Source of the DNA: a virus | Strand: one strand, 5' to 3' | DNA length: 47,162 nt | Virus record (IMG/VR): IMGVR_UViG_3300034106_005358 | Span: 1 to 47,162 of that record | Shown: positions 1-47,162 of the stretch, piece by piece | Position numbering within the stretch: the stretch's first letter is position 1 | Layout: every line of letters starts with the position of its first letter | Program-made: the position numbers and the translations under genes | The notes under the pieces: model-generated | The model's database searches: none | What the model was told of the DNA's origin: nothing | Seen by the model: only the letters and a program-made list of their open reading frames with translations

Positions 1-904
1 TTTCGGTATTCGTCTCCTTCTTACTGAAGGAGTCATCAAACTTCGTATATAGATTGAAAAGAGCCTCGCCCGTATCGGTGTCGAAACGACTGAGACTCAA
101 CTTGATCGCAGTCTCCTTGCAACCGAAGATCGCATAAGCCTTGCAGATGTCCACCAGACGGCGGGTGCTGATCACCTCATCGTTGGCTCCCTTGGCAAAT
201 CCCTCTCGCGTAGCGGCACCCCAAGTGACGAGGTTGTCCATGAACTTCTCATTACAGACACGCTGTCCTGTCTTGCCGAAGAATTCGAGGTTGTTGCACA
301 TGGTCATGAGAATCTTCTTTTCGGTCGCCTTCGGTGCATATTCCTGCTCAAAACAGAACGAGATACGATCAAGGAACGCCTCGCTCTGGACATTTGTACC
401 AATGAAACGACCGTCATCAGAGCCCTTGCCCTTGGTGTTCGCGGTCAGGAAGATGCAGAATCCCGGGGCGGGACGGACCATGCGATTTGCCTTCTTGAGG
501 AACACTCCCTTACCTTCAAGTACAGGCTGCAAGCACATGATCTTGGGGGAGCCCAGATCAAACTCATCGAGAAGAAGCACGGAGCCTCTTTCCATGGCTT
601 GGATCACAGGTCCGTCCTGCCACACGGTTTCCCCATTGACGAGTCGGAACCCACCGAAGAGGTCATCCTCATCGGTATCGGTGGTGATGTTCACGCGATA
701 CAACTCGCGTCCCATCTTTGCACACACCTGTTCAATCATGGTAGTCTTGCCGTTGCCAGAGAGTCCGGTAACAAGAGTGGGAGTGAATAGTCCACTCTGG
801 AGTACAGACTGAATGGCACGGAAATGACCCCACGGAACATAGTTGGGATCGATATCGGGAATGGACTTGTTAGTACGATGAATGTTGTCGTTGTTGTTGC
901 TCAT
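1..904 (-). CDS. cobS: CobS-like AAA+ ATPase (MoxR/CbbQ type), 3' end beyond the window
   Basis: Reading the minus strand from the ATG at 904 gives 301 codons with no stop, so the C-terminus lies beyond the left edge. A Walker A motif GLSGNGKT is at residues 47-54, Walker B VLLLDEFD at 109-116, and a sensor-1 Asn in LTANTKG near 156. This is the pattern of CobS, the ATPase of aerobic cobaltochelatase, and of MoxR/CbbQ chaperone ATPases. CobS genes are common in T4-like cyanophages. The neighbour on the other strand is a CobT-like VWA protein, the usual partner of such an ATPase, so the two probably form a remodelling complex. No CobN catalytic subunit is visible, so either a host chelatase is used or the substrate is different. 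The promoter is placed so that the message would start at the ATG. Confidence 0.85.
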   Translation of the reverse strand, partial: MSNNNDNIHRTNKSIPDIDPNYVPWGHFRAIQSVLQSGLFTPTLVTGLSGNGKTTMIEQVCAKMGRELYRVNITTDTDEDDLFGGFRLVNGETVWQDGPVIQAMERGSVLLLDEFDLGSPKIMCLQPVLEGKGVFLKKANRMVRPAPGFCIFLTANTKGKGSDDGRFIGTNVQSEAFLDRISFCFEQEYAPKATEKKILMTMCNNLEFFGKTGQRVCNEKFMDNLVTWGAATREGFAKGANDEVISTRRLVDICKAYAIFGCKETAIKLSLSRFDTDTGEALFNLYTKFDDSFSKKETNTE

Positions 905-910
905 GCCCAC

Positions 911-939
911 ATTGTAGCACGCCCCATCATGGCTTGCAA
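911..939 (-). promoter_or_regulatory. Host-type promoter for cobS, apparently leaderless
   Basis: On the minus strand there is TTGCAA (939-934), a 17-base spacer, and TACAAT (916-911) preceded by TG, i.e. an extended -10 TGCTACAAT. Counting seven bases downstream from the -10 box puts transcription start at 904, the A of the start codon. The -35 box lies inside the palindrome CTTGCAAG (933-940). Confidence 0.65.
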
Positions 940-983
940 GAGTGCTGGAAAGAATCTGAAAAGATTGTTTTTAAGTCATGTGC

Positions 984-1011
984 TTGACAAGATTTAACGG
1001 CATGGTACAAT
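984..1011 (+). promoter_or_regulatory. Host-type promoter for cobT, apparently leaderless
   Basis: A perfect TTGACA (984-989), a 16-base spacer and TACAAT (1006-1011) in an extended form TGGTACAAT. The expected start of transcription is 1018, exactly the A of the cobT ATG. The -35 box sits inside CTTGACAAG (983-991), much like the palindrome over the divergent cobS -35. Confidence 0.7.
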
Positions 1012-1017
1012 GGATGC

Positions 1018-3255
1018 ATGAGCAACATCAATCAGAACTCGAAGAGCATCTTCGCTCGCCTTCTTGCGACTGAAGACATTACCGTCGTTCACACCCCCAC
1101 TGTTCAGACCGCTTCCTTTGATCTTGCATCACGCACGATGCATCTTCCCGTATGGAAGGACATGGACCACCATCTGTATGACATGCTGATCGCCCATGAG
1201 GTTGGTCATGCAATTTACACCCCGAATGACAAGAACGGCTGGGAGGACAGTTCCAAGAAGATCTGTCCTGAGAATCCGGCTATCGGTCAGATGTATCTCA
1301 ACATCGTTGAGGATGCTCGCATCGAGCGACTGATCCAGAAGAAGTATCCGGGTTCAAAGAAGGACTTCTGGTTCGGTTATGAGGACCTGTTCGATCGTGA
1401 TATCTTTGATCTCAAGGACAAGGATCCGAAGGAACTGAATCTTCTCGATCGCCTGAATCTCAAGTTCAAGGTCGGTCCCTTTGTTGATGTCGGCGAATTT
1501 GCTCCTGAAGAGCAAGTGTTCGTGAATCGCATGGAAACGGCTGAGACTTGGGATGATGTTGTGGCTGTCGCCACTGATCTCTATTCCTTCATGGCTCAAC
1601 AGGCTGAGAAGGAAGAAGAATCTGATGCGTCGATCGAATATGGAGAAGACGGTGAGAAGACGGAAGATTCTCAGGAATCTGAGTCTTCTGCGCCTGCTCC
1701 GAAGAACGAAGGAGAGGGTAACAATTCTTCTTCTCAGCAGCCTGTTGCTTCTCAGGAGACCAGTTCTGAAACCACCCCGAAGGTTGTTGAGGGATCCGGT
1801 ACGATCTCTGCATCTCCTGTTGCCACTAACATTCCGATTCCGAACACCCAGAAGAGCCTTGAGGAAAATCTTCAGAAGGTTTTCGTTGACGAAAAGGCAA
1901 AGACCGTCAAGTCTTGTCTTATTCCTGAGCCGAAGATCGAGAACATCGTGCTTTCGCAAACTGCTATTCTCAATCTGTTGAATCAACATTTCGCCGATCA
2001 GTTCCTGTGTACTGAACACGGCAGGAATTATTACAACAACAAGAAGAATCTTGTTGAGAATATCGTGCGTGAATTCCAGAAGGCTTCCAAGCCCTCCGTT
2101 GATCTGCTCTGCAAGCAGTTTGAGATGAAGAAGGCTGCGGATGTTCACAAGCGTACTTCGGTGCGTCGTACTGGTCTTTTGAACATGGACCGTCTGCATC
2201 AATACAAGATGACCGATAACATCTTCCTTTCTCGTAACACGACGAAGGAAGGGAAGAATCACGGTCTGGTCATGTTCCTTGACTGGTCCGGTTCCATGGG
2301 TAATGTTCTTGCCGATACGATTCGTCAGATGATGGTCATGATGGCTTTCTGCCGTCGTTGCAACATTCCTTACGAAATCTATGCGTTCTCGAATCGTCAT
2401 CCGATTTTGAATTGGGATAATGGTTTTTCTGATTTTGATTCTTGCATGGAGCATCTGTGGCACATGCCTCGTAAGGATATGCCTTACTTGTCTTTCCGCA
2501 AGTTGTGTCTATTCAATCTTTTCAGCTCGTCTACCGACAAGCACAAGGAATTTGAGATGCTTGTTCACTGTATGGGCTATGCTCTTGGCTATGAGCGTGA
2601 TGGGACAGGATACGGCAAGCCTCATTACATGGACATGATTCCCGGTTGGTTCACCCTAAATTCGACTCCGCTTGAGGAAACTTTTGGGTGCATTCCTGCT
2701 CTCCATGAGCAGTTCGTCAAGAAGTATGGTCGCCAGATCAATCACACCGTGATTCTTACTGATGGTGAAGGTGATGGTGCTGGTAGTGAATATTGCCATA
2801 ATATTATGGACCCGAAGACCCGTGCTCGTTATGACACGACCACCGACCATAAGATTGGTCTCCGTGTGGTTTGCGCAAGGACGCAGGCTCTGGTGGATTG
2901 GGTAAAGGATCGCACCAGTTCTCGTATCGTGTGCATGCAACTTTATCCTCGCCAAGGATCTACTCATTATGTGTTTGAGTATGGAACCGGTATCGATCGC
3001 AGGGCTGAATTGGAGAAGAAGAACAACAGCCAGTGGAACAAGGAGAACTACATCGAGGTTCCCAACGATCTCCATGCGTTTGATTCATATTTTATTGTCA
3101 AGGCAAAGAATGCGGTTGTGACCGACGATTTCGAGGAAATTGACACCACGAACATGACCCCGACCAAGATCAAGACCAGTTTCATCAAGCACCAAAAGAA
3201 GAAGTTCATGAGTCGGTACATGATTAACCGGTTCGTGGAAATGATCGCGGCTTGA
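1018..3255 (+). CDS. cobT: CobT-like protein: zinc-metalloprotease motif plus VWA domain
   Basis: 745 residues. The N-terminal part has HEVGH at 60-64 and NIVEDARIE around 95-103, which together resemble a zincin HExxH site with a downstream Glu ligand (E98). Residues about 195-270 are a Ser/Glu/Pro-rich linker. A von Willebrand A domain follows, with a MIDAS DWSGS starting at D422 and a TDG motif at 581-583. CobT of cobaltochelatase has the same acidic linker plus VWA plan and partners CobS, encoded divergently here. The intact HExxH suggests peptidase activity or zinc binding that chelatase assembly would not need, so a MoxR-VWA protein-remodelling role is a real alternative. There is no Shine-Dalgarno sequence; the start is set by the promoter at 984-1011. 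A strong hairpin follows the stop. Confidence 0.85.
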   Translation: MSNINQNSKSIFARLLATEDITVVHTPTVQTASFDLASRTMHLPVWKDMDHHLYDMLIAHEVGHAIYTPNDKNGWEDSSKKICPENPAIGQMYLNIVEDARIERLIQKKYPGSKKDFWFGYEDLFDRDIFDLKDKDPKELNLLDRLNLKFKVGPFVDVGEFAPEEQVFVNRMETAETWDDVVAVATDLYSFMAQQAEKEEESDASIEYGEDGEKTEDSQESESSAPAPKNEGEGNNSSSQQPVASQETSSETTPKVVEGSGTISASPVATNIPIPNTQKSLEENLQKVFVDEKAKTVKSCLIPEPKIENIVLSQTAILNLLNQHFADQFLCTEHGRNYYNNKKNLVENIVREFQKASKPSVDLLCKQFEMKKAADVHKRTSVRRTGLLNMDRLHQYKMTDNIFLSRNTTKEGKNHGLVMFLDWSGSMGNVLADTIRQMMVMMAFCRRCNIPYEIYAFSNRHPILNWDNGFSDFDSCMEHLWHMPRKDMPYLSFRKLCLFNLFSSSTDKHKEFEMLVHCMGYALGYERDGTGYGKPHYMDMIPGWFTLNSTPLEETFGCIPALHEQFVKKYGRQINHTVILTDGEGDGAGSEYCHNIMDPKTRARYDTTTDHKIGLRVVCARTQALVDWVKDRTSSRIVCMQLYPRQGSTHYVFEYGTGIDRRAELEKKNNSQWNKENYIEVPNDLHAFDSYFIVKAKNAVVTDDFEEIDTTNMTPTKIKTSFIKHQKKKFMSRYMINRFVEMIAA

Positions 3256-3260
3256 CAAAT

Positions 3261-3280
3261 AACCCCCCGCAAGGGGGGTT
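3261..3280 (+). terminator. Intrinsic terminator after cobT, abutting a late promoter
   Basis: AACCCCCC (3261-3268), a GCAA tetraloop, then GGGGGGTT (3273-3280): a perfect 8-bp stem. The expected U-run is only TTTATAAATAAT, which is itself the late promoter of the next gene. Confidence 0.85.
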
Positions 3281-3288
3281 TATAAATA
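3281..3288 (+). promoter_or_regulatory. T4-type late promoter TATAAATA
   Basis: An exact TATAAATA directly after the terminator stem. T4 late transcription starts 6 bases after the last A, here 3294, only 2 bases before the ATG at 3296. It would be read by RNA polymerase with the gp55 encoded at 42106. Confidence 0.75.
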
Positions 3289-3295
3289 ATAGGGT

Positions 3296-3799
3296 ATGAA
3301 AAGATTCCAAACTTATCTTCAAGAAGCAAACGCAATTGACACCATGCAGGGTGTCTTGGATGTTGCAACATTAGGCGGTTCATTCGTTCCCGGATTAAAT
3401 CTGGCAAGTGCTGCTGCGCAATCGGTAAATGCCGGAATAGATGTCGCTCAAGGTCAATATGGAGAGGCTGGAATGAGGGCTGGAATGGCAGCATTAAGTG
3501 CAATTCCTTTTGGAAGAGCAGCAGGAGCAGCAGCTAAAGCAGGAAAAGCCGCAGAAACGGCAACTAAATTAGGAAAAGTCGCTAGAGCCGCAAAAGTTGC
3601 AGGAGCTATCGCAACTACAGTCGGTCCACCAGCACTGAAATGGGCTGCAAATAAATTAATGGCTGGTCAAGACATGCCGGGTCCGGGTGTAGAGGGAGGA
3701 ATCGGCGGAAATGTTGGATATGTGAGTTCTCTTGCAGGTAAGAAATTTGATATAGTCGATGTCCCCAAATCGTTAATTCATGATGTAGTTTACAGGTAA
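3296..3799 (+). CDS. Ala/Gly-rich putative internal head protein with capsid-targeting start
   Basis: 167 residues, no recognised family. The first residues MKRFQTYLQEA closely resemble the capsid-targeting peptide of T4 internal proteins (for example MKTYQEFIAEA), which the gp21 protease cuts after an (L/I)xE site. Here the site would be LQE (8-10) before A11. The rest is rich in Ala and Gly, with amphipathic or hydrophobic helices (about 25-75 and 80-125) that could associate with membranes. The late promoter fits a virion protein. Inferred role: a protein packed in the prohead and possibly injected with the DNA. Not proven; a membrane-active late protein is an alternative. Confidence 0.6.
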   Translation: MKRFQTYLQEANAIDTMQGVLDVATLGGSFVPGLNLASAAAQSVNAGIDVAQGQYGEAGMRAGMAALSAIPFGRAAGAAAKAGKAAETATKLGKVARAAKVAGAIATTVGPPALKWAANKLMAGQDMPGPGVEGGIGGNVGYVSSLAGKKFDIVDVPKSLIHDVVYR

Positions 3800-3803
3800 A
3801 AAT

Positions 3804-4106
3804 ATGCCTCAATATGATTTTAATTGTACAAAATGCGAAAAAAAGTGGTCAGAATTTCTTTCCATAAGCAATAGAGATAAACCACTTGAAAATCCATGTC
3901 CGCATTGTTCGGCTGAAAAGTGCGTGGAAAAAGACTGGATGGGAACAAATCTTGCCATTGCCAGCGATGCTACTCTGACTGCAAACAAAGCAACAGGCGG
4001 TCGGTGGAATGAGCTAATGGCAAAGATGAAGTCTGGTTTGCCAGAAAGATATGCAAGAAAACTGGATAAACCTAATAATATGACAGGAAGAAGATGGAAG
4101 GGATAA
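3804..4106 (+). CDS. FmdB-like zinc-ribbon protein
   Basis: 100 residues. The N-terminus has two CxxC knuckles: C8-x2-C11 in FNCTKC and C32-x2-C35 in PCPHC. This is the arrangement of the small FmdB-type zinc ribbon (CxxC_CxxC family), which is common in bacteria and T4-like phages and probably binds one zinc. The C-terminal half is basic and has no recognisable motif. It starts 5 bases after the preceding gene, so it is probably co-transcribed from the late promoter at 3281. Function is unknown in the family. Confidence 0.75.
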   Translation: MPQYDFNCTKCEKKWSEFLSISNRDKPLENPCPHCSAEKCVEKDWMGTNLAIASDATLTANKATGGRWNELMAKMKSGLPERYARKLDKPNNMTGRRWKG

Positions 4107-4117
4107 TTTCTCTTTCG

Positions 4118-4125
4118 TATAAATA
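4118..4125 (+). promoter_or_regulatory. T4-type late promoter TATAAATA
   Basis: Exact TATAAATA with predicted start at 4131, giving a 16-base leader that contains AGGAG before the ATG at 4147. This is a conventional leadered late promoter, in contrast to the one at 3281. Confidence 0.8.
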
Positions 4126-4146
4126 AAAATACAACAGGAGTCTTAA

Positions 4147-4488
4147 ATGAAAACCAGACAATTCACCAGTCTAAAAGAAGCAGTTCTCGCCGTTCAAGGC
4201 AAAAAGCAAGGTACTCTCACCGAAAGTGTCGAGGCACCTGCTCAAGTTCAAGCAGAGCAGACTCAAGTCCCTGCTGAACTCGTAGAATATATCACCTCCG
4301 TAATCTGCGAAGCTGAGAATAAGCTCAATGCTAAATTCAGCCCAGAAGAGATCACCGAAACCACCGGATACATTCTTGGTCAACTTCAAGTCCAAGCTTT
4401 GATCGAAAGCATCCAAGAGAAAGTTGGTTTTGAGCTGAACGAGAGCGAAATTCAGTATGTTCTCGAAAATCTCAACGAAACTGAGTGA
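4147..4488 (+). CDS. Paralogue of the acidic prohead core protein; putative internal head protein
   Basis: 113 residues. Residues 45-80 align without gaps with residues 57-92 of the acidic head-core protein at 34990-35481. I count 16 of 36 identical, including shared EY, FxxEEI and IL positions. The start MKTRQFTSLKEA looks like a T4 capsid-targeting peptide with an LxE site (LKE, 9-11). There is an exact late promoter and a good AGGAG ribosome site. Inferred role: prohead core or internal protein, lacking the poly-Glu tail of its paralogue. The last base of its stop codon is the first base of the next ATG, so the two are translationally coupled. Confidence 0.65.
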   Translation: MKTRQFTSLKEAVLAVQGKKQGTLTESVEAPAQVQAEQTQVPAELVEYITSVICEAENKLNAKFSPEEITETTGYILGQLQVQALIESIQEKVGFELNESEIQYVLENLNETE

Positions 4489-4721
4489 TGAATAAAAGAC
4501 AAGAAACAATTCATCGAATTGTCACTGAGTCTTTACTTCTCGAAAAGAAGAAAAAGCCATCTCTTGGTAAAAGACTTGCTCGCGGTGCTCTAGGATTTGC
4601 AGTGAATAAAATAGCTCTCCCGGTTATTTACGCTGGAATAGACCGAGAAACAGTTTATGGTATGGGTGGTAATGCTCCTGTAGTTGGTGAATATAGCGGA
4701 CCTCAATCCCAGAAAATATAA
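4488..4721 (+). CDS. Small basic protein, unknown
   Basis: 77 residues from the ATG at 4488; a GTG in frame at 4485 overlaps the previous stop and is less likely. The N-terminal 20 residues are MNKRQETIHRIVTESLLLEK, with a weak processing-like site VTE before S15. This is followed by a lysine cluster and a short hydrophobic stretch (LGFAVNKIALPVIYAGI). I recognise no family. It is coupled to the genes on both sides by one-base overlaps (TGATG at 4486, TAATG at 4719), so it is expressed with them from the late promoter at 4118. A virion or head-core role is only suggested by context. Confidence 0.55.
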   Translation: MNKRQETIHRIVTESLLLEKKKKPSLGKRLARGALGFAVNKIALPVIYAGIDRETVYGMGGNAPVVGEYSGPQSQKI

Positions 4722-5341
4722 TGTTATCTGGAGTTTCTTCTGATTTCATAAGTTCTGTATCAGAATTTGTGAATCAAAACAACAAACCTTTGAGCGTGAC
4801 ACTCATTTCAGATGGGATGTCGCGCTCTTTTTACAATGTTTTGGGATTTGAGCAGATGGATAACCTAATGACCGGTGTCGGTTTCTATAAGATGAAAAAG
4901 GTTGGAGGCATAGACACATTCTTTTCCACAGAAAATTCTGTAGGGATTGAAGCCATCGCGGATCTTGGTCTGAATAATTTCGTATCTTCTGCGATATCTT
5001 CCGGGATTTTGAATCTAATTCCGAACAGCAGAACATTGGATGAGGGTGAGGCATTTGCCGTCAAGATGCCGGAGAATCATGTATCTTCGGTCTTTTTCGG
5101 TATGAACCCGACCAGACCGGGATACATAATTGATACAGGAGATGATCCAGACGATATCTTCGAGTTGGATGAAAATCGCGGAAACATGATCGTTTATGTT
5201 AATGAACTCTCGGTAGGATCTGATCTTTATTACCACTTCTTTCCGCAAGATGGATTCTACATGAGAAATACAGGTATATACGGTCTTGGTGTCGAGATAG
5301 CCAAGCGAGAGAATCTGTCAGATGATGTGATCATGATATAA
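4721..5341 (+). CDS. Hypothetical protein in late operon
   Basis: 206 residues, not recognised. No signal peptide, membrane span or cysteine cluster is visible. The composition is that of a soluble globular protein with an acidic patch (DTGDDPDDIFELDE) around residues 141-154. Several aromatic/Gly motifs (FFGMNPTRPGY, FFPQDGFYMRNTGIYGLG) would fit a beta-rich fold. The ATG overlaps the preceding stop by one base, and the next gene starts on the last base of this stop, so it lies in a tightly coupled operon between a head-like protein and a nuclease. No function is proposed. Confidence 0.55.
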   Translation: MLSGVSSDFISSVSEFVNQNNKPLSVTLISDGMSRSFYNVLGFEQMDNLMTGVGFYKMKKVGGIDTFFSTENSVGIEAIADLGLNNFVSSAISSGILNLIPNSRTLDEGEAFAVKMPENHVSSVFFGMNPTRPGYIIDTGDDPDDIFELDENRGNMIVYVNELSVGSDLYYHFFPQDGFYMRNTGIYGLGVEIAKRENLSDDVIMI

Positions 5342-6003
5342 TGAAACAAAAAACATTTAAGCATATTGACGAAAAATTAAAAGCAGAACTCCTCTCCGAA
5401 GAGAACGATTCGGGAAGATATTATGTCACACCCGAGGGCAAATACCCCAGCGTGACAACCGTGACCGGATGGGAGAAGAGAAAGTTCTTTGCTGAATGGC
5501 GTAAAAACAACCCAGAAGAAGCAAAGAGAACCGTCAATCGTGGAAATAAACTTCACGCTTTGATTGAGCGTTATTTGAATAACGAAGTTCTGGATAAAAA
5601 AGAAATAGATCCATTCACTCTTGATCTTTTCTTGCAGATGAAGAAGGATGTGGATCGTATTGATAATATCCACGCACTTGAAACACCTCTCTATTCCAAA
5701 CTCCTGAAGCTCGCAGGCAGGGTAGACTGCATCGCAGAATTCGATGGGCAGCTGGCGATCATAGACTTCAAGGGTAGCACCAAGGCAAAAAGAAAAGAAG
5801 ATATTGATAATTACTTCATGCAGGCTACTGCGTATTCTATCATGTGGAAAGAGAGAACAGGTGTACCGATCAAGAAGCTTGTGATTCTCATTTCATCAGA
5901 AGATGGTGGACCGCAGATTTTTGAGGCAGATCCGGTAGAACATGTACCAAACTTGAAAAATGCCATAGAGAAATACGAAAGGGAGACCAGTGCGACAGTT
6001 TGA
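5341..6003 (+). CDS. PD-(D/E)XK nuclease, RecB/Cas4-like exonuclease
   Basis: 220 residues. The motifs of RecB-family nucleases are in order: H72 in NKLHALIE; GRVDCIAEFDG with D129; IDFKGSTK with D142 and K144; and the QATAY motif at 161-165. Together these form the metal-binding active site of a DNA exonuclease or endonuclease. Similar stand-alone proteins occur in T4-like cyanophages. Likely uses are DNA end processing for recombination or host DNA degradation. It is not a Cas4: the iron-sulphur cysteines are absent and no CRISPR genes are nearby. It follows the previous gene with a one-base overlap. Confidence 0.8.
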   Translation: MKQKTFKHIDEKLKAELLSEENDSGRYYVTPEGKYPSVTTVTGWEKRKFFAEWRKNNPEEAKRTVNRGNKLHALIERYLNNEVLDKKEIDPFTLDLFLQMKKDVDRIDNIHALETPLYSKLLKLAGRVDCIAEFDGQLAIIDFKGSTKAKRKEDIDNYFMQATAYSIMWKERTGVPIKKLVILISSEDGGPQIFEADPVEHVPNLKNAIEKYERETSATV

Positions 6004-6397
6004 CATAAGAAATGTGAACAGAGCCAATTCTTTTGAGTGGTCTCGTTGCAACAACGATGCAAAGGCTTCCTTTTGGAGAAATTGGGTTTGTAAAACATAT
6101 GGCGGAACTTTTTCTCAATCAAGGATGGGTAAAACATTGGTTTGGGAATGGAAAGAACCGCCAGAAGATGAACTTGTCAAATGGATCTTTACAGACCCAG
6201 AAGGAAATGAGCATAGGGTGAACAACTTCAAGGGATTTTGTACTGAACATGGGTTGGATGATGCTCGTATGTACAATACATACACTGGATCGAGAAAAAC
6301 ACACAAAGGATGGAAAGCAACCCGTCTTTATGGTGTGGAGGGAAGAAAAAATCCAAGAGATTTTGGAAGAAATCTGCCTCCTCCTGCTAGATCCTGA
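5990..6397 (+). CDS. Small protein with a domain of the kind attached to homing endonucleases, GTG start
   Basis: 135 residues from a GTG at 5990 that has GGGAG four bases upstream; the start overlaps the nuclease gene by 14 bases. Residues about 65-107 carry a TDPEGNEHRVNNFKGFCTEHG pattern followed by HKGW. This resembles the small putative DNA-binding modules found beside HNH and GIY-YIG homing endonucleases and as solo proteins in T4-like phages. No nuclease catalytic residues are visible. Possibly a DNA-binding accessory protein or a remnant of a mobile endonuclease. The hairpin at 6436-6459 may end this operon. Confidence 0.6.
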   Translation: MRQFDIRNVNRANSFEWSRCNNDAKASFWRNWVCKTYGGTFSQSRMGKTLVWEWKEPPEDELVKWIFTDPEGNEHRVNNFKGFCTEHGLDDARMYNTYTGSRKTHKGWKATRLYGVEGRKNPRDFGRNLPPPARS

Positions 6398-6435
6398 CCC
6401 AACAACCAGAACCGCTTAAAATACAACCGGTTCAA

Positions 6436-6459
6436 GCCAAGTCCCCCCAGGAACTTGGC
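6436..6459 (+). terminator. Hairpin, possible weak terminator
   Basis: GCCAAGT (6436-6442) pairs perfectly with ACTTGGC (6453-6459) over a 10-base loop. It is followed by an A/T stretch but no long T-run, so termination is uncertain. It separates the operon ending at 6397 from the gene at 6484. Confidence 0.45.
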
Positions 6460-6466
6460 AATTATC

Positions 6467-6474
6467 TTTAAATA
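6467..6474 (+). promoter_or_regulatory. Probable late promoter TTTAAATA
   Basis: TTTAAATA has one mismatch to TATAAATA. The predicted start at 6480 is 4 bases before the ATG at 6484, and no Shine-Dalgarno sequence fits in between. Confidence 0.5.
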
Positions 6475-6483
6475 CATAACAAT

Positions 6484-9429
6484 ATGGAAAAATATCTCCC
6501 GGAATGGTTCAACGAAAAAGAATTCGAGAGCTTTTTGGCTGAAGGTCCCCTTACGCGACAGGCATGGATCAGAGGACTGAAAAGATGGAGAAGAACCAAG
6601 TTTGTCCTTCGAAACCTCGTCGGACAGACTCCTATGAAATATATTTCTAGGGCAATGAAATCGAAACATGCTATAATGGCGAGGACTGCTATGCAAAATG
6701 CCAGAGACATTCAATCGGCACAGGACAAGGAAGAGGCGGAAGATGCCAGAAGAAACTTCATTCGCCAAGAACAGGTCAATGTCGATTTCGATAATCTTCT
6801 TTCCGAAAAGTTAAACTCTGGTTCAAACAGATCAGTCCATCTAGGATTGCGACCATCTGCAAATGAAAGAGCCACCATGAGAAATTTGACCGGCGATCCA
6901 AAAGTTCAAGCAAAACTCAAGAAGCGTGAACAAAGAAAAGATGAAGCTCGCTATAGTACCGAATCTTTTATTTTGGATGAGCAAGAACGAAATGTTCGTG
7001 CCCCAGACATGAAACCGGAAGAGAAGCCAAAAGGCCAAAAGAAACCCGCAAAAAATCAACAAAAGAGAAAAGAAACCAAACAAGAAGCAAAAGAAACACC
7101 CACTCAGCTTGCAGGCAGAGGAAATGTTTCGAAAGCCATCGTTGTTCGTGGTAAAGACAAAAAAATTCGCATCATCTCTGTTTCGAGTTTCGATTCAAAA
7201 GTTCACACCAGAGTCTACCCCCAAAACAAGGATGACAAGCCGACCAGAGCCGGTCTGCAAAGATTCCTTGGGGAAAAGGACTTCGCTGGTTCTTTGATGG
7301 CATCTAAAATCTTCCCGAAAGATGATCGAGCAAAGCCGGAGAGAAAAGCTTCTCCGAAGAAGGTGAAAAAAGCAGCCAGAAGAATCGCTAGAAAGGCTGC
7401 TGAGAAAAAAATGTCTCCTGACATTCCTCAGCCGTGGGAATTGACCCCACCCGATCCAGATGCTGTTATGCGTCAGGGACCGAAACCAAAAGCGAAGCAG
7501 GCAGAAGAATCCATCATGCTTTCTCAATTGATGATGGACCCCAAACTCAGCAAGAAATTGTATGAGATGGGTTTTACTACTGAAGACCGTATGAAAATAT
7601 TGAACCAAATGGTTCAAGAAAATCCTGCTTTGCTGAGACTTGGCGAAGATGCAAGAAGGGAAATGATCTCTCTCGCTGCCCAAGGAAATCAGTATTTACA
7701 GGGCAAAAAACTCATAGCTCTTTCAACATCAGGAAAAAGAGGATGTATTGCGCTGAGTGAAGAATATGCCGCATCAGGTGCAACCGACAATACCCCAAGA
7801 GCAGATATCATAATTGTGGCAGAAACGGATCTCGAAGGAGCCATCAATTATCTGAATGGGACTAATTGTGATAAACTAAAAGGTGATCTGGGTGACAAAA
7901 TTTTTGGTTTCTCCTACAAGAAAGGCAGAGCGCAACTTGCTTCTTCTCAAGCAGCAGAAACCTTAGCCACACTCGCTACAGTTCAGGATTTGGTTAAAGA
8001 AGTAAATGATGGAGAAGTGCCAAGAGAAATGCAAGTTGTTCTTGATGATATCATTCAAGAAGTGAAAAGACTTCAGGCTCTTGCGAAAGCACATGGTGGA
8101 TCGGAATCTGGCGGCACAGTAACCGTAGCAGATCCCCAGATGACCATGACTGCGTTGAAGAAGATGAGTGAAAAGCAAGTCTCAGATTACGATGTCAAGA
8201 TGAAATTGGCTGGACAGTTGACCGCACAGAATGCACAACAGTTCTTGTCTGGGTCAAAGACAATCAAGGAAAATATTCAAAAACATCTTGAAACTCTGAT
8301 GTCTCAGAGATTATTCAAGAGTGCTCTTGTGTATGCACAAGCAACAGGAAATAATAAGTTTGCCAAAGGTTCTATGGGCAGAGCTCAAGGACTTTTCATG
8401 GCAGATTCAAATGGTGAATTCCTTGATACCATAATGCTTCCGCCCACATTCAAAGAAGCATTGGAATCGGAAAAATTCCAAGAACTCGAAACCGTCCAAA
8501 ACATCAATGTAAGAGGAAAATCTAGATCAGCGATGGGAGGACAGGGAATAGAAATGACTCCTGTCGCAATGAGAACTGAGACTTTTCTGAATGATGAACT
8601 TGATAATTTGTTCGAATATACATTCCTCCCTGCAGATATCAATATCGTTACGATGTCCCAGACCATTCCTGATCAAGTTCAAGCAGAAAATAGTCCAATG
8701 ATGGGATTTGCATCGTTCACAAATGCAAGTGACAAGCAAGACGAATTCTTGAACAGAGACACAGTTCTTTCATTGCTTGCTGCTGCTGGGGTGGTGGAAT
8801 CGATAGACTTTGACATCGTGGATTTCGAAGAGCTTGGACTCAGAACAAGGTCATTGGGTAGCCCGATCATCAATAAAGTCAGCGTGAATGGAGTAGACTT
8901 TGAGATTCCCGTGGTAAATCCAGGAATGGATGAATCATTCATCAGTCAATACGAAAATCTCAACGACACGGTTGTGAATCTGGTCGAAAGCGGTATGGGA
9001 TACGAGCAGGCATATGCCCTACTCCAAGAGGGCATCGAAGAAATTCTATCTGAGAAGGCGAGAGATTACAAAAGGGAATACCAATTATTCCATTCAAAAC
9101 CTCTTCAGAGGAAAAAAAGAAGCAGAAGGGTGCTAGCCAGACGCAAAATGGCAAAAAAGCTAGGTAAGAAAGCCATCAAGGACAAAGACATTGACCATAA
9201 GGATGGGAATGCACTGAATAATGGTGATTCCAATTTAAGAGTAAGATCCATAAATAAAAACCGAGCCGACAACGGGCATTCTAAGAAAATACAGGAGATG
9301 TGGGGAGCAGGTCTGGAGGGTTCGTGGGAACTCACTCAAAAATGGTTAAGAGAGACACCCGGACAACTAGGACTTATCGACCCCAAACTTCTAAAAATTC
9401 TTATGGGAAACAAAGGAAAAAGCAGATGA
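6484..9429 (+). CDS. Large putative internal virion protein with C-terminal HNH motif
   Basis: 981 residues. The N-terminus contains FESFLAEG (14-21), an LxE site like those cut by gp21 in T4 internal proteins. Residues about 140-330 are very rich in Lys/Arg/Ala, suggesting nucleic-acid binding. Around residue 455 onward is an ADI segment followed by FSYKKGRAQLASS, seen in other large phage proteins and faintly like a degenerate PD-(D/E)XK site. Near residue 902, DHKDGNALNNGDSNLRV is a typical phage HNH core followed by NKNRA, so a beta-beta-alpha-metal nuclease domain is likely. Late-type promoter and no ribosome site. Inferred: a capsid-packaged DNA-binding nuclease. A homing endonuclease fused to a structural protein is the alternative. 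Confidence 0.6.
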   Translation: MEKYLPEWFNEKEFESFLAEGPLTRQAWIRGLKRWRRTKFVLRNLVGQTPMKYISRAMKSKHAIMARTAMQNARDIQSAQDKEEAEDARRNFIRQEQVNVDFDNLLSEKLNSGSNRSVHLGLRPSANERATMRNLTGDPKVQAKLKKREQRKDEARYSTESFILDEQERNVRAPDMKPEEKPKGQKKPAKNQQKRKETKQEAKETPTQLAGRGNVSKAIVVRGKDKKIRIISVSSFDSKVHTRVYPQNKDDKPTRAGLQRFLGEKDFAGSLMASKIFPKDDRAKPERKASPKKVKKAARRIARKAAEKKMSPDIPQPWELTPPDPDAVMRQGPKPKAKQAEESIMLSQLMMDPKLSKKLYEMGFTTEDRMKILNQMVQENPALLRLGEDARREMISLAAQGNQYLQGKKLIALSTSGKRGCIALSEEYAASGATDNTPRADIIIVAETDLEGAINYLNGTNCDKLKGDLGDKIFGFSYKKGRAQLASSQAAETLATLATVQDLVKEVNDGEVPREMQVVLDDIIQEVKRLQALAKAHGGSESGGTVTVADPQMTMTALKKMSEKQVSDYDVKMKLAGQLTAQNAQQFLSGSKTIKENIQKHLETLMSQRLFKSALVYAQATGNNKFAKGSMGRAQGLFMADSNGEFLDTIMLPPTFKEALESEKFQELETVQNINVRGKSRSAMGGQGIEMTPVAMRTETFLNDELDNLFEYTFLPADINIVTMSQTIPDQVQAENSPMMGFASFTNASDKQDEFLNRDTVLSLLAAAGVVESIDFDIVDFEELGLRTRSLGSPIINKVSVNGVDFEIPVVNPGMDESFISQYENLNDTVVNLVESGMGYEQAYALLQEGIEEILSEKARDYKREYQLFHSKPLQRKKRSRRVLARRKMAKKLGKKAIKDKDIDHKDGNALNNGDSNLRVRSINKNRADNGHSKKIQEMWGAGLEGSWELTQKWLRETPGQLGLIDPKLLKILMGNKGKSR

Positions 9430-9917
9430 ACGATAAACCAAAATGTGGCTGCGAAAAATGCAAGAAGTATCGAAAAATGGCAGGAATAGCCGAATGCTTC
9501 GAAAACAAGGCTAATGCCTTGGGCATCTTTGAAGCCTATACTTTTCAAAAGAACAAGCCTTTTAAAGTGACATTCAATGAAGATATTAATGTCACTTGGA
9601 ATTCCGTTTCCGAGGAAAAGGATATGACCTCTCCTGAAAAGAAAGAAAGAGAGAGAATAGTCAAGGGAATGAAAAAGGAAAACGGAAAAGACTTTGAAAA
9701 AAGATATCCGGGTCGCGGCAAGGAAGTGATGTATGCCACTGCCACCAAATTAGCGATGGAAGAAACAGAAATGACCGAAAAGGATCTTGAACAAAAAGAT
9801 CAGTACATGAACATTCTCAAGGCCAAAATGCCTGAGTTCACAAAAAGATACGGTAAGAAAGCCCGTGATGTCATGGGTGGAGTTGCCGCCAAACTAGCAA
9901 TCAGAAAACCCGATTAA
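9426..9917 (+). CDS. Protein with tandem KRYG...VM helical repeats and an N-terminal Cys cluster
   Basis: 163 residues from the ATG at 9426, which overlaps the preceding TGA as ATGA; an in-frame start further upstream would lie inside the previous gene. The N-terminus has C7, C9 and C12 in a CGCEKC cluster that could bind metal. Two related repeats follow: one around residues 76-111 (MKKENGKDFEKRYPGRGKEV, then MYATATKLA) and one at about 125-160 (ILKAKMPEFTKRYGKKARDV, then MGGVAAKLA). This type of short helical motif recurs in many T4-like cyanophage hypothetical proteins. Function unknown. Coupling to the HNH protein suggests a shared role. Confidence 0.6.
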   Translation: MNDKPKCGCEKCKKYRKMAGIAECFENKANALGIFEAYTFQKNKPFKVTFNEDINVTWNSVSEEKDMTSPEKKERERIVKGMKKENGKDFEKRYPGRGKEVMYATATKLAMEETEMTEKDLEQKDQYMNILKAKMPEFTKRYGKKARDVMGGVAAKLAIRKPD

Positions 9918-9929
9918 AAAGGAATCTCT

Positions 9930-10232
9930 ATGCAAACAGTCATCGGAGAAGCGTCAGATATTCAGTTTTTAGATAATATCGGCGGTCTACTTGGTATCAT
10001 GGCTGTGATTTTAGGGGGGACAGTAACCCTCTTTACAATGCTTGGAAAGATTCGTACTGAAATAGCGGAAATCAGGGTCGAACTGCAAAAAGACAGGGCT
10101 CATATGGAATCCAGAATCACTTCTCTGGAAAATTCCGTAAGAAACATAAAGGCACAGTTGAACACGATTTTATTTTCTCTTGCGAGGAACAGAATCAATC
10201 TTGAAGATGTCCACATTGACGATGATAAATAA
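9930..10232 (+). CDS. Small membrane protein with coiled coil
   Basis: 100 residues. Residues about 16-38 (NIGGLLGIMAVILGGTVTLF and following) form one clear membrane span. Residues 40-85 are a charged heptad-like helix (RTEIAEIRVELQKDRAHMES, then a second segment), typical of a coiled coil. The tail is acidic (DVHIDDDK). The ribosome site AAGGA sits 6 bases before the ATG. Such one-span plus coiled-coil proteins can be holin, antiholin or spanin components, or virion proteins; nothing here decides. It may be transcribed with the genes before it. Confidence 0.55.
   Translation: MQTVIGEASDIQFLDNIGGLLGIMAVILGGTVTLFTMLGKIRTEIAEIRVELQKDRAHMESRITSLENSVRNIKAQLNTILFSLARNRINLEDVHIDDDK
10224..10231 (+). 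promoter_or_regulatory. Probable late promoter GATAAATA
   Basis: One mismatch from TATAAATA. Predicted start 10237 gives an 11-base leader beginning at AAGAGG, the ribosome site of the gene at 10248. The element overlaps the end of the membrane-protein gene. Confidence 0.5.
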
Positions 10233-10247
10233 TCACAAGAGGTATCA

Positions 10248-10754
10248 ATGAAACGATTTTATCAATTAAAGCAAAACCTAGTCGAATCCGAATACGCAGA
10301 CGGTGGTGGTTTTAACGCAGCTTATGACGGAACCACCAGCAGATCCGCAGCCAGCGATTATGGTATTCATCGCATAGAGAACGAAACCCAAAGAAATAGA
10401 CTTAACGCATTCCTGCAAACCTTTGCCCAGAAGGATTATCTTGATCCTCGTTCGGCATTGGCTCTCCTTCGTGCAAAGATCAATCTTGCCGGTCTGGACT
10501 TCCAATTCAATCCGAATGTCCCGATTTTGACCGATGCCGAGATTCGATTCCCAATGACAAGATTCGGTGGTACTTTCGGAACTAGTCCGACCCACGATCT
10601 ATCCAAGGGCTTCCTTGAAACTGATGGTATCTCAGATGCCACCGGTGGCATGGGCTTGGATCTTGTTCTTACTATTGTTCGAAATGGGGCCAATGGTCTC
10701 TTCAAATTCAATATTCGAATGGAAGAGGTCGCAAGGGGAGGCGAAGAAGATTAA
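10248..10754 (+). CDS. Putative virion protein with capsid-targeting-like start
   Basis: 168 residues, family not recognised. The start MKRFYQLKQNLVESE resembles that of the 3296 gene (MKRF...) and offers an LxE site, LVE (11-13), before S14. The following part is Gly/Ser/Thr-rich (YADGGGFNAAYDGTTSRSA). A predicted globular segment comes after it, with NRLNAFLQTFAQKDYLDPRS and a C-terminal beta-like region (FKFNIRMEEV). A similar overall layout is seen in small cyanophage structural proteins. Late promoter and AAGAGG ribosome site are close upstream. The virion role is inferred from the start motif and promoter only. Confidence 0.55.
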   Translation: MKRFYQLKQNLVESEYADGGGFNAAYDGTTSRSAASDYGIHRIENETQRNRLNAFLQTFAQKDYLDPRSALALLRAKINLAGLDFQFNPNVPILTDAEIRFPMTRFGGTFGTSPTHDLSKGFLETDGISDATGGMGLDLVLTIVRNGANGLFKFNIRMEEVARGGEED

Positions 10755-10756
10755 TT

Positions 10757-11140
10757 GTGAATCATCGGGAGCCTTTGACGCAGGATAATTTCCTGCTTTT
10801 TGCCATGAAATTCTATGATAATCCTGCATGCAAAGGCATGGAGGAATTCATGGAAGATTTGGAACGAATCAAATACATAAAAAGGCTCCTCAATAAGTTT
10901 GAAAAAAAGGATTCTCTGAAAGAACGGCTGATATTAAATCATATAATAATATTGAATAATGTTTTCGGTGCTGAAGCCTGTTCGAGAATCCTTTTCTTCA
11001 AACTAGAACCGGAATATCATTCATGTCTGAAATCATTCCTCAAATACCTTCAGATTCTTCCACACAAAATTCCGGAAACAGACTTAGATTCGATACCTTC
11101 GGATCACAGGGTGGACATGATTCTCAGGTCAATTCGCTGA
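10757..11140 (+). CDS. Conserved T4-like hypothetical protein, GTG start
   Basis: 127 residues from a GTG two bases after the preceding stop. Motifs REPLTQDNFLLFAMKFYDNP, ERIKYIKRLLNKFE and ERLILNHIIILNNVFG form an all-helical protein that I recognise as a widespread conserved protein of cyanophage-type T4 relatives with no assigned function. Its 3' end overlaps the next gene by 118 bases in another frame, an unusually long overlap. Residues up to about 95 match the remembered family pattern; the rest lies in the overlap. Probably expressed from the late promoter at 10224. Confidence 0.65.
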   Translation: MNHREPLTQDNFLLFAMKFYDNPACKGMEEFMEDLERIKYIKRLLNKFEKKDSLKERLILNHIIILNNVFGAEACSRILFFKLEPEYHSCLKSFLKYLQILPHKIPETDLDSIPSDHRVDMILRSIR

Positions 11141-11643
11141 ACGAATCCTTTGCCGGGATCGTAACCTCCTTCACTGTTTACAAGTTAATGTCTGAGGTCA
11201 TCAAGCCGTTCACGGCTATGAAAGCGTATCAAGCCGGTCTAATCGATGCAAACGGTAATCTTCTCAAAACAGAAGCGGAACTGGTTGGACAGGAAAAGTC
11301 TATATTGACTCCTTTCGTTCGACTAGTCATCGGAATCAAAAGATTAGTTCAAGCTCTGCCCGCAAACCGTCTCAAAGCGGATTTTGGTTATATCCAGACT
11401 GCGGCAAGAGCCATGGCGTTTGAGTGTGCCGAAGTGGGTGGAGATCAAGAACTCTTCCTAGAGGAGCTTCAGAAGTCTCTGGATGTCCTTTTAGAAGAAG
11501 GGGAGGCTGCGGCAAGCGGTCCCGGGAACGCTATTGGAGGGGGATTCCTCAATCCACAGGTCGGTGAACCCAACCCTGCTTTGGCTGGATTCAGTCCCCC
11601 CATGGCTTTACTCAGAAGAAAAATAAAGAAAGTGAAAAAATGA
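11023..11643 (+). CDS. Conserved structural-type protein carrying a copy of the capsid-protein N-arm
   Basis: 206 residues. Residues 45-130 (SFTVYKLMSEVIKPFTAMKA, then YQAGLIDANGNLL and IGIKRLVQALPANRLKADFG) match a family common in T4-like cyanophages, of unknown function. The C-terminal tail is unusual: residues 168-192 align without gaps to residues 57-81 of the major capsid protein at 37181, 18 of 25 identical by hand count, including FLNPQVG and ALAG. A basic tail LLRRKIKKVKK follows. The ATG at 11023 lies inside the preceding gene; GGA nine bases upstream is a modest ribosome site. A later start would remove the overlap but also conserved-looking sequence. It may bind the capsid-protein partner surface or derive from partial gene duplication. 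Confidence 0.65.
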   Translation: MSEIIPQIPSDSSTQNSGNRLRFDTFGSQGGHDSQVNSLNESFAGIVTSFTVYKLMSEVIKPFTAMKAYQAGLIDANGNLLKTEAELVGQEKSILTPFVRLVIGIKRLVQALPANRLKADFGYIQTAARAMAFECAEVGGDQELFLEELQKSLDVLLEEGEAAASGPGNAIGGGFLNPQVGEPNPALAGFSPPMALLRRKIKKVKK

Positions 11644-12467
11644 GAAACCTTTTAATTTCGTTTTTGTTGTTTATTGTTCTTGCTTCATGCAAATCCGCAC
11701 CAAATACCCTTCCTGTTACTCCGATCGGAACGACCACCCCTCCCCATTTACAAGCCGTCCTTGAGGATATTCGAGAAGAATCAGATTCCATAGACCAAGA
11801 TGCAAAGGTGATAATCGAGGAAACTAAAGCCATTCCTGATGTAAAAGTGGCAGGAAATATCAATTCAAAAGCAGAAAATATTATAGAATCTTCAGATTCA
11901 ATTAAGAAAGAAAATGCAAAATTGGCTGTCGTAATTGATGAAGTAAAAAAGAATGAGGATGAACTGGCGAAATTGAAAGATCTCATCAATTCAAACCGTC
12001 TTCAAGCACTTGAAAAGCTTTACGGTTATGTTACCATGTTTTGGGTCCTTGGATTTGCCGCAATCGTGGGGGGAGCGGTAGTTGCTTTTTTATTAGGAAA
12101 TCGAATTTTTGGCTCTTCGATCATGATGATTGGAATAATGATGGTAGGATTCGCTGCAGCAAGCCAATATTATATGGAAGAAATCGCAAAGGTAGGCGGT
12201 ATAATTTTAGTGATTTCGTTCATTGGAGGGATCGCCTATTTGATATGGGGAATTTACAGGGCAAACACCGTATCTCTCGCGGTAAAAGAAATAGTCGAAA
12301 TGATGGAAATTCTCAAGGAAACGATGACAGACGACGAAAAAGAAAGAATATTCGGCGAAAAGGGTCTGGCATCTCGACTACAGTCAGAGATAACTCAAAA
12401 AGTGGTAGCCAAAATAAAAGAAAAAAACGGGCTAAGAAAACTTGAGGATATCAAACCTCAGTCTTGA
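11640..12467 (+). CDS. Phage lipoprotein with periplasmic helix and three membrane spans
   Basis: 275 residues. A lipoprotein signal (hydrophobic 4-14, lipobox LASC with Cys17) is followed by a Pro/Thr stretch and a charged helical region (35-125, coiled-coil-like). Three hydrophobic spans come next at about 131-153, 157-178 and 184-206, with a cytoplasm-like charged helix at the end (TDDEKERIFGEKGLASRLQS). A lipoprotein that returns to the membrane several times is uncommon. Possible roles are lysis control, superinfection exclusion or host-envelope remodelling; none is shown. The ATG overlaps the previous stop as ATGA. Its 3' end overlaps the convergent resolvase gene by 17 bases. Confidence 0.65.
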   Translation: MRNLLISFLLFIVLASCKSAPNTLPVTPIGTTTPPHLQAVLEDIREESDSIDQDAKVIIEETKAIPDVKVAGNINSKAENIIESSDSIKKENAKLAVVIDEVKKNEDELAKLKDLINSNRLQALEKLYGYVTMFWVLGFAAIVGGAVVAFLLGNRIFGSSIMMIGIMMVGFAAASQYYMEEIAKVGGIILVISFIGGIAYLIWGIYRANTVSLAVKEIVEMMEILKETMTDDEKERIFGEKGLASRLQSEITQKVVAKIKEKNGLRKLEDIKPQS

Positions 12468-13011
12468 TCTTCTCGTAAAGATACTTGCAGACATAATAAG
12501 AGTCCACAATATCTGATACCGGACTAACACACTCTTTTCTTCCGGGTGTGAAATAAAACATCAAATCAACGCCGGTTTCTCTGTAAAAGGCAGCATGCAT
12601 TTCGTCTTTGGTGGCGTTTCCTTTTCCGGTAGCCAGTTTTTTGACGGCTGAGGGCTGTGCGATTTCTAGGGGAGTTTGAGTCTGGAAAATCTTGTATTTT
12701 AAAATACCTGTATTTTCGGCGATGTGGAAAACCTTACCCTTGGCCCCGAAAGCGTATCCTTCTATGCAAATCTGATCGATTCCCCTCAAATACTTCATCG
12801 CCCAGTCTGAAATCGTATCAAATCTCATGTAATCGCCGCTGTAGTACGCAAATTCCTCACCTTTGATGTTCTTGAGAATCGGCTCTGTGTACTTTTTTCG
12901 ATCTGTCAGGTAATAAAAGCGACAGTGATTGTAGTTGAAACCCCCGGTCGTACCATTGAATACACAGATAGCCGGGCATGTCATGCTATAATCTATACCA
13001 GCGATCACCAT
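12451..13011 (-). CDS. RuvC-like Holliday-junction resolvase (RNase H fold)
   Basis: 186 residues on the minus strand. GIDYSMTCPAICV carries D7, ICIEGYAFGAKGKVF carries E84, PSAVKKLATGKGNATKDEM is the RuvC-type basic segment, and SDIVDSYYV supplies D167/D170. These are the four acidic positions of RuvC-family resolvases. It probably resolves branched DNA before packaging, the job done by gp49 (endonuclease VII) in T4; no gp49 is visible in this window. The start at 13011 gives a clean GIDYS N-terminus. The gene stands alone against the flow of its neighbours and converges on the lipoprotein gene with overlapping ends. No convincing promoter was found for it. Confidence 0.8.
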   Translation of the reverse strand: MVIAGIDYSMTCPAICVFNGTTGGFNYNHCRFYYLTDRKKYTEPILKNIKGEEFAYYSGDYMRFDTISDWAMKYLRGIDQICIEGYAFGAKGKVFHIAENTGILKYKIFQTQTPLEIAQPSAVKKLATGKGNATKDEMHAAFYRETGVDLMFYFTPGRKECVSPVSDIVDSYYVCKYLYEKIKTEV

Positions 13012-13028
13012 ACCATTATGTATTGCAG

Positions 13029-13036
13029 TATAAATA
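13029..13036 (+). promoter_or_regulatory. T4-type late promoter TATAAATA
   Basis: Exact TATAAATA in the 42-base gap between the divergent resolvase and baseplate genes. Predicted start 13042 leaves a 12-base leader before the ATG at 13054. It probably drives the long baseplate/fibre operon. Confidence 0.75.
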
Positions 13037-13053
13037 AATCCGAAGGTAAAGAT

Positions 13054-14466
13054 ATGTCAATAAGCGATCTAAACAAAGAATACTTAAAATTTACTAAACA
13101 AGAAGCCTCCAATTGGCATTTTTATCTCGGTGGAGACCCAGCATTGACAAGCAATGTTAGTCCCACTACTTTCGATTGGGGCACGGATGTAAACCTTCTC
13201 TACAAAGTCAGAGAAAGCGATGTCAATTTCGTGACCGATCGTCTTGATTGGACTCCGAGGCTGGCTGCTACTCCATGGAGTCCGGATACGAGTGAAGATG
13301 TCAAGACTCTTGTTTTCAATCCAGTAAACAGCATAGCATATCTTTGTGTAAGTGACAATTCAGAAAATAGATCAGATTCCTCGATAAGAGGAAAAAATCC
13401 TTCTCTATATGTTCCGTCACATAGAAATGGATTGCAATCCTACGCTGATGGTTACAGTTGGTTTGCATTGTTTGTCGTTGATCCACAGAAACTTGAGATT
13501 ATAACATCATCTAAGATTCCTGTGATGTCCATAGATGATTTTACCACCGATATTACCAACACTTCCCTGACACAAAAATATTCACAAATCTGTGGTGCTG
13601 GCTATACAGCCATGGGAACTTGTTGCTTGTATGCCAAAACTGAATCTAAAGATGCTCTTGGTATAACGACAGGAAAGGGCGACTTGACTTATGTCAAGGT
13701 TGCCACAAATTGTTATCGTTGCACCGAACTCGCCCAGCAATTAGATTATGAATATGTTTTCAAGAGTGGCGTGACATCATTCGCACCATATCCTACATGT
13801 GCTCCGTGTGATTGTTCTATAGAAATTGTTGATAAGATATCTGAAGTTGCTGCTAATATTAACAACTTGAATCCATATGGATTCTATGCCCACATTTATG
13901 CCAATTATCAGGGCTGGGAAGATCCTTCTGAAATCTTATCTGTGTTCATAAATCTGGAAGGATTGACCGATGAACAGACAATCATCAGCTCAGGAAATCC
14001 AAAAGTAACATTTGACAGCGTAACCGGTGAAGATGCAGAAGCCGAACTTATAACCGATTATCTCGGAGAAAACAGATACAGAGTTCGTGGAATTTCTCTC
14101 CTCAAGAGAGGACGAAATTATAGAAATGGTGATGCGATCCCAAAGATAACCGGATTCGAAAACAGTATTCTTAATTCGAGAATAGTGGCGAATGTCGCAC
14201 CGGAAGATTTCCCAGAAAATCCCGTTTCAATGTTGAACAACCTAGAGACATGCGTCAAGGTGACGATCACAAACAGAATGATCGAGGACAGCAACACGAA
14301 TATCAGAAACTTCACGAAGTATGGGCTAATCAAAGATGTGGTTCTGGATTCAACAAATACAAAGGCATCTGATGGATTAAATAAGAACGAATATCAGTTC
14401 TTGCGAACAACATCTATATTGACATTGGGTGCGACATCCATAGGAACAGCCACAGAAGCAATTTAA
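13054..14466 (+). CDS. gp8: Baseplate wedge protein, gp8-like
   Basis: 470 residues from the ATG behind the late promoter; an in-frame start upstream at 12925 would run through the promoter. The N-terminal layout WHFYLGGDPALTSN, then a DVNFVTDRLDWT segment and NSIAYLCVSDN, matches the pattern of gp8 wedge proteins of T4-like phages. The C-terminal part has TITNRMIEDSNTNIRNFTKY and GLIKDV, like the gp8 core (T4 gp8 is 334 residues). Between them lies a cysteine-rich insert (about residues 183-255: CGAGYTAMGTCC, CYRC, CAPCDC) that may bind metal. In T4, gp8 links gp10, gp7 and gp6 in the wedge. Assigned by pattern recall; other baseplate proteins cannot be fully excluded. Confidence 0.6.
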   Translation: MSISDLNKEYLKFTKQEASNWHFYLGGDPALTSNVSPTTFDWGTDVNLLYKVRESDVNFVTDRLDWTPRLAATPWSPDTSEDVKTLVFNPVNSIAYLCVSDNSENRSDSSIRGKNPSLYVPSHRNGLQSYADGYSWFALFVVDPQKLEIITSSKIPVMSIDDFTTDITNTSLTQKYSQICGAGYTAMGTCCLYAKTESKDALGITTGKGDLTYVKVATNCYRCTELAQQLDYEYVFKSGVTSFAPYPTCAPCDCSIEIVDKISEVAANINNLNPYGFYAHIYANYQGWEDPSEILSVFINLEGLTDEQTIISSGNPKVTFDSVTGEDAEAELITDYLGENRYRVRGISLLKRGRNYRNGDAIPKITGFENSILNSRIVANVAPEDFPENPVSMLNNLETCVKVTITNRMIEDSNTNIRNFTKYGLIKDVVLDSTNTKASDGLNKNEYQFLRTTSILTLGATSIGTATEAI

Positions 14467-14478
14467 TCGGAGTCAACA

Positions 14479-14838
14479 ATGGCAGCACCAAATCCATCAT
14501 TAGATCCAAGTATGATTGTCGATAAGAATAGCAATTTATCGACATCTGAATCTAGAATATCGACAAAAACTGCGTACTTCAAATATGGTGTGGGTGCATC
14601 GGCAGATCAAGCTTTGATGGAAGTAATAACTAAAGATTCTGCTGGATTGACCTTGAATGATGAAATTCCTGTATCCGACGAAACTGCATATTTTATTCAA
14701 GCAATAGATAAAACTCCAGTTAAATTTGCTACTGGTGTCCCGCTAGTTTCACAGAACACAAATATAAAATTCCCAAGACCAGAAGTAAAAAACATAACAC
14801 CAGAAAAGGTAGTAACTTTCTTGATCTTCAAGAAATGA
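14479..14838 (+). CDS. Small baseplate- or fibre-associated protein, unknown
   Basis: 119 residues, no recognised family. It is polar, Ser/Thr/Asn-rich and beta-like, with no cysteines, no membrane span and no LxE start. The ribosome site GGAG is 8 bases before the ATG. It lies 12 bases after the gp8-like gene and 7 before the next gene, in the same late operon, so a role in the baseplate periphery or fibre attachment is a fair guess. It is too small for a fibre. Confidence 0.5.
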   Translation: MAAPNPSLDPSMIVDKNSNLSTSESRISTKTAYFKYGVGASADQALMEVITKDSAGLTLNDEIPVSDETAYFIQAIDKTPVKFATGVPLVSQNTNIKFPRPEVKNITPEKVVTFLIFKK

Positions 14839-14845
14839 GGTATAA

Positions 14846-15592
14846 ATGTCAGGATTTCCATTCACATTAGGACCATTAGGAAGCATTTTCCCGCTCTCGG
14901 GAAATCCGTATTGGAGCAGAACGACAATTGCGGAAATCCAAACCGCACCAGCAAAGAATTATTTCCTCATGGCATTCAAGCCAGGACTTCCTCTTCAGGC
15001 ATCGGAACTAAACGAGATGCAAGAAGTGGCGTGCATGCAGAGCACATTGACATCAACAATGATGGCATCTTGGCCAGTGTATCTTCCTAGCCATACTGGA
15101 TCAAATCCGATCTATGGTCCGGGATGGAATGGAACCACGCCTCTTTATCCTGAATTTGATCAACAAAACACAACCACAAATATGGTTGGAATTTCAGCAG
15201 GATTTTCTGGTTCTACTCCTGTGAATAGAATTCTGGTCAAAAGGGGTTGGTATCTGATGACAATAAAATCCAGTGCCTTGAAACACTGGATCTATCTCAA
15301 TAATGACTATGCTGTGAATGTTCCGTCTGACACCAGCAACACCTATTATCTCGGATTTACTGCTTCATACGACATAGTTAAACCATCAGAAGATCCAGCA
15401 CTGTATGACAATTCCAGCGGAACCACGATCATTGTTGGGGCTCCTGCCGGAGCAGACAGGATAACTGTTAATATCTCTGCTCCATTCTGGACTACGGATA
15501 AAAATTCTGCAGATTTTAGTGCTATGATAAAGAAACTAGATACAGATGGGGAAATTCTTTACATGAACAATGTCCCCGTACCCGGAGAATGA
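14846..15592 (+). CDS. Probable baseplate/tail-fibre connector protein
   Basis: 248 residues. FLMAFKPGLPLQASELNEMQEV at about residues 45-65 resembles the F-pG-x-LQA-x-ELNE-x-Q motif found near the start of phage baseplate and fibre-connector proteins (DUF4815-like and gp10-like families). The remainder is beta-rich with many Trp, Gly and Pro residues and no cysteine cluster. The ribosome site GAGG lies 5 bases before the ATG. Position between the gp8-like wedge and the first fibre supports a connector that anchors fibres on the baseplate. The exact T4 equivalent (gp9, gp10 or none) cannot be settled by reading. Confidence 0.5.
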   Translation: MSGFPFTLGPLGSIFPLSGNPYWSRTTIAEIQTAPAKNYFLMAFKPGLPLQASELNEMQEVACMQSTLTSTMMASWPVYLPSHTGSNPIYGPGWNGTTPLYPEFDQQNTTTNMVGISAGFSGSTPVNRILVKRGWYLMTIKSSALKHWIYLNNDYAVNVPSDTSNTYYLGFTASYDIVKPSEDPALYDNSSGTTIIVGAPAGADRITVNISAPFWTTDKNSADFSAMIKKLDTDGEILYMNNVPVPGE

Positions 15593-15597
15593 TATAA

Positions 15598-17784
15598 ATG
15601 TCCGCATTTCAATCGATAACACCCCTTGGAACAACAGCATCATTCTATGATTGGTTCAATTCATACAATACGAATGCTGTAGGTAAATTGAATAGCATTT
15701 ATATCTCAAGACCATACAATGGCGATGGTATCACTCTAGATTACAATAGCACCTCTGGTGGTTATACCTTTGCTTTCTCTGGTGATGTAACAAGAAATAC
15801 TACTTTCCGTGGAAATGTGACTGTAGAAGGAATACTCACCAGTGCATCGTCTCAATTCGCAGGAGTTGCTTTCGGAATTTCAGGAAATTATCTTTCTGCA
15901 GGAGTCACTGTAGGAAAAGTTGTAAGAGTAACTTCATCCGGAGGATTGACCCTCGCAATTGGCAATACGGCTACTGGAGCCGAAGTTCTTGGAATTGCAT
16001 TGTCTACGACTACAAGTGAAACGGTAGTTGCAGTCGCAGGAAAAATTTCCGGGTCCACTTTGGCAAATAATCTAATTTCAGGTGGATTCTCCGCAGGATG
16101 CGTTTACTTCCTAGACCCCACTGTGGCTGGAGGTATCACTAGAGTAGAACCAACAGCGATTGGGCATGTTTCAAAACCTATTATTTTAGGACTCAGTAAT
16201 ACAGAAGCAGCAATCCTCCCATATAGAGGACAACTAATCAACGGTATTTGTGGTTCGAGTGGTGAACTTCAATTCAATTCGACTTTGTATGTCACTCTCC
16301 TATCGGAAGGCGAAACCGAAAGTAATTTCGGTCTTCGTCCGGGAACCGTGATTGCGACCGACACAGGTGCTTTTAGTGGCAATTATTATGATAGTCTCGG
16401 TGGAAATGTGTATTTTAAAGCAACCAGTTCCACGCCTCCTGAAAAAATTCTCGGTGTTGTTGGGTCGTATGTCGGATCTTATAATGCAACATTAGGTCAA
16501 CCGGTTGTATTGAAAGTGTACCCAAGTGGTTCGGTGATATCGTCTGTGACTTCACTGAACAACTGGAGTGGATTTAACAGTGGAGTCATTTACCTTAATT
16601 CGTCCGGTCTTCCTACCACTTCACAAACAACAGAAAAACTCACCATAGGAAATGTCTCAAATGGCGATCTTGTGGTGAATATAGACATTCCAACACAGAC
16701 GATATATTCATTCGTTGGCTCTGGCGGAGGTGCTGGTTCTAAAAATATTCTTATAAACGGTTCACTTGATTTCTGGCAAAGAGGAATAGGTGTTACCACT
16801 TCATATGGCATAACCACTGGAACCGGGGAAGTCAAGAAACAATATCTTGCAGATAAATGGGTAATGTGGGCAGATCCAAGAACACTGGGATACACCGCCA
16901 CCCGTGGACTCTTTACCGATATTCAAATTGAAGTTCTGGGCTATCCGAAATATTATGTGTCATTACTGAAAAATACATTCAGCTCTTCGACATATTCTTA
17001 TTTCTACAATGTGATTGATGATGTCCGAACATTGGCGAATAAACAATTCACATTCTCTTTCTATGCAAGAACACCCGGTGGAACCGGAACATTCCAGATT
17101 CATTCTATTCAGAATATTTCTGTGGGTGGAAATACTTACACAAATGGAATAACCCATTCCACACTCACTACAACAAACTCTAACTGGAATCGTTATTCAG
17201 TCACCTTCATCGGACCAACTGCATCGTCTGGCATAACCAGCAGCTACTCCTTGCTCGGTATAAGATTCAATGAACAAGGAAAAACTTTCGATTTTGCACA
17301 ATTCTTATTGGAAAGCGGGGGATCCTCATCAGTTCCTCAAATAGTAAATCTTGAAGAAGAATATGCGAGAGTAGCTCCATATTATCAGAGAAGTTACAGA
17401 ATAAACGAGAATACCGGAGATTCTACCCTAACGGAAAACAGAGGAATCGTCAAGGTGTTGACTCCACCGAACAATAGAGTGATACATTCATTCCAGATTC
17501 CAATGAAAAATGTCCCGAATGTTTCAATATACTCTTTGTCCGGAAAACAAAATGATGTTTCTCTATATTTCAGTGGAACATATTTTGATATTAGTAACAG
17601 CGTAGTTACTAGTTTCCCAGGTTATGGTTCATGTACTAGATTTACAGTCCCAGGATTGACAAGCTATATTGGAGCGGTTCTAGAGACTAAATCGGATTTC
17701 AGTTTCCCGATGGCACAGAATTTTTGCTCGTTTGATGAAATATCATTCCATTATATTGCTGATGCAGAAACAACAATAAACTAA
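15598..17784 (+). CDS. Tail fibre / receptor-binding protein with WQRG module
   Basis: 728 residues. The N-terminal third has beta-helix-like GNVTVEGILTS repeats, then a module (about 95-205) with LSAGVTVGKVVRV, GAEVLGIAL and RVEPTAIGHVSKPI that recurs in the next gene. From residue 382, NILINGSLDFWQRGIGV followed by YLADKWVMW matches the jelly-roll module (INGxxDxWQRG...ADRW) seen in many phage fibres and thought to bind glycans. Conserved ISSYSLLGIRFNEQ- and EEYARVAPYYQRSY-type segments end that domain. Likely the main host-recognition fibre. It lies 5 bases after the preceding gene in the same late operon. Confidence 0.7.
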   Translation: MSAFQSITPLGTTASFYDWFNSYNTNAVGKLNSIYISRPYNGDGITLDYNSTSGGYTFAFSGDVTRNTTFRGNVTVEGILTSASSQFAGVAFGISGNYLSAGVTVGKVVRVTSSGGLTLAIGNTATGAEVLGIALSTTTSETVVAVAGKISGSTLANNLISGGFSAGCVYFLDPTVAGGITRVEPTAIGHVSKPIILGLSNTEAAILPYRGQLINGICGSSGELQFNSTLYVTLLSEGETESNFGLRPGTVIATDTGAFSGNYYDSLGGNVYFKATSSTPPEKILGVVGSYVGSYNATLGQPVVLKVYPSGSVISSVTSLNNWSGFNSGVIYLNSSGLPTTSQTTEKLTIGNVSNGDLVVNIDIPTQTIYSFVGSGGGAGSKNILINGSLDFWQRGIGVTTSYGITTGTGEVKKQYLADKWVMWADPRTLGYTATRGLFTDIQIEVLGYPKYYVSLLKNTFSSSTYSYFYNVIDDVRTLANKQFTFSFYARTPGGTGTFQIHSIQNISVGGNTYTNGITHSTLTTTNSNWNRYSVTFIGPTASSGITSSYSLLGIRFNEQGKTFDFAQFLLESGGSSSVPQIVNLEEEYARVAPYYQRSYRINENTGDSTLTENRGIVKVLTPPNNRVIHSFQIPMKNVPNVSIYSLSGKQNDVSLYFSGTYFDISNSVVTSFPGYGSCTRFTVPGLTSYIGAVLETKSDFSFPMAQNFCSFDEISFHYIADAETTIN

Positions 17785-17795
17785 CAGGAACAAAA

Positions 17796-18956
17796 ATGTC
17801 TTCTTGCACGAATAGCTCAAATATTCAATCAAATCTAATCACTCAGGTCATAAGAGAAGAGGGTGATGGTAAAAGAGTTGCATTCAAGATCACCACGACC
17901 GATGCAGGTATTTCTGCCGGTGTGACTGTTGGATCTGTTGTTCGATATGATGTTCCAACAAACATGTATATGCCTTCGATTGCTGATCGACCAGATACAG
18001 CAGAAGTCATAGGAATAGTTGAAACTGTTCAAGATGGAACTTATACGATCGTTGCGAGTGGACTGATAAAATATCCTGGAATAACTGGAATTATCAATCG
18101 TTATTCAGCAGGATGTTCTGCACAAGATGGAACAACTGCTGGTGGCTCAGGCGGTGCTGATATATTCTTCCTGAGTGACGGTTGTGCAGGAAAGCTTCAG
18201 GCTCTAGAACCAATAACCACAGGTCACATCGTAAAACCAGTAATGCAGAGAGTAGCCGTTGGTGAATACAACGGAATAGTTCTTAACTATATCGGCTATG
18301 AAGTGGCTAATGCAGGAACAAGCGACCAAACTACCGTAGTTCCAGCAGGAGCAGTATATTATGCCCCAAGAACCAATAATTATGAAGGATTTATAGACGC
18401 TACGACATCTCAGCAATATCCTGTTTCACAATACCCCGAATTGTATGATATTTTCGATACTGATTATGGCACTTATGAAGAAACCGTAAAATTGGATTCT
18501 CCGGGGATAAATCTGTCTACTGTAATAAATTCAACAGTGACCCAGAAAAATTCTCTTAATGTTGTGATCAGCACAGGAACCGTGGTTGGGGCAAACCAGA
18601 CGAACAGCACAATCACAATAAGAAAAGACAGCACTCAACCAAAAACAGATACCAGCTCAAGAATAATCATAGGTTCTCTGAGGTTTAATGCTCAAACATC
18701 AGATGTCACTGCATTCACAGTGCCTTCTGTTCCGGAACAAACAATAGACTACACTGCATCTAGCGGTTCAAAAGTAGAGAGCCTTGTTCCCTACATGAGA
18801 GTACAAAAAGATGTTACTTCAGTTTTCGTGCCCAAGAATGTTCAACTCGATTCCATCACATGTGATCAAATAAAGACACAAGGTATCACTGTGGGTGATA
18901 AACTTCAAAATCTGGAACTCAGAATACAACAACTAGAGGGCAGACTAGGAATCTAA
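17796..18956 (+). CDS. Tail fibre protein with module shared with the 15598 fibre
   Basis: 386 residues. Residues about 38-160 (ISAGVTVGSVVRYD, AEVIGIVETVQDGTY, LQALEPITTGHIVKPVM) are homologous to residues 95-205 of the preceding fibre. A short FIDATTSQQYPVSQYPELYD segment resembles the collar motif of phage fibre tips and baseplate fibre proteins. The C-terminus is a coiled coil (GDKLQNLELRIQQLEGRLGI), probably trimeric. Probably a short fibre or adaptor that pairs with the long one. Its stop is followed directly by the next ATG. Confidence 0.65.
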   Translation: MSSCTNSSNIQSNLITQVIREEGDGKRVAFKITTTDAGISAGVTVGSVVRYDVPTNMYMPSIADRPDTAEVIGIVETVQDGTYTIVASGLIKYPGITGIINRYSAGCSAQDGTTAGGSGGADIFFLSDGCAGKLQALEPITTGHIVKPVMQRVAVGEYNGIVLNYIGYEVANAGTSDQTTVVPAGAVYYAPRTNNYEGFIDATTSQQYPVSQYPELYDIFDTDYGTYEETVKLDSPGINLSTVINSTVTQKNSLNVVISTGTVVGANQTNSTITIRKDSTQPKTDTSSRIIIGSLRFNAQTSDVTAFTVPSVPEQTIDYTASSGSKVESLVPYMRVQKDVTSVFVPKNVQLDSITCDQIKTQGITVGDKLQNLELRIQQLEGRLGI

Positions 18957-20372
18957 ATGGGCTCAAGTTATTTTCCCCAAATTACTGTAGCCGGATCCTA
19001 TTCCTTCACTGGGCCAACGGGTCCGGTTGGGGAAACGGGGTCAACTGGATCTACAGGATATGGACCAACCGGAAACACCGGTCCCTCAATCACTGGAATC
19101 GGTCTGTGTGGAGATAAGTTAAGAACAACATTCAACACAGGGTTCACCTACGAAACCGTAAGCTCTGCAAGAGGCATCACCGGCGACATTCTTTTGATTG
19201 CTGGGATATCTTCACCTTCAATATCTTTCTTTGAGGGTGTTTGTGGATCTGTCGGGGGGACTTTAACATTCAGACCGATACGAGGATCTGTTTCAACATC
19301 TGGAAGAGCTGAATTAACTATTGGTCTTTCCGGTGATGAAATCTACATCAATTATGTAAATCAAAGCAGCGGATTTACTGTAGGCATAACTGGATCTGAG
19401 ACAATATTAACATTTGTTGGTTATAGCGGTTCGACTCTAGCCTCAATACCGAAAACAGTCTACGGTAGTTCTTCATCAATTGCCACCAAAAATGTAATAG
19501 AAAAAATAAGAGGACTTGGATTCTCTGGTGCAACTTCCTCTGCTGGTTTGACCTGTAACTACATCAGCGGTGGAACTTTGACCTATGTCAATTCTGATGG
19601 ATATATCGGTTATACCGCATGCAAGATATTACAAATTCATCCAGACTGCATTTCGAACAATTCTGTCGATGTCCAGATAATGAATAGAATGTTCATTGCT
19701 GATATGAAAAACTCCGTAACAAGAGTTACGATAGGAAGCAGTGCATATTCAGGAATCGCTTCTGCTTTCAGTCTAATAGTCATGAATGCATCAAATGGTC
19801 CCACGGCAATCGGTCAGGGAGAAAGAAGATTCCAATTATCTTCTGCCACCGGAAGCATCATGTGGCCATTCAATCAAGAACCGTGTTTTTGTGGGCAGAG
19901 TGGAACCAATGTTTATCATTTCTACAATATGGGTGGATTTACTTGGTATGGTTCCGTTGCTTCGATGACAGATGTAAGCAAATTCTTCAGCTGTCCGAAT
20001 GGTAATATCATCAAGGGTATCACAAACGGGTTTGGATCTTGTTGTATCAATGATGGGACTTCTGGTGGAACATGTTCATACAGAACTCAATATGACTGTG
20101 GTTTACTTGGTGCAAGTGCATACTGGCATGACAGCGTTCTCTGCTCGGGAACTCCCTGTGGTAAGACGGGCGCATGTTGCTTGAAGTTTACGAGTACACT
20201 TGCTTCAGATACATTCTTGTGTATTCCGGGAGTGACTTGCATAAACTGTATTTCGGGAAGAGTATATGATGCTTTCGGAAACACATATAACGCGACATCG
20301 TTTACATATCTTGGAAATGGCTCGACTTGTCCCAACCAAGGGTGCGGAGCAGAAATCGAAGGGATAGCCTAA
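18957..20372 (+). CDS. Collagen-like fibre protein with Cys-rich C-terminus
   Basis: 471 residues. Residues about 19-45 are Gly-x-y collagen-like repeats (GPTGPVGETGSTGSTG and on), expected to form a trimeric stalk. A beta-rich section follows (TLTFRPIRGSVSTSGRAELT, then IGLSGDEIYI) that is shared in pattern with the next two genes. From about residue 360 the sequence turns cysteine-rich (GSCCINDGTSGGTC, CSGTPCGKTGACC, CIPGVTCINC). First of three paralogous collagen plus Cys-rich proteins; likely an adhesive fibre or whisker. Late operon, no own promoter seen. Assigned from composition and context. Confidence 0.65.
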   Translation: MGSSYFPQITVAGSYSFTGPTGPVGETGSTGSTGYGPTGNTGPSITGIGLCGDKLRTTFNTGFTYETVSSARGITGDILLIAGISSPSISFFEGVCGSVGGTLTFRPIRGSVSTSGRAELTIGLSGDEIYINYVNQSSGFTVGITGSETILTFVGYSGSTLASIPKTVYGSSSSIATKNVIEKIRGLGFSGATSSAGLTCNYISGGTLTYVNSDGYIGYTACKILQIHPDCISNNSVDVQIMNRMFIADMKNSVTRVTIGSSAYSGIASAFSLIVMNASNGPTAIGQGERRFQLSSATGSIMWPFNQEPCFCGQSGTNVYHFYNMGGFTWYGSVASMTDVSKFFSCPNGNIIKGITNGFGSCCINDGTSGGTCSYRTQYDCGLLGASAYWHDSVLCSGTPCGKTGACCLKFTSTLASDTFLCIPGVTCINCISGRVYDAFGNTYNATSFTYLGNGSTCPNQGCGAEIEGIA

Positions 20373-20373
20373 A

Positions 20374-21792
20374 ATGCCAAGTTATGGATCAAGTAGAATA
20401 AAAACTCTAATCATAACAGCGACCGGAGGAGTGGGTCCAACAGGAGCCACTGGAGCGACCGGAAATACTGGAGCATATGTGACAGGACCAGAGGGTCCAG
20501 TCGGTATTGGTATTTTAACGATACGATATAATCCGACAACAGATGGAATCACTTTTAATCTCACTGATGGCTCTTCAATTGGGTTTACAGGAATAAGAGG
20601 AAACACCGGAGTGGGTCCCGCCCCATATCCCCAAATCGGGTACACCTCGTCGGGTATATCCCCCATCACAAATTCCGTAGGACAAGCTGAAGGATATACT
20701 CTCTATTTCAGAAGCATCTCTGTTTCTTCTGGATTGAGTGCATCTATTTCTGGTGATTTGGTGATAATTGAAAACAATCCTGCTTCTACTGGATCTTTTG
20801 ATATAGGAGAATTGCTATATGTTGCATATTCTTCAACTTCTCAGCAATATTATCTCGACACCGCAGATTCTACTGATTATAAAGAAATCTATTCTGGCGG
20901 CGTAACATATTCATCATTTTCTGCAACCCTGAAAACCGCTAGAGATATTCTAGATGGGGCTAATTTTAATTATTCTACCGGCGGAACCCAAGGAATAAGT
21001 CACTCCGGATTGACATTGGAAATAGATGCGGCATTTTATGGAGTTACCGGAACCGAAAATGGCTTGACATCCGGAGCTTGGTATCCGTACTTAAGATTCC
21101 GCTCCTCATATTCAGATGTAAACGGTACATCCGGAGTCACCAACGGTAATATTTACTTTTCTCAACTGGGACCATACACAAAGAAAATATCATACAGTGA
21201 ACCAATTGGCTCTTGTTGCTACTGTGATGGGTGTGAGGACGATCCTCATGGCGGAAGGAAATGCTTGGATTATGTCAGCAAATCATACTGCGACTCAATA
21301 GTGGGAAGATGGAGTGTTTCTTCTTGTCAAAACAGACTAAACACATATGATTGTTATCTTCGCAGAGCTTGTTGTGTAAATGGTACTTGCATAAACACTA
21401 GTCAGGCCAAATGCGTCCAAATGCACGGAGAGTTTTATCCAAACAATGAATGTGGGGCATCGTTTGATTGTGAACGAGGATTCTTTGGAACGCTCGCATT
21501 GACAGATACTGAATCTGGTTCCGAACCGGTATGTTGTTGTAAGGATGGTCTATTGGTTTCAAATAATCAAACAGCAGAAGAATGTGTTGCGGGAGGAGGA
21601 ACTCCGGTCGGAAATCCTCCGTGTGCCGACAATCTTTGCTGCGGTGTATCTACTTCATTCGGTGCATGTTGTAAAGGAGACGGCATTTGCGAAGAACTAA
21701 CTCCCCAAGAATGTGCAGCACAGGGTGGGATTTATAGGGGAACCGGAATAAGTTGTTCACCCAATCCATGTTGCACCCCTCCAACTACATAA
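20374..21792 (+). CDS. Collagen-like fibre protein with Cys-rich repeats
   Basis: 472 residues, paralogue of the flanking genes. A collagen-like stalk is at about 20-45 (GPTGATGATGNTGAYVTGPE), followed by the shared beta section (GYTLYFRSISVSSGLSASIS, then GDLVII). The C-terminal 190 residues hold several Cys-rich units of the form CC-x-x-G-x-C ... EC-x3-GG ... C-x3-CC, for example ACCKGDGICEEL with QECAAQGGIYRG. The spacing is regular enough to suggest a small disulfide or metal-bound module repeated in series. Role inferred: fibre shaft with a rigid Cys-rich tip. Confidence 0.65.
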   Translation: MPSYGSSRIKTLIITATGGVGPTGATGATGNTGAYVTGPEGPVGIGILTIRYNPTTDGITFNLTDGSSIGFTGIRGNTGVGPAPYPQIGYTSSGISPITNSVGQAEGYTLYFRSISVSSGLSASISGDLVIIENNPASTGSFDIGELLYVAYSSTSQQYYLDTADSTDYKEIYSGGVTYSSFSATLKTARDILDGANFNYSTGGTQGISHSGLTLEIDAAFYGVTGTENGLTSGAWYPYLRFRSSYSDVNGTSGVTNGNIYFSQLGPYTKKISYSEPIGSCCYCDGCEDDPHGGRKCLDYVSKSYCDSIVGRWSVSSCQNRLNTYDCYLRRACCVNGTCINTSQAKCVQMHGEFYPNNECGASFDCERGFFGTLALTDTESGSEPVCCCKDGLLVSNNQTAEECVAGGGTPVGNPPCADNLCCGVSTSFGACCKGDGICEELTPQECAAQGGIYRGTGISCSPNPCCTPPTT

Positions 21793-21805
21793 ATTGAGGT
21801 AATAA

Positions 21806-24511
21806 ATGGGAAGCAGCTCAATAGGTGCAATTGTAATAGGACAAACTGGTCCAACTGGACCAAGAGGACCAAAAGGAGCCACGGGTGCGACCGGGACAGG
21901 GACAGGGTTAACTGGTCCTACCGGAATGACCGCGATCTTTGTGGCTGAGGTCTCTTCTTTCGATAATGGTACAAATTTCGTAACAAACTATTTTATTCAG
22001 TTTGGTATAACTGGCACAAAAGGACCCACTGGTTATACTGGTGGACTTACTGGCCAGAATGTAGGATCTGGTTTAACTCTTTATACTTCCGTGTTTGGTC
22101 AAACCCTGAGTGTTAGGGGAATTTCATTCACAAGAAACCTCTCTGCAGAAGCAACCGGTGGAACTATTCTAGTTACACCACAAGATGTTTCTTATGGTGT
22201 GTCTTTGGTTTCTGGAATAACAAGTGGTAGAGTTCTTTATGCCAAGACTGAAAATCAAATTGATGATACGAACATAACATATGGTAGAACTTATGGAGAA
22301 TTTTCTTTCTCCTCGATTCTTGGAATAACTCCCGGATCTCTTCCGGTATACACAGAATTCCAAGGAAACATAATCGAAGTTCCATCTTCATCAGAAATAA
22401 TCTTGGGAATAACCAACGGGGCGGTGTATCACATACAAACTCCGATTGGAATATCTGGATTCACTCTTGATCCCAGTCTTTACAATGATAATGAATTGGT
22501 TTCTGTCACGATGTTCATTGAGGGGAATGGCTTAACTGCATTCCCGCCAAATGTATACTTTGAAGATAGCCCATATTCATCTTTGTTTGGCTGTGGCACA
22601 AACATAATAAATTTGATGACGAATGACAAGGGTCAAAATTGGTATGCTACCATAGTTGAACGGGGATATGGATTGACTTTATGTGAAGGATTCGAAGGAA
22701 TCGGTTCTTGTTGTTATGTCGATGTCGATGGTGATTATGATTGTGTTGAGTATTTGACAGAAGCCGAATGCGCATTGAAAAACGGAACATTCAATTTATT
22801 CCGTGCCTGTGGTACGACATGTGGTCCAGTTGCAATCTGCTGTTCAAACGGTAATTGCGTAGAGGGCATTGAAAGAGAAGAATGTTTGTATTTTGGTGGT
22901 AAATACTATTCCGGAATCGAATGTACAGAACAATTTGATTCTTCTGTTGGGAATGACATCAGACTTTGTTACAATCCTGATAATCCCCCGATGGTTTGCT
23001 GCACAGGAGGAACTTGTATTTCTGATGTGACCGCAACAATATGTCGGGATTATTATGGCGGGGTGGCTCTTTTCGGAACATGCTGTGATGTAAATTGTTC
23101 TGCAACACCACCAAGAAACATCATCGGTGCATGCTGCATTGAATCCGGTCAGACATGCGGTCTTGAAACTCCTGCTGGCTGCTCAGCTCTTGGTGGAATA
23201 TTTTATGGGGATGGAACAACATGTGGTGACATAAGCTGCTGTTTCAATGTTGAAGTTCCCAGATATACATGTTGCTTGCCTGACGGTTCTTGCTTGGGAA
23301 ATCAGACCGAAGAAGAATGCTCTGTCCAAGGCGGTTCAACAAGTTCCGCTGAAAATTGCAGTGTTGCAAATTGTCCTCAGCCACCAATTCCTCCATCTGA
23401 AGGTCTTTGTTGCGGTCAGACAAAACAATGGACATCACTGACCAAACAAGAATGTCTTGCTAAAGATCCAAATGCTTATTTTTACCCAAACCCAGTAATA
23501 GGTGCAAGAGTGCATGCACCATATAAGTGGAAAGAAGAATCAATTCTTTCCGATGGTAGTGCAACCGGAGGAGATTGCATTTTTTGTGATCTCGCAAGAA
23601 AAGTTATAAAAGTGGGTGGATATGTTACTGTTGATTTTGGTCAATTAAATGCAAATATAGAAATGGTCTGTACTACTAACAGAAAATGGTTAGTTGGACA
23701 AATACCACAATACATTGAAAATATAATTGATATAAATCAGGATAATGTTCCTTTGGTTTTACGAAGCATAAAAACAAAATCAGAAAATCCTGCTCTTGAA
23801 ATAGGAAATTTTAACAACACTACAAAAAACATAAAATATGATGCTTGCTGTGGTTATGTTGAATCATTTGATGCCGGTTTTTACACATATTGCATGTATG
23901 ATCCATTCGTAATCGGACAGATATTCGATCAAAAAGCGATAAAAAATGGATCAGTCATTCAATATTTACCGTCAGGATTATCATGGAATCCGACTCAGAA
24001 TGAAATGAAAACATTTATTTTTGATCAATATTTAAAAGAAATAAATTATCCTTTAGCAGACTTTAAAGAGAAGGTTTGTAGGGGACTATGTTCTACTTGG
24101 AATGTAGAGGTCGAAGAAGCAGGAATTATAAACTGTAATTGCAATCAATCATCTAATTGTGGTGTAAATGCTACTATAGGAACAATTTGTGATTGGATGA
24201 AAACTTTAATTACACAAAGATTGATATCTTGTGGAAATTGCGATGATGTTAATTCTTGCGTTGCCGGTCCACCTGTGCCGACACCAAGCGGATTTTCAAA
24301 CACTTATTGCGAATATATCGCATTGGGTTCAGTTTCATTATTTGATCAGATAGCAACATATTCTTCTCCAATACCATGTAATTCACTTTGTGAACAATCA
24401 CCATACGGAAAAAGATGTTTGAGTCAAAACAATCCATGTTCACTATGTTCTAACACAGATTGCTCCGGAGATCTTTCTACCAATCCTTGCATAAATTTGC
24501 CGAGTTGCTAA
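21806..24511 (+). CDS. Large collagen-like fibre protein with Cys-rich repeat array
   Basis: 901 residues. Collagen-like repeats at about 13-40 (GPTGPRGPKGATGATGTGTG) and again near 70-80; the shared beta section follows. Residues about 298-545 carry at least five Cys-rich units, each beginning CC or C and containing EC-x3-GG (for example CCSNGNCVEGIEREEC, CCIESGQTCGLETPAGC, CCLPDGSCLGNQTEEEC). Residues 590-900 form a different, AT-rich coded domain with more scattered cysteines (CNCNQSSNCG, CSLCSNTDC). The stretch 24001-24060 is only about 18% GC by hand count, far below the rest of the window. Probably the main stalk plus receptor-binding head of this fibre set. Confidence 0.65.
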   Translation: MGSSSIGAIVIGQTGPTGPRGPKGATGATGTGTGLTGPTGMTAIFVAEVSSFDNGTNFVTNYFIQFGITGTKGPTGYTGGLTGQNVGSGLTLYTSVFGQTLSVRGISFTRNLSAEATGGTILVTPQDVSYGVSLVSGITSGRVLYAKTENQIDDTNITYGRTYGEFSFSSILGITPGSLPVYTEFQGNIIEVPSSSEIILGITNGAVYHIQTPIGISGFTLDPSLYNDNELVSVTMFIEGNGLTAFPPNVYFEDSPYSSLFGCGTNIINLMTNDKGQNWYATIVERGYGLTLCEGFEGIGSCCYVDVDGDYDCVEYLTEAECALKNGTFNLFRACGTTCGPVAICCSNGNCVEGIEREECLYFGGKYYSGIECTEQFDSSVGNDIRLCYNPDNPPMVCCTGGTCISDVTATICRDYYGGVALFGTCCDVNCSATPPRNIIGACCIESGQTCGLETPAGCSALGGIFYGDGTTCGDISCCFNVEVPRYTCCLPDGSCLGNQTEEECSVQGGSTSSAENCSVANCPQPPIPPSEGLCCGQTKQWTSLTKQECLAKDPNAYFYPNPVIGARVHAPYKWKEESILSDGSATGGDCIFCDLARKVIKVGGYVTVDFGQLNANIEMVCTTNRKWLVGQIPQYIENIIDINQDNVPLVLRSIKTKSENPALEIGNFNNTTKNIKYDACCGYVESFDAGFYTYCMYDPFVIGQIFDQKAIKNGSVIQYLPSGLSWNPTQNEMKTFIFDQYLKEINYPLADFKEKVCRGLCSTWNVEVEEAGIINCNCNQSSNCGVNATIGTICDWMKTLITQRLISCGNCDDVNSCVAGPPVPTPSGFSNTYCEYIALGSVSLFDQIATYSSPIPCNSLCEQSPYGKRCLSQNNPCSLCSNTDCSGDLSTNPCINLPSC
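22690..23440 (+). repeat. Array of ~37-residue Cys-rich protein repeats
   Basis: At least five units inside the 901-residue fibre gene follow CC-x(2-4)-G-x-C ... (E)C-x(3)-GG-x(n)-C-x(3-4)-C. Single related units occur in the genes at 18957, 20374 and 24513 (compare AENCSVANC at about 23350 with AENCSTVNC at about 24680). The repeats are diverged at DNA level, so they are an old protein repeat and not recent tandem copies. Confidence 0.7.
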
Positions 24512-24512
24512 C

Positions 24513-25253
24513 ATGTCAATACACTTCAGATCCAGAATTCAATCTCCAGTAAACTATTCGGCTTTCCTGTTTCCGGGAACGAATGGGTGCTGCTGCACCG
24601 GATCTTCTTCTGACTTGTCCTTTGCGTTCACATCGACAGTCGGTGAATGCAATGCTCTTGGTGGATATTTCAGCATAGCTGAAAATTGCAGTACAGTAAA
24701 TTGTTTACCCAGAGGAATAACAGGTTGCTGCTGTGCATGTTCCTATGCGGGAATGACAGAGGGGATTGAAAGAACTGTGTGTGAAGATCTCGATGGTGTT
24801 TGGCAAGAAGGTGCCTGTCCGGAGGACCCCGCTGCTTTCTGCATCGCCGGTGATGGCAGAGATGTCAGGGACAAGAGAAGATGCTGTGGTTTCACTCTGA
24901 GTAATGGAGAAACTTTACCTCAATGTTATGATGTATGTCTAGCAAGAGAGTGTGTTTTATTGACTGTTGGTGATTATACTCCAACTTTCTATCCAACTCC
25001 GGGAAGTTGTGACACACATCCCCCCTGCTCTGGATTGTCCGATAATTTACAAATTTCGTTCACTCCTCCGGATACGGGACAACCCTCTAATGATGTGTAT
25101 GGAAACTGCTGTGTTCAGGACAATCCATGTAGATGCTATGAAAGCGTGACATTCAATGCCTGTGAGAGATTGAATGGGACATTCTATCTTATGGGAGAAA
25201 AAGATTACCCCTGTTCAGAATGTCTTAACAATTGCTCTAGGGAGGAAAGTTAA
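24513..25253 (+). CDS. Cysteine-rich secreted-type fibre protein
   Basis: 246 residues with about 34 cysteines, some in triplets (GCCCTG, GCCCAC). It carries units related to those of the preceding fibre: GECNALGGYFSIAENCSTVN, CCVQDNPCRCYESV and ACERLNGTFYLMG. There is no collagen stalk, signal peptide or membrane span, so it probably attaches to the larger Cys-rich fibres through its repeats. It starts one base after the previous stop, and its own stop overlaps the next ATG by one base. Density of Cys at this level is rare for phage proteins folded in a reducing cytoplasm, so metal binding or oxidation after lysis is expected. Confidence 0.6.
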   Translation: MSIHFRSRIQSPVNYSAFLFPGTNGCCCTGSSSDLSFAFTSTVGECNALGGYFSIAENCSTVNCLPRGITGCCCACSYAGMTEGIERTVCEDLDGVWQEGACPEDPAAFCIAGDGRDVRDKRRCCGFTLSNGETLPQCYDVCLARECVLLTVGDYTPTFYPTPGSCDTHPPCSGLSDNLQISFTPPDTGQPSNDVYGNCCVQDNPCRCYESVTFNACERLNGTFYLMGEKDYPCSECLNNCSREES

Positions 25254-25888
25254 TGGAAGCACCAATAGTTCCAACTTCTGCACCTGAATCATTGACGATT
25301 TATCATGGCGGATTGAATCTTGGTATTTTTTATCCAGGTCCACCAAACAGTGTTTCCGGAAGTGAATTGACCGGAAATCAATTTGGAGGAAAAGCAACAG
25401 CATATAGATCAACCTCTAATGGTGAAGGTTCAACAAATGCTGGATGGGCTATAATTTTAGCACCATATGATCTGAATAATTTTATCATGAGAAAACCAGA
25501 TGAGATTGTATCTACAAAGAAAGTCTCATATTTTGATGGATTGTTTAACAGAAACCAAACATCTTCTACTGGAATGTCCAGAGTCACAAAGTTTGTCAAG
25601 GGTGGTTATAATGACTGGTATATTCCAAGTGCAAATGAATTAGCATTCATCGCAAAAAATCTCCCAAAGAATTTTGAACTTGATCCAAGATTTTCTCCGA
25701 TGAGTGCAAATTCTTACCTTTCTTCCACATATTCAGCACAAAATGTTGTGGGGACAAATAGGAAAAAATTGTCCCTTTTGTTGGCACAATCATTTTACAT
25801 GCCTACATATGGTGATACGATTATGGTGCCTGACTTCAAACCAATGTCGGTCAGGCTGATTCGAAGAGTTTTTGTTGCAACTATTTGA
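25253..25888 (+). CDS. DUF1566-like (lectin-type) adhesin
   Basis: 211 residues. GGYNDWYIPSANELAFIAKN, then SYLSSTYSAQN and a final MSVRLIRRV, match the order DWxlPs...EL, (W)SSt and (v)R.vR of the DUF1566 domain, which has a C-type-lectin-like look and is found in bacterial adhesins and some phage fibres. It has almost no cysteine, unlike the genes before it. As the last gene of the fibre series it is a good candidate for a tip adhesin that binds a host surface sugar or protein. The N-terminal 60 residues probably anchor it. Confidence 0.65.
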   Translation: MEAPIVPTSAPESLTIYHGGLNLGIFYPGPPNSVSGSELTGNQFGGKATAYRSTSNGEGSTNAGWAIILAPYDLNNFIMRKPDEIVSTKKVSYFDGLFNRNQTSSTGMSRVTKFVKGGYNDWYIPSANELAFIAKNLPKNFELDPRFSPMSANSYLSSTYSAQNVVGTNRKKLSLLLAQSFYMPTYGDTIMVPDFKPMSVRLIRRVFVATI

Positions 25889-25898
25889 GGATTACACT

Positions 25899-26042
25899 AT
25901 GGCAGAACAAAAAGGATGTGGTTGTGGTAAGAAGAATGTGGCTCCTGCTCCTCCACCCGAGCAGCAGACTCAGCAAGCTCCTGCGGAGCAGCCCGCTTTT
26001 CGTAGCGGGGAAATCATCGAGAACGGTGTAAAAAAAAACTAA
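25899..26042 (+). CDS. 47-residue Cys/Pro-rich mini-protein
   Basis: ATG at 25899, stop TAA at 26040-26042. The sequence begins MAEQKGCGCGKKNVAPAPPP, then a Gln/Pro/Ala-rich stretch and a short charged end (RSGEIIENGVKKN). The GCGCGKK head is a small metal-binding-like motif seen at the start of short T4-like phage proteins. A GAGG ribosome site lies about 9 bases before the ATG. It is followed after 2 bases by another Cys-rich protein with a Pro-rich tail, so the two may work together. Confidence 0.6.
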   Translation: MAEQKGCGCGKKNVAPAPPPEQQTQQAPAEQPAFRSGEIIENGVKKN

Positions 26043-26044
26043 CG

Positions 26045-26503
26045 ATGATCCAAAGCTTCGCGTCGGCTATGGCCTCGCGAGGACTCACAGACAATAAAGT
26101 TCACAAGGCGGAGAAACAACTCCGTGTTTTGAGCTGTTTTGGCAATAAGCACACAGGCGGTGTCCTTCCTCCATGTGAGCATCTTCGAAAGAGTGATGTT
26201 CAGGAAGGACAGTTTTATTGTGGTGCATGTGGCTGTGGTGACAAGAAAATGACTTGGCTGCTCGCCAAGGGAGATGAATATTCCAAGCTGGATTATCCAA
26301 AACTCCACTGTCCACTGGCAATGCCCGGATTCTCCAATTACAAAGAATCGGAAGATCATGAGGCGATTTCACCGATTACCAGAAAATATTACATAGAAAA
26401 TATGTCGTATCAGGAAGTTGAAAAAGTGGAAGTTACTCTTCCAGAAATGCCCCCTCCGCCTCCTCCAGCTCCTGAAAGTGGAGAGCCGCCACAACCTACA
26501 TAA
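26045..26503 (+). CDS. Putative zinc-binding protein with proline-rich tail
   Basis: 152 residues. C31 (LSCFGNKHTGG), PPCEH (C44/H46), FYCGACGCGDKK (C59, C62, C64) and LHCPLAMPGF form a set of Cys/His positions that could hold one or two metal ions. I recognise this as a small conserved cyanophage-type protein of unknown function. The C-terminus is proline-rich (PPPPPPAPESGEPPQPT), resembling the Pro-rich stretch of the 47-residue neighbour. Lies between the fibre genes and gp13. Confidence 0.6.
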   Translation: MIQSFASAMASRGLTDNKVHKAEKQLRVLSCFGNKHTGGVLPPCEHLRKSDVQEGQFYCGACGCGDKKMTWLLAKGDEYSKLDYPKLHCPLAMPGFSNYKESEDHEAISPITRKYYIENMSYQEVEKVEVTLPEMPPPPPPAPESGEPPQPT

Positions 26504-26515
26504 TTCCGGTGCAAT

Positions 26516-27331
26516 ATGCCGGATAATAGAATACAATCAAGAGAAGATTTAATCGAATACGCATTCAGGGCTCTTGGGAAACCAGTCATTGACATCAATG
26601 TTGACTGGCAACAAGCATCAGACCGTCTAGATGACGCTTTGCAATTATTTGCCGAGCGACATTTCGACGGTGTGATCATTGGTTATTTGTCATATAAAAT
26701 CACTGATGAGGACTATGGAAGGAAGTATATTCTTTCTGACAACATAGGTCCGATAAGTGGCGTGACTGGGGATAGTCCTACTGGAAAAGATATCGTCTCC
26801 ATCGTTCGTCTTTTCCAGTACGACCCCCTGAGTTCGTCAAATAACATGTTCAACATCAAATACCAGTGGGCATTGTCGGACTATTTCCAGATCAACAGAG
26901 GTCTTTATGGAACACAAGATCTCCCGATAGCAAATTATGATAATGCCATGCGTTATATTCAACTGATGAATCAGTACTTCTCTCCAGAGAAGACCTTCCA
27001 GTTTACGAAATCATCAAATAGAATTTCAATCAATACCGACTGGACCACCGATCTGAAACCCGGTCAATCCTTGATGTTTGAAGCCTATCTTGCACTGGAT
27101 CCCGATAAATTCACCGAGATCTACAACGATCGTATTCTCAAGAAATATTTCACCCAACTGATCAAAAGACAGTGGGGTACGAATCTTGCAAAATACGAGA
27201 ACATTCCTCTCCCCGGTGGCGGAACCCTCCGTGGTGCTGCAATGGTCCAAGAGGCTCAGCAGGAAATCGACAAGATAGAAGCCGAGATTTACACAGCATT
27301 CGAAGGACCGCCGACATTCCAGATAGGATGA
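26516..27331 (+). CDS. gp13: Neck protein gp13
   Basis: 271 residues, close to T4 gp13 (309). SREDLIEYAFRALGKPVIDI followed by DRLDDALQLFAERHFDG is the conserved N-terminal signature of T4-like gp13, and the C-terminal LIKRQWGTNLAKYENIPLPG stretch is the other hallmark. gp13 and gp14 close the head after DNA packaging and form the site where the tail joins. gp14 follows 3 bases later. Only a weak ribosome site (CCGGTG) is seen, so coupling to the upstream gene may matter. Confidence 0.85.
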   Translation: MPDNRIQSREDLIEYAFRALGKPVIDINVDWQQASDRLDDALQLFAERHFDGVIIGYLSYKITDEDYGRKYILSDNIGPISGVTGDSPTGKDIVSIVRLFQYDPLSSSNNMFNIKYQWALSDYFQINRGLYGTQDLPIANYDNAMRYIQLMNQYFSPEKTFQFTKSSNRISINTDWTTDLKPGQSLMFEAYLALDPDKFTEIYNDRILKKYFTQLIKRQWGTNLAKYENIPLPGGGTLRGAAMVQEAQQEIDKIEAEIYTAFEGPPTFQIG

Positions 27332-27334
27332 TAA

Positions 27335-28276
27335 ATGGCAACAAATCCGTTTTTCAACCAAAGACATCCTGCTGAGCAAAATCTCATCGAGAGCATGAAC
27401 ATCGAACAGATCAAAATGTTCGGTCAAGATATGGTTTATATCCCGAGAGAGATGATAAATGAGGATAAGCTTTTTGGTGAAGGAAAATGGTACAAGTTCA
27501 ATGATCCTTATACGATCGAAATGTACATCGATTCTGTGAATGGATTTGAAGGTGCAGGAGATCTTGTCTCTAAATTCGGGTTGCAGATCAAGGACAGAAT
27601 AACCCTGATCATGGCCCAGAAGAGGTTTGCCGAGCAGATCACGACTTACAGGCAAGATATTAAAAGACCAAGAGAGGGTGATCTTATTTTCATGCCCCTT
27701 TCTAGATCTTTTTTCGAGATTAATTTCGTTGAGCACGAAGTTCCGTTTTATGTCGTAGGAAAGAACTACACCTACAAGATAATCTGCGAACTCTTCAATT
27801 ATGATCACGCCAAGATGCAAACAGGTGTATCTGATATCGATGTGCTTGAAGAGGAGCGTCACTGGACTCCGGTGCTTCGTTATATCACACGCATTCCCGG
27901 TATCACGCTTTACGGCTTCTACGAAGGCGAGACGGTCAAGCAGTACATCCAGACTCCCGGAACCACCGGAGGCATTACAGGCTCTGCACTGTCCTCTGGA
28001 ACGCTTGTTCAATTCAACGGTGTTTCCGGTGCAACTTCAACGGTTTACATCACGACCGCAGATGGTTTCACATTGTCTGGTGTCACGATTCTTTATGGTG
28101 AGAGATCCGGAGCGAAGCAATATCTCAGTGGTGGCACAGCATCCAATACTCTCATTCCCAAGAATTCTCTCATGGGAGACAACTTCGGTGATAATGACAT
28201 AGTGTCCTTGGAATCCAGAACAGACAACATAATTAATTATTGTGCGACAGATCCGTTCTCTGAAGGGAGCCCATAA
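27335..28276 (+). CDS. gp14: Neck protein gp14
   Basis: 313 residues (T4 gp14 is 256). NPFFNQRHPAEQNLIESMNI, the QDMVYIPREMINEDKLFGE segment and EGDLIFMPLSRSFFEINFVE are diagnostic of the T4-like gp14 head-completion protein, which joins gp13 in the neck. A Gly/Thr/Ser-rich section at about 205-285 (TGGITGSALSSG and on) is longer than in T4 and looks like an inserted beta domain exposed on the neck. Its stop overlaps the gp15 ATG by one base, as expected for co-translated neck and tail-completion proteins. Confidence 0.85.
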   Translation: MATNPFFNQRHPAEQNLIESMNIEQIKMFGQDMVYIPREMINEDKLFGEGKWYKFNDPYTIEMYIDSVNGFEGAGDLVSKFGLQIKDRITLIMAQKRFAEQITTYRQDIKRPREGDLIFMPLSRSFFEINFVEHEVPFYVVGKNYTYKIICELFNYDHAKMQTGVSDIDVLEEERHWTPVLRYITRIPGITLYGFYEGETVKQYIQTPGTTGGITGSALSSGTLVQFNGVSGATSTVYITTADGFTLSGVTILYGERSGAKQYLSGGTASNTLIPKNSLMGDNFGDNDIVSLESRTDNIINYCATDPFSEGSP

Positions 28277-28932
28277 TGTTTGGTGATTATTATAATGAGT
28301 CCGTAAGAAAACTGGTTGTCGCCTTTGGCAATCTTTTCAATGAAATCTATATCCGAAAAATAAAGGAAGAGGGTGGATACACTCGTATTCGTGTCCCTCT
28401 GACCTATACCCCGAAAGAAAAATTCTACAGAAGAATCCGAGAGCCGGGAACCATCACAGACAATACCAGAATCCAGATAGATCTTCCGAGGATGTGTTTT
28501 TCCCTGAAAAATCTTTCGTATGATACCGCAAGAAAACTGAATAAGCTGAACGCAAGAACGGTCAAAGATCCGGTAACGAATCAGCAATACAGTGTAAATA
28601 AAGTAGTTCCCTACAATTTTACTTTCGAAATGACTTCATTCACAAGAAGCATTGATGAGAATTTGCAGATTGCAGAACAGATACTTCCTTACTTTGCTCC
28701 AGAATATGTTCTCAAGCTAAATTTCAACGAAGTATATGAAGGAATTGATGTTCCTTTCATTCTTGATTCAGTTAGTCTTTATGAGGATAGCGAAGGGTCT
28801 TTCGAGGAAAGACGCATTCTCATGAACACATTTAATTTTACCGTGAAATCACATATCTTTGGACCGGTCACTTCTCCGACCACCATCGAGACAACTACAT
28901 TCAATTATGATAATATTGATTTTCTTCAGTAA
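28276..28932 (+). CDS. gp15: Tail sheath stabiliser / tail terminator gp15
   Basis: 218 residues, compared with 272 in T4. The start MFGDYYNESVRKLVVAFGNL with the following FNEIYIRK, then IRVPLTYTPKEKF and IDLPRMCFSL, fits gp15 of T4-like phages. gp15 forms the hexameric ring that ends the tail tube and sheath and connects to the neck. Order gp13-gp14-gp15-gp16-gp17 is as in T4. Confidence 0.85.
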   Translation: MFGDYYNESVRKLVVAFGNLFNEIYIRKIKEEGGYTRIRVPLTYTPKEKFYRRIREPGTITDNTRIQIDLPRMCFSLKNLSYDTARKLNKLNARTVKDPVTNQQYSVNKVVPYNFTFEMTSFTRSIDENLQIAEQILPYFAPEYVLKLNFNEVYEGIDVPFILDSVSLYEDSEGSFEERRILMNTFNFTVKSHIFGPVTSPTTIETTTFNYDNIDFLQ

Positions 28933-28943
28933 ATGAGGTTAAC

Positions 28944-29390
28944 ATGAGTTTAGAAGAAATTGGAAATGCATTGGGTATCCCATTCGTTCCCGAGAAAAAG
29001 GAAGAAACAAATATCGTCAAGGTCGATGTCCCGAAAGAGGACAAAACCGAAAGCGATTTCCACGAAGTTCGAAAGAACCTCAGAAATCTCATTGCTACTG
29101 GAGAAGAGGCAATAGAGGGCATTCTCAAAGTTGCCCAAGAAGGAGATTCCCCGAGAGCATATGAGGTTGCAGCAACCTTAATCAAAACAGTGTCCGAAAT
29201 CAATAAAGATATCATAGACATTCATCAGAGAATGAAAGCGATGGAACAGACAAAGGTAGTCCAGCACAACACCACGAACAATTCCATCTTTGTGGGATCC
29301 ACATCAGATTTGCAAGATTTGATCAACAGTGCAAGAAGCAGAAAAAAAGCATTGACAGAAATCAAGATAGAAGAGAAGAATGGCGAATAA
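28944..29390 (+). CDS. gp16: Small terminase subunit gp16
   Basis: 148 residues. FHEVRKNLRNLIATGEEAIE and ARAYEVAATLIKTVSEIN-like helices (actual PRAYEVAATLIKTVSEINKD) with a C-terminal QHNTTNNSIFVGSTSDLQDL are the usual gp16 layout: a central coiled-coil oligomerisation helix pair with a disordered start. It forms rings that recognise DNA and stimulate gp17. Good GAGG ribosome site; overlaps the gp17 start by 11 bases, typical of terminase pairs. Confidence 0.85.
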   Translation: MSLEEIGNALGIPFVPEKKEETNIVKVDVPKEDKTESDFHEVRKNLRNLIATGEEAIEGILKVAQEGDSPRAYEVAATLIKTVSEINKDIIDIHQRMKAMEQTKVVQHNTTNNSIFVGSTSDLQDLINSARSRKKALTEIKIEEKNGE

Positions 29391-31047
29391 AAGATCACTC
29401 GAAGGCTATAGAGATAATGTCAACTTAAAGCCATATGGCGTTAAGATAGATTTTACTCCAGAACAAGTTGAAGAATATGTTAAGTGTGCTTCAGACCCCA
29501 TTTATTTCGCCACTCGTTATATGAAAGCGGTATCTCTTGACGAAGGACTGATTCCATATCATCCATATCCCTACCAGAAAAAAATGATCGAAACCTGTGC
29601 TAAAAACAGATTCGTCATTTGTAAACTTCCTCGTCAGAGCGGTAAAACATTGACAATGTGTGCATATCTGCTTTGGAATGTAATGTTCAATCAAGATATC
29701 AATGTCGCTGTTCTTGCCAACAAAAAGACTATTGCATATGAAATTCTTGAAAGAATCAAGAATGCTTATCAGTATATTCCAAAATGGCTTCAGCAGGGCG
29801 TGAAGGAATGGAACAAGGGGTCCATCGTATTGGAGAATGGTTCCCGCGTCATAGCCTCCGCTACAAGCTCATCCGCCGTTCGTGGTCTGTCATTGAATAT
29901 CATCTATCTGGACGAGTTTGCCCACATTCCAAACAACATAGCCGAGGATTTCTTTTCCAGCGTTTATCCAACCATTTCAGCAGGAAAAGACACCAAAGTC
30001 ATTATTACCAGCACACCCAGAGGATTGAATAAATTCTACCATCTTTGGAAGGGTGCTACTAAACGACAAGGGGAAGACGGAAAAAACGAATTCATCCCGA
30101 TCGAGGTTTCTTGGAGAGATGTTCCGAAATACCCGGGCGGTCCTCTCAGAGATGAAAAATGGATGATGGAGACCATATCGAATACCAGCCTTGAGCAGTT
30201 CAATCAGGAATACAACACCGAATTCTTGGGTTCAACCAATACCCTGATTGCTTCTTGGAAGCTCAGTTCAATGAACTGGGTGAAACCAATAAAGACACAC
30301 AAAGACGGGTTGATGATATACGAGGAACCAAAACCCGGACATATTTACACCCTGACGGTGGATGTCGCCAGAGGAATCGGTAAGGATTATAGTTCGTTTG
30401 CCGTAATAGATGCAAGTGCGTCTCCTTACAGATTGGTCGCAAAGTATAGAAACAACCTCATCCCTCCCCTTGTGTTCCCAAATGTCATCGAGTCTGTGGC
30501 TAGACTTTACAACAACGCTTGGGTATTGGTCGAGGTTAATGATATCGGCGGTCAGGTAGTCGATATTTTGCATACTGAACTTGAGTACGAAAATATCGTA
30601 TCCACCGTAGCCAAGGGAAGAAAAGGTCAAGTTGTAAGCGGAGGCTTTGGAAGAGGAAACAAACTTCAAGGTGTCCGCACGACCGTTGCTCTCAAAAAGA
30701 CCGGATGTTCGATTCTAAAAAATCTTATCGAACAAGACAGACTCATCATTGAAGATCAGGATGTGATCGATGAATTGATGACTTTCGTGTCTCAGGGAGA
30801 AATCGGCTGGAAAGCAGAAGAAGGACACACCGACGATTTGGTCATGTGTTTAATATTATTCTCATGGCTTTGCCGTCAAACTTATTTTAAAGACATGACT
30901 TCCGTGGATATCCGAAAAGGAATGATGGAAGAGGAAATGCAAGAACTTGAGGATGAATTAACCCCATTTGGTTTCCTATCTAAAGCAAACGACGCAGAAA
31001 CCGAGATATTTGATGGAAATGACTATTGGAAGGCTTCCGATAGGTAA
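29380..31047 (+). CDS. gp17: Large terminase subunit gp17 (packaging ATPase and nuclease)
   Basis: 555 residues (T4: 610). The ATPase has KLPRQSGKT (82-90) as Walker A and NIIYLDEFAHI with D178-E179 as Walker B and catalytic Glu, then the coupling motif IITSTPRG. The C-terminal RNase H-fold nuclease shows VDVARGIGKDYSSFAVID, VEVNDIGGQVVD and GHTDDLVMCL, supplying the three acidic metal ligands. The protein drives headful DNA packaging through the portal gp20. It ends before a short gap with the gp18 promoter. Confidence 0.95.
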   Translation: MANKRSLEGYRDNVNLKPYGVKIDFTPEQVEEYVKCASDPIYFATRYMKAVSLDEGLIPYHPYPYQKKMIETCAKNRFVICKLPRQSGKTLTMCAYLLWNVMFNQDINVAVLANKKTIAYEILERIKNAYQYIPKWLQQGVKEWNKGSIVLENGSRVIASATSSSAVRGLSLNIIYLDEFAHIPNNIAEDFFSSVYPTISAGKDTKVIITSTPRGLNKFYHLWKGATKRQGEDGKNEFIPIEVSWRDVPKYPGGPLRDEKWMMETISNTSLEQFNQEYNTEFLGSTNTLIASWKLSSMNWVKPIKTHKDGLMIYEEPKPGHIYTLTVDVARGIGKDYSSFAVIDASASPYRLVAKYRNNLIPPLVFPNVIESVARLYNNAWVLVEVNDIGGQVVDILHTELEYENIVSTVAKGRKGQVVSGGFGRGNKLQGVRTTVALKKTGCSILKNLIEQDRLIIEDQDVIDELMTFVSQGEIGWKAEEGHTDDLVMCLILFSWLCRQTYFKDMTSVDIRKGMMEEEMQELEDELTPFGFLSKANDAETEIFDGNDYWKASDR

Positions 31048-31059
31048 AACCCCATAAAA

Positions 31060-31067
31060 ACTAAATA
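31060..31067 (+). promoter_or_regulatory. Probable late promoter ACTAAATA
   Basis: Two mismatches from TATAAATA, but CTAAATA-type late promoters are known in cyanophage T4-likes. Predicted start 31073 leaves a 22-base leader with GAAGGAG ahead of the sheath gene, which T4 also drives from a late promoter. Confidence 0.5.
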
Positions 31068-31094
31068 ATACCAGCAGATAAAGAAGGAGAAGAG

Positions 31095-32366
31095 ATGTCC
31101 TCACCCATTACGACAGTGGAATTATTTGACGAAAGTTTCGTTTTTTCATCCTCAGAGGATCTCTCAAATGCCATCGGTGCGGTTTATTCCCAGAATGTGG
31201 GATTCCCCGGTGGAACTTTGAGCCTCCTATCGTTCTTTGGAGACACCGCCGATAACGAAGCAGGTTATATTCTTCTGAATACAGTTTCAGAATGGATCAA
31301 CAGATACACCGCAAAATATGCCGGAATCTGTGGTTCAGCGACTGTAAGAAGCCCAGATCCAACTGAAACCTCAAGTGGGTGCGTCAGTGGAGCAACTTCA
31401 AGTTGTTTCAATGGAGCAACTGGAACAATGGCCACCCATTGGTGGGCTGTACACAATTTCTTGCAATATGGTGGTAAATGCGTAATTGCAGGGGATACTA
31501 CAGGTTTTACTCTTGGAAATACTGTTCTTCTGGATAAGAGCAAATTCCCCGACATAGATATCGTTTTTGCCTTGGATAATACCCAGACACAGGCAAACAA
31601 TGTATATGAAATAGTGAAAGCAAGAAACAACGATTGTTTTGGTGTGGTTGGTGCTTCTGGGACCGTATCAGGAGGATATGGCGAACCGATCAATGGTGTT
31701 GGTGGTCAAAGTGCAGGAGCAATACAACCAAGAGGAGTAAGTCTTGGTCAATATGGAATGTCTGTCTTTGGCGAAAAAGAACACTTTGGGCTTTTGGATG
31801 AAGATTTGAGTGTTGTCACAAGTCCACTGGTTGCGGATATTGCAGGATGCCTTATTAGAACGGATAGAGATTATTATCCTTGGTTCTCCCCTGCTGGTTA
31901 TATTCGTGGAAGAATTCTGAATATACTTCGCCTAAAGAATCAACCCAGCGAAGCATCTCAAGTTAATTTACTAGACAAGAATGTCAATTTTGCCGTTACC
32001 GTATCAGGTCAAGGAACATTCCTATTCTCCGACAAAACTCTGTATTCTGACTCTACTAGTCCTTACAGGTATGTAAATGTTTCTAGATTGTTGATATATT
32101 TGATCAAAAATATCACTCCAATAGCAAAAAGATATTTGTTCGAATTTAACAACGAAATCACTAGAACATCATTTATTAATAGCACAGTCCCTATCCTGGA
32201 ACAAGCAAAAAATACTGGTGGACTGGTTGATTATACTATAACATGTGATGAAAGCAACAACACCGACGCAGCTATTTCTGCAAATAATTTTGTTGCGGAC
32301 ATAAAAATTAAACCCGCAAAAGCAATTAATTATATAACTCTAAGATTTACTAACTTAAATGTCTGA
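31095..32366 (+). CDS. gp18: Contractile tail sheath gp18
   Basis: 423 residues, well below T4's 659, because the protruding outer domains are reduced. The N-terminal strand segment (TTVELFDESFVFSSSEDL), the middle FPDIDIVFALDNTQTQ, and the C-terminal core SPAGYIRGRILNILRL with VNVSRLLIYLIKNITPIAKR identify the sheath fold. A Cys-containing insert (CVSGATSSCFNGATG) lies near residue 96. Sheath subunits wrap the gp19 tube and contract on injection. It has a good leader and ribosome site. Confidence 0.9.
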   Translation: MSSPITTVELFDESFVFSSSEDLSNAIGAVYSQNVGFPGGTLSLLSFFGDTADNEAGYILLNTVSEWINRYTAKYAGICGSATVRSPDPTETSSGCVSGATSSCFNGATGTMATHWWAVHNFLQYGGKCVIAGDTTGFTLGNTVLLDKSKFPDIDIVFALDNTQTQANNVYEIVKARNNDCFGVVGASGTVSGGYGEPINGVGGQSAGAIQPRGVSLGQYGMSVFGEKEHFGLLDEDLSVVTSPLVADIAGCLIRTDRDYYPWFSPAGYIRGRILNILRLKNQPSEASQVNLLDKNVNFAVTVSGQGTFLFSDKTLYSDSTSPYRYVNVSRLLIYLIKNITPIAKRYLFEFNNEITRTSFINSTVPILEQAKNTGGLVDYTITCDESNNTDAAISANNFVADIKIKPAKAINYITLRFTNLNV

Positions 32367-32377
32367 TAGAGGAAAAA

Positions 32378-32962
32378 ATGGCTTACAATTCAATTTCAGA
32401 ATTTATCGGGGCGTTTAATGGTGGATTCAGACCTAATAGGTTTAGAGTTCAAGGAACATTAGGTAGTGTTGGTAGCCCAACCATGACTTTTCATGTAAGA
32501 TCTGCAAATTTACCAGCATCGAGTCTTTCAACAATAATGATTCCTTATAGAGGAAGAAATTTTAAAATGCCAGGAAATAGAACATACGCTCCTTGGCAAA
32601 TAGTGGTACTAGATGATAATACTAATAGTGGAAATTCTTTGTGGGAACCTTTTCATCAATGGTCAGAAAAAATAAATAGTCATACAGCCAATATTTCTAA
32701 TAGTAGTACTACTTTAGATTTTTCCAATGAAATGAAAGATTGGAATGTATTTCAACTTGATATCAATGGAAATACCAAAAAAACAATAACATTAAAAAAT
32801 TGTTGGCCTGCAGAAGTGGGTCCGATTTCCCTAAATATGGATGACAATGAAAGTTTATCCACATTTCCAGTTACTTTAGAATATTCTTGGTATGAAATTA
32901 ATTCGGTTTCATCAAATACCAATACAAATAATCGTAATAATACAAATACAGCAGGGACTTAA
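32378..32962 (+). CDS. gp19: Tail tube protein gp19
   Basis: 194 residues (T4: 163). FRVQGTLGSVGSPTMTFHVR, SANLPASS, MIPYRGRNFKMPGNRTYAPW and the final VTLEYSWYEINSV identify the tube fold. The C-terminus has an Asn/Thr-rich tail. A-T content is high: the stretch 32701-32760 is about 27% GC by hand count, compared with about 50% in the capsid gene. A related tube-fold protein is encoded at 38729 (both have V-x-SANLP). Confidence 0.9.
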   Translation: MAYNSISEFIGAFNGGFRPNRFRVQGTLGSVGSPTMTFHVRSANLPASSLSTIMIPYRGRNFKMPGNRTYAPWQIVVLDDNTNSGNSLWEPFHQWSEKINSHTANISNSSTTLDFSNEMKDWNVFQLDINGNTKKTITLKNCWPAEVGPISLNMDDNESLSTFPVTLEYSWYEINSVSSNTNTNNRNNTNTAGT

Positions 32963-32964
32963 TA

Positions 32965-34557
32965 ATGGCACTTGATATTTTTGGTTTTTCGATAGGCAGA
33001 AAAAGACAAGACGGTACTCCTGAGACTCAACCCCCGGAACCACAAGTCGTTTCTGGTGATAAATTTGATGGTGCGTATGTCATAGAAACCGGCGGTGTTC
33101 AAGGAACACTGGTTGACTTTTCGGGTGCTGTAAGAGACGAAAACGCTCTTATTCAGCAATACAGATCAATGTCGATCTATTCTGAAATTGACAAGGCAGT
33201 CGATGACATTGTAAACGATGCCATAGTTCCGGGGTCACAAAAAAGACCGGTTCGAATGAATCTTGACAATGTTCCGCTGTCGGATCAAATCAAGACAAAA
33301 ATTCAGAACGAATTCAACACAATCATAACTCTGTTGGATTTTAACAACAGAGGATATGACATTTTCCGCAAATGGTATATTGACAGCAAACTTTATTATT
33401 TCATTCAAATTGACACCAAGAACCCACAGGCAGGAATAGTAGATCTAATTCCTATTGATCCTATTAAGATCAAAAAGGTTCGTAAAGTAGAAAAAGAAAG
33501 AAAGCGTGTCGATCCGAATGTGAATATCGTGATGCCGGTGATCAAAAAGGTTGAAGAATTTTACATTTACACCGATACCGATAGAGAAGCGATGATTCCG
33601 ACTTCTCCAACGGGAATCAAATTCTCGACGGATACAATCTGCTATGTTCACTCTGGTATAGTGGATTCTGCCACTAAGAGAGTCGTTGGATATCTTCAGA
33701 AAGCTATCCGTCCCCTAAACATGCTTCGCCAGATCGAGGATTCGGTGGTAATCTACCGTATCGCAAGAGCCCCCGAACGCCGCGTGTTCTATGTGGATGT
33801 CGGAAACCTTCCCAAGAACAAGGCTGAACAATATGTCCGTGACATCATGAACCGCTATCGCAATAAGATCGTCTACGATCCGGCAAGCGGAGCAATCAAG
33901 GATGACCGCAACTTCCAGTCCATGTTGGAGGATTTCTGGATGCCCCGCCGTGAAGGTGGTCGTGGAACCGAAATCAGCACTCTTGATTCCGGCGGAAATC
34001 TAGGTGAAATGGCGGATGTTGAATACTTCCAGAGAAAACTCTGGCAAGCCCTCAATGTGCCTCTTTCACGCATGTTGCCCGAGACCGGGTTCAACATGGG
34101 ACGAGCCGCTGAGATCACAAGAGACGAAGTAAAGTTTTATAAGATGATAGATAGACTTAGAAACAGATTTTCTGTATTATTTGCGAATCTCCTGAAAACT
34201 CAACTCGTTCTCAAGGGAATCATCAGTGAAGCAGATTGGGAAAGCATAAATCAGAATATTGCATTTACTTACAACCGTGACTCGCACTTCGATGAGTTGA
34301 AAGAAGCCGAGATCCTGAGAGAAAGAATGGACATTCTGGGCATAGTAGATCCCTTCGTCGGAAAATACTTCTCAGAAGAATACATTCGAAAGAACCTGCT
34401 AAAGCAGGATGATCAGGACATCATCAGAATAAATGCAGAGATGGAACAAGAATTGGCTATCAGACAAGAACAGCAGATGCAACAGCAGATGATGCAGCAA
34501 CAAATGGCACCACCTGCCCCAGAGGGACAAGAAGGAAATGAACAACAGCCTCGCTAA
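32965..34557 (+). CDS. gp20: Portal protein gp20
   Basis: 530 residues, T4 524. YRSMSIYSEIDKAVDDIVND, then IAR-x-PERRVFYVDVGNLPK, YRNKIVYDPASGAIKDDRNF, EDFWMPRREGGRGTEISTL and KLWQALNVPLSRM are the classical gp20 blocks. The dodecameric portal is the packaging channel and seeds prohead assembly. The central part (about 33660-34135) is richer in GC and uses CGT/CGC for Arg, while both flanks use mostly AGA, which may mark a recombination patch. A Gln/Met-rich C-terminal tail overlaps the next gene by 20 bases. Confidence 0.95.
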   Translation: MALDIFGFSIGRKRQDGTPETQPPEPQVVSGDKFDGAYVIETGGVQGTLVDFSGAVRDENALIQQYRSMSIYSEIDKAVDDIVNDAIVPGSQKRPVRMNLDNVPLSDQIKTKIQNEFNTIITLLDFNNRGYDIFRKWYIDSKLYYFIQIDTKNPQAGIVDLIPIDPIKIKKVRKVEKERKRVDPNVNIVMPVIKKVEEFYIYTDTDREAMIPTSPTGIKFSTDTICYVHSGIVDSATKRVVGYLQKAIRPLNMLRQIEDSVVIYRIARAPERRVFYVDVGNLPKNKAEQYVRDIMNRYRNKIVYDPASGAIKDDRNFQSMLEDFWMPRREGGRGTEISTLDSGGNLGEMADVEYFQRKLWQALNVPLSRMLPETGFNMGRAAEITRDEVKFYKMIDRLRNRFSVLFANLLKTQLVLKGIISEADWESINQNIAFTYNRDSHFDELKEAEILRERMDILGIVDPFVGKYFSEEYIRKNLLKQDDQDIIRINAEMEQELAIRQEQQMQQQMMQQQMAPPAPEGQEGNEQQPR

Positions 34558-34993
34558 CATCATCAGGTTGATTACGACTAAAGGAAAGTCGGAGTTCACC
34601 TCCTCTTTGAGAGAGGAGCTTGATGATCGTCTATACAGCAAAATGGCGAATGTTTATATTTCCATGTCTGAGAGTCTTTATAGAAATCACCCATCTTCAA
34701 TAATATCTGAATCAGTGGTCATTCAAGAAAATGTAAAAGCAGAAAAACCCGTAGTAGCAATCATTTCCTCATTACAAGAATCAATTCGTGACGAAAAGAC
34801 AATCGTACACAGATTCTTGACCGGGGAAAGCGTCACGATTACGCACGATGATTCCAGATGCCTAGTAAAAGTGCACGATTCACTCAATCGTGTCAATCAG
34901 GAAAAAATGCGTAAATTAATGTCCGAAAGCTATTCGGAATACAACAAAATTTTGCAATTCTCAAAGAAACACACCGAAAGGACTCAAAAATGA
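34538..34993 (+). CDS. Prohead-core region protein (gp67/gp68 position)
   Basis: 151 residues, starting inside the end of gp20 with AAGGA just upstream. It is mainly helical and charged, with TTKGKSEFTSSLREELDDRL near the start, a pattern also seen in the next gene (KFRSALNEMLYSRLSEA). In T4 the genes between gp20 and gp21 are gp67 and gp68, small prohead core proteins. Position and composition suggest the same role, but sequence likeness to T4 gp68 cannot be shown by reading. LRE (near residue 25) is a possible gp21 cleavage site. Coupled to the next gene by ATGA. Confidence 0.55.
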   Translation: MNNSLANIIRLITTKGKSEFTSSLREELDDRLYSKMANVYISMSESLYRNHPSSIISESVVIQENVKAEKPVVAIISSLQESIRDEKTIVHRFLTGESVTITHDDSRCLVKVHDSLNRVNQEKMRKLMSESYSEYNKILQFSKKHTERTQK

Positions 34994-35481
34994 GCAGTCT
35001 AGATCTTATCAATTTTGCCGCAAATGAAAACCATGTAAAGTTCCGTTCAGCCCTGAACGAAATGCTTTATTCTCGCCTCTCAGAAGCCATCAAGGAAAAG
35101 ACCAAGGACATGGTTTCTGAAATCTTCGAAACAGAAAAAGTTTCAGATACCACTGAAATTGCCGAATATGTTTCTAGCATTATCGAGCAAGCAGAACAAA
35201 CTCTTGGTACTGAATTTACTGAAGAAGAGATTGCCGAGAGCACTTCTCATATTCTCGATCTTCTAGAAAAAGCAAAGAAGGAAGATGAAAAGGAAGAGGA
35301 AGAAGAAGAGGAAGAAGAGGAAGACGAGGAGGAAGAGGAAGAGGAAGAAGACGAGGATGAAGAGGAAGAGGAAGAAGTAGAAGATAAACAAGAAAAAGAA
35401 GAAGACAAAGATGAAAAGAAAGCTGGCAAAAAAGCCAAGCAAGTTTTTCACTTTGATATCAACTCCCACAAGAAAGGCTGA
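34990..35481 (+). CDS. gp67: Acidic prohead core protein, gp67-like
   Basis: 163 residues. The N-terminal helix MSSLDLINFAANENHVKFRS leads to ALNEMLYSRL with an LNE site (22-24). Residues 57-92 are shared with the 4147 protein. Residues 102-129 are nearly pure Glu/Asp, followed by a mixed Lys/Asp/Glu tail. T4 gp67 is likewise small, acidic and cut by gp21 into peptides that stay in the head. The gene sits in the gp67 position between portal and protease. The name is by position, composition and the acidic tail, not by proven homology. Confidence 0.65.
   Translation: MSSLDLINFAANENHVKFRSALNEMLYSRLSEAIKEKTKDMVSEIFETEKVSDTTEIAEYVSSIIEQAEQTLGTEFTEEEIAESTSHILDLLEKAKKEDEKEEEEEEEEEEDEEEEEEEEDEDEEEEEEVEDKQEKEEDKDEKKAGKKAKQVFHFDINSHKKG
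35293..35376 (+). repeat. GAA/GAG (poly-Glu) purine tract
   Basis: About 28 consecutive codons are GAA, GAG, GAC or GAT, giving an all-purine strand with few interruptions. The low-complexity tract encodes the acidic tail of the core protein and would be prone to slippage, so its length may vary between relatives. Confidence 0.85.
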
Positions 35482-35483
35482 AG

Positions 35484-36143
35484 ATGAAACTAATCACAGA
35501 AATGAATGAGGACATTACCTTCGTGACCGAAGCGGTCGAGGGCGGAAAGAAAAAGTACGCCATCGAAGGTGTCTTCATGCAATCTGAAACCGTTAACAGA
35601 AACGGTAGAGTTTACCCCAGACCGATTCTTGAGGCTGAAGTTGATCGCTACAGCAAGAAATATGTCAAGGAAAATCGTGCTCTTGGTGAACTAAACCATC
35701 CTTCAGGTCCAACCGTAAACCTCGATAAAGTTTCCCATCTCATCACAGACCTCCGTATGGAAGGAAAAGATGTCATTGGAAAGGCAAAGCTTCTGGAAAC
35801 CCCCTGTGGTCAGATTGCACAAAGCCTTATCGAGTCTGGGGTTAAACTGGGTGTTTCTTCTCGTGGTATGGGAAGCCTGAAAGAAAATCGTGGCTACAAG
35901 GAAGTCCAAAAGGACTTCATGTTAGCTGCAGTCGATATCGTCGCCGATCCCTCTGCCCCGAACGCTTTCGTCAATGGAATCATGGAAGGCGTTGAATGGG
36001 TCTGGGAAAACGGCATTCTCAAACAAGAAGTAGTTGAAAGTTATCAAAATAAGATCAAAAGAACCCCAAGTGCAGAACTCCAAGAGGCTGCAGTGAGTGT
36101 TTTTGAAGATTTTATGCGTAGACTTTCAAAAGGTAAAAAATAA
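35484..36143 (+). CDS. gp21: Prohead maturation protease gp21
   Basis: 219 residues (T4: 212). YAIEGVFMQSETVNRNGRVY and YP open the protease domain. GELNHPSGP gives the catalytic His (H72), and GVSSRGMGSL the catalytic Ser (S125/S126). VDIVADPSAP is the conserved block after it. gp21 cuts scaffold, core, internal and capsid proteins at (L/I)xE sites, which fits the LxE sites noted in several proteins of this window. AAAGG is a good ribosome site; the gene lies 2 bases after the core protein stop. Confidence 0.95.
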   Translation: MKLITEMNEDITFVTEAVEGGKKKYAIEGVFMQSETVNRNGRVYPRPILEAEVDRYSKKYVKENRALGELNHPSGPTVNLDKVSHLITDLRMEGKDVIGKAKLLETPCGQIAQSLIESGVKLGVSSRGMGSLKENRGYKEVQKDFMLAAVDIVADPSAPNAFVNGIMEGVEWVWENGILKQEVVESYQNKIKRTPSAELQEAAVSVFEDFMRRLSKGKK

Positions 36144-36148
36144 GTCTT

Positions 36149-36156
36149 TATAAATA
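36149..36156 (+). promoter_or_regulatory. T4-type late promoter TATAAATA
   Basis: Exact match. Predicted start 36162 leaves a 23-base leader with AGAGG before the scaffold start at 36185; it would also serve the major capsid gene downstream. Confidence 0.8.
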
Positions 36157-36184
36157 AAAATTGACCATTTCAAGAGGTAAAAAA

Positions 36185-37162
36185 ATGCAAGGAATTCAAA
36201 TAAATCCACAAGGAGATGCAATGACCTACACCAAAGATGCTTTTGGTAAAGGCAATGTCATCGCTCAACCGGTAGCCGCCCCCGGCGTTGCTGCCGCAAA
36301 TCAGGCATCACTCGCACCCGGTTCCCGTCCTGCACCAATGGCTGCTGTTAATGCTGCTAAAGTTGGTGCCGAACCAGCCGAAAAGAAGAAAAAAGCCGAA
36401 GAGGGTGAAGCAGGTGCCGCTGCATACGCCTCTGAAGGTTTTGACTTCGACCAAATCTTTGATGGTGAGAATATCACCGAAGACTTCAAAGAGAGAGTCA
36501 AAGTTGTCTTCGAAGCTGCGGTCAACGAAAGAGTAAACGCAATTGCTGCCGCTCTCACTGAGCAAGCAAATGCCGCTCTCACTGAGCAAGTTCAGACCGT
36601 TTCTGAGGGTCTCTCTCAGAAGCTCGATGATTATCTAAACTATGTCATCGAGGAGTGGATGTCCGAGAACAAACTCGCACTCGAAGAAGGTATCCGCATG
36701 GATATCGCCGAGTCATTCCTTGGTGGTCTAAAGGAACTCTTCGAGGCTCACTATGTCAGCGTGCCTGAAGGCAAGACTGATATCCTCGAAAACCTCCACA
36801 CCAACAACGAAACTCTTGAAAAGGAACTCAACGAGAAGATCGAAGAGAATATCAATCTCCGTAAAGCCCTTCTTGAGCAACAGTGTGGCATTGCTTTCCT
36901 CGAAGCAACCGATGGTCTCACCGATGTCCAGATCGAGAAACTCGCTTCTCTCGCTGAAGGACTCCAATACGAGAGCCTCGAACAATATGTTGAAAAACTG
37001 AACATCCTCAAGGAAAGCTACTTCCGTCCGGTTGCTTCAACCTCACGCGAAGCAGTCGAATCACTCGAAGAAACTACCGATAAACGAATCACTCAAACCG
37101 GCGACACAATGGGGATCTATCTTTCCGCCATTAGCCGCCAAGCAAAGAAAACAAGTCTATAA
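36185..37162 (+). CDS. gp22: Prohead scaffold protein gp22
   Basis: 325 residues from ATG 36185 (T4 gp22: 269). The N-terminal 80 residues are Ala/Pro-rich and basic. From about 85 on the protein is a long charged helix array (NITEDFKERVKVVFEAAVNE, LSQKLDDYLNYVIEEWMSEN) typical of the scaffold. A second in-frame ATG at 36221 has its own strong AAGGAG six bases before it, so two forms may be made. Scaffold is removed by gp21 after shell assembly. Codon use is strongly biased (CTC, AAC, GAG), as in gp23. Confidence 0.9.
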   Translation: MQGIQINPQGDAMTYTKDAFGKGNVIAQPVAAPGVAAANQASLAPGSRPAPMAAVNAAKVGAEPAEKKKKAEEGEAGAAAYASEGFDFDQIFDGENITEDFKERVKVVFEAAVNERVNAIAAALTEQANAALTEQVQTVSEGLSQKLDDYLNYVIEEWMSENKLALEEGIRMDIAESFLGGLKELFEAHYVSVPEGKTDILENLHTNNETLEKELNEKIEENINLRKALLEQQCGIAFLEATDGLTDVQIEKLASLAEGLQYESLEQYVEKLNILKESYFRPVASTSREAVESLEETTDKRITQTGDTMGIYLSAISRQAKKTSL

Positions 37163-37180
37163 TTTAATAAAGGAGAAAAA

Positions 37181-38659
37181 ATGGACTTCGCAGATACTAC
37201 ACCATACGACACTCTAGTCGAAAAATGGGAGCCCGTGCTCGATCACGACGCTCTCCCCAACATCGGTGATTATCACCGTAAGCGTTGCACCGCCGTTCTC
37301 CTTGAGAACCAAGAGAAGGCTCTCAAGGAACAATTCCTTGCCGAATACGGCAATGAAATGGGTGGCGCATTCCTCAATCCGCAAGTTGGCTCAGCAAACA
37401 ACGCTCTCGCTGGTTACAGCCCCGTGCTCATCAGCCTCGTTCGTCGTGCAATGCCTAACCTGATCGCCTATGATGTTGCAGGCGTTCAGCCAATGACTGC
37501 TCCGACCGGACTCATCTTCGCGATGCGTTCACGCTACGGCAAGCAAACCGACTTCACCGCCGGTCAAAGCGTTACCGATGGCGTTCTCAGCAATCGTCAG
37601 AAGAATGAAGCTCTCTTCCAACAGCCCTACTCACCGTTCTCGGGTCGTGGTAACTGCTACGGCGATACCAGCCTCGGTGGAATCAGTGGTGCTGCAATCT
37701 ACGAGAACCAGAACCTTGATCCGTTCCTCGTTCGTGGTCTCACCAACGGTTCACTCGGTAACACCTTCCAGGGTCAACTTGCCAACTGGGAATCATTCCG
37801 TGGCATGCTTACCTCCGAAGCTGAACAACTCGGCGTTGGAACCAAGAACTTCCAAGAGATGTCATTCACCATCGAGAGACTTGCTGTCGAAGCTCGTAGC
37901 CGTGCTCTCAAGGCTGAATACACCACTGAGCTCGCTCAGGACCTCAAGGCTGTTCACGGTCTCGATGCTGAAACCGAACTCGCGAACATTCTCTCACAAG
38001 AGATTCTTCACGAAATCAACCGCGAAGTTCTCAACCAAATCTACCGCTCAGCCAAGCAAGGTGGTAAGTCACCAGACCTCAAGACTGCTGGTACTTACGA
38101 TCTTATCTTCGACTCAGACGGTCGTTGGTCTGCCGAACGCTTCCGTGGTCTCATGTTCCAGCTTGAGCGTGAAGCCAATGTCATCGCCAAGGAAACTCGT
38201 CGTGGTAAGGGTAACTTCGTAATCTGCTCAAGCGATGTGGCTTCTGCACTCGCCATGGGTGGATACCTCAACATCAGCCCGGCTCTCAATGTCAACCTCG
38301 AAGTTGACGATACCGGAAATGTCTTCGCTGGTGTGCTCAACGGCAAGTTCCGTGTGTTCATCGATCCCTATGCACCAACCGGCGTTAACTTCGCTCTCGT
38401 TGGTTACAAGGGTCAAGTGGCTTACGATGCGGGTCTCTTCTACTGCCCGTATGTTCCGCTACAGATGTTCCGCTCAGTCGGTCAAGACACCTTCCAGCCG
38501 AAGATTGGCTTCAAGACCCGCTACGGCATGGTCGCCAACCCCTTCGCTGAGGATGTCAACCTGAACAATGTTGGTACTGCTACCACCGGTAATCAGTACT
38601 ACCGCTTGCTCAAGATCGACAACCTCCACGGTATGGGTCTCACCGGCATGATTGCCTGA
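37181..38659 (+). CDS. gp23: Major capsid protein gp23
   Basis: 492 residues (T4: 521). The N-terminal 55 residues are a removable propiece. QFLAE (51-55) followed by YGNEMGG is a likely gp21 cut, which would leave a mature chain starting at Y56. GGAFLNPQVG, VAGVQPMTAPTGLIFAMRSR and YRSAKQGGK-type blocks identify the HK97-fold gp23 of cyanophage-like T4 relatives. A strong ribosome site AAAGGAG and high-expression codon use (CTC, CGT/CGC, AAC; about 52% GC at 38161-38220) fit the most abundant late protein. Residues 57-81 are copied in the 11023 gene. A strong terminator follows. Confidence 0.97.
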   Translation: MDFADTTPYDTLVEKWEPVLDHDALPNIGDYHRKRCTAVLLENQEKALKEQFLAEYGNEMGGAFLNPQVGSANNALAGYSPVLISLVRRAMPNLIAYDVAGVQPMTAPTGLIFAMRSRYGKQTDFTAGQSVTDGVLSNRQKNEALFQQPYSPFSGRGNCYGDTSLGGISGAAIYENQNLDPFLVRGLTNGSLGNTFQGQLANWESFRGMLTSEAEQLGVGTKNFQEMSFTIERLAVEARSRALKAEYTTELAQDLKAVHGLDAETELANILSQEILHEINREVLNQIYRSAKQGGKSPDLKTAGTYDLIFDSDGRWSAERFRGLMFQLEREANVIAKETRRGKGNFVICSSDVASALAMGGYLNISPALNVNLEVDDTGNVFAGVLNGKFRVFIDPYAPTGVNFALVGYKGQVAYDAGLFYCPYVPLQMFRSVGQDTFQPKIGFKTRYGMVANPFAEDVNLNNVGTATTGNQYYRLLKIDNLHGMGLTGMIA

Positions 38660-38682
38660 TAGATCCTAGAATAGACCAGAGA

Positions 38683-38713
38683 GGGGGAGCAGAAATGCTC
38701 CCCCTTTTCTTTT
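38683..38713 (+). terminator. Strong intrinsic terminator after gp23
   Basis: GGGGGAGCA (38683-38691), GAAA tetraloop, TGCTCCCCC (38696-38704), then TTTTCTTTT. It is the only terminator in the window with a full T-run; like the one at 3261 it has a GNRA loop. Confidence 0.95.
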
Positions 38714-38728
38714 GCCCTACATACTAAT

Positions 38729-39283
38729 ATGGCATATACTTGCAACAGTAATACCATTTTAAATGGTCCAGAAAACCCCAATCTTCTGGCATCCAATTAC
38801 TATTTCTTCTCAATCAAAAGAATTCCAAATTTCACCTATTTCGTGCAATCGGCAAATCTGCCGATGATCAGCACCAGATCAATCAATCAACCCACGACTC
38901 TTGGAACCTACCCCAAGATTCCTGCTACAAATTATTACTTTGATGATCTTCAAGTGTCTTTTCTTGTAAATGCGGACATGAAGAACTGGTTGGAAATTTA
39001 TAACTGGCTGAAAGGCATAGGAAATCTAAAAGACGATAATAGCAATTTGGATTATGACCCTGCTGTAACCACTGAGGTTTTCTCAGAAGCCACTCTTTTG
39101 GTGACAAACAGTGCGTACACGCCAATACTCCAAGCCAACTTTAAATATGTCTTCCCGAAGACGCTTGGTGGAATAAATTTCACTACCCAAAACACATCAT
39201 CTGAACCAATTGCATGTTCTGTGAATTTTGCATATTCTTATTATGAAATTGTCCCCGTAGGTGCTACGGGATCTACTGGTTAA
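38729..39283 (+). CDS. Tail-tube-fold protein, gp19 paralogue
   Basis: 184 residues. YYFFSIKRIPNFTYFVQSAN, then LPMISTR and YYFDDLQVSFLVNADMKNWL, align in pattern with gp19 (V-x-SANLP, and the strand-turn order of tube proteins), and the C-terminus NFAYSYYEIVPVG resembles gp19's EYSWYEINSV. It ends in a mini collagen-like GATGSTG. T4-like phages carry tube-fold proteins that initiate or cap the tube (gp48, gp54); this may be such a protein or a decoration of the tube. The ATG is only 15 bases after the terminator and has no ribosome site, so how it is expressed is unclear. Confidence 0.65.
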   Translation: MAYTCNSNTILNGPENPNLLASNYYFFSIKRIPNFTYFVQSANLPMISTRSINQPTTLGTYPKIPATNYYFDDLQVSFLVNADMKNWLEIYNWLKGIGNLKDDNSNLDYDPAVTTEVFSEATLLVTNSAYTPILQANFKYVFPKTLGGINFTTQNTSSEPIACSVNFAYSYYEIVPVGATGSTG

Positions 39284-39301
39284 TATCATGGAGTTTACAT
39301 T

Positions 39302-39730
39302 ATGGAACTGGATTTCAAGACGATTGAGGCTGACCTCAAGCTCGATGAGACTCGTTTAGACGAGGAATCGCTCCGTACGCCGCAGTTACACAACAAGTAC
39401 CTGATGCTACTGCTTCGCCTGAAGAACCGCAAGGACAGGCTTGAGCGTGACCTGAAGGCATTACAGAAAGACAAGTGGCTTTACTATACCGGTAAGATGT
39501 CCGAAGAGGACCTCAAACGACTGGGGTGGGAGCCATTTGAATTGAATGTGTTAAGAACCGATGTGGATCGCATCATGGATGCTGACAAGGATATTCTGGA
39601 GATAGAGGGTAAATATAGGGAACTTTGCCATGTCGTAAATTATATCGAAGATGTGGTAAAGGTCATATCCAACCGTCAATGGTCCATCCGTGCCGCAATA
39701 GATTGGCAAAAGTTCACAAACGGTCAATAA
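39302..39730 (+). CDS. uvsY: UvsY recombination mediator
   Basis: 142 residues (T4: 137). LRTPQLHNKYLMLLLRLKNR, KDKWLYYTGKMSEED and YIEDVVKVISNRQWSIRAAI with DWQKFTNG are hallmark UvsY blocks. UvsY loads the UvsX recombinase on gp32-coated single-stranded DNA in recombination-dependent replication. UvsX is not in this window. A GGAG ribosome site lies 8 bases upstream. UvsW follows at once, as uvsW and uvsY are neighbours in T4. Confidence 0.92.
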   Translation: MELDFKTIEADLKLDETRLDEESLRTPQLHNKYLMLLLRLKNRKDRLERDLKALQKDKWLYYTGKMSEEDLKRLGWEPFELNVLRTDVDRIMDADKDILEIEGKYRELCHVVNYIEDVVKVISNRQWSIRAAIDWQKFTNGQ

Positions 39731-39733
39731 ATA
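39726..39733 (+). promoter_or_regulatory. Probable late promoter AATAAATA for uvsW, apparently leaderless
   Basis: One mismatch from TATAAATA, overlapping the uvsY stop. Predicted start is 39739, the A of the uvsW ATG, and there is no ribosome site. T4 uvsW is also a late-promoter gene. Confidence 0.5.
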
Positions 39734-39738
39734 CTTAC

Positions 39739-41277
39739 ATGGAACATGTGAATATTGAAGCAGCGGATTCTGTCTTCATTCGAATTAATGCGGAAAAATC
39801 CGTAATTAAAGAGATGAGCCAGTTTTTTAGTTTTGAAGTGCCTAATCATAAATTTATGCCTGCCTACCGAAACAGGGTATGGAACGGCAGAATAAATTTA
39901 CTGAACGCCCATAAACATTTGATGTATCGTGGATTGATTGATTATGTCATCAAGTTTTGCAAGGATCGCAATTACTCTGTCGATGGCTTTAAAGAGGAAG
40001 AAAATCAATTATCAAGGGAACATCTATGCAAATTCATGGAAGAACATGTTCTCCCACATGTAAGAGGGGAACCCGTAAAGGTCCACGATTACCAGATGGA
40101 CGCTATTCACCACGCAATACGGAAAAAAAGGTGCCTGTTGTTGTCCCCGACCGGCTCTGGAAAGAGCATGATAATCTACTCTCTCATCCGATATTATCTG
40201 GATATTCTGCCGAGCACCTCGAAGATTCTTATCATAGTTCCGACCACGGGACTTGTCCAGCAAATGTTGTCGGACTTCACGGACTACGCAAAGGGGACCA
40301 AATGGAGAGCAGACAAGTTTTGTCACGGAATCTACGCAGGAAGAAGCAAAGAAACCGCAAAAAGAGTGGTCATTTCAACTTGGCAAAGTATTTTCCGAGA
40401 GCACAAAGAATGGTTCGATCAGTTCTCTGTCGCTATTGGAGACGAGTGTCATCAATATCGCAGTCAATCGCTCGTCACGCTGATGACCAAATTAAAAGAT
40501 TGTCCTTATAGGGTAGGGACTACTGGAACACTGGATAGTGTCTATGTCCACAAATTAATCATCGAGGGGCTTTTCGGACCAGTCTATAAGGTAACTAGCA
40601 CCAAAGATCTCATCGATAAAAACATCTTGTCTGAACTTAAGGTCGAGTGCCTGTGCATTAATCATTCCGACACAGATCGTGCTGCCCTCAAAAGGCGAAC
40701 CTATCAGGAAGAAATTGAATGGATTGTCACGGACGAGAGACGAAACAAGTTCATCGTGCAACTTGCCGAGAAACTGAAGGGGAATACACTCATTCTGTTC
40801 AATTATGTCGAAAAACAAGGTAAACCCCTTTTCAAGATGCTCGAAGGCTCAAGTAAAAATATCTATTTCATTTATGGAAAGACAGAAACGGAAATGCGCG
40901 AGCAAATTCGAAAAATTGTTGACAAAGATTACAACTCCATAATGGTGGCGAGTTATGGCACGACAAGCACAGGCATCAATATCCGTAATATTCACAATAT
41001 TATCTTTGCCTCTCCATCTAAATCCGTGATTCGCGTTCTTCAATCTATAGGTAGAGGACTTAGAAAGAGCGAAACAAAAGAAAATGTGGTGATCTATGAC
41101 ATTTCAGATGATCTTCGATACAAGAAGTATGACAACCATACCTATCGCCATCTACAGGAGAGGCTCAGGATATATACTAAAGAGAGATTCGTGCATCGTC
41201 TGGTATCAATAAATCTTCAAAAGGATGGGCATGGAACAGAAAACAAAGTACAAGATAATGAAGCTGAGAAGCGGTGA
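39739..41277 (+). CDS. uvsW: UvsW DNA/RNA helicase
   Basis: 512 residues from ATG 39739 (T4: 503); an upstream in-frame start at 39625 would lie inside uvsY. The N-terminal MPAYRNRVWNGRINLLNAHK block is UvsW-specific. The helicase core has Walker A SPTGSGKS (136-143), DECH box at 235-238, and motif VI QSIGRGLRKSE near 435. UvsW unwinds R-loops and branched DNA, shutting off origin replication late in infection, so a late promoter makes sense. Confidence 0.93.
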   Translation: MEHVNIEAADSVFIRINAEKSVIKEMSQFFSFEVPNHKFMPAYRNRVWNGRINLLNAHKHLMYRGLIDYVIKFCKDRNYSVDGFKEEENQLSREHLCKFMEEHVLPHVRGEPVKVHDYQMDAIHHAIRKKRCLLLSPTGSGKSMIIYSLIRYYLDILPSTSKILIIVPTTGLVQQMLSDFTDYAKGTKWRADKFCHGIYAGRSKETAKRVVISTWQSIFREHKEWFDQFSVAIGDECHQYRSQSLVTLMTKLKDCPYRVGTTGTLDSVYVHKLIIEGLFGPVYKVTSTKDLIDKNILSELKVECLCINHSDTDRAALKRRTYQEEIEWIVTDERRNKFIVQLAEKLKGNTLILFNYVEKQGKPLFKMLEGSSKNIYFIYGKTETEMREQIRKIVDKDYNSIMVASYGTTSTGINIRNIHNIIFASPSKSVIRVLQSIGRGLRKSETKENVVIYDISDDLRYKKYDNHTYRHLQERLRIYTKERFVHRLVSINLQKDGHGTENKVQDNEAEKR

Positions 41278-41971
41278 GGAGATAATTGCACGAATCTCCA
41301 ATTCAACTGAAAAGAAAATTACGGTTGAAAGACCGATGTGTTTTCGTTCCATCATGGTTCAAGACTATTATGGAACTCCAAAAGAAATCCTTGTGATGAA
41401 AAATTGGATTCCTTTGAGTGTCGATAATAACATCGAGATTCCAAAAGATCACATTGTTTCTTTCATCAACCCCAGTCCGGATGCTATCTCCTTGTACGAG
41501 GCAGAAAAAAACAAAGAGGACACACGGGGAAAAATAACTGAATTCAAAAAAGAAGTGGATAAAGAACTGAACGAAGATGAAGAATTCAAGAAAATGATGA
41601 AATATCTTTCCGAGAATACTCAAAAATTGGATGAGATGTTGAATGATGTTGAAAAGTCAGATGAGAAGAAACCTCAAGACAACAAGAACAAAGAAGACAT
41701 GATTTTCATGAATATGATGTTCCCACCGGAAATGCTCATCGATCTCATAGAATCTGAGATGATCGATCCGGAGTTTTTCGGGGAGATGTACAAGGACATC
41801 AAGAAGAGCAAGAAAAAGAAGCCTCTTCCACCGAAGAACAAGAAATCCCCGAAGAAGGGACTTTCTGAAGGTAATTCATCCAAGTATACCGGGGATGAGA
41901 CCAATCATAAGGACTTCGGAAACAGATGGACTGATTGGAATCCTGACTTATCTTCAGAAGATTACAAATAA
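41231..41971 (+). CDS. Sm-like domain protein with charged tail
   Basis: 246 residues from ATG 41231 (AAGGA five bases upstream); ATG 41225 is also in frame but too close to that site. Residues about 10-75 (KIMKLRSGEEIIARISNSTE, ERPMCFRSIMVQ, LVMKNWIPLS) resemble the small Sm/Lsm-like beta-barrel protein common in cyanophage T4-likes. The rest is highly charged and Lys/Glu-rich (ITEFKKEVDKELNEDEEFKK). May bind RNA or assist virion genes; unknown. Overlaps the uvsW end by 47 bases. Confidence 0.6.
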   Translation: MEQKTKYKIMKLRSGEEIIARISNSTEKKITVERPMCFRSIMVQDYYGTPKEILVMKNWIPLSVDNNIEIPKDHIVSFINPSPDAISLYEAEKNKEDTRGKITEFKKEVDKELNEDEEFKKMMKYLSENTQKLDEMLNDVEKSDEKKPQDNKNKEDMIFMNMMFPPEMLIDLIESEMIDPEFFGEMYKDIKKSKKKKPLPPKNKKSPKKGLSEGNSSKYTGDETNHKDFGNRWTDWNPDLSSEDYK

Positions 41972-42024
41972 CCTTAGACAGCCCATGTCATTGAATCCCG
42001 ACAAGGAAATTATAAAGGGGTGTC

Positions 42025-42080
42025 CAAGATTTGTCAAGAACAATCTTGAAGAAAAAACAAGATAAAAGATCTTGATCTTG
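42025..42080 (+). promoter_or_regulatory. Array of CAAGAT/ATCTTG half-sites before gp55
   Basis: CAAGAT at 42025 and 42058, CAAGAA at 42035, ATCTTG at 42043, 42069 and 42075. They form inverted repeats CAAGATT...AATCTTG (42025-42048) and CAAGAT-aaaag-ATCTTG (42058-42074). The last sites overlap the -35 box, a location typical of a repressor or activator operator. Confidence 0.5.
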
Positions 42081-42100
42081 TCCTCTGGATGTGCTATAAT
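42072..42100 (+). promoter_or_regulatory. Host-type promoter for gp55, apparently leaderless
   Basis: TTGATC (42072-42077), 17-base spacer, TATAAT (42095-42100) in the extended form TGCTATAAT. Expected start is 42107, one base past the A of the ATG at 42106; no ribosome site. Confidence 0.75.
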
Positions 42101-42105
42101 AGGGC

Positions 42106-42636
42106 ATGCCAAAGAAAACAAACCATTACATAGACAACAAAGAATTCTACAAACAGATGGTGGCTTGGAAAAAAGTCGTTGATGCTGCTGAAGACAGCGG
42201 CGATTCAAGACCACCCGTTACCGATTATATCGGAACTTGTATACTGAACATAGCAGAGCATTTATCCCAAAAACCAAATTTTGCCAACTACCCATACAGG
42301 GAAGAGATGGTAGGAGATGGGATAGAAAATTGCCTGATGTATGCTCATAATTTCAATCCGAAAAAATCGAAGAATCCATTCTCTTACTTTACCCAGATCA
42401 TATACTTCGCTTTTCTTAGACGAATAGAAAAAGAAAAGAAGCAGGCATATGTGAAACTAAAAGCAACGGAGATGGCGGATGACGGGACAATCCACAGATG
42501 GTTCAAGGAAAATTACCTTGAAGAGGGAAATAAAGAATTTGATAATCCATTGATGGATGTGTTCAATTTGAGTGAAAACGATCTTGAACGGCTCTCTGGG
42601 AAGAAAAAGAAAAGAAAGAAAAAGAAGAAGAAATGA
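42106..42636 (+). CDS. gp55: Late sigma factor gp55
   Basis: 176 residues (T4: 185). REEMVGDGIENCLMYAHNFN followed by NPFSYFTQIIYFAFLRRIEK is the region-2-like sigma segment conserved in T4-type gp55, which directs RNA polymerase to TATAAATA promoters with gp33 and the gp45 clamp. Such promoters are found throughout this window. The C-terminus ends in SGKKKKRKKKKKK, a poly-basic tail. In T4 the end of gp55 binds the clamp through a hydrophobic/acidic motif; here such a motif could be DVFNLSENDL just before the tail. The poly-Lys codons also provide the purine-rich stretch before gp47. Confidence 0.9.
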   Translation: MPKKTNHYIDNKEFYKQMVAWKKVVDAAEDSGDSRPPVTDYIGTCILNIAEHLSQKPNFANYPYREEMVGDGIENCLMYAHNFNPKKSKNPFSYFTQIIYFAFLRRIEKEKKQAYVKLKATEMADDGTIHRWFKENYLEEGNKEFDNPLMDVFNLSENDLERLSGKKKKRKKKKKK

Positions 42637-43685
42637 AACTTGCGATCATAACCGATACCCATATAGGCATTCGTAATGATTCTCCTGTCTTCTTTGAGAA
42701 CTCCGTATCTTTTTTTCGTGATGTATTCTTTCCCTACTGTGGTAAGCACAGTATCACCAAAGTCCTTCACCTTGGTGATTTTTTTGATCGCCGCAAGTAC
42801 ATAAACATCAACATCCTGTCTGAAACTCGTAAAAAGATCCTCGCCCCAATGCAAGAGCAAGGGATTCATATGGATCTCATTCTCGGGAACCATGATTGTT
42901 ATTTCAAGAACACAAATGCCGTGAATGCTCCTCGGGAGATGTTTTCTTGTTTTGATAACATCAATGTGATCGAAAAGCCGGTAATCAATGATTATGACGG
43001 GTATTGCATCGGAATGATGCCTTGGATCACCAAGGAAAATGTGGAAGAGTCCAAGAAGTTCATCAAGGAAGCGGCATGCAGAACCCTTGCGGGTCACTTT
43101 GAAATAGACGGAAGAGAAGTTCTTCGGGGCATTCGCCATGAGGGGGGTATGCCCTCTACCTTGTTCAAGAAGTATGATATCGTGATGTCCGGACATTTCC
43201 ACATCCGAAGTTACGAAGATAACATCTCATATTTTGGAACACCATATCAATTGTACATGAGCGACCTGAACGAACAGAAGGGGTTCCATGTGCTGGATAC
43301 ATCAACTGGCGAAATAGAATTTGTGGAAAACCCCAAACAGATGTTCAGGCAATATGTGTACGATGACAGCGGCAAGAATAAGGAATCTATTCTGGCTGCA
43401 GACTATTCAGATGCAAAAAATTGCTTCGTGAAGATATTTGTCAAGCAAAAGAAGCATCCATCGGTTTTGGATCAGATGATGGAAAAGTTGTATAATGTCG
43501 GTGTTTATGGTATCACCATAGCAGAGGATAATTATGAAGAGGAATCCACCCAAACAGAAGTGGACCTTTCTCAAGACACATTTAGCCTGATCAGCACTGA
43601 AATTGACACCATGGAATTAGCACAGGACAAGAATAAACTGAAGTCCTTGATCAAGGACATATTCATCGAGAGCCAGCACAGATGA
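42633..43685 (+). CDS. gp47: Recombination nuclease subunit gp47 (Mre11/SbcD-like)
   Basis: 350 residues (T4: 339). The phosphoesterase motifs are in order: D8 and H10 in TDTH, GDFFDRR with D49, GNHD (85-88), AGHFE and SGHFHIR. With gp46 it resects DNA ends for recombination-dependent replication and helps degrade host DNA. Starts as ATGA over the gp55 stop and overlaps the gp46 start the same way, so gp55, gp47 and gp46 are one operon from the promoter at 42072. Confidence 0.95.
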   Translation: MKLAIITDTHIGIRNDSPVFFENSVSFFRDVFFPYCGKHSITKVLHLGDFFDRRKYININILSETRKKILAPMQEQGIHMDLILGNHDCYFKNTNAVNAPREMFSCFDNINVIEKPVINDYDGYCIGMMPWITKENVEESKKFIKEAACRTLAGHFEIDGREVLRGIRHEGGMPSTLFKKYDIVMSGHFHIRSYEDNISYFGTPYQLYMSDLNEQKGFHVLDTSTGEIEFVENPKQMFRQYVYDDSGKNKESILAADYSDAKNCFVKIFVKQKKHPSVLDQMMEKLYNVGVYGITIAEDNYEEESTQTEVDLSQDTFSLISTEIDTMELAQDKNKLKSLIKDIFIESQHR

Positions 43686-45400
43686 TTACATTCAAAAAAG
43701 TCCGTTTCAAGAATTTTGGGTCTTTCGGGAACACATTCACAGAACTTGAACTCGACAAAAAACCAAGTGTTCTGGTGTGTGGTAGCAACGGCAATGGCAA
43801 GTCTTTTGCCTTGCTCGACAGCATTACATTCGCACTTTTCGGGAAACCGTTTCGAAACATCAATATCCCCCAACTTGTAAACACGATAAACAAGAAGGAG
43901 TGTCTTGTTGAATTGGAATTGGAAATTAATAAAGTCCCGTATCTGATCCGCAGAGGATTGTCTCCCAAAGTGTTTGAAATATATGAAAACGGGACTCTGA
44001 TCAACCAATCATCCAAGACCAAGGATTATCAGGAACATCTGGAGAATAATATTCTTCACATGACCTATAAATCGTTCACCCAAGTCGTAATCTTGGGTAA
44101 AGCATCCTTCATTCCGTTCATGCAGTTGACGGCAGCAGACAGGCGTGCTGTCATCGAGAACATTCTGGATATCGGTGTGTTCTCCGAGATGAATGTTGTC
44201 CTGAAGGAAAAGATCTCTCAGATGAAGACTCGCCATCAGACTCTGGAGAGTAAGATTGAAGTCCTTAAGGAAAAGGAAAGACTCCTTGTCAACTATATCA
44301 ACAACATCAAAAAGAAGAATGAAGAGGATATGCAGGGAGTCGAAGACAGGATCAAGGAAGTCCATGTCCTGCTCAAGGGTGTATATGAGGACAGAGAAAA
44401 ACTGAAGAAAGAACTGGATGATCTGAAAACCCAATCCAAAGACACCGGGATAATACAAAAATCACTGAATAAATTGCATGGAATCGAGGGACAGATTTCC
44501 GAGAATGTCACGCGATTGTCAGACCAGATCAAGTTTTTCAACGACACGCAAGTGTGCAATGTTTGTTCTCAGGACATCTCCGACAAGACAAAGCATACTT
44601 GCATTTCGAATAACACCAAAAAAATCGAGGAACTCAAGGAAGGTATGGAAAAGCTGAAAGAGAACATTCAGAACCATACCAATGATCTTGAGGCAGCAAA
44701 AGAAATTGAAAATAAAATTCGATCCATTGAACTGAAGATTGCGACTTTGGATTCTAGATATGATGGAATCCGAAAGGAACAAGATGAGCTTTATAAGAAA
44801 GTCAACAACCCACCAAAGGATGACTCTGAGGAAGAGAGGAAGAATTTGGAGAAGGTTGTTGCAGAAAAGACAAAACTCACCAATGAAATCAAACGAATCA
44901 TTGAAGATGGACAATATTATGAAGTCATCGGAGGACTCCTCAAGGACTCAGGAATAAAGGCAAAGATAATCAAGCATTACTTGCCGATCATCAACAAACT
45001 GATCAACAAGTATCTTTCCGCCATGGATTTCTTTGTCAAATTCAATCTGGATGAGGAATTCAAGGAATCCATCAAGAGCAGACACCGGGATGATTTCTCC
45101 TATGAGAGTTTCAGTGAGGGAGAAAAGATGAGAATAGACCTGAGCCTTCTCCTCTGTTGGAGAGAAATTGCTCGCATGAAGAACAGCGTTTCTTGTAATC
45201 TCTTGATTCTGGACGAGGTATTTGATTCCTCGTTGGATTCAGGGGGAACAGAGGAATTCATGAAGCTTTTAAAATCATTGGGGACAAATTCAAACATTTT
45301 CATCATCAGCCACAAGACGGATCAACTGATAGATAAGTTCCCAAATATTCTCACCTTTGAGAAGAAAAATAATTTCAGCAAAATGATAGCCACCGGATAA
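43682..45400 (+). CDS. gp46: Recombination nuclease subunit gp46 (Rad50/SbcC-like)
   Basis: 572 residues (T4: 560). VCGSNGNGKS (32-41) is the N-terminal Walker A. A long coiled coil is broken by a zinc hook CNVC (C292, C295). The signature SYESFSEGEKMRIDL and Walker B NLLILDEVFDSSLD are near residues 475-520. It is the ATPase partner of gp47. The C-terminal end has the D-loop and ISHKTDQL His switch expected of ABC ATPases. Confidence 0.95.
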   Translation: MITFKKVRFKNFGSFGNTFTELELDKKPSVLVCGSNGNGKSFALLDSITFALFGKPFRNINIPQLVNTINKKECLVELELEINKVPYLIRRGLSPKVFEIYENGTLINQSSKTKDYQEHLENNILHMTYKSFTQVVILGKASFIPFMQLTAADRRAVIENILDIGVFSEMNVVLKEKISQMKTRHQTLESKIEVLKEKERLLVNYINNIKKKNEEDMQGVEDRIKEVHVLLKGVYEDREKLKKELDDLKTQSKDTGIIQKSLNKLHGIEGQISENVTRLSDQIKFFNDTQVCNVCSQDISDKTKHTCISNNTKKIEELKEGMEKLKENIQNHTNDLEAAKEIENKIRSIELKIATLDSRYDGIRKEQDELYKKVNNPPKDDSEEERKNLEKVVAEKTKLTNEIKRIIEDGQYYEVIGGLLKDSGIKAKIIKHYLPIINKLINKYLSAMDFFVKFNLDEEFKESIKSRHRDDFSYESFSEGEKMRIDLSLLLCWREIARMKNSVSCNLLILDEVFDSSLDSGGTEEFMKLLKSLGTNSNIFIISHKTDQLIDKFPNILTFEKKNNFSKMIATG

Positions 45401-45403
45401 ATA
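45396..45403 (+). promoter_or_regulatory. Probable late promoter GATAAATA, apparently leaderless
   Basis: One mismatch from TATAAATA, overlapping the gp46 stop. Predicted start 45409 is 1 base before the ATG at 45410, and no ribosome site is present. Confidence 0.5.
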
Positions 45404-45409
45404 GTAAAT

Positions 45410-45952
45410 ATGGCAGCATCTTATGTAAATTTTGTCGGGAGATGGAGAGCCTACGATGTGAATGGAAGGCAGATTACCTATAACACGGGTGATCTTGTGA
45501 TATTCACAGATAATGATGGATCAGAATCGACTTACATGGCAGTCGGACAAACAACCAGAACTCCCCTGTCTGGAGTGAATGGCGGATGGCTTGTCATGGG
45601 ATCAGGTGCGATTTCAGGAGCAACAGGCGGTACAGGCGGAAGAATTAGCCTGACTTATGCATCATCCCCTCCTGCTTCCCCACAAGTGGCAGACCAATGG
45701 TTCAATAGCTCATCTGGTAGATTTTTCATCTACATGAATGACGGCGACTCAAACCAATGGGTTGAAATTGCAAGCATCGGCGAAAGAGGACCAAAGGGAG
45801 ACACTGGACCTGCCGGTGGAATGCAATTTACATACGGGAACACCTATCCAACAAGCCCCACTCCCGGAGATAAATGGTTTGATACCGTGAGTGGAAGAGA
45901 ATTCACATATGTTTATGATGGCGACTCGTATCAGTGGGTGGAAACATTCTGA
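45410..45952 (+). CDS. Collagen-like structural protein inserted among replication genes
   Basis: 180 residues. N-terminal VGRWRAYDVNGRQITYNTGD-like beta segment, then two copies of a small unit: ADQWFNSSSGRFFIYMNDGD followed by NQWVE, and GDKWFDTVSGREFTYVYDGD followed by YQWVE. Between them is a short collagen-like GERGPKGDTGPAGG. Such units occur in phage fibres and capsid decorations. The gene lies between gp46 and the gp45 clamp but has its own late promoter, so it is expressed with virion genes. Probably a head or tail surface protein acquired here by transfer. Confidence 0.65.
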   Translation: MAASYVNFVGRWRAYDVNGRQITYNTGDLVIFTDNDGSESTYMAVGQTTRTPLSGVNGGWLVMGSGAISGATGGTGGRISLTYASSPPASPQVADQWFNSSSGRFFIYMNDGDSNQWVEIASIGERGPKGDTGPAGGMQFTYGNTYPTSPTPGDKWFDTVSGREFTYVYDGDSYQWVETF

Positions 45953-45953
45953 C

Positions 45954-45981
45954 TTGACTGTTGGTTGATTTGTGGTACAAT
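45954..45981 (+). promoter_or_regulatory. Host-type promoter for the gp45 region
   Basis: TTGACT (45954-45959), 16-base spacer, TACAAT (45976-45981) as TGGTACAAT. Expected start about 45988, three bases before the ATG at 45991. It restarts transcription after the collagen-like gene and probably feeds gp45 and gp44. Confidence 0.7.
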
Positions 45982-45990
45982 GAGGTTACT

Positions 45991-46179
45991 ATGTCAAAGA
46001 ACATGAAAGATAATTGGAATAATGATGATCGAGATCGCAAGCGAAGCCAAAAATCAGCGAATCGCAAAAAGAACAAGGGTCAAAGACACCATGTTCGTGA
46101 TATAATGAACGATCTCAAAAATGAGAATGATCCGGAGGCGTATCTGGATTATGCGGACGAGATGATGGAGGATTATTAA
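45991..46179 (+). CDS. Small highly charged protein before gp45
   Basis: 62 residues from ATG 45991; an upstream in-frame TTG would lie within the promoter. It is very basic at first (DRDRKRSQKSANRKKNKGQR) and acidic/aromatic at the end (DPEAYLDYADEMMEDY). It occupies the place of T4 rpbA/45.2 between gp46 and gp45. The acidic hydrophobic C-terminus could suit a clamp- or polymerase-binding peptide, as in gp33 or RpbA, but no homology can be claimed. GAGG lies 5 bases before the ATG, though the predicted transcript would start after it. Confidence 0.6.
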   Translation: MSKNMKDNWNNDDRDRKRSQKSANRKKNKGQRHHVRDIMNDLKNENDPEAYLDYADEMMEDY

Positions 46180-46181
46180 TT

Positions 46182-46841
46182 ATGACTAAGACCGGAATTA
46201 CAATCAGCAAAACCACTCTTGGAATTCTCAAGAATTTCTCGGGAATCAATTCAAATCTTCTTGTGAAGCCCGGAAACAAGATCTCAACCATCACTCCCGG
46301 TAAGAACATGATGGCAGAAGCGATTGTCGAGGAAACTTTCGATGTCGAGTTTGGCATTTGGGATCTGAACAAGTTCCTTGGGGTGCTTTCGCTTTTCAGC
46401 GACCCTGTTCTTGAATTCTATGAGAAGTATGTCGAAATTCAAGGACCCGACTCAAAGGTGAAGTTCTTCTATTCGGAGCCCAAGCTTCTTACAGTTCCAA
46501 CCAAGTCTGTGAAGATGCCCGAGACGGTATCCGTCTTTACAATTTATCAAGACACCTTCACGCAAATGATGAAGGCTTCTTCAGTCCTTCAGCTTCCACA
46601 GATCACTTTTATCAGTGCAGAAAACGGTCTTTCTGCCAAGCTACACGACGAGGAAGATGCAACCTCAAACAACTACACGGTGAATCTGGCTGATGCTGAT
46701 GCCGAATTCGAAGTGACTTTTGATATGGAACATCTTCGTCTTCTCCCCGGGGATTATGAAGTCACTGTGTCTCAAGGACCTGTCGTGCAGTTCAAGAACC
46801 TTTCTGTTGATCTTACCTACTGGATCGCAGTCAAGAGCTAA
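46182..46841 (+). CDS. gp45: DNA polymerase sliding clamp gp45
   Basis: 219 residues (T4: 228). ISKTTLGILKNFSGINSNLL, DVEFGIWDLNKFLGVLSLFS and the C-terminal GDYEVTVSQGPVVQFKN with LTYWIAVKS identify gp45. The trimeric clamp gives processivity to gp43 polymerase and, tracking along DNA, activates gp55-dependent late transcription, which links it to the late promoters of this window. It starts 2 bases after the small charged gene and is followed by gp44 as in T4. Confidence 0.95.
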   Translation: MTKTGITISKTTLGILKNFSGINSNLLVKPGNKISTITPGKNMMAEAIVEETFDVEFGIWDLNKFLGVLSLFSDPVLEFYEKYVEIQGPDSKVKFFYSEPKLLTVPTKSVKMPETVSVFTIYQDTFTQMMKASSVLQLPQITFISAENGLSAKLHDEEDATSNNYTVNLADADAEFEVTFDMEHLRLLPGDYEVTVSQGPVVQFKNLSVDLTYWIAVKS

Positions 46842-46843
46842 TC

Positions 46844-47162
46844 ATGAATCAAATCAATCTCTTCGTAGAAAAATATCGTCCCAAGACGGTTGAGGAGTGC
46901 ATTCTCCCGGAAAGCATCAAAAAGACTTTCCGGGAGATTGTCAAATCCGGTGAACCGCAAAATCTCCTGCTTGCAGGTAAAGCGGGAACAGGAAAGACCA
47001 GTGTTGCCAAGGCTCTGTGCTCAGACCTTGATTGTGATTACATCATGATCAATTGCTCTGAGGATGGTAACATTGACACTCTCCGAAACAAGATTCGTAC
47101 CTTTGCAAGTACAGTCTCCTTGAATGAACGACCGAAGGTTGTCATTCTGGACGAGTTCGATT
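46844..47162 (+). CDS. gp44: Clamp loader ATPase gp44, 3' end beyond the window
   Basis: The ATG at 46844, 2 bases after the gp45 stop, opens a frame that runs 106 codons to the right edge. FVEKYRPKTVEECILP is the classic clamp-loader start. AGKAGTGKT (44-52) is Walker A and VVILDEFD (99-106) Walker B. With gp62 it loads gp45 on DNA. About two thirds of the protein lies outside the window (T4 gp44 is 319 residues). Confidence 0.95.
   Translation, partial: MNQINLFVEKYRPKTVEECILPESIKKTFREIVKSGEPQNLLLAGKAGTGKTSVAKALCSDLDCDYIMINCSEDGNIDTLRNKIRTFASTVSLNERPKVVILDEFD

Follow-up and report, generated by a model that had tools for sequence, protein, structure and literature searches.

The N-fist is the mature N-terminus (residues 66-91) of the major capsid protein gp23 of bacteriophage T4. 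Within the prohead, before expansion, this segment is disordered; as the head expands, the fist forms, shifts to the outer surface and bridges and locks neighboring capsomers, touching two subunits of its own capsomer together with two subunits of the adjacent capsomer (PMC9958956, PMC7136217). N-fists have been described for gp23, not for gp24, and those of the five portal-facing gp23 subunits are disordered (PMC9958956, PMC7136217). Entry of a protein into the T4 head requires nothing beyond a 10-residue capsid-targeting sequence (CTS), which suffices for targeting and is removed by gp21. Gene 61.1 of T4 encodes a hypothetical protein (phrog_1823 / phrog_2086) of 54 residues, MKTFKEFIKEDMVAGDSGGNPENISIGTTSGAVVNKGPEQIPKKKKEESKEKEE, and adjoins the primase gene 61 among replication genes, beside 61.2 (adfA, anti-DarTG) and near tifA (61.4) and dmd. 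No function of this protein is described in the literature that we searched, searches for 61.1 in virions or in knock-out screens returned nothing relevant, and the main text of a T4 head proteomics paper does not mention it.

In the viral DNA stretch of 47,162 nucleotides analyzed here (hereinafter, the window), a protein of 206 amino acids (11023..11643, + strand) carries a close copy of the N-fist region of the gp23 encoded by the same genome. Residues 168-192 of this protein, GNAIGGGFLNPQVGEPNPALAGFSP (11524..11598, + strand), align without gaps to residues 57-81 of gp23, GNEMGGAFLNPQVGSANNALAGYSP (37349..37423, + strand), with 18 of the 25 residues identical, exactly as the original prediction stated. 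The gp23 gene (37181..38659, + strand) matches the Pfam family Gp23 (PF07068, 3e-134) and phrog_138 (4.8e-144), and its imitated segment is the counterpart of the T4 gp23 N-fist as defined previously (PMC9958956, PMC7136217). When the gp23 arm was compared, using the Smith-Waterman algorithm, with all 670 six-frame open reading frames of the window, gp23 itself scored 195, the 11023 frame 104 and the next best frame 35; the score of the 11023 tail was reached by none of 1000 shuffled tails (z = 16.5). A weak likeness continues beyond the 25-residue match (SPPMALLRRK / SPVLISLVRRA). Within the window, the NP[QE]VG pattern is confined to the 11023 protein and gp23. The nearest relative of the 11023 protein is 69% identical to it and has the same tail, which is matched by the gp23 arm of its own phage.

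In gp23, the imitated segment begins directly past the predicted gp21 cleavage site LAE|Y56 (residues 53-55; 37337..37345, + strand; read from the sequence), and a gp21-type prohead protease is encoded in the window (35484..36143, + strand; PF03420, Peptidase_S77, 4.6e-40). The 11023 protein itself contains a possible gp21 site, LLE|E (residues 156-158; 11488..11496, + strand; likewise read from the sequence), that ends 9 residues ahead of the mimic, and a hydrophobic-x-E motif is found at the same place in many homologues; in Straboviridae, the spacing is mostly that of gp23. The earlier claim that it is the very start of mature gp23 that is imitated agrees with the wider data; the Straboviridae tails imitate the mature N-terminus. 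The imitated sequence is found in two different settings: in gp23, it becomes the N-terminus after gp21 cleavage, whereas in the smaller protein a short basic stretch, RRKIKKVKK (11614..11640, + strand), comes after it in place of a capsid fold. Most homologues also have a basic tail after the mimic. A Pfam search detected no HK97-type capsid domain in the 11023 protein, which has the arm alone in common with gp23.

The original prediction took the carrier to be a conserved phage protein, and it indeed belongs to the T4 61.1 family, which is found in hundreds of phages. The 11023 protein matches phrog_18642 (4.9e-13) and phrog_2086 (3.5e-12) and contains a conserved N-domain (residues 46-130; 11158..11412, + strand) that is present in a single copy per genome wherever it occurs. 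A profile of this domain, in which the window protein is one of the rows, matches the latter at 5.3e-26 and detects a single copy apiece in seven genomes or genome fragments (the window, phiM19, HTVC008M, Astolliot, DLP6, Melnitz and ORM20), and none in T4 and the cyanophage S-PM2. In tblastn searches, the window query (E up to 1) yielded homologues in 491 phage records, including Acj61 61.1, nt-1 61.1 and KVP40, and the phiM19 query in 601 phage records; in an alignment scan of IMG/VR, a marine branch was represented by at least 313 relatives. Related modules are present in phages of Pelagibacter, Methylophilales, Rhizobiales and enterobacteria. Both the N-domain profile and the gp23-arm-like tail with its basic end place the window protein in the 61.1 family, although the tail is not universal in that family. 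In Straboviridae, 61.1 adjoins or is close to primase gene 61, whereas the window gene is preceded by a DUF7207 gene and followed by a different gene (11640-12467); the primase neighbor being typical of Straboviridae, we did not take it as defining the family. A search of solved structures found no relatives of the 11023 protein, and the viral Foldseek matches to its predicted structure were uncharacterized proteins; the AlphaFold model (10 sequences) shows a helical N-domain, at moderate confidence, and an unstructured tail (mean pLDDT 57). Some 61.1 homologues are annotated 'major capsid protein', so that annotation had already met the likeness to gp23; the label is misleading because only the arm is common with gp23, and the mimicry explains its appearance on several small-protein records.

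T4 61.1 resembles the window protein in its gp23-like tail followed by basic residues, and phrog_2086 matches both, but it lacks the N-domain and starts instead with a CTS-like sequence, MKTFKEFIKE; conversely, the window protein has the N-domain and no N-terminal CTS. A search of all T4 open reading frames with the CTS pattern retrieved 61.1, two proteins that start with MKTYQEFIAE (internal proteins II and III) and one unrelated gene. The two internal proteins share with 61.1 the 10-residue start, the end of 61.1 being lysine-rich, but contain no gp23-like segment, which the scan of the whole T4 genome found in 61.1 only. Upstream of 61.1, sequences resembling late promoters (TATAAATA, with one mismatch at most) were found at 10 sites in 17 Straboviridae loci, compared to about 2.4 expected, five of them at -23/-24; these genomes being related and AT-rich, the excess is suggestive only.

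The tails of 61.1 proteins differ between phage lineages. In 17 Straboviridae-type homologues and T4, the tail is of the type E-x-MVAGDSGG..IASG.TSGAVTNKGP, followed by basic residues; its counterpart in Straboviridae gp23 is E|AEIGGDHGYNATNIAAGQTSGAVTQIGP, and in most of these homologues the spacing from E to GD is the same in the tail and in gp23 (E|AEIGGD). The tails of Emdodecavirus and ORM_20 imitate a different gp23 sequence, namely, that of their own phage: AVPSTNTGNI in phiM19, compared to AAPTTNTGNI in its gp23, and PTTSTGGIAGYD in ORM20, compared to PTTVTGGIAKWD; likewise, OLIVR5 has PTTSTAGIA in the tail and PTTQTGGIA in gp23. In whole-genome scans, the best non-capsid match to the phage's own gp23 arm was the 61.1 homologue in the window, T4 (69 versus 39 for the next match), phiM19 (48 versus 41) and ORM20 (46 versus 41). 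In DLP6, 61.1 was not among the top matches to the gp23 arm in the genome scan, the likeness (APTN..G..NI) being judged by eye, and the tail/arm pairs of DLP6, I1_18, L058 and ZZ01 scored barely above shuffles. Furthermore, several non-Straboviridae carriers have the E without L or I two residues ahead, and the match to the L/I-x-E site is poor in ORM20, OLIVR5, HTVC008M gp143 and Melnitz_30.

Homologues without the tail, which count in part against the original prediction, do exist. The scan of the Astolliot genome found the N-domain and no mimic, and the scan of S-PM2 found neither, so the function is dispensable in some T4-like phages. In the marine phages Melnitz and HTVC008M, 61.1 similarly has the N-domain and lacks the gp23-like tail, but a gene near 61.1 encodes a weaker segment of this kind. 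Melnitz_30 contains EDAPANASGSAV (core APANASGSAV), compared to EAAPTNSTGSAV in gp23, and its score of 37 is the best non-self match, against a background of 33-36. In HTVC008M, gp143 contains IANVAGDGAV, compared to IANVTGSAV in gp23; its score of 34 is within the background, and it is a candidate by virtue of its position near 61.1 and its MKTFTDF start. A protein from Rhizobium phage RHph_I1_18 (L072 41-1204) combines the 61.1 N-domain with a protein-kinase-like domain (phrog_15752, 1.9e-11); a second kinase-annotated gene is located downstream, and both of the genes that follow have, by eye, CTS-like starts.

The original prediction had offered duplication of a part of gp23 as one explanation of the likeness. 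Among the identical tail/gp23 residues of 12 phage pairs, the same codon was used 74 times, compared to 80.5 expected under random synonymous choice; synonymous sites are thus saturated, and a recent duplication or gene conversion is rejected. The likeness is either old and maintained at the protein level or convergent, and the randomness of codons at shared residues implies selection on the protein. If a gp23 fragment had been fused to the 61.1 protein long ago and had since drifted neutrally, this would account for the shortness of the copies and for the near-noise likeness in ZZ01, DLP6, L058 and I1_18. We nevertheless regard such a relic as the least probable of the explanations considered here: separate lineages imitate different gp23 sequences, and randomization of synonymous positions, with about 50-80% of the residues kept identical, excludes drift in the clear cases. 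Between lineages, the tail follows the gp23 of the same phage: for eight lineages, chosen by the N-domain alone, the total for own-gp23 pairing was reached by 51 of 40,320 re-pairings (p = 0.0013), although with the window and T4 removed (six lineages left) p rises to 0.07. The tracking is weak within the marine family (13 pairs, with tail and arm stretches delimited by hand; p = 0.014, or 0.019 without near-duplicates), where the tails have a conserved core of their own, AGSGxIAGIGVGxxGEPG, and it was not seen within Straboviridae, where the best match is usually to a gp23 other than the phage's own.

Two features that the original prediction missed, along with the identity of the carrier and of the N-fist, are the gp21-like site ahead of the copy in most carriers and the capsid-targeting-like beginning of T4 61.1; they suggest that the protein is internal to the head and processed, not a decoration of its outer surface. 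The role of a docking peptide, the other explanation in the original prediction, fits the wider data. The reading that we prefer, and to which we would give somewhat less than an even chance, is that 61.1-type proteins are prohead core proteins that are cut by gp21 and yield a fragment for docking at the N-fist positions within the shell. From the motifs described above, we infer that the N-terminal part of the protein (the N-domain in most phages, the 10-residue CTS-like sequence in T4) would carry it into the prohead, the N-domain presumably being the targeting counterpart of the T4 start, and that gp21 probably cuts it at the hydrophobic-x-E site, as in gp23. The basic fragment left by this cleavage would start with the copied N-fist. 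When the N-fists of gp23 leave the interior during expansion and lock neighboring capsomers, the 61.1 fragment might dock in sites that gp23 leaves unfilled, and its basic tail possibly touches DNA. Both the docking site and its effect are hypothetical. Against this reading stand the location of T4 61.1 among replication genes and near anti-defense genes, its absence from the main text of the head proteomics paper, the uneven tracking of gp23, the near-shuffle scores of some pairs, the phages that have no mimic and the carriers with a poor cut site. Because N-fists are described for gp23 and not for gp24, and are disordered at the portal, sites adjacent to the portal vertex and, where gp24 pentamers are present, to these pentamers may lack an incoming N-fist; in phages that have just one gp23-type gene (phiM19, ZZ01, Y68, AF3, HTVC008M, Melnitz and DLP6), only the portal vertex would be left with vacant sites. 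More narrowly, it is conceivable, if doubtful, that such proteins are dedicated N-fist donors, that is, protease-released peptides or proteins that plug, next to pentamers or at the portal vertex, lattice sites for which the capsid protein has no locking segment to offer; other internal proteins (HTVC008M gp143, Melnitz_30 and the kinase-like fusion in I1_18) may be anchored by this tag as well.

Several alternatives assign the tail a different partner. The protein could act before maturation as a regulator of assembly, with the N-domain and tail binding the scaffold, gp21 or gp23, for instance, to set the time of gp21 cleavage as a pseudo-substrate, the fragment having no role in the finished shell. 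This scheme is compatible with the joint imitation of the possible cut site and of what follows it, with the capsid-targeting-like beginning of T4 61.1 and with the status of the T4 internal proteins as gp21 substrates in the literature. We nonetheless judge it unlikely: the imitation spans the N-fist and ends about 25 residues beyond the cut, farther than a cut site alone should demand, and the internal proteins that start with this CTS are devoid of such an arm, 61.1 being the only T4 protein found to have one. The location of T4 61.1 in an island of anti-toxin genes, beside 61.2 and near dmd and tifA, and the published cases of defense systems triggered by capsid proteins suggest instead an anti-defense decoy, the tail of which occupies a host sensor of the capsid protein, in the manner of Lit/EF-Tu with the Gol peptide or of CapRel, and thereby shields the phage. 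We consider this quite improbable, given the occurrence of related modules across phages of such different hosts; the position past a possible prohead cut site and the CTS-like start point to the head, and the Gol peptide, we presume, lies just after the imitated part of gp23. Slightly less probable still is a helper of folding or trafficking, in which the tail and the gp23 N-terminus vie for a chaperone, for example, gp31-GroEL or gp40: T4 61.1 lies only a few genes from gene 40, which encodes a head vertex assembly chaperone, but the literature searched yielded no chaperone in contact with the N-fist, and the cut site and CTS-like start would be left unexplained.

A literature search, which covered few subscription journals, found no description of mimicry of gp23 by 61.1. 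Processed internal head proteins are already known; a copy of the N-fist on such a protein is new. The preferred reading, of a processed core protein with a docking fragment, gives T4 gene 61.1 a concrete, testable role, suggests that T4-like phages, marine ones included, encode a class of processed head proteins, and offers a way in which the lattice could be closed at symmetry-breaking vertices.

In the window, 61.1 is preceded by a DUF7207 gene (10757..11140, + strand; PF23837, 4.6e-39), the usual upstream neighbor of 61.1 outside Straboviridae; look-alikes of this gene were recognized by reading beside 61.1 in phiM19, ZZ01, HTVC008M, Melnitz and L068. The start of the window 61.1 (11023-11140) overlaps the DUF7207 gene by 118 bases, an overlap of the same kind is seen in its nearest relative (L001), and no ATG, GTG or TTG start was found near the border of the N-domain. 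Further upstream is a possible core protein (10248..10754, + strand) with a CTS-like start, MKRFYQLKQNLVESEY, which falls outside the CTS pattern used for T4; by eye, in an unscored comparison, it resembles Melnitz_27. The protein encoded at 9300-9917 matches phrog_12788 (6.5e-8), a family also matched by HTVC008M gp143, and a RuvC-like resolvase gene (12451-13011, - strand; phrog_159, 6.2e-34) is on the opposite strand to its neighbors. In other phages, three proteins of about 140 amino acids from Aeromonas and Vibrio phages (W15:C1:45952-46047, - strand; W19:C1:168430-168540; W28:C1:222621-222746, - strand; L154, L155 and L156, respectively) have C-termini that resemble the next stretch of gp23, for example, RLAPKLIADEICGVQPMSEHTSKIYTLRV compared to RRAIPQLIAFDICGVQPMTSSTGQVFTLR, and so represent a second kind of gp23 mimic; we take this stretch to be near the Gol region. 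Finally, KVP40 (W03:C1:36321-37145) and nt-1 (W08:C1:201296-202135) each encode a third, divergent gp23/gp24-like capsid protein of about 300 residues.
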